Part shown: one piece after another, positions 1 to 35,056 of the stretch
How positions within the stretch are numbered: the stretch's first letter is position 1
Layout of the letters: the number at the start of each line of letters is the position of its first letter
Source: a virus
Virus record (IMG/VR): IMGVR_UViG_3300032236_000302
Location: 1-35,056 of that record
Length of the DNA: 35,056 bases
Direction: 5' to 3' (one strand)
Notes under the pieces: model-generated
Seen by the model: the letters and a program-made list of their open reading frames with translations, nothing else
Told to the model about the DNA's origin: nothing
The model's database searches: none
Position numbers and translations under genes: made by a program

Positions 1-123
1 CCACAACCCCGCAAGCCGCTGACGGATGAGCAAAAGAAAAGTATTGCTAGAAGGGCGTTTAAAGATATTTGTAAAGATTATCCTGTGCAAGACAGGATTA
101 TTCTTGTAATCAACGACATTGAA
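1..123. repeat. Terminal direct repeat, left copy
   Basis: These 123 bases are identical, base for base, to the last 123 bases of the window (34934-35056). The repeat is internal to one open reading frame that continues across both ends in the same frame, so joining the ends gives a closed circle of 34,933 bp. The length equals a k-mer value used by some metagenome assemblers, so it is more likely an assembly overlap of a circular or circularly permuted genome than a true packaged terminal repeat. Confidence 0.97.
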
Positions 124-153
124 GCCGCCCACGGCATAGGAGTTGACAAATGA
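1..153 (+). CDS. 3' end of junction-spanning PQPR-cassette protein
   Basis: This is the C-terminal part of the gene that begins at 34370; frame 1 is open from the first base and ends with TGA at 151-153. It encodes a PQPRKPLTDEQ segment, then a basic helix, and ends in GIGVDK. When the circle is closed the whole protein has 238 residues. The stop overlaps the start of the next gene (ATGA, 150-153), so the two are translationally coupled. The role is unknown; the EPVA...YTHPQPR...LTDEQ architecture is common in small phage and prophage proteins of proteobacteria without an assigned function. Confidence 0.85.
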   Translation, partial: PQPRKPLTDEQKKSIARRAFKDICKDYPVQDRIILVINDIEAAHGIGVDK

Positions 154-617
154 ATCAAAAAATGACTAAAAAATTGCTGTTTGAAAAAGTTGATTACAAC
201 GCGGAAACAGGTGTCTTTACATGGAAACGAAATGGCGATGTTGCTGGTTATCCAAAATCAAATGGTTACATGCAAGTAAGAATTGATGGCAAATATTATT
301 TGCTTCATAGGCTTGCTTGGTTGTATGTGTATGGAGAATTTCCATCAATGGATTTAGACCATATAAACCGTGTACGTTCAGACAATAGATTGTCAAATTT
401 AAGATTGGCAACTAAATCCACAAATCAACAAAACAGGTCGTTGCAAATCAATAACCAATCTGGTGTCTCAGGCGTTGTTTTTAACAAACAATGCAAAACA
501 TGGAACGCAAGAATAAAAGCAAATAAAAAATTAATTCATCTTGGTTCTTTCAAATCATTTGATGATGCTGTTATTGCTAGAAAAAAAGCCGAAGAATTAT
601 TATGGAGTAAGACATGA
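150..617 (+). CDS. HNH endonuclease with AP2-like C-terminal domain (copy 1)
   Basis: A 155-residue homing-type endonuclease. The central part has the HNH_3-like signature: HRLAWLYVYGEFP, then the DHIN metal-site motif, then DNRLSNLRLAT. The last 50 residues (SGVSGVVF...W.ARI...LGSF.S...A) have the layout of an AP2/ERF-type DNA-binding domain. The start ATG overlaps the preceding stop (ATGA) and has TAGGAG 7 bases upstream. The gene is clearly AT-richer than its neighbours, consistent with recent transfer as a free-standing mobile endonuclease. It is closely related to the gene at 33882-34373, and the two flank the junction gene. Target site and any nicking activity are inference. Confidence 0.88.
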   Translation: MNQKMTKKLLFEKVDYNAETGVFTWKRNGDVAGYPKSNGYMQVRIDGKYYLLHRLAWLYVYGEFPSMDLDHINRVRSDNRLSNLRLATKSTNQQNRSLQINNQSGVSGVVFNKQCKTWNARIKANKKLIHLGSFKSFDDAVIARKKAEELLWSKT

Positions 618-931
618 ACATTCCAAAAATTGAAGAAGCAATCACATTGCTATATCAAACATTCATTGAAGATCAAAACGTTGCCACTCAACGAGGCATA
701 GCAATTACAGCCATGAATGAAATGGTCAAGTTGCTTGGCGGAGATAATGTTATTGAAAAGATTGAAGTAGTCCCGTATTCAGCCAGACTTAGAACGCAAC
801 ATTTGTTTGAAGATAAATTACAACCCCGCACATGGGTTGGGCTGACACCAGAAGAACGGGATGAAATCTGTTTGGGGGATGAAAGCATCGCCCGAGACGT
901 TGAAGCCAAACTCAAGGAGAAGAACACATGA
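614..931 (+). CDS. Small PQPR-cassette protein A
   Basis: A 105-residue cytoplasmic protein of unknown function. The first 65 or so residues are unique and helical (IEEAITLLYQTFIEDQNVATQRG). The rest is the shared cassette: QPRTWVGLTPEER, an acidic stretch, then EAKLKEKN at the very end. The same cassette ends the next two genes. The start overlaps the HNH stop (ATGA) with GGAG 6 bases upstream. The codons for KLKEKN contain AAGGAG, which is the ribosome-binding site of the next gene. No catalytic motif is visible. Confidence 0.8.
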   Translation: MNIPKIEEAITLLYQTFIEDQNVATQRGIAITAMNEMVKLLGGDNVIEKIEVVPYSARLRTQHLFEDKLQPRTWVGLTPEERDEICLGDESIARDVEAKLKEKNT

Positions 932-1371
932 AAACCTGCGAATGTGGAGAACCAACCGATAGCTACAAATGCAGCCTGTGCCAAGCGGACGAGTCTGTTG
1001 GCCTAGCACCCAAGGCAGAGCAGGATGAGCCTGTGGCGTGGAACGAAGACCAAGCATACGCATGGGGCAGAGGTTGTTATGAAACCGCGCAAACACCAAC
1101 AACAAAATCATGGAAGCTCTTTGGGCAATTAACCCCAAGAGAGCAAGCGTACTGGGTTGCAAAAGCCGCATTTAAGCAATCCATTCCGCAACCCCGCAAA
1201 TGGGTGGGGCTGACGGAGGAAGATATGGAAACCGCAGAAGAGTTTGGGGTGAAAGAGTATCGCCAATGGAAATCAAAAATACGGGGACAGCAGATCACGC
1301 CGCAAGACAACCCGCAATGGCACATTTACAAAGCCATTGAAGCCAAACTCAAGGAGAAGAACAATGGATGA
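928..1371 (+). CDS. Small PQPR-cassette protein B with N-terminal Cys-rich segment
   Basis: A 147-residue protein. The N-terminus has four cysteines in two close pairs (CECGEP...CSLC), which looks like a small zinc ribbon. It is followed by a PKAEQDEPVAW module, a middle unique part, and the shared cassette PQPRKWVGLTEED ending in IEAKLKEKNNG. The start overlaps the previous stop (ATGA) and is served by AAGGAG inside the previous gene's last codons. A 31-bp stretch at 1008-1038 matches 34621-34651 in the junction gene with one difference, showing module exchange inside the operon. Function unknown. Confidence 0.8.
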   Translation: MKTCECGEPTDSYKCSLCQADESVGLAPKAEQDEPVAWNEDQAYAWGRGCYETAQTPTTKSWKLFGQLTPREQAYWVAKAAFKQSIPQPRKWVGLTEEDMETAEEFGVKEYRQWKSKIRGQQITPQDNPQWHIYKAIEAKLKEKNNG

Positions 1372-1579
1372 AATTACACGATTTGATATGGACATGGATG
1401 GATCAATGGAGCCATCAGAGCATGGTCAATGGGTTCGCTACGAAGATGTGCCACAACCCCGCACATGGGTAGGTCTGACACCAGAAGAACGAAGCAATTG
1501 TCGATATTGGGCGTGTGAAGATTTTGAAACATTTGGTCGTGCTATTGAAGCCAAACTCAAGGAAAAAAACAATGGATGA
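1364..1579 (+). CDS. Small PQPR-cassette protein C
   Basis: A 71-residue acidic protein: MDEITRFDMDMDGSMEPSE, then the shared cassette PQPRTWVGLTPEER and the tail AIEAKLKEKNNG. The chosen start (ATG at 1364) overlaps the previous stop by 8 bases (ATGGATGA) and has AAGGAG 7 bases upstream, encoded by the previous gene's KEK codons; the longer reading from 1337 lies inside gene B and is unlikely. The same 8-base overlap recurs at its own end, which suggests that this gene's 3' end and that of gene B derive from one duplicated segment. Function unknown. Confidence 0.75.
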   Translation: MDEITRFDMDMDGSMEPSEHGQWVRYEDVPQPRTWVGLTPEERSNCRYWACEDFETFGRAIEAKLKEKNNG

Positions 1580-1688
1580 TGATATTTGGAACATCATCAT
1601 GCTTTGCACAATCCTGTTTATGGGAGCAGGACTGTTTACATTTCTTGTGATTGTCTTGTTGGCGTTCTTTGATTTTTTAACTGATTAA
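1572..1688 (+). CDS. 38-residue single-span membrane peptide
   Basis: Reads MDDDIWNIIML, then a long hydrophobic stretch (CTILFMGAGLFTFLVIVLLAFF), ending FLTD. One transmembrane helix covers most of the protein. It starts in the 8-base ATGGATGA overlap with gene C. It is the last gene of the rightward operon, and its final 12 bases overlap the 3' end of the endolysin gene on the other strand. Similar in size and design to the peptide at 33779-33895. Function unknown; superinfection or membrane-modulating roles are possible but unsupported. Confidence 0.6.
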   Translation: MDDDIWNIIMLCTILFMGAGLFTFLVIVLLAFFDFLTD

Positions 1689-2273
1689 CACAGCATATGT
1701 TCTGCGTGTTAATGCAATTCGTTCAGCAAGTCCAAACGTGCCGCCATTGATTTTTTTGGTGACTGCTTCATCATTGCCAGCATCAGCCAAAACATTTAAG
1801 TTATGCGTTGACCAAAACCAACCAGCACTTAAAGCGGCATATTTTGGATCAGCCACCAAATCAGGATTAGATACAAGATCAACACCCAATGCCTGACCGC
1901 AATGATAATAGCTGTCGTGACCAGTAAGCTGAATACACCCGCGACCATGAAAGCGCCAACCATCACCGCTTTGCTCATCTCGATTTCCCATGCGGTTAGC
2001 GTAAACTTTATTTGCGATTTTGATTGGTTGGTGGGCATAGGCATTAGCAACATCCATTGGAAAGCGTTGAGGCCACAGTTTATTTAGCGTTTCAGCTTTG
2101 TAATTTAGGTTTTCTTGCAGCGTCTTAAAGTTGTTACATTCATGGGCGCATTGGCCAATAAATGATGCTTGCTGACGAGGCGTAGCAATTACAAATCGCG
2201 CAAAAGTTTCATTAAGCGCAGGCATCCATTCAATGCCAATTCCTAGCCGTTGGAGTTGTTCAACGTTTACCAC
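1677..2273 (-). CDS. GH19 chitinase-family endolysin
   Basis: A 198-residue peptidoglycan-degrading enzyme of the glycoside hydrolase 19 type used by many Gram-negative phages. Visible motifs are CAHECNNF with the likely catalytic acid Glu at about residue 45, LNYKAETL, and NRDEQSGDGWRFHGRGCIQLTG. There is no signal peptide, so release depends on a holin. I chose GTG at 2273 because GGGAG (2281-2285) lies 7 bases upstream; TTG at 2279 is the alternative but sits too close to it. It overlaps the end of Rz by 14 bases and is the last late gene. Confidence 0.93.
   Translation of the reverse strand: MVNVEQLQRLGIGIEWMPALNETFARFVIATPRQQASFIGQCAHECNNFKTLQENLNYKAETLNKLWPQRFPMDVANAYAHQPIKIANKVYANRMGNRDEQSGDGWRFHGRGCIQLTGHDSYYHCGQALGVDLVSNPDLVADPKYAALSAGWFWSTHNLNVLADAGNDEAVTKKINGGTFGLAERIALTRRTYAVLIS
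1687..1710. other. Imperfect inverted repeat at the convergence point
   Basis: AACACAGCA (1687-1695) pairs with TGCGTGTT (1703-1710) with one bulged base and a 7-base loop, just where the two convergent operons meet. Neither strand carries a proper T-tract after the stem, so it is only a weak candidate for a transcription stop or mRNA end protector. It lies inside the endolysin coding region. Confidence 0.3.
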
Positions 2274-2685
2274 GGACAATCTCCCTCATTTTTGTGTATT
2301 GGTCGATGCAGGCGTTGAGTTCAATGATGGCTTGGTCGCCGTCTCCTGTGATGGAAACAAGAGCTTCAGAAGTCGATCTGTCAAGTTCGGCTCGCGTTTC
2401 TGTATTTCCAGAGGCGGCACATCCAGACGGGGTGGTGACGTTGACGAACAGCCGCTTGTCACCAGAACGGATAGCATTAACAAGCTGAGAATTTTTATCT
2501 GCCAAAGATTTTTTGGCTTGGGCAAGTGCTGCATCTGCTTTTTCCTTTGCATCAGACATTTCTTGATTTTTTTGACCAATGACAAGAGCATCTTCAGTTT
2601 CCTTTTGTTTATATCCCTCATGGTGTCCATACTCATAGATACCCGCCAAAGCCATTAAAAAACCTAAGATGACCCAAGGATTCAT
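2260..2685 (-). CDS. Rz: Rz-like inner-membrane spanin
   Basis: A 141-residue type II membrane protein: N-terminal anchor (WVILGFLMALAGIYEYG), then a long charged helical region rich in Lys, Glu, Ala and Gln that would form the periplasmic coiled coil, and a Cys-containing C-terminal part. I prefer the second ATG (2685) because AAGGA is 6 bases upstream of it; the ATG at 2691 leaves no spacer. It lies between the holin-like gene and the endolysin, and a lipoprotein gene is embedded in its second half in another frame, which is the classical Rz/Rz1 arrangement for outer-membrane disruption. Confidence 0.85.
   Translation of the reverse strand: MNPWVILGFLMALAGIYEYGHHEGYKQKETEDALVIGQKNQEMSDAKEKADAALAQAKKSLADKNSQLVNAIRSGDKRLFVNVTTPSGCAASGNTETRAELDRSTSEALVSITGDGDQAIIELNACIDQYTKMREIVRGKR
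2286..2534 (-). CDS. Rz1: Rz1-like outer-membrane spanin lipoprotein, embedded in Rz
   Basis: An 82-residue lipoprotein nested out of frame within Rz. The chosen start MQHLPKPKNLW has AAGGA 8 bases upstream. It has a basic N-region, hydrophobic core (ILSLLMLSVLV) and lipobox VTSGC, with the acylated Cys near residue 29. The mature part is Pro-rich (SSTSPPRLDVPPLEIQKREP), typical of Rz1 proteins. It would pair with Rz to fuse inner and outer membrane in the last lysis step. Other in-frame ATGs lie further upstream but lack a good ribosome-binding site. Confidence 0.8.
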   Translation of the reverse strand: MQHLPKPKNLWQIKILSLLMLSVLVTSGCSSTSPPRLDVPPLEIQKREPNLTDRLLKLLFPSQETATKPSLNSTPASTNTQK

Positions 2686-2687
2686 GG

Positions 2688-3140
2688 TCATTCCTTGACT
2701 GATTGACGAGCCGCAGCCATAGCTTCACGTTCATGGTCTGGCTCAAGATAGTGAGGAGGCGTAGAAGGCGCAGGTGGAGCAGACCATTCAGCCACTTGGA
2801 TACTTTGGACAGGAGGCGCAACATAAGCGGCTGTGTTGGCTTTGGCAGCGTTCATCATGTCTTTGGCTTCGTTACTTACGCCCTTAGTCATAATGCCGCC
2901 CACACCGCCCACAATCAGCAGAACAATGTCGTTTAACATTTTTGTGTAGGCTTGGTCAATGGGGGCCATAGCCTTGATAGGCTGAGTCACAAACGTCACC
3001 GAATACAGCAACGCAAAAACAATAAACGCCAAAATCAGCGTAACAATAATGACCACAAAAGCCCGTACTCGGACTTCTATTTCATCGGCAGTTAGCCTGG
3101 CATTGTTGCTGGACAGGAGTTTGAGCAGGATTTCCTTCAA
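2688..3140 (-). CDS. Putative holin (two-span membrane protein)
   Basis: A 150-residue protein with two membrane spans: about residues 27-53 (AFVVIIVTLILAFIVFALLY) and about 70-88 (DIVLLIVGGVGGIM), followed by a long Pro/Ala-rich soluble C-terminus. Position directly ahead of Rz and the endolysin supports a holin role, namely timed permeabilisation of the inner membrane to release the signal-less endolysin. The start codon is TTG, with GGAG 7 bases upstream. It overlaps the upstream lipoprotein gene by 59 bases in another frame and meets Rz by ATGA. The holin call rests on context and topology. Confidence 0.65.
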   Translation of the reverse strand: MKEILLKLLSSNNARLTADEIEVRVRAFVVIIVTLILAFIVFALLYSVTFVTQPIKAMAPIDQAYTKMLNDIVLLIVGGVGGIMTKGVSNEAKDMMNAAKANTAAYVAPPVQSIQVAEWSAPPAPSTPPHYLEPDHEREAMAAARQSVKE

Positions 3141-3318
3141 TTTTTTTCTCCAAGATAGGTGCTACAAGGTACTCGGGGCAAGTCTGCGAAAAATCGCAAC
3201 GGGGATGCTGGCATTGTTCGTCTTTAAAATGCTCATATTGCTGGCAATAATATCTTGTACGATCTTCACACCCGTTAAGTATAAAGACAGCCAGAATAAG
3301 TATATAGTGCCGCATCAT
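3082..3318 (-). CDS. Cys-rich lipoprotein in the lysis cassette
   Basis: A 78-residue predicted lipoprotein: hydrophobic signal (YILILAVFI) and lipobox LNGC, then a short mature domain with six further cysteines (YYC, EQC, RC, TC, QQC, NC). Such a density suggests disulphides in the periplasm or outer membrane. Two adjacent ATGs open the frame; the second (3315) has the better spacing to AAGGA. It overlaps the upstream gene by ATGA and the holin-like gene by 59 bases. It is not the Rz1 partner, which is embedded in Rz. A role in lysis control or superinfection exclusion is possible but unproven. Confidence 0.65.
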   Translation of the reverse strand: MMRHYILILAVFILNGCEDRTRYYCQQYEHFKDEQCQHPRCDFSQTCPEYLVAPILEKKIEGNPAQTPVQQQCQANCR

Positions 3319-3617
3319 TTTTCCTTTTGTTCCTGCAATTCTTTCTCTAGCTTTTCCAGCTTTTGAATTTTACGATCCAAGCGTCTTTCAATTGCGCCCA
3401 ATCGTTTTTCTTGGTCAACCATCAAAAGAATACCCGCTGGCAAGCCAAGAAACAATGTCACAGATAAAACCACTACCCCAACGACAAACCAACGAGTATC
3501 GTCTCTCGCCATTTGAGCGATAGCAGCAGACCCCACATCCAAATTATTAGCATAAGAACTACCAGAACTTGAACCATTCTGTCTATTCGGTGGTTGCGTA
3601 ACAGGTCGCGTTGCCAT
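3315..3617 (-). CDS. Membrane protein with C-terminal coiled coil
   Basis: A 100-residue protein: a soluble Ser/Gln/Asn-rich N-terminus, one membrane span (WFVVGVVVLSVTLFLGLPAG), then a strongly charged heptad-like tail (RLDRKIQKLEKLEKELQEQK). It overlaps the preceding gene by 145 bases in a different frame. It sits among the lysis genes and resembles accessory holin or hemolysin-XhlA-like small membrane proteins in layout only. The ribosome-binding site is weak. Function unknown. Confidence 0.6.
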   Translation of the reverse strand: MATRPVTQPPNRQNGSSSGSSYANNLDVGSAAIAQMARDDTRWFVVGVVVLSVTLFLGLPAGILLMVDQEKRLGAIERRLDRKIQKLEKLEKELQEQKEK

Positions 3618-4225
3618 CGCTGGTTTCTTTCATGTCGCAGTTTTAATTCACGGGCGACAGCCTGCGCCTCCAATATCTCATCATACGTTATTAAAAAGTT
3701 TTCGTACATAGCCCCTAAACCTAAATCTTGAGGCGTTTCGTAAATCATGGCGTGTTTGACTTGCGCTTTCATCTCATGCAACTGCCAGCGTATTTCAATT
3801 AGGTCTATGGCGCTCTCAGCTACGTTGTCAGTAGTTTTGGATTCTTCCTCGACCCGCCTGCAATGTTCTTCTAGTTGTCTTTCAGCACTTAAATAGACTT
3901 TAAGATGCTCAAAAATGTTATGTACAGAATTTGCTTTAAATTCTTCGTAACTTAGCGGAGTTTTGCCAGTTTTTTTTGCAATTTGAACAACTGTGCTGCT
4001 TTCAACTTTTGTTGCCAGTTGGGGAACAGGCTTAACAAAGAGAGACTTAATCCACCCCCAAATACCCGTGACCTCTTTGTAAATAGCCTTGGCATCTTTA
4101 ATCCCTCCTTCAACCGTCTTTTTAAATTTGTCTATTTCTGCCTTGCCTTCAGACAGCATTTGACAGCCTGTGCGGATAGCAGACACCGCACTTTGAGCCA
4201 TCAGCAATAGACTAATTGGGTCAAT
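3473..4225 (-). CDS. Unknown late protein with C-terminal membrane segment; candidate ATT start
   Basis: A roughly 250-residue protein with a helical, charged body (IDKFKKTVEGGIKDAKAIYKEVTGIWGW) and a hydrophobic segment near the C-terminus (MVQVLVVLMLIIWMWGLLL). The natural-looking N-terminus IDPISLLLMAQSAV is preceded by GAGG, 5 bases, then ATT at 4225, overlapping the previous stop as ATTGA. ATG at 4201 is the nearest standard start but has no ribosome-binding site. The 3' part overlaps the next gene by 145 bases. It lies in the lysis region; homologues in similar phages, as far as I can recall, are unassigned. Confidence 0.6.
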   Translation of the reverse strand: MDPISLLLMAQSAVSAIRTGCQMLSEGKAEIDKFKKTVEGGIKDAKAIYKEVTGIWGWIKSLFVKPVPQLATKVESSTVVQIAKKTGKTPLSYEEFKANSVHNIFEHLKVYLSAERQLEEHCRRVEEESKTTDNVAESAIDLIEIRWQLHEMKAQVKHAMIYETPQDLGLGAMYENFLITYDEILEAQAVARELKLRHERNQRWQRDLLRNHRIDRMVQVLVVLMLIIWMWGLLLSLKWRETILVGLSLG

Positions 4226-4436
4226 GGTTGCCTCGCCAAACCGACAAGAAGAATCCAATAGCGGCAGAGATAGCCGATGCAATACCCATGACTACCCAAA
4301 ATCCGCCGCGACCTTTGTTGGCTAAAGCAACCAATTCCTCAAGTTGCTTTTCCATTTTGTCAATCTTTTTGTCCATATCTTGAACACGCTGCCACAAAAC
4401 ACCGTATTTCACAGGATCAATTTCAAAATCAGCCAT
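4221..4436 (-). CDS. Coiled-coil/membrane protein (holin-accessory type)
   Basis: A 71-residue protein: MADFEIDPVKYG, a coiled-coil region with regular Met/Ile/Leu heptads (MDKKIDKMEKQLEELVALA), then one membrane span (GFWVVMGIASAISAAIGFFL) and a short basic end. The layout resembles XhlA-type hemolysin/holin accessory proteins. The start is the ATG at 4436, two bases after the upstream stop; the longer reading begins inside the upstream gene. First gene of the lysis cluster in transcription order. Function inferred from layout and place only. Confidence 0.65.
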   Translation of the reverse strand: MADFEIDPVKYGVLWQRVQDMDKKIDKMEKQLEELVALANKGRGGFWVVMGIASAISAAIGFFLSVWRGNH

Positions 4437-4438
4437 GA

Positions 4439-4762
4439 TTAACCAATCCTGTACCAAGTTGAATTGGCAGACCGATACATATAACAAGCAAAACCACCAG
4501 CAGTAAATGCGGTCAAAGCATTTAACAAAGTCTGTCCAGTATTTGCGCTTAATGTCAAAGCTGTGATGATTTGAGTTGAAGCAACACGAACTTGCATCCC
4601 GTCTGTGGGTGATGCAGGCATGGTGACTGTACCTGTTGCCAATGTCCCTGATGGGTTAAATACAGTAACTGGCGAAGTTAATGTATATGAAAAACCAGTA
4701 GAAGGAGTTTGGTAATCATAAGGCCCACATGAGCCTTGGCTGCCATCAATAACCATTGTCAT
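4439..4762 (-). CDS. Short virion/fibre-type protein
   Basis: A 107-residue Ser/Thr/Gly-rich protein without membrane segment. It has the alternating, beta-rich composition of short phage fibre tips (FSYTLTSPVTVF, GMQVRVASTQ, ALTLSANTGQ, STWYRIG at the end). GAGG lies 6 bases before the ATG. It ends a block of fibre-related genes just before the lysis cluster. A tail-tip or receptor-contact role is inferred from composition and position; no catalytic motif is seen. Confidence 0.65.
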   Translation of the reverse strand: MTMVIDGSQGSCGPYDYQTPSTGFSYTLTSPVTVFNPSGTLATGTVTMPASPTDGMQVRVASTQIITALTLSANTGQTLLNALTAFTAGGFACYMYRSANSTWYRIG

Positions 4763-4770
4763 AGATCACC

Positions 4771-5196
4771 TCAAACGTTAGCGGTAATAGCAGTTTGCAC
4801 AGGTGCAACAGCATCACGCAAACCTTGCGTAGTGGTCGCAGCGGCAATCGCTGTACGGGCTGTTGTCAACAATGCCAGCCAATCAGAATCAGCCAGTTTA
4901 TTCTCAATGCCAGCGCCTGTGTTTGTTGCACGATGGCTTGCTTCACCTTTAGCCAAGGCGTTCAAGTTAGCTTGCTGTTGGGCAATAGCTTTGGTAATAT
5001 TTACAGTAACGGTTGAGCCGTTAAGTTCCCATGAATTGAAAAAGTCACCATCTGCATTAGGCAGGGTGCTATCGTCAACAATGACGGAATGATTGGGCGT
5101 GTCTTTTGTTTTGACCGCTTGAATGTCAAGCTCTCCTGTGGGTACGCAGACCGAGACGCCGCCGTTGTCGTTTGTGTAGAGGATTACTTGTGCCAT
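4771..5196 (-). CDS. Fibre-associated protein, tail-fibre-assembly-like
   Basis: A 141-residue protein with the N-terminus ILYTNDNGGVSVCVPTGELD and SVIVDDSTLP, a layout common in small phage proteins encoded next to fibres and often annotated as tail-fibre assembly or tail-tip proteins. The second half is helical and Ala-rich (ITKAIAQQQANLNALAKGEA). AAGGA lies 6 bases before the ATG. It could be an assembly chaperone or a minor structural protein; the sequence does not decide. Confidence 0.65.
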   Translation of the reverse strand: MAQVILYTNDNGGVSVCVPTGELDIQAVKTKDTPNHSVIVDDSTLPNADGDFFNSWELNGSTVTVNITKAIAQQQANLNALAKGEASHRATNTGAGIENKLADSDWLALLTTARTAIAAATTTQGLRDAVAPVQTAITANV

Positions 5197-5208
5197 GATG
5201 ATTCCTTT

Positions 5209-5607
5209 TTAGTTGCCGTGAACGGTAAAACAAACAATTGCTGGGTCATACTCTCCAGCAGACCTTTGATCTGTGACCATGTTAAAACTTGTTGTGGTAG
5301 GTGTTGTTCCCCAAGCAATAACAGCAACGCCACCATCATTGGTAGAGCTTTGAGCAAACATTGTTTGCGATATGCAATAGTTTGCATCTGATAACGCATT
5401 AGCAAAAGTAATTGTGTAATTACCCAACGAGTTTCTTGTTACGGAACTGACGTTATAACTTGCGTTACGAGTTCCAGAAGTGCCATTAAAGTTCACCCAA
5501 GCCAAAGCATTGGTGGTCACGCCGTTAGATTGCACCTTGATTACACCAGAACCGTCTGCGGTCTGGACTAATCCGTTTGATGGGGATGCGTTTAAAATTG
5601 TGGTCAT
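5209..5607 (-). CDS. Short fibre-type protein, paralogue of the next gene upstream
   Basis: A 132-residue beta-rich protein. The core AWVNFNGTSGTRN...YNVSSVTRN..GNYTITFANALSDANY matches the core of the 5617-6003 product (AWVQFNGSSG...FNISSVTR...AYTINFANALPDANY). This domain is common at the receptor-facing end of phage fibres. AAGGA precedes the ATG by 6 bases. The two genes are tandem duplicates that have diverged strongly in their last 45 residues, as expected for receptor-binding variation. Confidence 0.75.
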   Translation of the reverse strand: MTTILNASPSNGLVQTADGSGVIKVQSNGVTTNALAWVNFNGTSGTRNASYNVSSVTRNSLGNYTITFANALSDANYCISQTMFAQSSTNDGGVAVIAWGTTPTTTSFNMVTDQRSAGEYDPAIVCFTVHGN

Positions 5608-5616
5608 TGTGAGTCC

Positions 5617-6003
5617 TTAACGGAAAATGGCAACAGCGCCATAACTTGTGTCATAGTTTGTTCCACCAACTCCGTTATAAATTGAAATGCTTGATGAACT
5701 ATAACTAGTCATAAACATATAAAAATTTGATCCAGTTGAACCACCAGACATACTTGTAAATGAATAATTTGCATCTGGCAAAGCGTTAGCAAAGTTAATT
5801 GTATAAGCGCCTGTCCCTGTTCTAGTTACTGAACTAATATTAAAAGATGCTCTGATAACAGGACTAGCACCAGATGAACCGTTGAATTGCACCCAAGCAC
5901 GACACAAAGTACCAATCTGAGTACCTGATCCATCTTGAAATTGTGTAGGCGTTCCTGTCGTACTTGACTGAATAACGTCTGAGGCTAATGTTCCGTAACT
6001 CAT
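5617..6003 (-). CDS. Short fibre-type protein, paralogue of the next gene downstream
   Basis: A 128-residue beta-rich protein sharing the AWVQFNGSSG...SSVTR...YTINFANALPDANY core with the 5209-5607 product. The C-terminal half is Ser/Tyr/Gly-rich and variable (FMTSYSSSSISIYNGVGG). AGGAG lies 5 bases before the ATG. It probably forms part of a tail-tip or fibre-end complex; the direct attachment partner cannot be read from the sequence. Confidence 0.75.
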   Translation of the reverse strand: MSYGTLASDVIQSSTTGTPTQFQDGSGTQIGTLCRAWVQFNGSSGASPVIRASFNISSVTRTGTGAYTINFANALPDANYSFTSMSGGSTGSNFYMFMTSYSSSSISIYNGVGGTNYDTSYGAVAIFR

Positions 6004-6011
6004 GTTTTCTC

Positions 6012-6692
6012 CTACAAAACTACCCAGCGTGAACCGCTAGGAATTGTAACTGTAACGCCGCTTGCAATGTTGATTGGCCCAACACTCATCCCACCATTAT
6101 TTGCGTTTAATGTGAAATTGGCTGAAATTGTTTGATTGTTTTGGTAAACAACACCACTAGCAGAAGCTCCGCTAGATGCCCAATAAGACCCGTTCCATGT
6201 CTCAGGCAAACCAGTAGTTGAGTTGTACCCAATCAGACCGATGGTAGGAGCGCCTGGTCGTGTTGCTGTTGTCCAGTTGGTCAATCCAACGCCGTAAGTG
6301 CCGCCAATAATCCCTGTGCTGGTAATCGTAGCTACAACAGACGAGTTGTATTTGAAGTTAAGCGTTGTGCCAAGGGTAGACGGTGCAATCGAGAAATTAC
6401 CAAACGATGCGTTGCCGTTGCCAGGTGCATCAACTTGCACATCCCAAATCAGATTGTTGTTTACGTCATACACCTGCTGACGATACGAGCCAGTACCGTA
6501 AGCGATACATTGACCGTTTGCATCCAACACAATCGGATTGGTGTTAAGGGTATTCCCTGCATCATCCTGATATGTGTTTTTAAACGTGGTCGTGTTGGGG
6601 ATGTAATAGTAAACCTTGCCTGAAGCTAACGGGTTGCCGTTAGAGTCAATGAACTGCTGTTTACCATTGGGAAGGATTGCGTAGGTTGTCAT
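6012..6692 (-). CDS. Tailspike-type head-binding adaptor with short fibre C-terminus
   Basis: A 226-residue protein. The first 90 residues (FIDSNGNPLASGKVYYYIP..., TYQDDAG, NPIVLDANGQC, YRQQVYDVNNNLIWD) have the pattern of P22-tailspike-like head-binding domains that fix spikes or fibres to the virion. The C-terminus (TISANFTL...GPINIASGVTVTIPSGSRWVV) is a small fibre-end module that also closes the product of 11428-11694. There is no catalytic spike domain between the two, so this is likely an adaptor or short fibre. AGGAC precedes the ATG by 7 bases. Confidence 0.75.
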   Translation of the reverse strand: MTTYAILPNGKQQFIDSNGNPLASGKVYYYIPNTTTFKNTYQDDAGNTLNTNPIVLDANGQCIAYGTGSYRQQVYDVNNNLIWDVQVDAPGNGNASFGNFSIAPSTLGTTLNFKYNSSVVATITSTGIIGGTYGVGLTNWTTATRPGAPTIGLIGYNSTTGLPETWNGSYWASSGASASGVVYQNNQTISANFTLNANNGGMSVGPINIASGVTVTIPSGSRWVVL

Positions 6693-6694
6693 GT

Positions 6695-8797
6695 TTATTG
6701 TCCTGTCGGTACGCCTGAAATTTCAATGCGAGGAATAGGTTGTTTGCTGGCTTGACCAAGCATTAACAATTTCAAGGCATTAGCATCAGCAGGACTTAAT
6801 TTTTCAAATGGACTTGCCATTTTTCCAAGTCCATAAGCGCTCATGCCAATTAACTTAGGGCTTTCAACTGGCAACGCTGCCAAACCCATCAAGGCCTCTG
6901 GATGCCCCATTAAAGCCGCTGAACCCATGCCACCTAATCCAAGCAAAGCACCACCTTGAGCAGCCAAGCTACGAGGAGTCCATGTGTTCATGGCTTGACC
7001 CGCCAAAGCAGGCATTAATTGTTTTGCACCTTCTTGGTTTTCAAGTTTGTTAACCAAATCTTGACGATAACCATAATTTGTATTTACATTGTTACGCATC
7101 ACAGATTGAAGTTTTCTAAGTTGCGTATCAATAGAAGCCTTACCGCCTTGACTCAATGCTTTTTTGATCTCATCCAAAGATTCCATACCTTCGGAATAAT
7201 CTTTCATAACATTAGCGTAAGTTGGAGCTTGTTCACTAATGTCATTTTTAACAGCGTTATAAACATTGTTAACAACAGATCGACCGCTTTTTTCCTCAAA
7301 CGGAATTTTTTCAGTCAAATCATAAATTTTTTGTTTGAGTAAATCAAAACCTTCAGGCGTATGAAATTTCTCAGGGTCTAATGTTTTCCAATGTTGGACA
7401 GCATCATTGATTTTTTGCCAAGCATTGGCAGCAGATTCTTTAATAACTTCGCCATGTCTAATGCCATAACTTTTAGCATTTTCAAGAGCTTTATCAACGT
7501 TGTCAAAATTCAAAATTGTCTTGTCGTTTTTAATGTCAATCATGCCATTTCGATAAGCATTAGACATTGCATCTTTCATTTTTGCAATATTGAACTTGGC
7601 ATCTTCAACAACTTGACCTTTATCAACGGCATTTGAAAGATTGTCCCAAAATTCAGTCAAGCCTTTTTTGCCTGAGTTATAGGCTTCTTTTACGGCGGTT
7701 GGGCCAACTCCTGAAGTAAAACCCAATGCTTCAGCCGTAGCGTTTCCTGCTTTGTTTAAAGCGGGAGCAATTGAAGGCATCACAGCACCAGTTAAAGCGC
7801 CAGATTCTAGATTTTGTTTAATTTGATCCCAATAGTTGCCTTCTCCAACAACAGGTTGAGCAGCAGAATACGCGCCGCCAACACCAGCGCTTCCAATTGT
7901 TTTACCAGCCAAACTAGCCGCACCTTGAACGCCTTGACCTAATCCAAGTTTGGCAGCAGCTTCTCCGCCTTTTAAACCAAGTTGTTCAATCAAATTACCG
8001 CCGCCAGACAAAATTGCTGGCAAAACTTCACCAGCCGTAGCGCCCAAAACAGATGCTGTATTTGTTGGAACGTTTGCTTGATAACCTTGTTCGCGTTGTT
8101 GGGCAGCCAAAACGTCTTGATTAGCAATGTTTTGGATGTATTTAGCAACAGCAGAATCAGGAGCAATCGCATTAACACCGCTTGCAACACCTTGCTCGAC
8201 CAAGTTAGCCAATCCGTGAGGCAAGTTCATCAAATGATGACCAAAGGCTTGTGCCGCTTGCATTGGATTGCCAATCAATGATTCTGATTGTGCTGGCGCG
8301 TTTTGTGGTGTTTCTGGTGCTGGTTTTGTAATCTGATTAAACAACGCATCTTCTTCTGGCGTTGTTGCAATTGGTTCAGGAGCTTTTTCAGATTTTTTAA
8401 TCTTATTAAAAAGTTCATCATCATTACCGTGATTCAGGTAAGACATGACCTTTTGAACGTGAGCTTCTGTTTTTGACCCCCAGTTGGCTTTGTCTGTGCC
8501 ACCATGATATGCGCGAACAGCATCTTCTGGATTGCCATAGCGATCAAGGTTTTCAGCCAACAACTTAGCAATAGCTGGAATTGCTTCTTTTGGATCGTTG
8601 GGATTTTTAATACCAAGCGATTTAGCAGTAGGAGCAATGAATTGCCCTAAACCTTTAGCTGTGCCATATTTTGTTTGTGGCCCTTCAGCATTAGGATTCC
8701 AGCTTGATTCAGCTTGAATAGCCGCAGAAATCAATGCGGGATCGACATTGTGTAGCCGACCAGCCTCGTCAATTAATTTCTGAAAATCGTCATTCAT
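6695..8797 (-). CDS. DNA-ejection protein with N-terminal lytic transglycosylase domain
   Basis: A 700-residue protein. The first 130 residues are an SLT/lysozyme-like domain: HNVDPALISAAIQAESSWNP holds the catalytic Glu, followed by GTAKGLGQFIAPTAKSLG and YGNPEDAVRAYHGG. The rest is long, helical and Ala/Gly-rich, as in P22 gp16- or T7 gp16-like ejection proteins that enter the cell ahead of the DNA and open the peptidoglycan. I chose ATG 8797, one base after the upstream stop, with AGGA 8 bases ahead. It is the last of a three-gene ejection set. Confidence 0.85.
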   Translation of the reverse strand: MNDDFQKLIDEAGRLHNVDPALISAAIQAESSWNPNAEGPQTKYGTAKGLGQFIAPTAKSLGIKNPNDPKEAIPAIAKLLAENLDRYGNPEDAVRAYHGGTDKANWGSKTEAHVQKVMSYLNHGNDDELFNKIKKSEKAPEPIATTPEEDALFNQITKPAPETPQNAPAQSESLIGNPMQAAQAFGHHLMNLPHGLANLVEQGVASGVNAIAPDSAVAKYIQNIANQDVLAAQQREQGYQANVPTNTASVLGATAGEVLPAILSGGGNLIEQLGLKGGEAAAKLGLGQGVQGAASLAGKTIGSAGVGGAYSAAQPVVGEGNYWDQIKQNLESGALTGAVMPSIAPALNKAGNATAEALGFTSGVGPTAVKEAYNSGKKGLTEFWDNLSNAVDKGQVVEDAKFNIAKMKDAMSNAYRNGMIDIKNDKTILNFDNVDKALENAKSYGIRHGEVIKESAANAWQKINDAVQHWKTLDPEKFHTPEGFDLLKQKIYDLTEKIPFEEKSGRSVVNNVYNAVKNDISEQAPTYANVMKDYSEGMESLDEIKKALSQGGKASIDTQLRKLQSVMRNNVNTNYGYRQDLVNKLENQEGAKQLMPALAGQAMNTWTPRSLAAQGGALLGLGGMGSAALMGHPEALMGLAALPVESPKLIGMSAYGLGKMASPFEKLSPADANALKLLMLGQASKQPIPRIEISGVPTGQ

Positions 8798-8798
8798 G

Positions 8799-10241
8799 TC
8801 ATTGTCCTTTTGGAACTTCAATCAAACCTTGACGAATGTATGAAGTAACTGCCTTTTTGAATTCTGGCAATTTACCTTGTTTGTTCAGGCGTTCAATGTA
8901 TGCTTTCTGTTGTGGAGCAGTCATTGATTCAAAAACAAACGCTTCTGGCAACATTTTTTGGCTGTTGAACTCAGATTCCCATTTGTTGAATTTAGACGGG
9001 TCTTGACCTGAAGACTGCCATGCTCTGTTTTTAGCGGCTGCAAGTTTTTCGGATGCAATAGTCATCGAAAGAATGTCTTGGTTAGCCATGTTTTGAATGT
9101 TTGGATTAGCGTTACCAGTAATTGCAGCAGCCAAACGATCATTTGTACCAGAGCCAAGCGATCCAGATACGTTGTTAGCGTAGTTGGTCATTAATTTTTT
9201 AAATTCTTCATACTTAGCGGTATTTGCATTGAAATCTTTGCCGCCAATTTTTTCAGACATTTCAGGAGCAAGCGATCCAATAAAAGAACGTGCAAAGTTA
9301 CGCCATTCTGTGCCTGGGCCTGTTGGTGTTCCTTCAGTAAGAATGTCTCGCGCTTTTTCAAGGCTCAAAACTCGATTAGGCACGCCACTAGCAAAGTTTG
9401 CCAATGACTGAACAGCACCTGCTTGAGCAGTTCCCGCAGCAGATTGAGCCGCGCCAGCTTCTGTTCCAGCACCAGACAAAACGCCGCCATGCTCTCCAAG
9501 CACAGGAGATTTAACTTCAGCACCAGGATAACGACCTGAATATCCGTTTGGAGCGCTAGAAGGCTTGACGCCGTTCCATGTGCCGCCTCCTTGATTTACC
9601 AAATTCAACAATTGACTTTTGGTAATAATTTCTTTTTTGCCTTCAGGTGTTGTAACTTCAACCGTTTGAGACAATTCAGCAGGCGAAAGGTTTTTAGGAA
9701 TAATTCCTTGAATTTCAGTATGACCTGTTAACGGACTTTGTTTTGTGATGGTAATGCCTGAACCAGTATCAACATAATTGATTTTTGGCATCAAGGCTTG
9801 AAGTTGCTGTTCATTAGAACGAGTTGCAAGATAATGCTGGTCAACCCATTTCTTCAATTCTTCAGGTTTGTCTTTCAAGTCTTGAAGTTCTTTGTTGTAG
9901 TTCAAAGCTGTATTGCCATCAATGTGACCCAAGCTAAGACTACGAGACAATGATTTACTTACATCATCGTAAGTTAATTTGTCTTCCAATGATTTAAGAC
10001 CACCAAGCTCTTGACCCAAAAAAGCATTTTGCTTTGCAAGTCCTTCAAGTTTTGCATTTGCAACTTGCGTTTTCAATAGCTCTGCATTGATTGCAGGCGT
10101 GTTTTGATTAACTTCTTGTTGAAGTTTTTGACCTTGCAACTGTTGATTTTGCGTTTGTTGCAACAGGCTGAGAATGTTCATTGGTGCGCTGAAATCAGGC
10201 ACTTTTTGCTGTGTTGGGATGATTGTTGCATCAATTGGCAT
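8799..10241 (-). CDS. Putative DNA-ejection (internal virion) protein
   Basis: A 480-residue, Gln/Asn/Ala-rich, mostly helical protein. The N-terminus (ILSLLQQTQNQQLQGQKLQQ) and repeated helical stretches resemble P22 gp20-type ejection proteins. Its place, between a small Ala/Gly-rich protein and the SLT-bearing protein, matches the gp7-gp20-gp16 order. AAGGA lies 6 bases before the ATG. No enzymatic motif is visible. Role inferred mainly from synteny. Confidence 0.7.
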   Translation of the reverse strand: MPIDATIIPTQQKVPDFSAPMNILSLLQQTQNQQLQGQKLQQEVNQNTPAINAELLKTQVANAKLEGLAKQNAFLGQELGGLKSLEDKLTYDDVSKSLSRSLSLGHIDGNTALNYNKELQDLKDKPEELKKWVDQHYLATRSNEQQLQALMPKINYVDTGSGITITKQSPLTGHTEIQGIIPKNLSPAELSQTVEVTTPEGKKEIITKSQLLNLVNQGGGTWNGVKPSSAPNGYSGRYPGAEVKSPVLGEHGGVLSGAGTEAGAAQSAAGTAQAGAVQSLANFASGVPNRVLSLEKARDILTEGTPTGPGTEWRNFARSFIGSLAPEMSEKIGGKDFNANTAKYEEFKKLMTNYANNVSGSLGSGTNDRLAAAITGNANPNIQNMANQDILSMTIASEKLAAAKNRAWQSSGQDPSKFNKWESEFNSQKMLPEAFVFESMTAPQQKAYIERLNKQGKLPEFKKAVTSYIRQGLIEVPKGQ

Positions 10242-10250
10242 TTTTTATCC

Positions 10251-11030
10251 TTAAGCAAACATTGCAGCCAAATCCAACAAACTGGTAGTCGTTCCAGCAT
10301 CAGTTGCTGCGGCAGGCAACAAATCAGAACCACCAACAAATCCAGACATATTAGGCATTGCCAATTGACCACCACCACCGATACCACCACCACCGCCACC
10401 ACCAAACAAACCGCCAAATTGTGACCACATAGATTTTCCACCAGAAGGCGCATAGTTGCCTAAAGCATAAATTCCTGCTGCGCCTTGTCCTAATCCCATT
10501 AAAGAATTAATTGCATTAGATTGTGCGTTGCCTTGTGCAATAGTTCCAGCAGCTTGAGCGTTAGCGCCTTGAGTCATCAAATTACCAACACCAGCAGCAG
10601 TACCAGCAGCAGCATTTTGACCTGTGTTAACAGCGTTTGCTAAATTACCCAAAAGGCTGTTATAGGTCTGACTTGCCAATCCTGTGGAATAGTTAGCCAA
10701 ACCTTTTTGTTGCGCTCCTGATAGGTTTAAACCGCTTCCAGAGGCACTATTAGCCGCGCCTTTAAGACCTTGTTGCAAAGCAAATTGATAGCCTGGCATA
10801 TTCTGAAGCTGATTCATAATGCCAGCAGAACCTTGTGAGCCAAGGCCAAGCAAACTCAAATAGGGATTGATCGCCTGTGAACCAATGTTCATGTAAGGCG
10901 ACATATTTTGCTGAAGCAAATCTTGTGCGCGTTGCGCTGCATTTGCTTGGATTTGTGCAGCATCTCTAGCTGCATTGGCTTGCTGGTTTGTCCCAGTTAA
11001 GTCGCCAATCGCGTTTGTAACAAAACTCAT
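10251..11030 (-). CDS. Putative DNA-ejection protein (gp7-like position)
   Basis: A 259-residue protein rich in Ala, Gly, Gln and Asn. An N-terminal helix (ANAARDAAQIQANAAQRAQ) is followed by PGYQFALQQGLKGAANSAS and SGAQQKGLANYSTGLASQTY, a pattern common in small podovirus DNA-transfer proteins. A glycine run lies near residue 215. GGGAG is 7 bases before the ATG, which overlaps the upstream stop as TAATG. The order of the three ejection genes supports a gp7-like role in DNA delivery. Confidence 0.72.
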   Translation of the reverse strand: MSFVTNAIGDLTGTNQQANAARDAAQIQANAAQRAQDLLQQNMSPYMNIGSQAINPYLSLLGLGSQGSAGIMNQLQNMPGYQFALQQGLKGAANSASGSGLNLSGAQQKGLANYSTGLASQTYNSLLGNLANAVNTGQNAAAGTAAGVGNLMTQGANAQAAGTIAQGNAQSNAINSLMGLGQGAAGIYALGNYAPSGGKSMWSQFGGLFGGGGGGGIGGGGQLAMPNMSGFVGGSDLLPAAATDAGTTTSLLDLAAMFA

Positions 11031-11431
11031 TATTCAGCTCCCATCAGAACCATTGATTTGAATTGACCGTCTCTTTGGTAGGCCTTAGAGATTCGGCCTT
11101 CTTCAATGAAGCCGCATCGTTTAGCCAATTTTAACGCAGGAGTATTCCATTCGCCAATAGGCGCAAGGAACTTTTTAACCCCTTTTTTACGCATTTTTTC
11201 CAAATTGTCCATAGAAAACTCGTCAACATTTTTAGCCCCCTTTTTCATGCAAATATGCACTTCTTGGAAAGCAGGGGACAATCCCCGAAACATCATAAAA
11301 CCGTGATCGTTTGTAAAGTAAGTGAAAGCAGGATTGTGGGAGTAATCTTCTTTTTTAGCCCCGTCAACCTTGATCCAGTTCCAGACTCGATCATCCTGCA
11401 TCACAGACGTTACAAATTCAGCCTCGGTCAT
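11030..11431 (-). CDS. GNAT-like protein in the virion module
   Basis: A 133-residue protein whose second half has the GNAT acetyltransferase signature: KFLAPIGEWNTPALKLAKRCGFIEEG followed by a basic end (ISKAYQRDG). The acetyl-CoA loop is not well defined, so activity is uncertain. Proteins of this fold occur next to internal virion genes in T7-like phages (gp13-type), so it may be structural rather than enzymatic. I chose ATG 11431, which overlaps the upstream stop as ATGA. Confidence 0.7.
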   Translation of the reverse strand: MTEAEFVTSVMQDDRVWNWIKVDGAKKEDYSHNPAFTYFTNDHGFMMFRGLSPAFQEVHICMKKGAKNVDEFSMDNLEKMRKKGVKKFLAPIGEWNTPALKLAKRCGFIEEGRISKAYQRDGQFKSMVLMGAE

Positions 11432-11694
11432 ACCACCACCCAACGCGAACCGCTAGGCACAGTAACCGTCACGCCGCTAGAAATTTTGATTGGGCCAGAA
11501 GAAACAGCACTATCACCCGATGGAATTGAATAATTGGCATTAATTGTCTGCACGTTTAAGATTAATCCGTTTGCAGAAATTAACGGGTTAGTAGCTTGCC
11601 ATGAAGTTACTGAACTGTTGTATGTCCAAACGTTTCCGTTTGCAGAATACGTTTGACCATTTGTAGGGCTTGCTGGAAAGTTAAGTGCTGCCAT
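11428..11694 (-). CDS. Short fibre-end protein
   Basis: An 88-residue protein. The N-terminal half (FPASPTNGQTYSANGNVWTY) is a small beta repeat common in fibres. The C-terminal half (TINANYSIPSG...GPIKISSGVTVTVPSGSRWVVV) is the same fibre-end module found at the C-terminus of the 6012-6692 product. ATG 11694 overlaps the stop of the long fibre gene by one base (TAATG), so it is co-translated with it and may cap or complete that fibre. Confidence 0.72.
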   Translation of the reverse strand: MAALNFPASPTNGQTYSANGNVWTYNSSVTSWQATNPLISANGLILNVQTINANYSIPSGDSAVSSGPIKISSGVTVTVPSGSRWVVV

Positions 11695-14600
11695 TATGCC
11701 CATCCCCCAATATTGACGTTAGTCGTTGTGTTAGCCAATGGCGTGATTTTAAAGTAACTACCAACTTGCGTTGTATATGCACCGCCTGGAGCAGCAGACA
11801 ACGAATATTGCGGGATAAAAGTACCGCCTGCGTTAATTGAAACAGTTCCTTTAATGACAAATATGTAATATTCTGTTGCGTTGCTTGATCCGTTGGCAAT
11901 TGCAAAAGCGTTTGCTGTTTGGACAAAAGAAAGCTGCGTGTTTGCACTTGATAAGTTGGTAAAACTTGTTGTGTCAACGTAGCGTTGTACTGAATAACCA
12001 ATGTTGTTCAATGTTGCTGTGCCGCCAAAAAGCAATGAGAAGTTATGCGAGGTTGTACCAGCAGATTTGCTAATAGCAACCAATGATTCAAACTCGTATT
12101 GAGTTGAACCGTTTAATGTAATGCCAACCCCAAATAAGTTTTGAGCGCCAGTTGCATTTGATCCAACATAAGTTGAATACAAACGGTACAAATATTTTGA
12201 CTGAACCAAACCTTGTACGCTGTTAACGGTGTCATATAAATAACCGTTAGCATCTGAAGTTACGCCAGTTAAAGAAGTGCCACCGCCGCCGCCACCATTG
12301 GGGCTTGCGTCAACCCATTGAGAACCGTTGGCGTCTGTGTAATAAATACGCATAACGCCATAAGTTGAATCCCACCACAAAGCACCCGCAGAGGGGCTAG
12401 ATGGTGGAGTTGTTCCAATAGAAACGCTTGCAGAACCTCCGCTGGATGGTTGCCAGCTTGCAGTTGTGCCGTTTGATGTTAAAACATAACCGCTTGAACC
12501 AATAGCCAATCGGGTTGCGCTATTTGTGCCGTTACCAATGATTAAATCGCCAGTTGATGTAATCGGCGACAAAGCATTGAAACCAGCCGCAGCAGTTGTT
12601 TGGCCTGTACCGCCGTAAGCAATACCAAGCGCATTGGCAAGTTGCAAGCCTGTGCTGGTAAGTTGCATTTTCCAAGCAGATTTAGCTTGGGTAAAACCAC
12701 CAACATACCATTGATGTGAGTTTGCCGATCCAGTTGAATCTGTGGCGTAAACCAAGTTTCCTGTGTAGCTGCTGTTTAAAGCAGAGCCAAACAAATACGC
12801 TTCGTTGGGGCCAGTAACTGTGTAAGTTGTATCGGCATAGGTAGGACTTGTAAAGCCCATGTCAGCCCAACCGTGAGCGTCTGTGCTGTTACTTGCATAA
12901 GCTACAAAGTCGCCAGATGAACTAATGCCGTTTTGTGCGTTGTAAACGTATGCTTGAACATAGTTTGTCGTTCCAGGGTTGCCAGTAAACGCCGCAACTG
13001 GGTTAGTCAAACCACCCAAAGCAGACGCAGCACCAACCAGCAAATATGTTCCGTTGTATTGGAATTGAGAACTAGAACTGAAAGCTCCAGTTCCGTTTCC
13101 GTAAGGAATGTAGTTGGCTGTCAAACTGGTCAATCCAGTACCGCCGTTAGCTACTCCTAATGTTCCAGCAAGAACAATTGCACCTGTTGTTGCAGATGAT
13201 GGCGTTAAACCTGTTGTTCCACCGCTAAAACTTGTAACACCACCTGCTGTTCCGTTTGAGGCCGATGTAATGCGACCATAAGCGTCAACAGTAATGTTTG
13301 CGTTGGTATAAGAGCCAGCCGTAACCGCTGTTGTTGCCAAAGCAATTGTTACGGTTGCAGAACCGTTGTAGCTTGTTCCAGTTAATCCAGTACCAATTGT
13401 TAAAGCATTGGCAACAGAACCAGCCGATCCTGTCGTATTTTGGTTAAGAGTTGGAATATCAGCGGCAACGATTGCCCTAAATGTTGGAACACCTGACGAA
13501 CCATTAGGTGCAGCCAAAATATAGTTAGCAGTTTTAGAAGCATACGGGTTTTGCGTGTCTCCGTATCCAGAAGCCAAGCTAACGTTAGCAACGCCAAGGG
13601 TTGTTGTTACGGTTACAGGAGCAGTTCCAGTAACGCTATTAACTAAACCACCACCAACCGTTGCCCATGCAAATCCTGTACCGTTCCATTGCAAATAAGT
13701 GCTTGCAGTAGTTGGTGCGGTAATAAAGGAAGTCGCGCCAGAACCAGTTTGATATGCAATTTGATTAGCAGCACCGCTTGCTAAGTTTGTTGCTGTTGTT
13801 GCAGTAGCCGCATTTCCTGTTGTGTTTTGGTTTAACGTGGGAATGTCAGCCGCAACAATTGCCCTGAATGTAGGCACACCAGCCGTTCCGTTTGGAGCAG
13901 CAAGGAAATAGTTAGCCGTTTTGCTGGCGTATGGGTTTTGTGTATCACCGTAGCCAGATGCCAAACTAATTGTTGGAGTTGCGCCACCAGAAGAAACAAT
14001 AGGAGAAGTTCCAGAAACAGACGTAACTGGAGCAGCGCCGCTAGAAGCTGAAGTTAATCGACCATAAGCATCAACGGTAATACTTGCATTAGTATAAGAA
14101 CCAGCGGTAACTGCTGTAGTTGCCAAAGCAAGCGTTACGCTTGTTGTGCCAGTAGCTGTAATTTGTCCTGTTGTGCCGCTAACCGATGTAACTGGCGCTG
14201 TTCCATTAGAAGCAGAAGTCAACCGACCTTGAGCATCAACCGTAATTGACGCATTGGTATAAGAGCCAGCAGTTACAGCCGTATTAGCCAAGGCAACAGT
14301 TACAGCAGCAGACCCGTTGTAACTTGTTCCGCTTAATCCTGTGCCAATCGTCAAAGCATAAGGAGAAGCAGCGGTTACAGTAGTTGATCCACCCAAACTA
14401 ACAGCATTGCCGTTGATAGTGATGGATGAATTAGCCAATTGAGCGTTACTAATAGTTCCGCTTAAGGCTGTTGTTGAAATGGTTGTAGATGCCGTTACAG
14501 CACTTGAACCGTTGGCATACATATAACCAGTTAAACCAGTTACTGTAATTCCTGTAAATGCTTCAGTAGCCGAACCGTTTATCTTTTCCCATGCGTTTGT

Positions 14601-16322
14601 TGTACCGTTGAAAATTGCCCAATCGCCAACAGACCAGAGAGAAATTCCGTTTAACGCTGTTGTTCCAGCAACAGAAACAACGTAATAGTTATTGTTTGTT
14701 CCTGAACTAGATGTAAGCGTTGGCGTGTTTGTTGATGCGTTCCAAGTGCCTTGATAAGCAGGTGAATTCAACGGATTTGTAGTAATCGAGGTAATCTGAC
14801 CTTGAGCATTAACGGTAATTGTTGGAATTGCCGTTGCGCTACCGTATGTACCCGCTGTTACTGCTGTATTTGCTAAAGCAATAGTTACGCCAGATGAACC
14901 GTTATAGCTTGTTCCGCTTAAACCCGTTCCAATTGTCAAAGCGTTAGCAACCGATCCAGCAGAACCAGTTGTGTTTTGGTTCAAAGTTGGAATATCTGCT
15001 GGAACAATAGCCCTAAAGCTAGGAACGCCAGCCGTTCCATTTGGCGCTGCTAAAACATAATTTGCTGTTTTGCTTGCGTAAGGATTAACTGTATCCCCAT
15101 AAGCCGTAGCCAATGCAATTGTTACTGGAGCAGAACCGTTATAACTTGTGCCGCTTAGTCCTGAACCAATAGTAAGCGCATTAGGAGCGATTGCAGTTAC
15201 CGTTGTAGAACCTCCCAAACTAACGGAATTGCCGTTAATTGTGATGGATGAGTTGGTCAAAGCACCGTTAGGAATGGCAGAAAAGTTTGTGCCAACCAAA
15301 GTAGGTGAATTAGTCCAAGTCGGTGTTAACGTACCACCAGAAGCTAACACATAGCCTGAAGTACCCGCAGCACTAAATGCGTAAGAAGTACCATTCCCAT
15401 AGGCAACAGCACCAGCAGTAGGAGTAGCTGTTCCATTTGTACCCCCTTGCGCGATGGCAACTTGACCAGACGTAATCTGCGAGGCTGGAATAGCAATCGT
15501 AGTGCTGCCTGCGGCTGTCAATTGACCTTGTGCGTTAACGGTAAACGTGCCAACGGCTGTAGCTGAACCATACGAGCCAGCAGTTACGGTTGTGTTTGCA
15601 ATTGCAATCGTTCCGCTTGTCGTGATCGTGCCGCCAGAAAGCCCTGTGCCTGCGGTAATGCTTGTGACCGTTCCAGAACCACCAGAGGCTGACAATGTGC
15701 CGCCTGAGAAAGTAAGGTTTGATCCAATGGTGACGTTTGAGAATCCACCCGATCCGTTGCCGTATAAAATTGAAGTCCCTGATGTTGCTGGCGCTTTTGC
15801 ATTGAATGTACTCCAATCTGTTGAACTCAAATAACCGCTTGTAGTGCTGGTTGCTTGGGTAATTGTCAGGTTTGGAGAAGTGCCACCGCTAGACGCCAAA
15901 GGAGCTGTTGCTGTAACAGCAGAAACACCAGAGCTAGAAAGAATTTGTTGCTTAATGTTGCCAGCGTTAGTTACAACTTGCCAGCCGCTGCCATGTGTAT
16001 AGGTCAGTTTGTCTTGTGGCGAAAGAGTAACAACAATTTCGTTATAGGCAGTAGAACCATCAACCAATTGAATGGTTACAACAGCATTAGCCGTGTCCGT
16101 ATTGAATACGGTCAGCATATCAATATCACGAACCGTAGACGCAGTAGGAGCATTACAAATAGTCACCGCTGTGGTGTTATTTGATGTGCTTAACTGAGTT
16201 GCACCGTTGTAGGTTGTAGATGTTTGGTCAGAATAACAAACCGTCACCGCAAGTTGTGACGTTGTAACTGTGCCGCCCAAAAACAGCTTTAAGACTCGTG
16301 ATGTTGTGTCTAGTCTAATCAT
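11694..16322 (-). CDS. Long repeat-rich tail fibre
   Basis: A 1542-residue fibre, the largest gene. The N-terminal 120 residues (IRLDTTSRVLKLFLGG...VCYSDQTSTTYNG) form a virion-attachment-like domain. A long shaft follows, built from Ser/Thr/Gly repeats such as LTIGTGLSGTSYNGS and TAVTAGSYTNASITVDAQGR, with three copies of a ~43-residue unit (YGDT.NPYASKTANY.LAAP..., FRAIV.ADIPTLNQNTTG). The C-terminal 250 residues are non-repetitive (GTTPPSSPSAGALWWDS onward) and probably carry the receptor-binding tip. Same operon as, and overlapping, the small fibre-end gene. Confidence 0.87.
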   Translation of the reverse strand: MIRLDTTSRVLKLFLGGTVTTSQLAVTVCYSDQTSTTYNGATQLSTSNNTTAVTICNAPTASTVRDIDMLTVFNTDTANAVVTIQLVDGSTAYNEIVVTLSPQDKLTYTHGSGWQVVTNAGNIKQQILSSSGVSAVTATAPLASSGGTSPNLTITQATSTTSGYLSSTDWSTFNAKAPATSGTSILYGNGSGGFSNVTIGSNLTFSGGTLSASGGSGTVTSITAGTGLSGGTITTSGTIAIANTTVTAGSYGSATAVGTFTVNAQGQLTAAGSTTIAIPASQITSGQVAIAQGGTNGTATPTAGAVAYGNGTSYAFSAAGTSGYVLASGGTLTPTWTNSPTLVGTNFSAIPNGALTNSSITINGNSVSLGGSTTVTAIAPNALTIGSGLSGTSYNGSAPVTIALATAYGDTVNPYASKTANYVLAAPNGTAGVPSFRAIVPADIPTLNQNTTGSAGSVANALTIGTGLSGTSYNGSSGVTIALANTAVTAGTYGSATAIPTITVNAQGQITSITTNPLNSPAYQGTWNASTNTPTLTSSSGTNNNYYVVSVAGTTALNGISLWSVGDWAIFNGTTNAWEKINGSATEAFTGITVTGLTGYMYANGSSAVTASTTISTTALSGTISNAQLANSSITINGNAVSLGGSTTVTAASPYALTIGTGLSGTSYNGSAAVTVALANTAVTAGSYTNASITVDAQGRLTSASNGTAPVTSVSGTTGQITATGTTSVTLALATTAVTAGSYTNASITVDAYGRLTSASSGAAPVTSVSGTSPIVSSGGATPTISLASGYGDTQNPYASKTANYFLAAPNGTAGVPTFRAIVAADIPTLNQNTTGNAATATTATNLASGAANQIAYQTGSGATSFITAPTTASTYLQWNGTGFAWATVGGGLVNSVTGTAPVTVTTTLGVANVSLASGYGDTQNPYASKTANYILAAPNGSSGVPTFRAIVAADIPTLNQNTTGSAGSVANALTIGTGLTGTSYNGSATVTIALATTAVTAGSYTNANITVDAYGRITSASNGTAGGVTSFSGGTTGLTPSSATTGAIVLAGTLGVANGGTGLTSLTANYIPYGNGTGAFSSSSQFQYNGTYLLVGAASALGGLTNPVAAFTGNPGTTNYVQAYVYNAQNGISSSGDFVAYASNSTDAHGWADMGFTSPTYADTTYTVTGPNEAYLFGSALNSSYTGNLVYATDSTGSANSHQWYVGGFTQAKSAWKMQLTSTGLQLANALGIAYGGTGQTTAAAGFNALSPITSTGDLIIGNGTNSATRLAIGSSGYVLTSNGTTASWQPSSGGSASVSIGTTPPSSPSAGALWWDSTYGVMRIYYTDANGSQWVDASPNGGGGGGTSLTGVTSDANGYLYDTVNSVQGLVQSKYLYRLYSTYVGSNATGAQNLFGVGITLNGSTQYEFESLVAISKSAGTTSHNFSLLFGGTATLNNIGYSVQRYVDTTSFTNLSSANTQLSFVQTANAFAIANGSSNATEYYIFVIKGTVSINAGGTFIPQYSLSAAPGGAYTTQVGSYFKITPLANTTTNVNIGGWA
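13436..13566 (-). repeat. Fibre shaft repeat, copy 3
   Basis: Encodes the third copy of the YGDTQNPYASKTANY...LNQNT unit of the long fibre. Boundaries are approximate. Amino acids are almost the same as in the other two copies, while many third codon positions differ. Confidence 0.75.
13822..13953 (-). repeat. Fibre shaft repeat, copy 2
   Basis: Encodes the second copy of the fibre shaft unit (YGDTQNPYASKTANY, then FRAIVAADIPTLNQNTTG). Boundaries are approximate; about 385 bp from copy 3. Confidence 0.75.
14971..15103 (-). repeat. Fibre shaft repeat, copy 1
   Basis: Encodes the first copy of the fibre shaft unit (YGDTVNPYASKTANY, then FRAIVPADIPTLNQNTTG). Boundaries are approximate. It is the most diverged of the three at both levels. 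Confidence 0.75.
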
Positions 16323-16325
16323 GTT

Positions 16326-16718
16326 TTATCCATGTCGTGCGGCAAACGCAAGAGAAGCAGGGCCACTACCACCGCCTGTTGCTGATAACGTACCACCTGA
16401 GAACGTCAAATTAGCACCAATCGTGACGGGAAGCAATGACAAACCGTTGCCGTAAACCAATCCGTTTACGGTTGTTTCAATTGTAAGCTCTGGGCTAGTC
16501 GGAGAGCTAGTCACATACCCGTTAAAACCGTTGGCACTTCTAACGCTCAAGCCATTAAAGTATTCTTGAACTTGCGTCAAAGTTAGCGGAGGCGTTTGAT
16601 TCCCGCCTGTGCGCTGATACAACTGCGTCAGAAACATCAACCAAGGGGTCGTAATGTTTCCGTTCGCATCAAGAAATTTGATGTTTACGTTGGGTACATT
16701 AGAAGCTAACTGTGTCAT
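16326..16718 (-). CDS. Small tail protein / fibre adaptor
   Basis: A 130-residue protein. The N-terminus has NVNIKFLDANGNITTPW and FLTQLYQRTGG, a pattern often seen in short phage tail adaptors. The C-terminal part contains TIGANLTFSGGTLSATGG, nearly the same as TIGSNLTFSGGTLSASGG in the long fibre encoded next. It starts within an ATGA overlap with the gp10-like gene and stops 3 bases before the fibre. In P22 the slot after gene 10 holds the tail needle gp26, but no coiled coil is seen here. Confidence 0.65.
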   Translation of the reverse strand: MTQLASNVPNVNIKFLDANGNITTPWLMFLTQLYQRTGGNQTPPLTLTQVQEYFNGLSVRSANGFNGYVTSSPTSPELTIETTVNGLVYGNGLSLLPVTIGANLTFSGGTLSATGGGSGPASLAFAARHG

Positions 16719-18172
16719 TTTCTGTTGGGCGCTGCGTCAATGAAAGCACCAGACAAAGCAGTTTTAACAGGCTCAGACCAAGACAATTCAAAGACTCGAT
16801 CCCTTGCCATTCCCAAACGCCACCAGCTAATAGAAGTCAAATATTGACCTTCAGACCCCATTGTTTGACCAACAGGGTTGCCGTAGCTTTGACCTCTATC
16901 GTCAGACCAACGTAAGTAAACATTAACAGGCTGATTGTTGTTACCGCTGCCTGATTCCATTTCAGCAATGAATTGTTTGTATCTCACACGGTCAGACATA
17001 TCATCTTCTTGATGATAGAACCCGCGAATTCGAGTAATCGGTGTTCCGTTGTCTGTGTAGTTGTTTTGATCCAACAAATACAAATTACCGCTTTGATAAT
17101 CGCCAACCACTAAAAGGTTGTTCCAGAAAGCAAAACAATTGGACAAATGGCGGTTCATGTTGCCATCTGAGTCGGTTGTAGACCATTCCGACCATTGCTG
17201 GTTTGACAAGTCATACATCCATGTTTTGTTTGCGCTTGGGAATGTCACCACATAGAAGAAGTGACCATTCAATTCAAACGTATAACCGATGGCGTCAGAC
17301 AATGTTGGATAAGTCTGAAGCTCTTGGTCAATGGCAAACGTGCTGATTTGGGCAGCAGAAAAGTTTTGTGTACGGCAAATGTAGGCTTGACCTTGTGGCG
17401 ATTGAGCCACCCAATAACATTCGCCATCCATCTGAGCAATGGAGTTTGTTGCAGCGCACCCATACTGAATGAATGAGCCTGGCATCTCTTGGAATGGAAA
17501 AACCGTATTGCCAGCGTTAAACCAAACTTCAGTCGTTACAGCACCAAACAGATAAATATAGCGGCGAGAAACACCAATGCCAACGATATTGTCTGCGAAT
17601 CCAGATTTAGCAGCATAGTCTGTTGGGTCTAACTGAATGGAATTGTTTAGCGAGATATACCATTGATTGGTATTGGGTCGGTTAAACACAAAATACCCGT
17701 CAAGATAGTTCACTTGGTTTGAACCGTAGAACCCGCCTTGGTCGCCTGCTCCGCTGTTATCAATCGGTGCAAGCGTGTTTGTGCTCATCAAAATTGTGTA
17801 ACCGCCGTAATTGGTGTCTGAGTTAACAGTTCCATCCACCAAAAAGACATATTGACCGTTATCAACCATTGAAACAATACCAGAATCGGTTTGAATTGTT
17901 CCAAGGTTTTGTAAGCCAAAGTTGACGTTCAAAACATAAACGTTTGAACCGCAAACGCCATAAAGCTGACCGTTAGACGCGCTGTATAACCCACGCCATG
18001 TGCCGCCCAATGGCGCTGTGGTGATGGGAGTCAAGCCTGGCGTTGGGTAATGCGTAAATGGGAACACAGACGTATCTGGGTTTTTCTCCATAAACAGGTT
18101 AACGCATCGTTGAGCGCCAGCAATGACGCTTTTTGTTTGGTATGCGCCAGTTACTAGTGCTGACTTAGCCAT
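16715..18172 (-). CDS. P22 gp10-like packaged-DNA stabilisation / tail hub protein
   Basis: A 485-residue protein with a WD- or propeller-like alternating pattern of short beta stretches (GLYSASNGQLYGVCGSNVYV, GQYVFLVDG, YIYLFGAVTTEVWFN). These are features of the P22 gp10 / Phage_stabilise family, which forms the tail nozzle that closes the portal channel after packaging. The N-terminus CVNLFMEKNP is also typical. Its start overlaps the gp4-like gene by one base. Synteny with P22 (coat, gp4, gp10) supports the call. Confidence 0.85.
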   Translation of the reverse strand: MAKSALVTGAYQTKSVIAGAQRCVNLFMEKNPDTSVFPFTHYPTPGLTPITTAPLGGTWRGLYSASNGQLYGVCGSNVYVLNVNFGLQNLGTIQTDSGIVSMVDNGQYVFLVDGTVNSDTNYGGYTILMSTNTLAPIDNSGAGDQGGFYGSNQVNYLDGYFVFNRPNTNQWYISLNNSIQLDPTDYAAKSGFADNIVGIGVSRRYIYLFGAVTTEVWFNAGNTVFPFQEMPGSFIQYGCAATNSIAQMDGECYWVAQSPQGQAYICRTQNFSAAQISTFAIDQELQTYPTLSDAIGYTFELNGHFFYVVTFPSANKTWMYDLSNQQWSEWSTTDSDGNMNRHLSNCFAFWNNLLVVGDYQSGNLYLLDQNNYTDNGTPITRIRGFYHQEDDMSDRVRYKQFIAEMESGSGNNNQPVNVYLRWSDDRGQSYGNPVGQTMGSEGQYLTSISWWRLGMARDRVFELSWSEPVKTALSGAFIDAAPNRK

Positions 18173-18921
18173 TAACCAGCACTCCCAACGTAGAAGTCAC
18201 CGTAAATGTTGTATGCGCCAGATTTGCCACGCAAGGCAACAGGCATGTGTAACAACGGAATTTGGCTGTTGACTTCTTCAATGGCTCGCATTGATGCTTC
18301 GGCGTATCCTGTCAACTCAGGAGGGATTGGTACGCCATAAACCACGCACAAACGGCGTGCCAGATTCCAATGCAATGCGTCTAAATACTCAGGCGGCAAA
18401 ACAATCTGATCGTTGATCGTTTGGAAATGCGGCAACTGACACATTACCGTCAGGAAAATCTCATACGAACTATTTGGCAAAGGCCAAACGTAGATATTTC
18501 CAGTTGGATAGCCAGTATCGTAGAAAACGTATTGAGGAAACGCATTAAGATTCTTGATCGAAATACGGTCGTAATCCTCTTGCGCCCGCAAAACGGTCAA
18601 AGGATAGTCAACAGGCAATGGTGTGCCAGCGTTTTGACGGAAGTAAGCGAATTCCAGCTTAACAGGGCGAGCAACGTTGAAATCATACTGAGCGCCAGAC
18701 CCAATCGTGTATGAAAGCTGTCCCGTTGCTTGCTTAGATACCGTCACCAACTCATAGACCATGTAACGGCGGCGCTGCCATTGCGCCATCATCATGTTCA
18801 GTTGGTTGAACGCATCGTTCGTGTCTTGAGCCAAAGGGGTTTGTCCAACCCCAATGACGTTAGCTGTCTTCAGGGCTAGGCTGATTATGTCCGATGGAGT
18901 CGTTGGTAGTGGCTGTGTCAT
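18172..18921 (-). CDS. P22 gp4-like head-tail adaptor / stabilisation protein
   Basis: A 249-residue protein. Visible family features are DIISLALKTANVIGVGQTPL, DAFNQLNMMMAQWQRRRYMV, and FYDTGYPTGNIYVWPLP followed by LPPEYLDALHWNLARRL. These match the phage head-completion / P22 gp4 type, which binds beneath the portal and starts tail assembly. It overlaps the preceding small gene by 62 bases and the gp10-like gene by one base. Confidence 0.85.
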   Translation of the reverse strand: MTQPLPTTPSDIISLALKTANVIGVGQTPLAQDTNDAFNQLNMMMAQWQRRRYMVYELVTVSKQATGQLSYTIGSGAQYDFNVARPVKLEFAYFRQNAGTPLPVDYPLTVLRAQEDYDRISIKNLNAFPQYVFYDTGYPTGNIYVWPLPNSSYEIFLTVMCQLPHFQTINDQIVLPPEYLDALHWNLARRLCVVYGVPIPPELTGYAEASMRAIEEVNSQIPLLHMPVALRGKSGAYNIYGDFYVGSAG

Positions 18922-19093
18922 TTTTTGGCCTTCCTCGCTTCGGTTTATCAGCGTCTAGGTGCTGTTTTTCTTCAATCTCATCATTCACCAAAACGGTTTC
19001 ACCAGTAGATTTGGTGATCCATTTTGGGAATTCTTGGTACACATACACAGGAGGAAGCACAGGCTTCCCCCTATAAAACTGCTCGATTTTCAT
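18860..19093 (-). CDS. Small basic protein with AT-hook-like motif
   Basis: A 77-residue protein: an N-terminal globular part (IEQFYRGKPVLPPVYVYQEF, then KWITKSTGETVLV) and a flexible charged tail holding KPKRGRPKND, which matches the AT-hook core that binds the minor groove. It lies between the coat and gp4-like genes and overlaps the latter by 62 bases. I chose ATG 19093; the reading from 19129 lies in the coat gene. Possible role in head completion or DNA contact is speculative. Confidence 0.65.
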   Translation of the reverse strand: MKIEQFYRGKPVLPPVYVYQEFPKWITKSTGETVLVNDEIEEKQHLDADKPKRGRPKNDTATTNDSIGHNQPSPEDS

Positions 19094-19109
19094 AGGGGGT
19101 GCGCTCCGT

Positions 19110-20312
19110 TTAGACCACGTCAGCAACAATACAAGACCATTCGGGCTTGATTGCGGCGTAACCGTACAAGATGTCCATACGGGTAATCAAGCTGTCAGAC
19201 ATAACGTCATAGGCTTCAATCATACGCAGGCTGATACCGTCAAAGTTAGCGCGAGCAGCTTGAACCACACCAGCAGTAGGCATTTCCAAATCGGCGGTAG
19301 CCAATGTGAAGGCTTCTGGGTAGTAGGCCAAGTTTTGACGATAGCTAGAGCTAGCAGGCATCACCAAGCTGATCGCTGCGCTGTTGGCAGGAGAAGCAGT
19401 CACGGTGTTGAAAGCAGCAGGAGCTGGAGTGATAGCTGGGTAAATTGGGATGCTAGTAGCACCAGAATTCACGTTAGCAGTCACAACGAACTGACGCAAT
19501 TGACCTTGGGATTGACCTGTCAAGCGGTTGATAGCGTAAACGCCAGCAATCGTGATGATGTCGCCTTGGTTCAAAGTACCAGTAATTGCGTTCACGGTCA
19601 AGGTAGAACCTGTTTGGCTTGCGCCGTTCACAGTACCAGCCGAGAAAGAACCCACGGTATGAACTTGGGTGGTTTGGTCATACATCCAGTCAAAGCCCAA
19701 AGTGTCCTTGCTGATGATGCCAGTTTCGTATTGGTCGCTGATCTTGACTTGTGGGTTAAACAAGCCAGCCAAAGAGCTAACAGTACGAGCTTGGGTCACA
19801 GGGTCAAGGATGACTTTACGGTCATAACGAGGAGCCAAGTTTTGGTCGATAGCAGAACCAGCGGTCAACCAAGTAGTAGCGTTGGGGCTAGACAAGGTAG
19901 AACCAGACAAGTTTGCAACGATGTTGGCAGATTGACCAGCCACGTTCATCAAGTCAGCAGCAACGTAAGCAGCCAGACGGTTAACAGCGGGAGCAAGAAT
20001 ACGCTCGCTGAAATCATCCAATTGCATGGTTTTCTCAGCAGTACCAAACGAAACAGGCACGTTAGCTTGTGTTGCCACAGTCAACGATGTGTTTTGTTCG
20101 TTAGTACCTTGAGGGGTAATTGCTGGGCCTGTCGAAACGGTGTAATCGTTAGGCAGACGAACGCGCAAAGTGCTACCAATTTTCGCACCAGTACGGGCGA
20201 ATTGGTCATCATATTGGCGGGAGACGGTACGCAAAAATGCGTTTGACTGAGTAAACAGACGCACCGCTTCATTGGTGATCTGGTTAATCGTCAGGAGCGA
20301 GTTAGTAGTCAT
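19110..20312 (-). CDS. Major capsid protein, P22 coat type
   Basis: A 400-residue coat protein of the P22 gp5 kind (HK97 fold). Family features: ITNEAVRLFTQSNAFLRTVS, an extended arm, the inserted I-domain-like section (GDIITIAGVYAINRLTGQSQ near residue 250), and the conserved end RMDILYGYAAIKPEWSC. The 5' leader has a near-perfect ribosome-binding site (AAAGGAGGT, 8 bases spacing) and a 7-bp hairpin, suiting the high expression needed for a coat protein. It follows the scaffold gene after a 149-bp gap. Confidence 0.9.
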   Translation of the reverse strand: MTTNSLLTINQITNEAVRLFTQSNAFLRTVSRQYDDQFARTGAKIGSTLRVRLPNDYTVSTGPAITPQGTNEQNTSLTVATQANVPVSFGTAEKTMQLDDFSERILAPAVNRLAAYVAADLMNVAGQSANIVANLSGSTLSSPNATTWLTAGSAIDQNLAPRYDRKVILDPVTQARTVSSLAGLFNPQVKISDQYETGIISKDTLGFDWMYDQTTQVHTVGSFSAGTVNGASQTGSTLTVNAITGTLNQGDIITIAGVYAINRLTGQSQGQLRQFVVTANVNSGATSIPIYPAITPAPAAFNTVTASPANSAAISLVMPASSSYRQNLAYYPEAFTLATADLEMPTAGVVQAARANFDGISLRMIEAYDVMSDSLITRMDILYGYAAIKPEWSCIVADVV

Positions 20313-20320
20313 GTTGATCT

Positions 20321-20329
20321 ACCTCCTTT
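20321..20329 (-). promoter_or_regulatory. Very strong ribosome-binding site of the coat gene
   Basis: AAAGGAGGT on the minus strand matches the 16S rRNA 3' end over 9 bases, and 8 bases separate it from the coat ATG at 20312. It is the longest such match I see in the late operon. Confidence 0.85.
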
Positions 20330-20338
20330 AGAAAAAGA

Positions 20339-20360
20339 TTAAATGTAGGATTCCATTTAA
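20339..20360 (-). other. Hairpin in the coat mRNA leader
   Basis: TTAAATG (20339-20345) and CATTTAA (20354-20360) form a perfect 7-bp stem with an 8-base loop about 10 bases upstream of the coat ribosome-binding site. It could stabilise a processed 5' end of the coat message. The stem is AT-rich and has no T-tract, so a terminator is unlikely. Confidence 0.5.
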
Positions 20361-20435
20361 CTCTAGCCTGGAGTTTGTTTTTAACGGCTCAACACAACAG
20401 TTATACGGCCTGCTTCTGCCTTAGTAAACATTTTA

Positions 20436-20455
20436 CGGCAGTTTTTAGGCTGCCG
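20436..20455 (-). other. Stem-loop after the scaffold gene
   Basis: CGGCAG and CTGCCG form a 6-bp GC-rich stem with an 8-base loop, just after the scaffold stop codon. In the transcript it is followed by UAAAAUG and not a U-run, so it is not a convincing intrinsic terminator. It may protect the 3' end of the upstream message or reduce read-through into the coat gene. Confidence 0.45.
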
Positions 20456-20461
20456 CAATAA

Positions 20462-21178
20462 TTAACGTGACTTTTTGGTTTTATTACGCCAAGCAATCCA
20501 TGCTTGCGTATCGCTCATGGGCGGTTCAGCGCCACCAGAGCTTGCACCAGACGATCCACCTGACACCTCACCCACAGGGGCAGGCGCATTGGAACGTTGT
20601 TTAGAGAATTCTTTGCTGGCTTTTGAGCTAAGTTTGGTCATCTCAATGCCCATTTGCAGGGGGCTGAGATTAGCAATACGAATGGCATCAGCCACGTTGT
20701 CAGAGCGACCAAGATAAACCAAAACCTTCTCAGGATTTGGGATTTCAGCCAAAGCCTTAAGAAAATCGTTTGATTGAACGCCAGCCAGACTCAAGTTAGA
20801 GATGGCTTTGTCGTATTCAGCGCCAAATTGTTCTTTGGCTGTGGCTTCAATTTGCCCCATTTTCTGAATAAACGTCTGTTCTTGCAGTTTTTGTTCGGCA
20901 ATCTTAGCGGCAACAGCGTAAACATCCTCTTGGGATTGAGGTTGATGTTGCTGAGGCGCTTGATTCAGGGCTTCAATTTGCGCCTGAAGTTGGGCAGCAC
21001 GTTCACGCTCGGCGTTTTTCTGTGCGGCAAGCTCACCCATGCGTTTACGCGCCCAATCGGGCAACTCATGGTAAGCGTCTTTTTTCAGTTCGGTTTGAGT
21101 TTCAACCTTGGGTTCGGCTAACTGCTCAATAGTTACTTCTGGATTTTCTGTGGTTTGGGTTTCGATTGTTTCTGACAT
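20462..21178 (-). CDS. Scaffolding protein
   Basis: A 238-residue, highly charged, mostly helical protein: acidic N-terminus (IETQTTENPEVTIEQLAEPK), a long coiled-coil-like middle (AQKNAERERAAQLQAQIEAL), and a short basic C-terminus (WIAWRNKTKKSR). The basic end is the usual coat-binding helix of P22-type scaffolds. It lies between portal and coat exactly as gene 8 in P22. The start is 6 bases after the portal-side neighbour ends. Confidence 0.8.
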   Translation of the reverse strand: MSETIETQTTENPEVTIEQLAEPKVETQTELKKDAYHELPDWARKRMGELAAQKNAERERAAQLQAQIEALNQAPQQHQPQSQEDVYAVAAKIAEQKLQEQTFIQKMGQIEATAKEQFGAEYDKAISNLSLAGVQSNDFLKALAEIPNPEKVLVYLGRSDNVADAIRIANLSPLQMGIEMTKLSSKASKEFSKQRSNAPAPVGEVSGGSSGASSGGAEPPMSDTQAWIAWRNKTKKSR

Positions 21179-21184
21179 AGTTCC

Positions 21185-23326
21185 TCAACTGGTGATGGTA
21201 GGGATTTCTTGGGCTAACACCTGTGAAGGGTCAAGGAAATCGGGGTTAATGTCCTGACCAATGTTTGTTGCGCCTTCGATTTCGCTCACCATCTTATCAG
21301 TAATTAAGCCCACATCCTGTGGCTTCACATCTTTAATCAGCACTTTCAAGCGGTCTGTTTCCGCTTTAAATGCGCCAATCAAATCTCTGCGCTCGTTTTC
21401 TAGACGGATTGCCAAATGGTTCATGGCATCCATATCGAGGCGTTGTTTCTCCATAGCTTCTTCGGTTTTCTTCTCCTCCAAAGCCATAGTCATTTGTTGA
21501 ATCAATGCTTGCTGTTGCTGCAATTGTTGTTGGAGCGCCATAACCTCATCTGATGGCCCTGTACCCAAAATCGCAGGGGGAATCCAGTTCCGCATACGTT
21601 CTTGCAGTTTATCAGCATTGGGGAAGTCAGCAGACCCCATGTACAAGTCACCGATAACTTGTGCCAAAGCTGGTTGTGCCGACAACAGTTTAGTCATGGC
21701 ATCAAACGCAGCTTCACGGCGGGTGTCGTAGTTAGGGCCAACCTCTGCGACCACATCATAAGAACCAACGGCAGGGTTAAAGATAACCTTAACGTCACCT
21801 GATTCAGCATCTTCTTGCTTTTTCAGGGGTTCTTTCAACTCTGGGTCAAGCGTGATCTGTTGTTCAGTACCATCTTCACCCAAAATGCGGATGATTCGCT
21901 TGGTGTCGTAAATCTTGGGGATCAGGTCAATCAGAATCTTGCCTGTGAACTGAATCGCCATGTTTTGCATATCTTGGAAATGGAACGTGACGCGCTCGCC
22001 TTGGTTCACTCGCTTCTCAATAGATACGCCTGACAATTCTTGACTTTGAGCACCAAAAGTTTGGTCATATTGTCCAGAAGTCATCATCAATTCTTGTGCG
22101 GCTTGTGCCATTCCATCCATGTAGACGGGGGATGACATAGGCGCAGGCGCTTTTGATGGGTTAGGAATTGGGTTTCCTTGCTCATCTGCATGGTTATATG
22201 GAAGATAAGCGTGGTTCTCGGTGTTAGCCGTAGCCCAGTAGTTTTCCAGACCTTCAATCGCTTCAACAGGCGCAAGGTAAGGCGATTTAGACTGCAATGC
22301 GCCGTACTCAAGAGCAGCGGCAGCGTTGTAGTTGTAGGCGCGTTGGGCGTCTTTCATGTAACGCACCAAGCCTTTACGGTCTAACTTGCCTTCCAACGTG
22401 ATTTCCTCGCCTGGCACTCGCACGATGGGGATGTATTTACCAGCCCAATCGCCCTTTTCCAAGACGGTATTGCCACCAATCAGATACTTTTTGATGCTTC
22501 GCTTATCAATACGGCGGCGTTGGATGTCTGCGCCAAGTTTGATAGCTTCATTAAGCATCTTTTGCTCGTCACGCGATAACTGGGATTGCTTTTTGTAAGT
22601 AAGAGAGCCATCTTCATTGGGGATTGAGTACAACCATTCTTTCTTTTCTTCAACTTCGTAGTAGGTAGCAAGACGCACAACGTCTTTGGTGATCCAGTTC
22701 TGGCTACCTTGTGGCTCAACAGCAGGCAAGAGAGTATTAGGGAATCTACGGCGGAATTCCTCTTTGGGCATATCTTCGTAGATAAATCCGAATTTAGCAT
22801 CCGAGCCATCGCGCTTCTTGATATGCGGATCAAGATAGACGGAGTTTGTGTCTGGGATTTCTCGGATATAAATTTCTTGGTCAAAGCTGGAGTCGTCAGC
22901 ATAGGCAGTTGTAACGATCCAGTAGCCGATACCACCGCCCACTTGGGACTCAGCCGCCATGTCATAAGCAACCTTTGCGTTTGAAATGTATTCAATGTGA
23001 CGCACGATACCCTCAAAGACCTCTGCGGCTTCGTAGGTTGCCTCGTCATTGGTTGGGTGAACGGTAACGCTAGGCTTGTTGGCTTTCAGGTTGTTAACCA
23101 CATGAAGCCAATGCGTATGCGTTTTGTTGATTGTCACCATCGGCTGAGTATTCAGGCGGCGGCGAGCTTTGACCGCAGGCTCCCATTGGTCTTGGTTGTC
23201 TGAGTCAGCAAATAGAAAACGCATATCCTCGCGGAAGCGTTGACGGGTATCTTGTTCCCAATCTAAACAGGCTTTGAAGTGCTTTTGCGCTCTTGCAACA
23301 ATATCATCGTCTTTGTCGTATGCCAT
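21185..23326 (-). CDS. Portal protein, P22 type
   Basis: A 713-residue portal, close to the 725 residues of P22 gp1. Features: RARQKHF-like N-terminus (ARAQKHFKACLDWEQDTRQR), DQWEPAVKARRRLNTQPMVTINK, VGGGIGYWIVTTAY, and a Gln-rich C-terminal helix (MALQQQLQQQQALIQQMTMA), as expected for the clip, stem and barrel regions. It forms the dodecameric ring through which DNA is packaged by the terminase and to which gp4-like adaptors bind. Two bases separate it from the large terminase. Confidence 0.92.
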   Translation of the reverse strand: MAYDKDDDIVARAQKHFKACLDWEQDTRQRFREDMRFLFADSDNQDQWEPAVKARRRLNTQPMVTINKTHTHWLHVVNNLKANKPSVTVHPTNDEATYEAAEVFEGIVRHIEYISNAKVAYDMAAESQVGGGIGYWIVTTAYADDSSFDQEIYIREIPDTNSVYLDPHIKKRDGSDAKFGFIYEDMPKEEFRRRFPNTLLPAVEPQGSQNWITKDVVRLATYYEVEEKKEWLYSIPNEDGSLTYKKQSQLSRDEQKMLNEAIKLGADIQRRRIDKRSIKKYLIGGNTVLEKGDWAGKYIPIVRVPGEEITLEGKLDRKGLVRYMKDAQRAYNYNAAAALEYGALQSKSPYLAPVEAIEGLENYWATANTENHAYLPYNHADEQGNPIPNPSKAPAPMSSPVYMDGMAQAAQELMMTSGQYDQTFGAQSQELSGVSIEKRVNQGERVTFHFQDMQNMAIQFTGKILIDLIPKIYDTKRIIRILGEDGTEQQITLDPELKEPLKKQEDAESGDVKVIFNPAVGSYDVVAEVGPNYDTRREAAFDAMTKLLSAQPALAQVIGDLYMGSADFPNADKLQERMRNWIPPAILGTGPSDEVMALQQQLQQQQALIQQMTMALEEKKTEEAMEKQRLDMDAMNHLAIRLENERRDLIGAFKAETDRLKVLIKDVKPQDVGLITDKMVSEIEGATNIGQDINPDFLDPSQVLAQEIPTITS

Positions 23327-23328
23327 GT

Positions 23329-24678
23329 TTACATCCAGTATCCAGCGGATCGTGAGAAATTGTTAATCGGTTTCGTTTGCAGTTTTGTTCGGTCTTTTTC
23401 CCGATTTCTCAACATTCCAGGGAAAAGTTCAGTTAAAACCCAAATCCAAGCGTCTGCTCGGTTAGGAGATTTGCTTCCCGTGTATCCATTTGTTGAAAAA
23501 CCAGACAATTCTTCTTCCAAATCAGCAAAACGACCAACGTGCCTAATTTTACCTGTCTCATAAAGACTTGCAAAGGGTTCTGCGCGTACAACTTTACCGC
23601 GAGTCGCTGAAACCGCCTTAAAGTTAGTCTTGGGTCTGGCAGCTTGAATCACAGCCTCAACCATTGCACCGCCATAGTTAGTTTCACCAACGATAACGTC
23701 TGCCTTGTGTCGGTCAAACGCTGAAACAGCCATGCGCCCCCATGTTGCAGGGCCAGCCTTTACGGTTGCATCTTCAAGTAAGTAGGCGTTCCCATCCACT
23801 CCCAGACCGCCCACGACAATACCAATTGCATCAGCATCAGCGTTATCAGAATCACCAGCTCCAGAGGGATCAACTCCAACAATAATTCGAGCCATTTCAG
23901 GCAGGTCATCAGGATTCGCCCTCCAGCGGTCAATAGGTTCATCAGGAAAGAGTTGATTCGGGTTAGCATCTGTGAATTCCCCATCCAAGAAACGCTTACG
24001 CAGCCTTGCACTCAGGTTTTCTAGCGTACTCAGGTAATCATCGGACAAGTTTTCCTTGTTGTCACGAGGATTTATCTGAAAATAAGCGTAATCCTGTGGG
24101 CTTGGGATGTTGGCTTTTGTCTCAGGGTCACGCTTTAAAACAAATAATTGGTATGTCCAATGGTTCTTGTTAGGCGGGTTGCAGTCAAAGAACATACGGG
24201 GCTTGAGCAGTTTAGGCTCTTTCCCCTCGATCTGTTGCATGACCTTTTGAGCCAAGCGGGTGACTGCAATCCCAACTGGTTGCCAGCTAATCTGGCTTGA
24301 TTCGTTTAGGTAAATGGAGGCAAACTCCATCCCCAAAATCTTTTCTGTGCGCTCTTTATCGTCAAGACCGCCAAACCAAATTTCAGCGCCATTGTGGAAC
24401 TTAACGAACCAGCTTTGCTTGTCCAGCTTGTACTCAACCCCAGGGAAACACAACTTCATCACCTTGGGGAATGTGTCGTACACCACAGAGTTGACCACAT
24501 GGTTAAAGCGAAACCGCAGGATTGTGTGCCTGCTGTCTGGCGTCTTTAACGCTCTTGTGACTATTTGCCTGACGATAAGGAAAGTCTTTCCTGACCGACT
24601 GCCTCCAAATAACATGATGTACTTGTAGTCAGCCGATAAAACCCTTTGCGCCTCGATTTGCTTTGGGGTTAGCTTCAT
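23329..24678 (-). CDS. terL: Large terminase (packaging ATPase and nuclease)
   Basis: A 449-residue packaging motor. The N-terminal ATPase has Walker A GGSRSGKT at residues 25-32 and Walker B ASIYLNE with the catalytic Glu near 126. The C-terminal RNase H-like nuclease starts with IIVGVDPSGAGD and continues with DVIVGETNYGG and NRADAWIWVLTELF. It acts with the small terminase at the portal. The start overlaps the small-terminase stop (ATGA). Headful packaging is likely from the P22-like context but is not proven by the sequence. Confidence 0.95.
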   Translation of the reverse strand: MKLTPKQIEAQRVLSADYKYIMLFGGSRSGKTFLIVRQIVTRALKTPDSRHTILRFRFNHVVNSVVYDTFPKVMKLCFPGVEYKLDKQSWFVKFHNGAEIWFGGLDDKERTEKILGMEFASIYLNESSQISWQPVGIAVTRLAQKVMQQIEGKEPKLLKPRMFFDCNPPNKNHWTYQLFVLKRDPETKANIPSPQDYAYFQINPRDNKENLSDDYLSTLENLSARLRKRFLDGEFTDANPNQLFPDEPIDRWRANPDDLPEMARIIVGVDPSGAGDSDNADADAIGIVVGGLGVDGNAYLLEDATVKAGPATWGRMAVSAFDRHKADVIVGETNYGGAMVEAVIQAARPKTNFKAVSATRGKVVRAEPFASLYETGKIRHVGRFADLEEELSGFSTNGYTGSKSPNRADAWIWVLTELFPGMLRNREKDRTKLQTKPINNFSRSAGYWM

Positions 24679-25148
24679 GCTTCAGCGTCTAAGTCATTCA
24701 TTGCAACGATACGAACAGGGCCACCGTTAGCACCTGTAAGCTCTTGCTCTGTCTTGTCTTTCCATCCGAGCACGTTCTTAGCTGTAAAGATGGCAAATGC
24801 TTGAGCGTATGCCCCTGCAATAGCCCCTTCCACTAGGTTTGCCTCTTGATATTCTTTAGCTTTTTTATAAGCGTAGGAAAAATCAGGATGCTTAAGTTCG
24901 CCATTTTCATTTTTAGTTGTTGACCATTCGTACAAGGTGTCTCGTGTCACCCCTATGTTGCAGGCGAATCGGGCTAATGTTGGAAATACGTTAGGAACTG
25001 CTTTTACTTCTTTTACATTACCTGTGTTGTCTGTGACTTCAAGGCGTTCGTATGCTTTTACGCTGAAGTAGTCAAGCAATTGCTGGCAGTATTCTTCCTT
25101 GTATAGGCTTGGTCTACCAACTGGATTAATCTTTGGCAGCGTTTTCAT
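24675..25148 (-). CDS. terS: Small terminase
   Basis: A 157-residue DNA-recognition subunit. PVGRPSLYKEEYCQQLLDYF, then LARFACNIGVTRDTLYEWS form the N-terminal helix-turn-helix, followed by KEYQEANLVEGAIAGAYAQAFAIFTAKNVLGW, the oligomerisation region of the gp3-like family. I chose ATG 25148, with GGGGA 5 bases upstream; the reading from 25160 uses TTG and lies inside the ribosome-binding site. It overlaps the preceding small gene by 23 bases and couples to TerL by ATGA. Confidence 0.88.
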   Translation of the reverse strand: MKTLPKINPVGRPSLYKEEYCQQLLDYFSVKAYERLEVTDNTGNVKEVKAVPNVFPTLARFACNIGVTRDTLYEWSTTKNENGELKHPDFSYAYKKAKEYQEANLVEGAIAGAYAQAFAIFTAKNVLGWKDKTEQELTGANGGPVRIVAMNDLDAEA

Positions 25149-25344
25149 TTTGTTCCCCAAAATAGTTTCCTTCGGGAAGGTTGTTTGCCTTAAATTGCGC
25201 CAGTTGCAAGGCTGCTTGTTTGCCTAGCTTCATAACCAACGCTTCGACTGATTCCATTGGGAGTTTTCTCAAGCCCATAAAGATTAAATCCGACTCTTGG
25301 ATGGAAAGGTCGGAATATGTGAGTTTCAGATTTTCGATTTGCAT
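25126..25344 (-). CDS. Small helical phage protein
   Basis: A 72-residue protein: MQIENLKLTYSDL, then LPMESVEALVMKLGKQAALQ and a polar tail. Short helical proteins of this sort with LP.E.V..L...I..QA patterns are common just upstream of small terminases in phages; no function is assigned that I know of. It overlaps the small terminase by 23 bases. No clear ribosome-binding site is seen, so it may rely on coupling. Confidence 0.65.
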   Translation of the reverse strand: MQIENLKLTYSDLSIQESDLIFMGLRKLPMESVEALVMKLGKQAALQLAQFKANNLPEGNYFGEQNENAAKD

Positions 25345-25346
25345 TT

Positions 25347-25526
25347 TTAGTTTCGGGTTGTGTTGAAGTTGCCTACTATACGGTAATTTGCCGATAGTTC
25401 ATGAATCCAAGTTAACGCAATCTGCGCGGCTATCCCGTCACCGATCACGTTAACCTGAATCTCGTCATCATCCTCATTCGCTTGAATGAAGATTTGACAA
25501 GACGTTACTTCTTCTTGCGCTTTGAT
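25347..25526 (-). CDS. Small acidic protein without a standard start codon (candidate ATC start)
   Basis: An open frame of 59 residues ending NFNTTRN with a protein-like core: CQIFIQANEDDDEIQVNVIG, then GIAAQIALTWIHELSAN. A stop codon lies just before it (25530-25532) and no ATG, GTG, TTG or CTG occurs until a GTG in the middle. The first codon that has a ribosome-binding site is ATC at 25526 (GAGG, 7 bases upstream, inside the previous gene). The alternative is a 33-residue product from the internal GTG. It lies between two coupled late genes and fills an otherwise unexplained 155-bp gap. Confidence 0.5.
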   Translation of the reverse strand: MKAQEEVTSCQIFIQANEDDDEIQVNVIGDGIAAQIALTWIHELSANYRIVGNFNTTRN

Positions 25527-25651
25527 TTTTCAGCCTCACGCTTCTCAGCATAAGCAATTGCCACAGATTGCTTAACAGGTTTTCCCGCTTTAATCTCAGC
25601 TTTTACATTTTCCTGAAAAGCCTTTTTGCTAGTCGATTTTTTTAGAGGCAT
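25505..25651 (-). CDS. Small basic protein, DUF6496-like
   Basis: A 48-residue Lys-rich protein: MPLKKSTSKKAFQENVKAEI, then AGKPVKQSVAIAYAEKRE and a very basic end. This matches the small phage family that begins MPL.KG.S...I..NI..EM..G.P..QA.AIA, known to me as DUF6496. Function unknown; the charge suggests nucleic-acid or capsid contact. It is too short for many gene finders. It follows the paralogous beta-rich proteins by two bases. Confidence 0.75.
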   Translation of the reverse strand: MPLKKSTSKKAFQENVKAEIKAGKPVKQSVAIAYAEKREAEKSKRKKK

Positions 25652-25653
25652 GA

Positions 25654-26082
25654 TTAACTTTGCGTGTGAAGAATGGCATAGTTGATATTTAAAACCTCAG
25701 AATATGCGTTATTCGTAGAGTTTTTAATTACAACCGTAAACGATCCATTAGCAACTGCTGCTACAAAAATATTGTAAGCACCAAGTGTGCCACCGCTGGC
25801 AGGACTAATAATCACATTGTCTTTTGAACTTACCGCTGAACAGTTAACAACAAAAACCGCTTGGGCTGATGGTGCTAATTGTGAGCTTGCTGTGGTTATT
25901 GATCCTGAAGGCGTGTTAACTGTTACCGCAGTCGTCTTATTGTTCGTCTGGGTAACAGTTGAGTAATTCCCCGCCGCATAGCCAATCTGACCTGTTGCAA
26001 CAACATTGGTAGCTGAAACAACGTCAGCCCCAATGATGTTTTGGTCAGAATAGGCTACGCCAATAGCAAGAGAATTGCCCAT
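25654..26082 (-). CDS. Beta-rich late protein, tandem paralogue 2
   Basis: A 142-residue protein: MGNSLAIGVAYSDQNIIGAD, then TGQIGYAAGNYSTVTQTNNK, and GGTLGAYNIFVAAVANGSF.VV near the end. It aligns along its whole length with the gene directly upstream. This widespread phage family (AI...YEDQNI.GA...VTQ.T.KST.VT.N...G.I) is normally unassigned; an Ig-like or jelly-roll decoration or head-fibre role is plausible because of the late position. ATG 26082 is preferred; the reading from 26118 lies in the upstream gene. Confidence 0.75.
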   Translation of the reverse strand: MGNSLAIGVAYSDQNIIGADVVSATNVVATGQIGYAAGNYSTVTQTNNKTTAVTVNTPSGSITTASSQLAPSAQAVFVVNCSAVSSKDNVIISPASGGTLGAYNIFVAAVANGSFTVVIKNSTNNAYSEVLNINYAILHTQS

Positions 26083-26083
26083 A

Positions 26084-26515
26084 TTACAGCGCAATGGCTT
26101 GCAGGTTAGTAAAACCAATCACGACTGCTTCTGACAAGCTACCGCCAGAGACGTTGTACAAAACAACATCAAACGAGCCTGTACCCACAGCACCAACCGA
26201 CACCAAATAAGCGCCAGAAGTACCGCCAGAAACAATTGCAACGGATGGCACATCGCCAGCAGTCACATTGGAGTTGGTCACAGTAAATTTAACAGCAGTA
26301 GCGTTAGCCAAAGCTGCGTTGTTCATTGTGATTTTGCCAATGTTGTTATTCAAAGTCACACCAGTAGATTTGCTGGTGGCTTGAGTAACAGAAGGAACTG
26401 TGCCGTTGTAACCAATGCGATAACCCAATTGACCTGTGCTGTTATCCACAGCCACAGTTTGAGAGCCAATCAGGTTTTGATCTTCATAAGCAACGCCAAT
26501 AGCATTGTGACCCAT
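26084..26515 (-). CDS. Beta-rich late protein, tandem paralogue 1
   Basis: A 143-residue protein: MGHNAIGVAYEDQNLIGSQT, then VTQATSKSTGVTLNNNIGKI and GGTSGAYLVSVGAVGTGSFDV, ending SEAVVIGFTNL. Full-length paralogue of the gene that follows two bases downstream. The family is common upstream of terminases or near capsid genes in many phages. Decoration or head-fibre function is inferred, not seen. Confidence 0.78.
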   Translation of the reverse strand: MGHNAIGVAYEDQNLIGSQTVAVDNSTGQLGYRIGYNGTVPSVTQATSKSTGVTLNNNIGKITMNNAALANATAVKFTVTNSNVTAGDVPSVAIVSGGTSGAYLVSVGAVGTGSFDVVLYNVSGGSLSEAVVIGFTNLQAIAL

Positions 26516-26525
26516 GATTTACCCC

Positions 26526-26750
26526 TTATTTGCGATTGCCGCTGTTAATGTTGCCTTGAGGCATCATGGGTACGCCGTTCACACGAACTGGCTCTTTTGT
26601 TGGGCCTTCAGGGGCTTCAAAATGGTTACGTTCACCAACACGGCAGCCGTGGACATAATCGGCAGCGTTTTGCAGATGACCAGCGTCATGGATGCCTGAT
26701 TTGCCTTTTTTCATGCGTTCGGCTTTTGACTCGATGGGCAGTTCTTTCAT
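26526..26750 (-). CDS. First gene of the late operon, small hydrophilic protein
   Basis: A 74-residue protein rich in Lys, Glu, Gly and His: MKELPIESKAERMKKGKSG, then IHDAGHLQNAADYVHGC and a Pro/Asn-rich tail. TAGGAG lies 7 bases before the ATG. It is the promoter-proximal late gene, about 35 bases from the expected transcription start of the promoter at 26789-26816. Not recognised; no membrane or catalytic motif. Confidence 0.7.
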   Translation of the reverse strand: MKELPIESKAERMKKGKSGIHDAGHLQNAADYVHGCRVGERNHFEAPEGPTKEPVRVNGVPMMPQGNINSGNRK

Positions 26751-26756
26751 GTTTAC

Positions 26757-27114
26757 TCCTAGGAAAAGAAAGGTTTTTGCGCCCCTTAATTATCACAAAA
26801 GCACAAAAAATGTCAATCGTCTATTTGGTGATTCAGCTAATCAGGGCAGAAAGCAGGAAAATTCCCTGAGTCTCACATCCTAGAGCGCCTGCTTAACCGA
26901 CTGACACGGCTGAGGACTGTTTAGGGTAGCTACTCCCATGTTCTCATCGGGATTAAAGGCTTGTAGTTGGCTGGCTTGCAAGACACCAAACTCTCAGAGA
27001 CCCCGTGACCGATTCTATAAACCAATCCTCATGCGTGTTAGTGTTGGCGAAATTAAAGCACCCCAGAGGAAAATCGAGAAAACCCCAATGCCCTAACCCG
27101 CCAACGTGGTCATT
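26757..27114. other. 358-bp non-coding region with late promoter
   Basis: No convincing gene on either strand. It separates the end of the leftward early operon from the late operon. It holds the late promoter, an interrupted palindrome TGATT-CAGCT-AATCA (26829-26843) 12 bases upstream of the -35 box, and two 8-base palindromes, GTAGCTAC (26926-26933) and CTTGCAAG (26975-26982). The segment 26870-27110 is GC-richer than the neighbouring genes and lacks stop-free frames, suggesting a structured RNA or a packaging/replication site. No tRNA is recognisable. Confidence 0.7.
26789..26816 (-). promoter_or_regulatory. Strong sigma-70 promoter for the late operon
   Basis: On the minus strand TTGACA (26816-26811), a 16-base spacer and GATAAT (26794-26789) make a near-consensus promoter 39 bases upstream of the first late ATG. 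Because it needs no visible activator, late expression may be held back by a repressor or a terminator/antiterminator. The nearby palindrome at 26829-26843 is a possible regulator site. Confidence 0.8.
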
Positions 27115-27435
27115 TTAATCACTTTTTAGCTCATCAGGCCATAAACCCATCGCCATTAGCTTTGCGCGGGTTTTCCCGTATGCCATCATAAAAAGATCAC
27201 GCTTTTGTTCTTTGTTCAATCTTCCGCCTTGGTCAAGCTCTCTGTGGCAGTTTACGCACAATGCCGCTGTGTATTCGTCAGACGATTTGATTCCTCTGCC
27301 TTTACCGTGTTCCGCAAGATTTGAATGTGCTGCTTGGGTTTGTCCTTCTATGTAGCAATTTTGGCAAGGCAAAGAAGCTACGTTTTTCAAATGTTTGACG
27401 CTGCGAAAATAGTTAAATTTGGGTCTTGCGGTCAT
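27115..27435 (-). CDS. Ref-like RecA-dependent nuclease (HNH)
   Basis: A 106-residue protein with the pattern LPCQNC...TQAAHSNLAEHGKGRGIKSSD, then YTAALCVNCHRELDQGG. This Cys-rich HNH layout, with AAHSN, GKG.G.K..D and C..CH..LD, matches the Ref / RecA-dependent nuclease family of P1 and other phages, which cuts DNA at RecA-made displacement loops. It is the last gene of the leftward early operon and starts in an ATGA-type overlap with the upstream gene. Confidence 0.8.
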   Translation of the reverse strand: MTARPKFNYFRSVKHLKNVASLPCQNCYIEGQTQAAHSNLAEHGKGRGIKSSDEYTAALCVNCHRELDQGGRLNKEQKRDLFMMAYGKTRAKLMAMGLWPDELKSD

Positions 27436-27893
27436 ATAACCACCACATCTTTGCCGTGTGAACGTATGTTGTTGCGGGTTTTTTCAATCATGCGCTCATA
27501 AACTGATCTAGCCACGCTTGTACGCTGTAAATCATGCCATTCCAGCACGTTTTGCAGCGCTTTAATGCCTTGCCCATCCAAACCCATACGTTCGGTGGCT
27601 TCGTACCTTAAAGCGGCTTTATGCAGGCTTTCTTGGGCTAATTCACAGTCTGGCAGGGCTTCAGGGCCGATCCCGTTTTTTGCAAATGTTTCGCATATAT
27701 TCATTAAATCAACCAGCATACGCCAATCATCAACTGTGCCTTGACCCATTCGCATGGCTTCCAAAGCTGATAATTCAGCCAGACGTAATTTGTTTAGACT
27801 TGTTTCGTCTGTGATAGCAGCTCCTGCGATAGCATGACCCACAACATCAATATTGGTAGCCCAAACTTTCCTGCGGCAACGTTTTCTAGACAT
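27432..27893 (-). CDS. Conserved phage protein of unknown function
   Basis: A 153-residue, mostly helical protein: SRKRCRRKVWATNIDVVGHA, then AMRMGQGTVDDWRMLVDLMN, ICETFAKNGIGPEALPDCEL, and ALQNVLEWHDLQRTSVARSVYERMIEKT. It belongs to a family common in phages of beta- and gammaproteobacteria, without a role I can name. ATG 27893 is preferred because AGGGA lies 5 bases upstream; it overlaps the previous gene by 8 bases. Confidence 0.75.
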   Translation of the reverse strand: MSRKRCRRKVWATNIDVVGHAIAGAAITDETSLNKLRLAELSALEAMRMGQGTVDDWRMLVDLMNICETFAKNGIGPEALPDCELAQESLHKAALRYEATERMGLDGQGIKALQNVLEWHDLQRTSVARSVYERMIEKTRNNIRSHGKDVVVI

Positions 27894-28185
27894 TTTTATC
27901 CCTTGCTCGGATTGCTGATCCATAAGCCACCAAAGCCATGTCGTAAGCATGGGCGCTTACCTGACAATTTTTATGAGGGTTAGGTAAAGTTTGACGCAAG
28001 GCATGACACGCTTCACGTTCGGCTTCAACAGCCAGCTTGGTTTGCGCTGCCCATCGTTTGAATGCTGCGTCTTCTACAAGTTTGACAAAGGCTTCAAGAT
28101 TTTCAGGACAAACCCATCGCAAATTAACTGTTTCATGTCCACATCCAGCCTCTCTAGCCATCTCAATGATTTCATCTTGTGTCAT
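27886..28185 (-). CDS. Conserved phage protein with EREAC...IRAR pattern
   Basis: A 99-residue protein: MTQDEIIEMAREAGCGHETV, ENLEAFVKLVEDAAF, AVEAEREACHALRQ, and the C-terminal AIRARDKNV. Proteins with this EREAC...AIRAR layout are frequent in phage early regions but unassigned. It starts in an ATGA overlap and has AAGGAG 7 bases upstream, inside the previous small gene. Confidence 0.75.
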   Translation of the reverse strand: MTQDEIIEMAREAGCGHETVNLRWVCPENLEAFVKLVEDAAFKRWAAQTKLAVEAEREACHALRQTLPNPHKNCQVSAHAYDMALVAYGSAIRARDKNV

Positions 28186-28328
28186 TTCATGCTCCTTATT
28201 TCGTCTAAAACTTTGTAAATTTGTTGGTCGGGTTTGCGTCTTAAAACGGCTAGTATTTTTTCCCGTTCTTCTTTTTTTGCTTGTTCAATCAGTTGCTGGA
28301 CAATTTCCCACTCGTATTTTTCGGTCAC
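28182..28328 (-). CDS. 48-residue charged helical protein (GTG start)
   Basis: Reads TEKYEWEIVQQLIEQAKKEE, then REKILAVLRRKPDQQIYKVL and ends RSMK. It opens with GTG overlapping the HNH stop (GTGA) with GGGG 5 bases upstream, and its stop overlaps the next ATG (ATGA). The perfect fit into the chain of overlapping genes is the main support. One amphipathic helix is likely; function unknown. Confidence 0.6.
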   Translation of the reverse strand: MTEKYEWEIVQQLIEQAKKEEREKILAVLRRKPDQQIYKVLDEIRSMK

Positions 28329-28828
28329 ATCAACCCCGCAAAAACATTGTTTTCAAACCGCCGCCAAGCCTTGTTTGCCCGTACTCGGCAGATCAATGAC
28401 TTGTCAACGCTGTATTTTTTAGCCAATTTTCTTGATGGTTCGTCACTTGCGCGGATTTCATCCACTTTTTCCCATGACAATTTACCGTAACTAGCTTGCT
28501 TAAGTTTTTGAATCTTAATGCGTTTGCCAACCGATTGAACGGCTTTTTTACCGTTGCGGCTTGACATGGCTGCGCGGCTAAGTTTCATGTAATGGTCGGG
28601 ATTAACGCATTTTTGGTTGTCGCACTTAGTGGAAATAAACCATTTGGCTGGCAAATAACCGCCCATCAATGACGTAAACAGCTTACGAACGCTGGTCATT
28701 TTTCCATCATGGCAGACATAAGGCGTACCGTTGGCAATGTATTTTTGCCATTCCCAACAGTCGCCGCACTCTACGGTCATAGCTTTTAAGCTGTCAACCG
28801 TGTGAATTTTTGCTTTGCTTGTGTTCAT
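28325..28828 (-). CDS. HNH endonuclease with helix-turn-helix tail
   Basis: A 167-residue protein. The N-terminal half carries a phage HNH pattern with paired cysteines (VECGDCWEWQKYI, then CDNQKCVNPDHYM). The C-terminal half has a helix-turn-helix (IRASDEPSRKLAKKYSVDKSLICRVRANKAWR) that would recognise the target site. It resembles free-standing homing endonucleases but is coupled at both ends (ATGA upstream, GTGA downstream), so it is well settled in the operon. Confidence 0.8.
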   Translation of the reverse strand: MNTSKAKIHTVDSLKAMTVECGDCWEWQKYIANGTPYVCHDGKMTSVRKLFTSLMGGYLPAKWFISTKCDNQKCVNPDHYMKLSRAAMSSRNGKKAVQSVGKRIKIQKLKQASYGKLSWEKVDEIRASDEPSRKLAKKYSVDKSLICRVRANKAWRRFENNVFAGLM

Positions 28829-29154
28829 TGCGTGGCTTTATCTGTCATTCGATTGCTGGCTTCTTCAGAGCGCCATACGTCTACACGCATCCTGGCAGCT
28901 TCCATTCCCCATTTAAGAAATTCCTCGATTTCAATAGCCGCAGCCAAACCCTCTAGAAGGGCTTGATAGTCTGGGTGGCTATATGCGTATCTCTCTTGTG
29001 CGTTTGCCGCCTCTATGCCTGTTTTAAGGGCTTCTGTCATCAGTAAAGCCTTCTTGGACTTCCTGAATTCTTCAAGATGGCAGCGTTTGGCTTTTGCGAC
29101 TGCAAATTCTTTGCGGTTTTTGAGAATGTAATCAATTGCTTCATGGGCGCTCAT
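28825..29154 (-). CDS. Conserved phage protein of unknown function
   Basis: A 109-residue helical protein: HEAIDYILKNRKEFAVAKAK, EEFRKSKKALLM, then YSHPDYQALLEGLAAAIEIE, EFLKWGMEAARMRVDVWRSEEASNRM. The YSHP.YQ.LL.GL...EVEE.L.W....A..R...WR..EASNR signature is widespread in phage early regions. It directly follows the VRR-NUC-like gene and shares an ATGA overlap, suggesting a joint role in DNA metabolism. Confidence 0.78.
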   Translation of the reverse strand: MSAHEAIDYILKNRKEFAVAKAKRCHLEEFRKSKKALLMTEALKTGIEAANAQERYAYSHPDYQALLEGLAAAIEIEEFLKWGMEAARMRVDVWRSEEASNRMTDKATQ

Positions 29155-29426
29155 AATGTTTCCTTAATAGCCCCGATTGCTCGGAGGGCTGCTTCTGCGT
29201 TGTCAACACGGCACAATGTACCACCAATCCAATGCTCAAAAAAATCTTGTTGTAATTTTGTCAATTTTTTTTTGTCGTTGACCTTGATCTCCATCAACCA
29301 AGTGTGGTTGCGGTAGCCCACAAGCAAATCTACAGGCAATTTCAAATCGTAAACATACGCGCCAGCGGCTCGTAATGCTGAAACAATTTGTGTTTTGTTT
29401 GCGTCAATCCTTGCCGCGTATCTCAT
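29151..29426 (-). CDS. VRR-NUC / PD-(D/E)XK-type nuclease
   Basis: A 91-residue protein: RIDANKTQIVSALRAAGAYV, then LPVDLLVGYRNHTWLMEIKV, and a C-terminal helix with WIGGTLCRVDNAEAALRAIG. The D...(X)n...E-x-K core (VDLLVG and MEIKV) is that of small phage nucleases in the restriction-endonuclease-like superfamily, close to VRR-NUC, which act on branched DNA. I chose ATG 29426, with GAGG 6 bases upstream and an ATGA overlap; the longer frame is not needed. Confidence 0.8.
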   Translation of the reverse strand: MRYAARIDANKTQIVSALRAAGAYVYDLKLPVDLLVGYRNHTWLMEIKVNDKKKLTKLQQDFFEHWIGGTLCRVDNAEAALRAIGAIKETL

Positions 29427-29569
29427 TCGCTGCCTCGCACAATGTTGGCTTCGCTTTGCTGTTGTTTTTGCCACTCAACGCCCAATTCAAATGCGTTTGT
29501 CATAGCTGCAACAGTATTTTCATTGACGCCAACAGAGCGTAAAAGGGTTATCAGTTCTTCTTTGCTCAT
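29423..29569 (-). CDS. 48-residue small early protein
   Basis: Reads SKEELITLLRSVGVNENTVA, then AMTNAFELGVEWQKQQQSEA and ends VRGSE. One or two helices; not recognised. AAGGAG lies 6 bases before ATG 29569, and both ends form ATGA overlaps with neighbours, which supports it over the longer frame that begins inside the upstream gene. Confidence 0.65.
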   Translation of the reverse strand: MSKEELITLLRSVGVNENTVAAMTNAFELGVEWQKQQQSEANIVRGSE

Positions 29570-29796
29570 GTGTTCTCCTTGATGCCATGGGCGGCTTCTT
29601 CCTTGACAGTCACAGTCCATAGTTTGCCAGCACCTCGTATCTCAAATTCGCCGCCATGAAATTCGGCTTTTTCAATGATGGCTCGTAGCACTTGGCTCGT
29701 AATGTCTTTTTTTCCGTCTAAAAAAGCATTGCCAGCTTTATTCACGCGGCCTTGAAAAATATTGCCCGTCAAAGGGCTTACTTCAATGTGATTCAT
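29566..29796 (-). CDS. DUF7446-like small phage protein
   Basis: A 76-residue protein: IEVSPLTGNIFQGRVNKAGN, then FLDGKKDITSQVLRAIIEK and a beta end (FEIRGAGKLWTVTVKEE). The SPLTG.I..GRVNK.G..F...KDVTS pattern is the one I know as DUF7446, found in many phage early regions. GAGGAG lies 7 bases before the ATG. Function unknown. Confidence 0.78.
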   Translation of the reverse strand: MNHIEVSPLTGNIFQGRVNKAGNAFLDGKKDITSQVLRAIIEKAEFHGGEFEIRGAGKLWTVTVKEEAAHGIKENT

Positions 29797-30007
29797 TTTT
29801 TAACTCCTCAATCTTCGCTGCTACGTCTTGCCCCAGATTCTTGAAAATTCCCGTTGGCTCGTTCATGTGCTGCTTTACCATATATCGTGCGTGGTCGATA
29901 CTTGACGTAGACAACGCCATCAAAGCGTAATGGCTTACCAAATTTTCGTAAATCTCCTGTAACCACAAGGGCTTCATTGACTGTTTTGTCTGATTGCCAG
30001 AGTCCAT
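29783..30007 (-). CDS. Small early protein overprinting its upstream neighbour
   Basis: A 74-residue protein: KPLWLQEIYENLVSHYALMA, then DHARYMVKQHMNEPTGIFKN and a charged helix (AAKIEELKNES). The composition and helical periodicity look like a real protein. It shares 200 bases with the gene at 29808-30050 in another frame. Start uncertain: ATG 30007 (GAG 6 bases upstream) or ATG 29977 (MKPLW). It overlaps the next gene by 14 bases. Confidence 0.65.
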   Translation of the reverse strand: MDSGNQTKQSMKPLWLQEIYENLVSHYALMALSTSSIDHARYMVKQHMNEPTGIFKNLGQDVAAKIEELKNESH

Positions 30008-30050
30008 TTTTTACTCGGTCTAAGATTTCGTGGGCTTCATTTTTGTTCAT
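29808..30050 (-). CDS. Small early protein, possibly extended by stop-codon loss
   Basis: An 80-residue frame. The first 37 residues (NEAHEILDRVKNGLWQSDKT, then VNEALVVTGDLRK) look like a common small phage protein that normally ends soon after the TGDL motif. The rest (KYRPRTIYGKAAHERANG) is low in protein character and overprints the next gene. The codon after TGDL is CGA, one change from TGA, so the tail may be a read-through after loss of a stop. The start overlaps the P-like gene. Confidence 0.6.
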   Translation of the reverse strand: MNKNEAHEILDRVKNGLWQSDKTVNEALVVTGDLRKFGKPLRFDGVVYVKYRPRTIYGKAAHERANGNFQESGARRSSED

Positions 30051-30444
30051 ACATTTTCGCTTTCATTTCGCGTTTTAGTTCTTCTAATTTTTTTAAAGCA
30101 ATCTGTTTTTGCCGTTCTATTTCAGCCAATTCACGTTGAGTTTTTTGATGCGTAACGTACTGAACTGGTTTTGATGGGATTTCTGGCCCTGCATTGCATA
30201 AATCTCTAAACTTTAATGCAGAAGGTGGAAATTCAGAATCCATCTTCCGCAAAGCAAAATCTAGGCTTGGTTTGTAAGTCAAGAAACGACCCAGGCTTTC
30301 TCTCCAAACTTGTCGCACAAGACCTAAATCCATGCCTTCCCAATGTCGATTGAAGGATGCACCGTAAATTGCGCCCATGTAGCCAAAAATGTAATCAAGG
30401 CCACTTTCGGCATCACAAAAATCAGTTTCCGAGTAAGCGTACAT
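30037..30444 (-). CDS. Lambda P-like helicase loader
   Basis: A 135-residue protein. The central part (GYMGAIYGASFNRHWEGMDL, then VRQVWRESLGRFLTYKPSLD, and FPPSALKFRDLC) has the pattern of lambda P-type replication proteins, which bring the host DnaB helicase to the phage origin. The C-terminus is a charged helix. ATG 30444 is preferred: GGAGG lies 5 bases upstream, inside the last codons of the O-like gene, with a 23-base overlap. Follows the initiator gene as in lambdoid phages. Confidence 0.72.
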   Translation of the reverse strand: MYAYSETDFCDAESGLDYIFGYMGAIYGASFNRHWEGMDLGLVRQVWRESLGRFLTYKPSLDFALRKMDSEFPPSALKFRDLCNAGPEIPSKPVQYVTHQKTQRELAEIERQKQIALKKLEELKREMKAKMYEQK

Positions 30445-31138
30445 TTCCACCTCCAACTAAACCACGAGTTAATCCAGACATTACCGTTTGATTTGTTTGA
30501 CCAGTTTTGCTAAGTTCTTTTTTAGCAACCCAATCCGCCTTAAATGATTGCCAGTTTCTGACAACAATCTCTCTTAAAGCGGCTTCAAGTGACCAACCAG
30601 CCTTTTCAGCTTCAACGCGAATTCCATCAATCACACGATCTGTGATTTGGGCTTTCTTGGTTTTTCTATGCCGAACAAAATCATCCCAAACATCTTGTGA
30701 AACGCCGATAGGCGCAACAACGGTTTTAGTTACGGTTTCTGTTTTAGTTTCGGTTACGGTTAAAGGTGCATCTGTATTCGTGTTGCATACATCTGCATAC
30801 ACTTGCGTACAGTCGTTTTCATTTGGTGGGTATTTGCTTTCTTTTGCTCTGGGTACGTTATCCCATTTAAGCATTTGGATATAAGGTTTTGAATTTACCT
30901 CATAAACAACAATCAATTTATGCTCAACAAGCTCGCGCATAAGCGTTTCTATCTTGTTGGCAGTAATTCCGTCTTTGATTGGAAAGCAGGCGGCTTTGAC
31001 CATAGACGATCTAGCATCGTAACGACCAAAATCGTCAACGGTAACAAGAAGTCGATAGTAAAGAATCTCTGCGTATGGTGACAACCTGTCTATGGATTCG
31101 CTATCACGAACCCCAGGCTTTAGATACCTTGTGGGCAT
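30422..31138 (-). CDS. O-like replication initiator / replisome organiser
   Basis: A 238-residue protein. The N-terminal 110 residues form a winged helix of the phage replication type (SIDRLSPYAEILYYRLLVTV, DDFGRYDARSSMVKAACFP, ANKIETLMRELVEHKLIVVY). A Thr-rich linker (LTVTETKTETVTKTV) leads to a second domain (IGVSQDVWDDFVRHRKTKKA...WQSFKADWV). This is the layout of initiators that bind origin iterons and hand over to a P-like loader. AAGGA lies 5 bases before ATG 31138. The origin may lie within the gene, though I see no clear iterons. Confidence 0.78.
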   Translation of the reverse strand: MPTRYLKPGVRDSESIDRLSPYAEILYYRLLVTVDDFGRYDARSSMVKAACFPIKDGITANKIETLMRELVEHKLIVVYEVNSKPYIQMLKWDNVPRAKESKYPPNENDCTQVYADVCNTNTDAPLTVTETKTETVTKTVVAPIGVSQDVWDDFVRHRKTKKAQITDRVIDGIRVEAEKAGWSLEAALREIVVRNWQSFKADWVAKKELSKTGQTNQTVMSGLTRGLVGGGNVRLLGN

Positions 31139-31240
31139 AAATTTCCTTCGCTGTCCTCCCAAGAAAAAGAAACAATCGGCAGGCGGGGAGGCTCGCTTTT
31201 CGGTCAGGGGATCAATCCCAACCTAGCCGTGTTTCAAAAA

Positions 31241-31249
31241 ATCATACCA
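31241..31249 (-). promoter_or_regulatory. Extended -10 promoter for the replication genes
   Basis: TGGTATGAT on the minus strand is an extended -10 element (TGn plus TATGAT). It lies about 100 bases upstream of the O-like gene, just after the small Cys-rich gene. No good -35 box is visible. It could give the replication genes a supply independent of the Cro-proximal promoter. Confidence 0.45.
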
Positions 31250-31253
31250 CAAA

Positions 31254-31376
31254 TCAGGTATTTTTTTTCACCCAAAAAATTCCACGTTTAATCAAACAAT
31301 CTTTACAAGGCTGTTTTTGCTGATTAGTAACGTAATGTTTGCAATTAATGCAAAGTTTTGGTTCTTCTATTTTCAT
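31254..31376 (-). CDS. 40-residue zinc-ribbon-like protein
   Basis: Reads MKIEEPKLCINCKHYVTNQQ, then KQPCKDCLIKRGIFWVKKNT. Four cysteines in two CxxC pairs (residues 9, 12, 24, 27) indicate one zinc site. It overlaps the Cro-like gene by ATGA, so it is expressed with it. Small CxxC proteins of this kind are frequent in phage control regions; a DNA- or RNA-polymerase-contact role is possible but only inferred. Confidence 0.65.
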   Translation of the reverse strand: MKIEEPKLCINCKHYVTNQQKQPCKDCLIKRGIFWVKKNT

Positions 31377-31534
31377 TGGATTTCCTCAAACCATTCAGGG
31401 CGCAAAACTTTAAGCTGCCAGATTCTCATTACAGGAACATCTTTCCATTGAGAAACAGCAGCTTGGTTGATACCAAGAAGTGCAGCTAGCTCTTTCTGTG
31501 AGCCTGCCTTCTTTATAAAATATTCTTTGGTCAT
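31373..31534 (-). CDS. cro: Cro-like transcriptional repressor
   Basis: A 53-residue helix-turn-helix protein: KEYFIKKAGSQKELAALLGI, then NQAAVSQWKDVPVMRIWQLK and a short end. The AVSQWK recognition-helix pattern and overall length follow P22 Cro. It would bind the operator region next to its own start. ATG 31534 is preferred over the longer frame. The TATAAT box ends 7 bases before this ATG, so the transcript probably has no leader and no ribosome-binding site. First gene of the leftward operon. Confidence 0.82.
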   Translation of the reverse strand: MTKEYFIKKAGSQKELAALLGINQAAVSQWKDVPVMRIWQLKVLRPEWFEEIQ

Positions 31535-31541
31535 AAGCAAA

Positions 31542-31547
31542 ATTATA
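31542..31547 (-). promoter_or_regulatory. -10 box of the leftward early promoter
   Basis: Perfect TATAAT on the minus strand, 7 bases before the Cro-like ATG. The -35 position holds only a poor match (TGTTGT with 16 bases spacing), so the promoter may be weak or activated. The palindrome at 31571-31585 lies just upstream of that -35 position. Confidence 0.65.
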
Positions 31548-31570
31548 GTTAAGTTGCCTAAACACAACAT

Positions 31571-31585
31571 TAGGGTTTGTCCCTA
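31571..31585. promoter_or_regulatory. Candidate operator between the divergent promoters
   Basis: TAGGG-TTTGT-CCCTA is a perfect 5-bp inverted repeat around a 5-base centre. It lies 11 bases upstream of the rightward -35 box and just upstream of the leftward -35 position, so one bound dimer could act on both. A weaker inverted repeat, TTAAG...CCTAA at 31549-31561, overlaps the spacer of the leftward promoter. The Cro-like protein is the obvious candidate ligand. Confidence 0.6.
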
Positions 31586-31596
31586 CAAAATAATCC

Positions 31597-31624
31597 TTGA
31601 CAGGAAGTTAAGCGGGGTTATACT
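31597..31624 (+). promoter_or_regulatory. Strong rightward early promoter
   Basis: TTGACA (31597-31602), a 16-base spacer and TATACT (31619-31624), 5 of 6 consensus. Transcription would start near 31631, about 35 bases before the first ATG. AAGGAG at 31656-31661 serves that gene. The promoter drives the small-gene operon that runs over the window ends to 1688. Confidence 0.85.
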
Positions 31625-31665
31625 TCTATCCATGCCGCAAACAAAGCGGTCTTTTAAGGAGCTTA

Positions 31666-31872
31666 ATGATGAATGATCTAAACCCAACCACCCGTCAATA
31701 TCCTCGCACACTTGAGGATGCGTTCCCCAACACGGTAAAGCACGAACAATACCTTGCTTACCAGCAATCAATCTACAAAGACGAAAAAGCATCACAAGCT
31801 GAGTTTTGGGTGTACATCACCCTTGCGTTTGCTGCTGGCTTCTTGGTTCACTTGCTGTGGGGTGCAAAATGA
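31666..31872 (+). CDS. Small membrane-anchored early protein
   Basis: A 68-residue protein: polar N-terminus (NDLNPTTRQYPRTLEDAFPN), then a helix and one C-terminal membrane span (FWVYITLAFAAGFLVHLLWG) with a single basic residue after it. Two ATGs in a row open the frame; the second (31669) has the better distance to AAGGAG. First gene of the rightward operon. Tail-anchored topology; function unknown. Confidence 0.72.
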   Translation: MMNDLNPTTRQYPRTLEDAFPNTVKHEQYLAYQQSIYKDEKASQAEFWVYITLAFAAGFLVHLLWGAK

Positions 31873-32105
31873 TTACTTTTGAAACTTGCGACTTTCCAAT
31901 GTCCATTGACGAAATCCTCGGCGAACGCCGTTTGGTCATTGAATATGAATTTGAAGATGAAGGCTTGGGCTATCAGGTCTGGGCTGTGTCTGACGATGGT
32001 GACAAAGAAACAATCAAGCATCTGTTGTCTACCAATGAAAAAATGGCAATCCTCAAACTGATTGCACAAAACGAACATGAAGCATACGAACAAGGAGTTA
32101 TGTGA
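31869..32105 (+). CDS. Small acidic early protein
   Basis: A 78-residue protein: MITFETCDFPMSIDEILGER, RLVIEYEFEDEGLGYQVWAV, then IKHLLSTNEKMAILKLIAQN. A mixed alpha/beta fold is likely. ATG 31869 overlaps the previous stop as ATGA; the longer frame from 31806 lies inside the upstream gene. Not recognised. Confidence 0.68.
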   Translation: MITFETCDFPMSIDEILGERRLVIEYEFEDEGLGYQVWAVSDDGDKETIKHLLSTNEKMAILKLIAQNEHEAYEQGVM

Positions 32106-32281
32106 TGAAAGATTGTTATGCAATTATGAAAGAATCAATTTATACGCCAATTTTTGGTTTTGCAAGACAAAAGATTGATTGTGTTTGTATTGACAAAAAA
32201 ACAGCATTAAAAATTAAAAAACAAAAAAATGAAAAAGCAACAAAATATTTTTATTTTGTAAAGAAAGTAAAACTCTTATGA
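32105..32281 (+). CDS. 58-residue Lys-rich early protein
   Basis: Reads MKDCYAIMKESIYTPIFGFA, RQKIDCVCIDKKTALKIKKQ, then KNEKATKYFYFVKKVKLL. Very AT-rich, basic, with two Cys near the middle (CVC). It starts one base into the previous stop (TGATG) and overlaps the ERF gene by ATGA, so it belongs to the chain. Function unknown. Confidence 0.68.
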   Translation: MKDCYAIMKESIYTPIFGFARQKIDCVCIDKKTALKIKKQKNEKATKYFYFVKKVKLL

Positions 32282-32880
32282 AAAACATCGCAACAGCACT
32301 CGTCAAAGCACAAAAGGCTTTTGGCCCTGCTTTAAAGACCTCTACAAACCCGCATTTCCGTTCACGCTACGCAGACCTTTCCGCTTGCGTTGAAGCGGTT
32401 ATAGACGCTTTAAACAACAACGGCATCTACCTGCTTCAGAAGAACTACGACTGCGCCGATGGCATCATGGTTGAGACTGTGTTTGTCCATGAGTCAGGCG
32501 AGATGCTTGAATGTGGCATTGTTCACTTTCCAGCCACCAAGAAAGACCCACAGGGCTACGCATCAGCGCTTACCTATGGTCGCCGTTATTCATTGATGGC
32601 AGCTTGCGGTATCGCCCCAGAAGATGATGATGGCAATGCCGCCAGTAAACCAGTACCCAAACACACACCGACCAAACCCGTTGAACAAATGGTCAAAGAA
32701 GATCGCAAAGAAAACTTGTTAACCTCCGCCAAATTTATTGTTGCCAGCATGGATGCAGGCGAAATGGATGAAGCATTAAAAGAATGGGAATCAATCACCG
32801 ACCCAGAGGAGAAAACTTATCTCTGGTCTTTGTTAGACAGCAAGTATCGTTCAGCAATCAAGAAAGCAAAAAATGTTTAA
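32278..32880 (+). CDS. erf: ERF-family single-strand annealing protein
   Basis: A 200-residue recombinase of the ERF family. The N-terminal annealing domain has IATALVKAQKAFGPALKTS, NPHFRSRYADLSACVEAVID and the hallmark PQGYASALTYGRRYSLMAAC with GIAPEDDDGNA. The C-terminus is a Pro/Lys linker plus a small charged helical domain. It promotes recombination and circularisation of phage DNA; a nearby small protein with SSB-like tail is a likely partner. Coupled upstream by ATGA. Confidence 0.93.
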   Translation: MKNIATALVKAQKAFGPALKTSTNPHFRSRYADLSACVEAVIDALNNNGIYLLQKNYDCADGIMVETVFVHESGEMLECGIVHFPATKKDPQGYASALTYGRRYSLMAACGIAPEDDDGNAASKPVPKHTPTKPVEQMVKEDRKENLLTSAKFIVASMDAGEMDEALKEWESITDPEEKTYLWSLLDSKYRSAIKKAKNV

Positions 32881-33052
32881 GTTCTTAAAAGAAAAAGAAC
32901 CAGAATATGAATTTGTTTGTAAAAAACATAAAAGTTCAGCAACAACATTTTGGTGGCAAAAACAAGATGTAAGAATTTGCAGCGATTGTGTGTTTGAATT
33001 GCTTATCAAATCTGGAATTAAACCAATGGAAAAGAAAGTGAAAAATGGCTAA
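32873..33052 (+). CDS. 59-residue Cys/His zinc-finger-like protein
   Basis: Reads MFKFLKEKEPEYEFVCKKHK, SSATTFWWQKQDVRICSDCV, then FELLIKSGIKPMEKKVKNG. Cys16, His19, Cys36 and Cys39 could bind one zinc ion (C-x2-H...C-x2-C). It overlaps both ERF and the next gene by 8 bases. AT-rich. Function unknown; position suggests a recombination or replication accessory. Confidence 0.7.
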   Translation: MFKFLKEKEPEYEFVCKKHKSSATTFWWQKQDVRICSDCVFELLIKSGIKPMEKKVKNG

Positions 33053-33293
33053 AACAATGTATGAAGTAGTGGCAATCGTTGGAAAATACACCAACAAAGA
33101 AGGTCAAGAAAAGAACCGTTATCAACGTCTGGGTTCAGTTGTTGAAACTAAATCAGGCCCAATGTTGAAAATCGATTTGATTCCAATTACTGAAGATGGT
33201 TGGACAGGATGGTGCTATCTTAACGAACCAAAACCAAAAGAAGGCTACAAAGGCTTGCCAAAAGACGAGGATGACGAAATCGTACCATTCTGA
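33045..33293 (+). CDS. Small protein with SSB-like acidic C-terminal tail
   Basis: An 82-residue protein: YEVVAIVGKYTNKEGQEKNR, YQRLGSVVETKSGPMLKIDL, then WTGWCYLNEPKPKEGYKGL and the acidic end DEDDEIVPF. A short beta-barrel-like pattern followed by an acidic tail ending in Pro-Phe resembles single-stranded-DNA-binding proteins, whose last residues (D-D-D-I-P-F type) recruit partners. At 82 residues it is shorter than a normal SSB. It lies two genes after ERF. The SSB-like role is inferred. Confidence 0.7.
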   Translation: MAKTMYEVVAIVGKYTNKEGQEKNRYQRLGSVVETKSGPMLKIDLIPITEDGWTGWCYLNEPKPKEGYKGLPKDEDDEIVPF

Positions 33294-33328
33294 AATTGAA
33301 CCCCTGTTGACGAATTAAGAGGCACATT

Positions 33329-33586
33329 ATGAACATCGAGAACTGGTTTGCAGAAAACAATCACATCTGGAAAGCGTTTGAAGAACAGGCGCTGTTGATT
33401 CATCGCAGGGGACACCGACACTATTCAGCCAGGACAATCATTGAGTTTTTACGTCACCATTCAACTTTACAAGAAACGAATAGTGAATGGAAGATCAATG
33501 ACCACGTTACACCACATCTAGCGAGACGGTTTATGAAAAAGCATCCACACTTGAATGGATTTTTTGAAACAAGGAGTATGAAATGA
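33329..33586 (+). CDS. Conserved small phage protein of unknown function
   Basis: An 85-residue protein: IENWFAENNHIWKAFEEQAL, LIHRRGHRHYSARTIIEFLR, then WKINDHVTPHLARRFMKKHP and FFETRSMK. The H/NP.IW..FE..A......G..HYSA..I.E..R pattern with F..KYP...FF.TR is widespread in phages and prophages. The function is not known to me. GAGG lies 6 bases before the ATG. Overlaps the next gene by ATGA. Confidence 0.8.
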   Translation: MNIENWFAENNHIWKAFEEQALLIHRRGHRHYSARTIIEFLRHHSTLQETNSEWKINDHVTPHLARRFMKKHPHLNGFFETRSMK

Positions 33587-33792
33587 AACGCTACTTTTCA
33601 ATCATTGGGTATTGCATGACACCATTTGTGGTTAGCTATGCGTTTTGGTATTGCGTAGGTGCTGGCATTTCAGCGTCTTGGGATACGGCTAATTGGACAA
33701 ACGATCTAAAAACCATGCTGGCTATTTGGGCGGCGTTGTTTGGCTTTGCGTTGTATTACCGCATTGAAAGGGAAAATCATGGATTGGATTGA
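33583..33792 (+). CDS. Two-span membrane protein
   Basis: A 69-residue protein: RYFSIIGYCMTPFVVSYAFW, YCVGAGISASW, then DLKTMLAIWAALFGFALYYR. Two membrane segments separated by a short polar loop with SWDTANW. It shares ATGA with the previous gene and overlaps the next by 14 bases. Function unknown; together with the following peptide it forms a membrane pair in the operon. Confidence 0.68.
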   Translation: MKRYFSIIGYCMTPFVVSYAFWYCVGAGISASWDTANWTNDLKTMLAIWAALFGFALYYRIERENHGLD

Positions 33793-33895
33793 TATTGGCG
33801 TAGCAATCGTAGTCACAATATTTATTGTTGGCGGGGCTTTGGCTTTATACGCTGACGCTGTAAAACATCCTTGGTCGGAGGATGAAGATGAATAA
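33779..33895 (+). CDS. 38-residue single-span membrane peptide
   Basis: Reads MDWIDIGVAIVVTIFIVGGA, LALYADAVKHPWSEDEDE. One membrane helix and a strongly acidic tail. It overlaps the previous gene by 14 bases and the HNH gene by 14 (or 8) bases. Size and plan match the peptide at 1572-1688. Function unknown. Confidence 0.62.
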   Translation: MDWIDIGVAIVVTIFIVGGALALYADAVKHPWSEDEDE

Positions 33896-34373
33896 AGAAT
33901 ATTTAAATGAATTATTGGATTATGACCAAGAAACAGGAATGTTTACTTGGAAAATTCGCAGGGCTGGAAAAGCATTGGCCGGATCAAAAGCAGGTTGTAA
34001 AGACAAAGACGGTTATATAGTTATAAACATTAACAATAAACCATTTTTTGCACACAGAATTGCTTTGATGATGATTTATGGAAATTTAGAAAATAAAAAA
34101 GTAGATCATATTAACGGCATACGAGATGACAACAGAATTCAAAATTTGCGTCTTGCAACAAATGAATTAAATATGCAAAATCAAAAAAAAGCTCATGCAA
34201 ATTCAAAATCTGGATTACTTGGCGTTAGTTGGAGCAAATCTAATAAAAAATGGATTACGCAAATTAGATTTAAAGGAAAAATAAAATATTTAGGTGGATT
34301 TGATTGCAAATATGAAGCGTATGAAACATATCTAAATGCAAAACGTATTTTTCATGAAGGAAACACATTATGA
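33882..34373 (+). CDS. HNH endonuclease with AP2-like C-terminal domain (copy 2)
   Basis: A 163-residue homing-type endonuclease. HRIALMMIYGNLENKKVDHING and DDNRIQNLRLATNELNMQNQ form the HNH part; SGLLGVSWSKSNKKWITQIR, KIKYLGGFD form the AP2-like end. It is related along its length to the 150-617 product. Two starts are possible (33882 or 33888); GGAG sits just ahead of the first and 7 bases ahead of the second, so 33888 is slightly better. Very AT-rich compared with the flanking genes. Confidence 0.87.
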   Translation: MKMNKEYLNELLDYDQETGMFTWKIRRAGKALAGSKAGCKDKDGYIVININNKPFFAHRIALMMIYGNLENKKVDHINGIRDDNRIQNLRLATNELNMQNQKKAHANSKSGLLGVSWSKSNKKWITQIRFKGKIKYLGGFDCKYEAYETYLNAKRIFHEGNTL

Positions 34374-35056
34374 GCATTGAAGCAATGAAACAGGCGCTTG
34401 AGGCGTTGCAGGTTGCAACCACACCGTTAGCAAAAGATAGACAAGAAGTTTTGAGAGCCATCAAAGCCCTAGAAGAAGCACTAGCCAAGCAAGAGCAGCA
34501 AGAGCCTGTGGGCGAAGCATATTTGTGCGACAGATGTTATACGCCGTTTGATGGTGCTTATATGTGTCCAAGTTGTGGGCATAACCAAGCTACTAAAGAG
34601 GCTGTCTACACCCACCCACAACCCAAGGCAGAGCAGGGTGAGCCTGTGGCGCAACATCGTGATTTGCATGGTCACATGATGGTAGTTGCGCATCGAGCCT
34701 CCGACAAAGTGACAAACAATGGGCAAAAATTTGTAAGCCAAAAAGAAGTTGTCCGCGCTATATGCAAAGCAATTCAAGACGACAAAAACCTTATTTCAAA
34801 ACTTACACCTCCAGCCAAGCAAGATCAAGATAAGCCTGTGGCGGTGGTTACTGGCGTGTACGGTGGACGGTTCATTGTTGAGCCAACAAACTCAGCAATG
34901 GTGCTGCCCGTCAACATGGCGCTCTACACCCACCCACAACCCCGCAAGCCGCTGACGGATGAGCAAAAGAAAAGTATTGCTAGAAGGGCGTTTAAAGATA
35001 TTTGTAAAGATTATCCTGTGCAAGACAGGATTATTCTTGTAATCAACGACATTGAA
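34370..35056 (+). CDS. Junction-spanning modular protein, 5' part
   Basis: First 229 codons of a 238-residue protein that ends at 153 after circle closure. Order: helical start (IEAMKQALEALQVATTPLAK, then EVLRAIKALEEALAKQ), EPVGEAY, a zinc ribbon (CDRC...CPSC), YTHPQPKAEQGEPVA, a unique middle, KPVAVVTG, and YTHPQPRKPLTDEQ. The repeated EPVA / YTHPQP units look like duplicated modules; the same style is common in phage and prophage proteins of unknown function. It shares ATGA with the HNH gene before it. Confidence 0.85.
   Translation, partial: MSIEAMKQALEALQVATTPLAKDRQEVLRAIKALEEALAKQEQQEPVGEAYLCDRCYTPFDGAYMCPSCGHNQATKEAVYTHPQPKAEQGEPVAQHRDLHGHMMVVAHRASDKVTNNGQKFVSQKEVVRAICKAIQDDKNLISKLTPPAKQDQDKPVAVVTGVYGGRFIVEPTNSAMVLPVNMALYTHPQPRKPLTDEQKKSIARRAFKDICKDYPVQDRIILVINDIE
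34934..35056. repeat. Terminal direct repeat, right copy
   Basis: Identical to bases 1-123. The reading frame entering here continues in frame at base 124, which confirms that the ends join. Confidence 0.97.

Follow-up and report, generated by a model that had tools for sequence, protein, structure and literature searches.

The window analysed here is the whole of IMG/VR virus record IMGVR_UViG_3300032236_000302, a stretch of 35,056 nucleotides. Positions 1-123 are identical to positions 34934-35056, and because of this exact 123-bp direct repeat at the window ends the record is closed and the operon described below continues across them. The window is therefore a closed phage genome, and its cassette operon runs through the record ends in the order 238-aa gene, HNH endonuclease, three cassette genes and 38-aa hydrophobic protein. 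The features of the operon are as follows.

34370..35056, continuing at 124-153, plus strand: first of the operon's cassette genes, encoding 238 aa once the record is closed (reading frame open to the record end; 123-bp repeat)
121..150, plus strand: second tail type, EAAHGIGVDK (from the sequence and from relatives)
150..617, plus strand: HNH endonuclease gene (Pfam HNH_3 and PHROG 99)
614..931, plus strand: cassette gene 1, 105 aa
821..859, plus strand: QPRTWVGLTPEER cassette of gene 1 (from the sequence; repeat family D8)
902..931, plus strand: tail EAKLKEKNT and stop of gene 1; AAGGAG 914-919, spacer 8 nt, ATG 928, ATGA overlap 928-931 (4 nt)
928..1371, plus strand: cassette gene 2, 147 aa
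1186..1221, plus strand: PQPRKWVGLTEE cassette of gene 2
1339..1371, plus strand: tail EAKLKEKNNG and stop of gene 2; AAGGAG 1351-1356, spacer 7 nt, ATG 1364, ATGGATGA overlap 1364-1371
1364..1579, plus strand: cassette gene 3, 71 aa
1451..1489, plus strand: PQPRTWVGLTPEE cassette of gene 3
1547..1579, plus strand: tail EAKLKEKNNG and stop of gene 3; AAGGAA 1559-1564, spacer 7 nt, ATG 1572, ATGGATGA overlap 1572-1579
1572..1688, plus strand: 38-aa hydrophobic protein, started by the last tail

Cassette genes 1 to 3 gave no significant match to curated Pfam or PHROG profiles. Gene 1 contains LQPRTWVGLTPEER and closes with VEAKLKEKNT, while gene 2 (PQPRKWVGLTEED) and gene 3 (PQPRTWVGLTPEER) both close with IEAKLKEKNNG. 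The initial annotation had described a cassette beginning PQPR and an EAKLKEKN end shared by three consecutive genes, and this holds except that the first copy begins LQPR. It had also placed an AAGGAG at the correct distance from the next ATG, which is right for the first two copies (8 and 7 nt) but not for the third, where ctcaaggaaaaaaac gives AAGGAA. The 8-base ATGGATGA overlap noted at the ends of the last two genes is exact at 1364-1371 and 1572-1579, and the first junction is a 4-nt ATGA. At all three junctions (928-931, 1364-1371 and 1572-1579) the stop overlaps the next start, and the Shine-Dalgarno site (SD) is 7-8 nt away, inside the upstream gene. The start of the 38-aa protein (1572-1688) also follows KLKEKNNG tails at loci L071 and L380-L384.

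A fourth cassette gene in the window is the one that crosses the record ends (34370 to 153). It carries an N-terminal MSIEAMKQALEALQ module, a sister cassette PQPRKPLTDEQ and the tail EAAHGIGVDK, in which AGGAG at 138-142, written within the codons GGC ATA GGA GTT, lies 7 nt 5' of the ATG of the next gene at 150. The two tail types within the window serve the same role. The HNH gene started at this ATG (150-617) is cleanly inserted between two cassette genes, with GGAG at 604-607 near its own end, before the ATG at 614. According to Pfam and PHROG it is one of two free-standing HNH endonuclease genes (150-617 and 33888-34373) located exactly between genes of the operon, and their starts and stops overlap in the same way (…AAGGAAACACATTATGA before 34370).

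IMG/VR was searched with a pattern covering all codons for EAKLKEKN, and at least 120 stretches were found. Among the matches listed, 162 of 164 with a unique context, the window included, lie no more than 7 codons from a stop; most of those listed carry a WVGLTDEE-like cassette, and most are then followed by an overlapping start. The same pattern retrieved only 59 stretches from bacterial and archaeal genomes (257 Gb), mostly internal in proteins, the cassette-like ones being found mainly in proteobacterial metagenome contigs. A chance origin of the tail pattern is excluded. Related matches occur in the circular phage records DSL-LC04 and DSL-LC05 from Dishui Lake, whose deposited annotation has 4-nt CDS overlaps. 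At L049 an 849-aa protein beginning MRFGSVCSGIEAASVAW (4726-7275, minus strand), which we take from its appearance to be a DNA cytosine methyltransferase, ends in AAIKEKRNG with AAGGAG before a ATGGATGA overlap, so that this type of tail is not confined to small proteins.

One explanation for such conservation is that the peptide tail is itself selected, for binding, localisation or stability of small early proteins, and that AAGGAG is a by-product of Lys-Glu codons beside an ordinary overlapping start. In its favour, conservation of the peptide is good, bacterial proteins often have Lys-rich ends, and a few tails (at L029, L162 and L508) keep the peptide without an SD or a downstream gene. 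The choice of codons, however, argues against this explanation. It had been proposed that AAGGAG would be conserved beyond what the amino acids require, and this was borne out: the KE pair of the EAKLKEKN tails among the matches listed is written AAGGAG in 128 of 162 and AAGGAR in 154 of 162, whereas over all KE pairs of those loci AAGGAG accounts for 16.7% (79% versus 17%), and among internal EAKLKEKN sequences of bacterial proteins it is found in 3 of 42. The excess also surpasses synonymous recoding, since an SD match of at least 6 nt is present in 79% of KLKEKN tails versus 36% after recoding, in 62% of RSKN tails (n = 8) versus none, and in 43% of RAHGIGG tails versus 6%, and the 4-nt SD core is present in 95% of RAHGIGE tails versus 28%.

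Selection on the peptide also fails to account for tails in which the site is kept and the peptide is not. KLRSKN tails, AAACTAAGGAGCAAGAAC (ctAAGGAGc), retain AAGGAG in another reading frame and encode RS instead of KE. The tail type RAHGIGGE is an unrelated peptide with a purine-rich site at the same place as in the KLKEKN tail, and a third tail, IRARG(Q/E/N)x with an AIRARG end, occurs in loci with EREACAKVC proteins (e.g. L023, L148 and L190). In the IRARG tails the second Arg is AGG or AGA in 64 of 64 cases against a background of 23%, while the first Arg, two codons earlier, is mixed; before ATGA this usually gives AAGGGG, which is the weaker SD when matched strictly, or else AGAGG. Natural swaps are also seen, in which one domain carries unrelated SD-bearing peptides in the same place: the DYFAAKAM domain, with 29 members, ends in KARGxx, KAREA, KERNK or RRAHGIGE, and hybrid tails such as AHGIKENT at L419 also occur.

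The presence of a start codon follows the site closely. A start lies near the stop in 183 of 193 KLKEKN tails, in 126 of them in the ATGA form, and in all 147 AAGGAG tails examined a start codon is found 4-14 nt downstream. The cases that had been named as evidence against the proposal, KLKEKN without AAGGAG or without a downstream gene, do exist, but they are rare and mostly run in the predicted direction. AAGGAR is missing from 14 of 193 KLKEKN tails, ten of which have a start, and in the five startless tails, two of which are close relatives, the site is lost in four and reads AAGGAA in one. This loss of the SD where no start follows is again not expected if the peptide is what is maintained, and we regard selection on the peptide as very unlikely to be the main cause.

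The suggestion that the tail DNA would be found next to unrelated downstream genes was confirmed, as the 324 N-terminal segments that follow it fall into 213 BLAST clusters, of which 168 are singletons. Nine downstream clusters stand behind both KLKEKN-type and RAHGIG-type tails. Positional information is close to 2 bits along the tail as far as ATGA, and about 0.1 bit immediately beyond it. On the upstream side, the tail is also fused to some proteins without the WVGLT module, and there are about 20 candidate cases, several of them clear, in which the tail moves alone.

Gene order was compared across 474 loci, in which 420 locus pairs involve tail genes, and in five distinct cases tails are present on the upstream gene and on each of the inserted genes. 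At L229 a RAHGIGE-ended gene is followed by a gene beginning MWILITFVYQ; at L269 a DYFAAKAM gene stands between the two and ends in RRAHGIGE, not in its usual KAR-type tail. Likewise, at L049 a KLKEKN-ended gene is followed by MIHTDEDDEF, and at L068 two extra genes lie between, both KLKEKN-ended. The initial annotation had viewed the cassette as a duplicable stop-and-restart unit that appends genes, and these pairs match that prediction in that the inserted genes bear the tail of the junction; as comparisons of relatives they suggest such a process, and its direction may be gain or loss. Two arrangements of tail DNA at other loci were also observed. At L198 and L265 the SD/stop segment after a RAHGIGE tail is tandemly repeated (TAGGAGAA TAGGAGAA ...), as if the restart site had expanded, and at L472 a second copy of AAACTCAAGGAGAA, tail DNA that does not code for the tail, lies just past the stop of a KLKEKNCL tail and before the next gene (TAATGAAACTCAAGGAGAATCATTATGAAC).

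The conservation is not limited to the SD. The GAAGCC that begins the tail and the GGGCTGACGGATGAG that encodes part of WVGLTDEE are as biased at synonymous sites as the SD, and thus the proposal that the peptide is kept for the start of the next gene is supported, but the SD as the sole reason for conservation of the DNA is not. In the WVGLTDEE segment of 115 genes, GGGCTGACGGATGAG is strongly fixed synonymously and the adjoining Val codon varies. Leu codons are shared more often between tails of one genome (54% versus 27%, permutation P = 0.002, a value that is indicative only, as descent among the sequences inflates P values), and this excess suggests that the whole cassette spreads as DNA, which is the simplest reading of the conservation beyond the SD. 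Two other candidates were rejected: a hidden out-of-frame gene at the ATG inside LTDEE (GGATGAG), where ORF lengths are as in controls (median 16 versus 14), and masking of the SD by upstream cassette RNA, where the unpaired probability is 0.62 for real and 0.60 for recoded sequences.

The conserved GAAGCC and WVGLTDEE DNA and the shared Leu codons could also be produced by an ordinary gene family, recently duplicated and spread, in which the SD is kept as in any overlapping pair and the rest by common descent; any ATGA overlap needs an SD inside the upstream gene. Other ATGA junctions of the same phages, however, have far fewer strong SDs. Across all cassette loci an SD match of at least 6 nt is found at 67% of ATGA junctions with the cassette versus 14% of those without, the latter including some false ORFs. 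In samples chosen independently of the tail, by fetching phages with the gene at 32278-32880 or the gene at 1677-2279, a match of at least 5 nt is found at 77% of KN-tail junctions versus 40% of other tight junctions. The IRARG junctions in these samples, which read AAGGGG, show no SD excess by this strict measure. A contrast of tight with non-tight junctions was not significant, the simple gene caller having missed short downstream genes. Common descent also leaves unexplained the SD-like sites of unrelated tails, the out-of-frame SD, the occurrence of tails on unrelated domains and a conservation that ends exactly at ATGA, and it does not predict tails that move alone. We therefore consider an ordinary gene family an unlikely explanation.

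A third possibility is that the cassette serves first of all as a site on the DNA, used in recombination, homing or some other DNA-binding activity, with the SD as a passenger. The placement of the two HNH genes (150-617 and 33888-34373) exactly between operon genes would fit such a site, as would the conservation of the non-SD parts and the gene at 32278-32880, which we presume from its family likeness to encode an ERF-like recombinase. However, the role is filled by three or more unrelated tail sequences that have only a purine-rich SD-like site in common, and a consensus scan of the coding strand (sigma-70 type only) across the three KLKEKN junctions detected nothing that resembled a promoter or terminator. 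A cassette that is first of all a DNA site appears highly improbable.

We think it probable instead that what is portable is a gene junction and that the common C-terminal peptides are its coding shadow, conserved mainly for two reasons: their DNA has to start the gene that follows, and the cassette spreads at the DNA level. The observations behind this reading are the sequences themselves, the codon bias, the conservation of out-of-frame and alternative tails, the promiscuity on both sides of the junction and the insertion pairs, and from them we infer both the translational step and recombination at the tail as a route of gene gain. On this reading the final 8-10 codons before a junction would house the SD for the following gene, usually at 4-11 nt from its start codon, which overlaps the stop in forms such as ATGA or ATGGNTGA. 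Having terminated there, the ribosome could immediately begin again on the second gene, as in standard translational coupling. The next start would be tolerated in either of the other reading frames, and since the tail also carries its own restart signal it may work before almost any gene. Recombination at the junction could insert, lose or swap a gene together with a copy of the junction, leaving the whole operon translatable. In many freshwater phages the tail precedes more than 200 different genes and appears to have been swapped between junctions as genes were added, as judged from the sequence comparisons.

Translationally coupled overlapping junctions, with a stop-start ATGA and an SD inside the upstream coding sequence, are common in phages and bacterial operons. 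The tails share with them the overlap geometry, the SD in the last codons of the upstream gene and the expected termination-reinitiation, but each ordinary coupled junction has its own sequence, whereas here one tail, or one of a few, recurs ahead of more than 200 different genes and passes from protein to protein. The nin region of lambdoid phages similarly has overlapping small genes with conserved start/stop boundaries, which have been proposed to guide recombination, and we know of no shared C-terminal peptide cassette in that region. Start-Associated Sequences (SAS, GGGATAGGAGCCC) of Cluster K mycobacteriophages are AGGAG-bearing repeats that stand a few nt 5' of the start codons of non-structural genes unrelated to one another; they are found predominantly at genes more than 50 bp from the upstream gene, and half of them have inverted repeats (PMC3203893). 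The tails differ in that they are protein-coding and overlap the next start, while SAS have mainly more than 50 bp of intergenic DNA upstream. The 13-bp SAS consensus GGGATAGGAGCCC is not found in the tails, as KLKEKN tail DNA is CTCAAGGAGAAGAAC and RAHGIG DNA matches only GGGATNGGAG. The RAHGIG tail DNA (GGGATTGGAGGTGA and GGAATAGGAG, e.g. at L204 and L226) nevertheless resembles SAS, a likeness that is probably convergence on 16S rRNA pairing. The PeSL mobile regulatory cassettes of T4-type phages (Arbiol 2010 and Comeau 2014, cited in PMC4503421), as far as that citing account describes them, combine an early promoter with a stem-loop and are linked to gene shuffling; like the tails they are short, recur at gene junctions and go together with the shuffling of small genes. 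On the same account PeSL is a transcription signal, whereas the signal of the tails is translational and coding, the three KLKEKN junctions having no promoter-like or terminator-like site in our consensus scan. The strings KLKEKN, ERAHGIG, WVGLTDEE and RAHGIGG were not found in the literature searched. Each ingredient is already known, but the portable coding tail appears undescribed; the apparent novelties are a portable element that lies in coding sequence, a single role filled by several unrelated peptide tails, and the exchange of the tail between unrelated proteins.

In a broader form, to which we incline by a small measure, there is a class of phage operon that grows by accretion at coding junctions. 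Selection would keep interchangeable tails (KLKEKN, RAHGIG, IRARG and relatives) for their use as portable restart signals, the ribosome-binding site of the next gene would dictate how dozens of otherwise unrelated phage proteins end, and recombination at the tails would add, remove or swap small genes with translation intact. Such tails would provide ready natural restart junctions for synthetic operons. They would also account for the look-alike C-terminal peptides of unrelated phage proteins and serve as a warning against reading function into conserved tails, as these peptides may be kept for the sake of the neighbouring gene. In uncultured freshwater phages the tails could be used as searchable markers of gene gain and loss, and they offer a concrete, testable account of how phages may add small genes to their operons while keeping them expressed.
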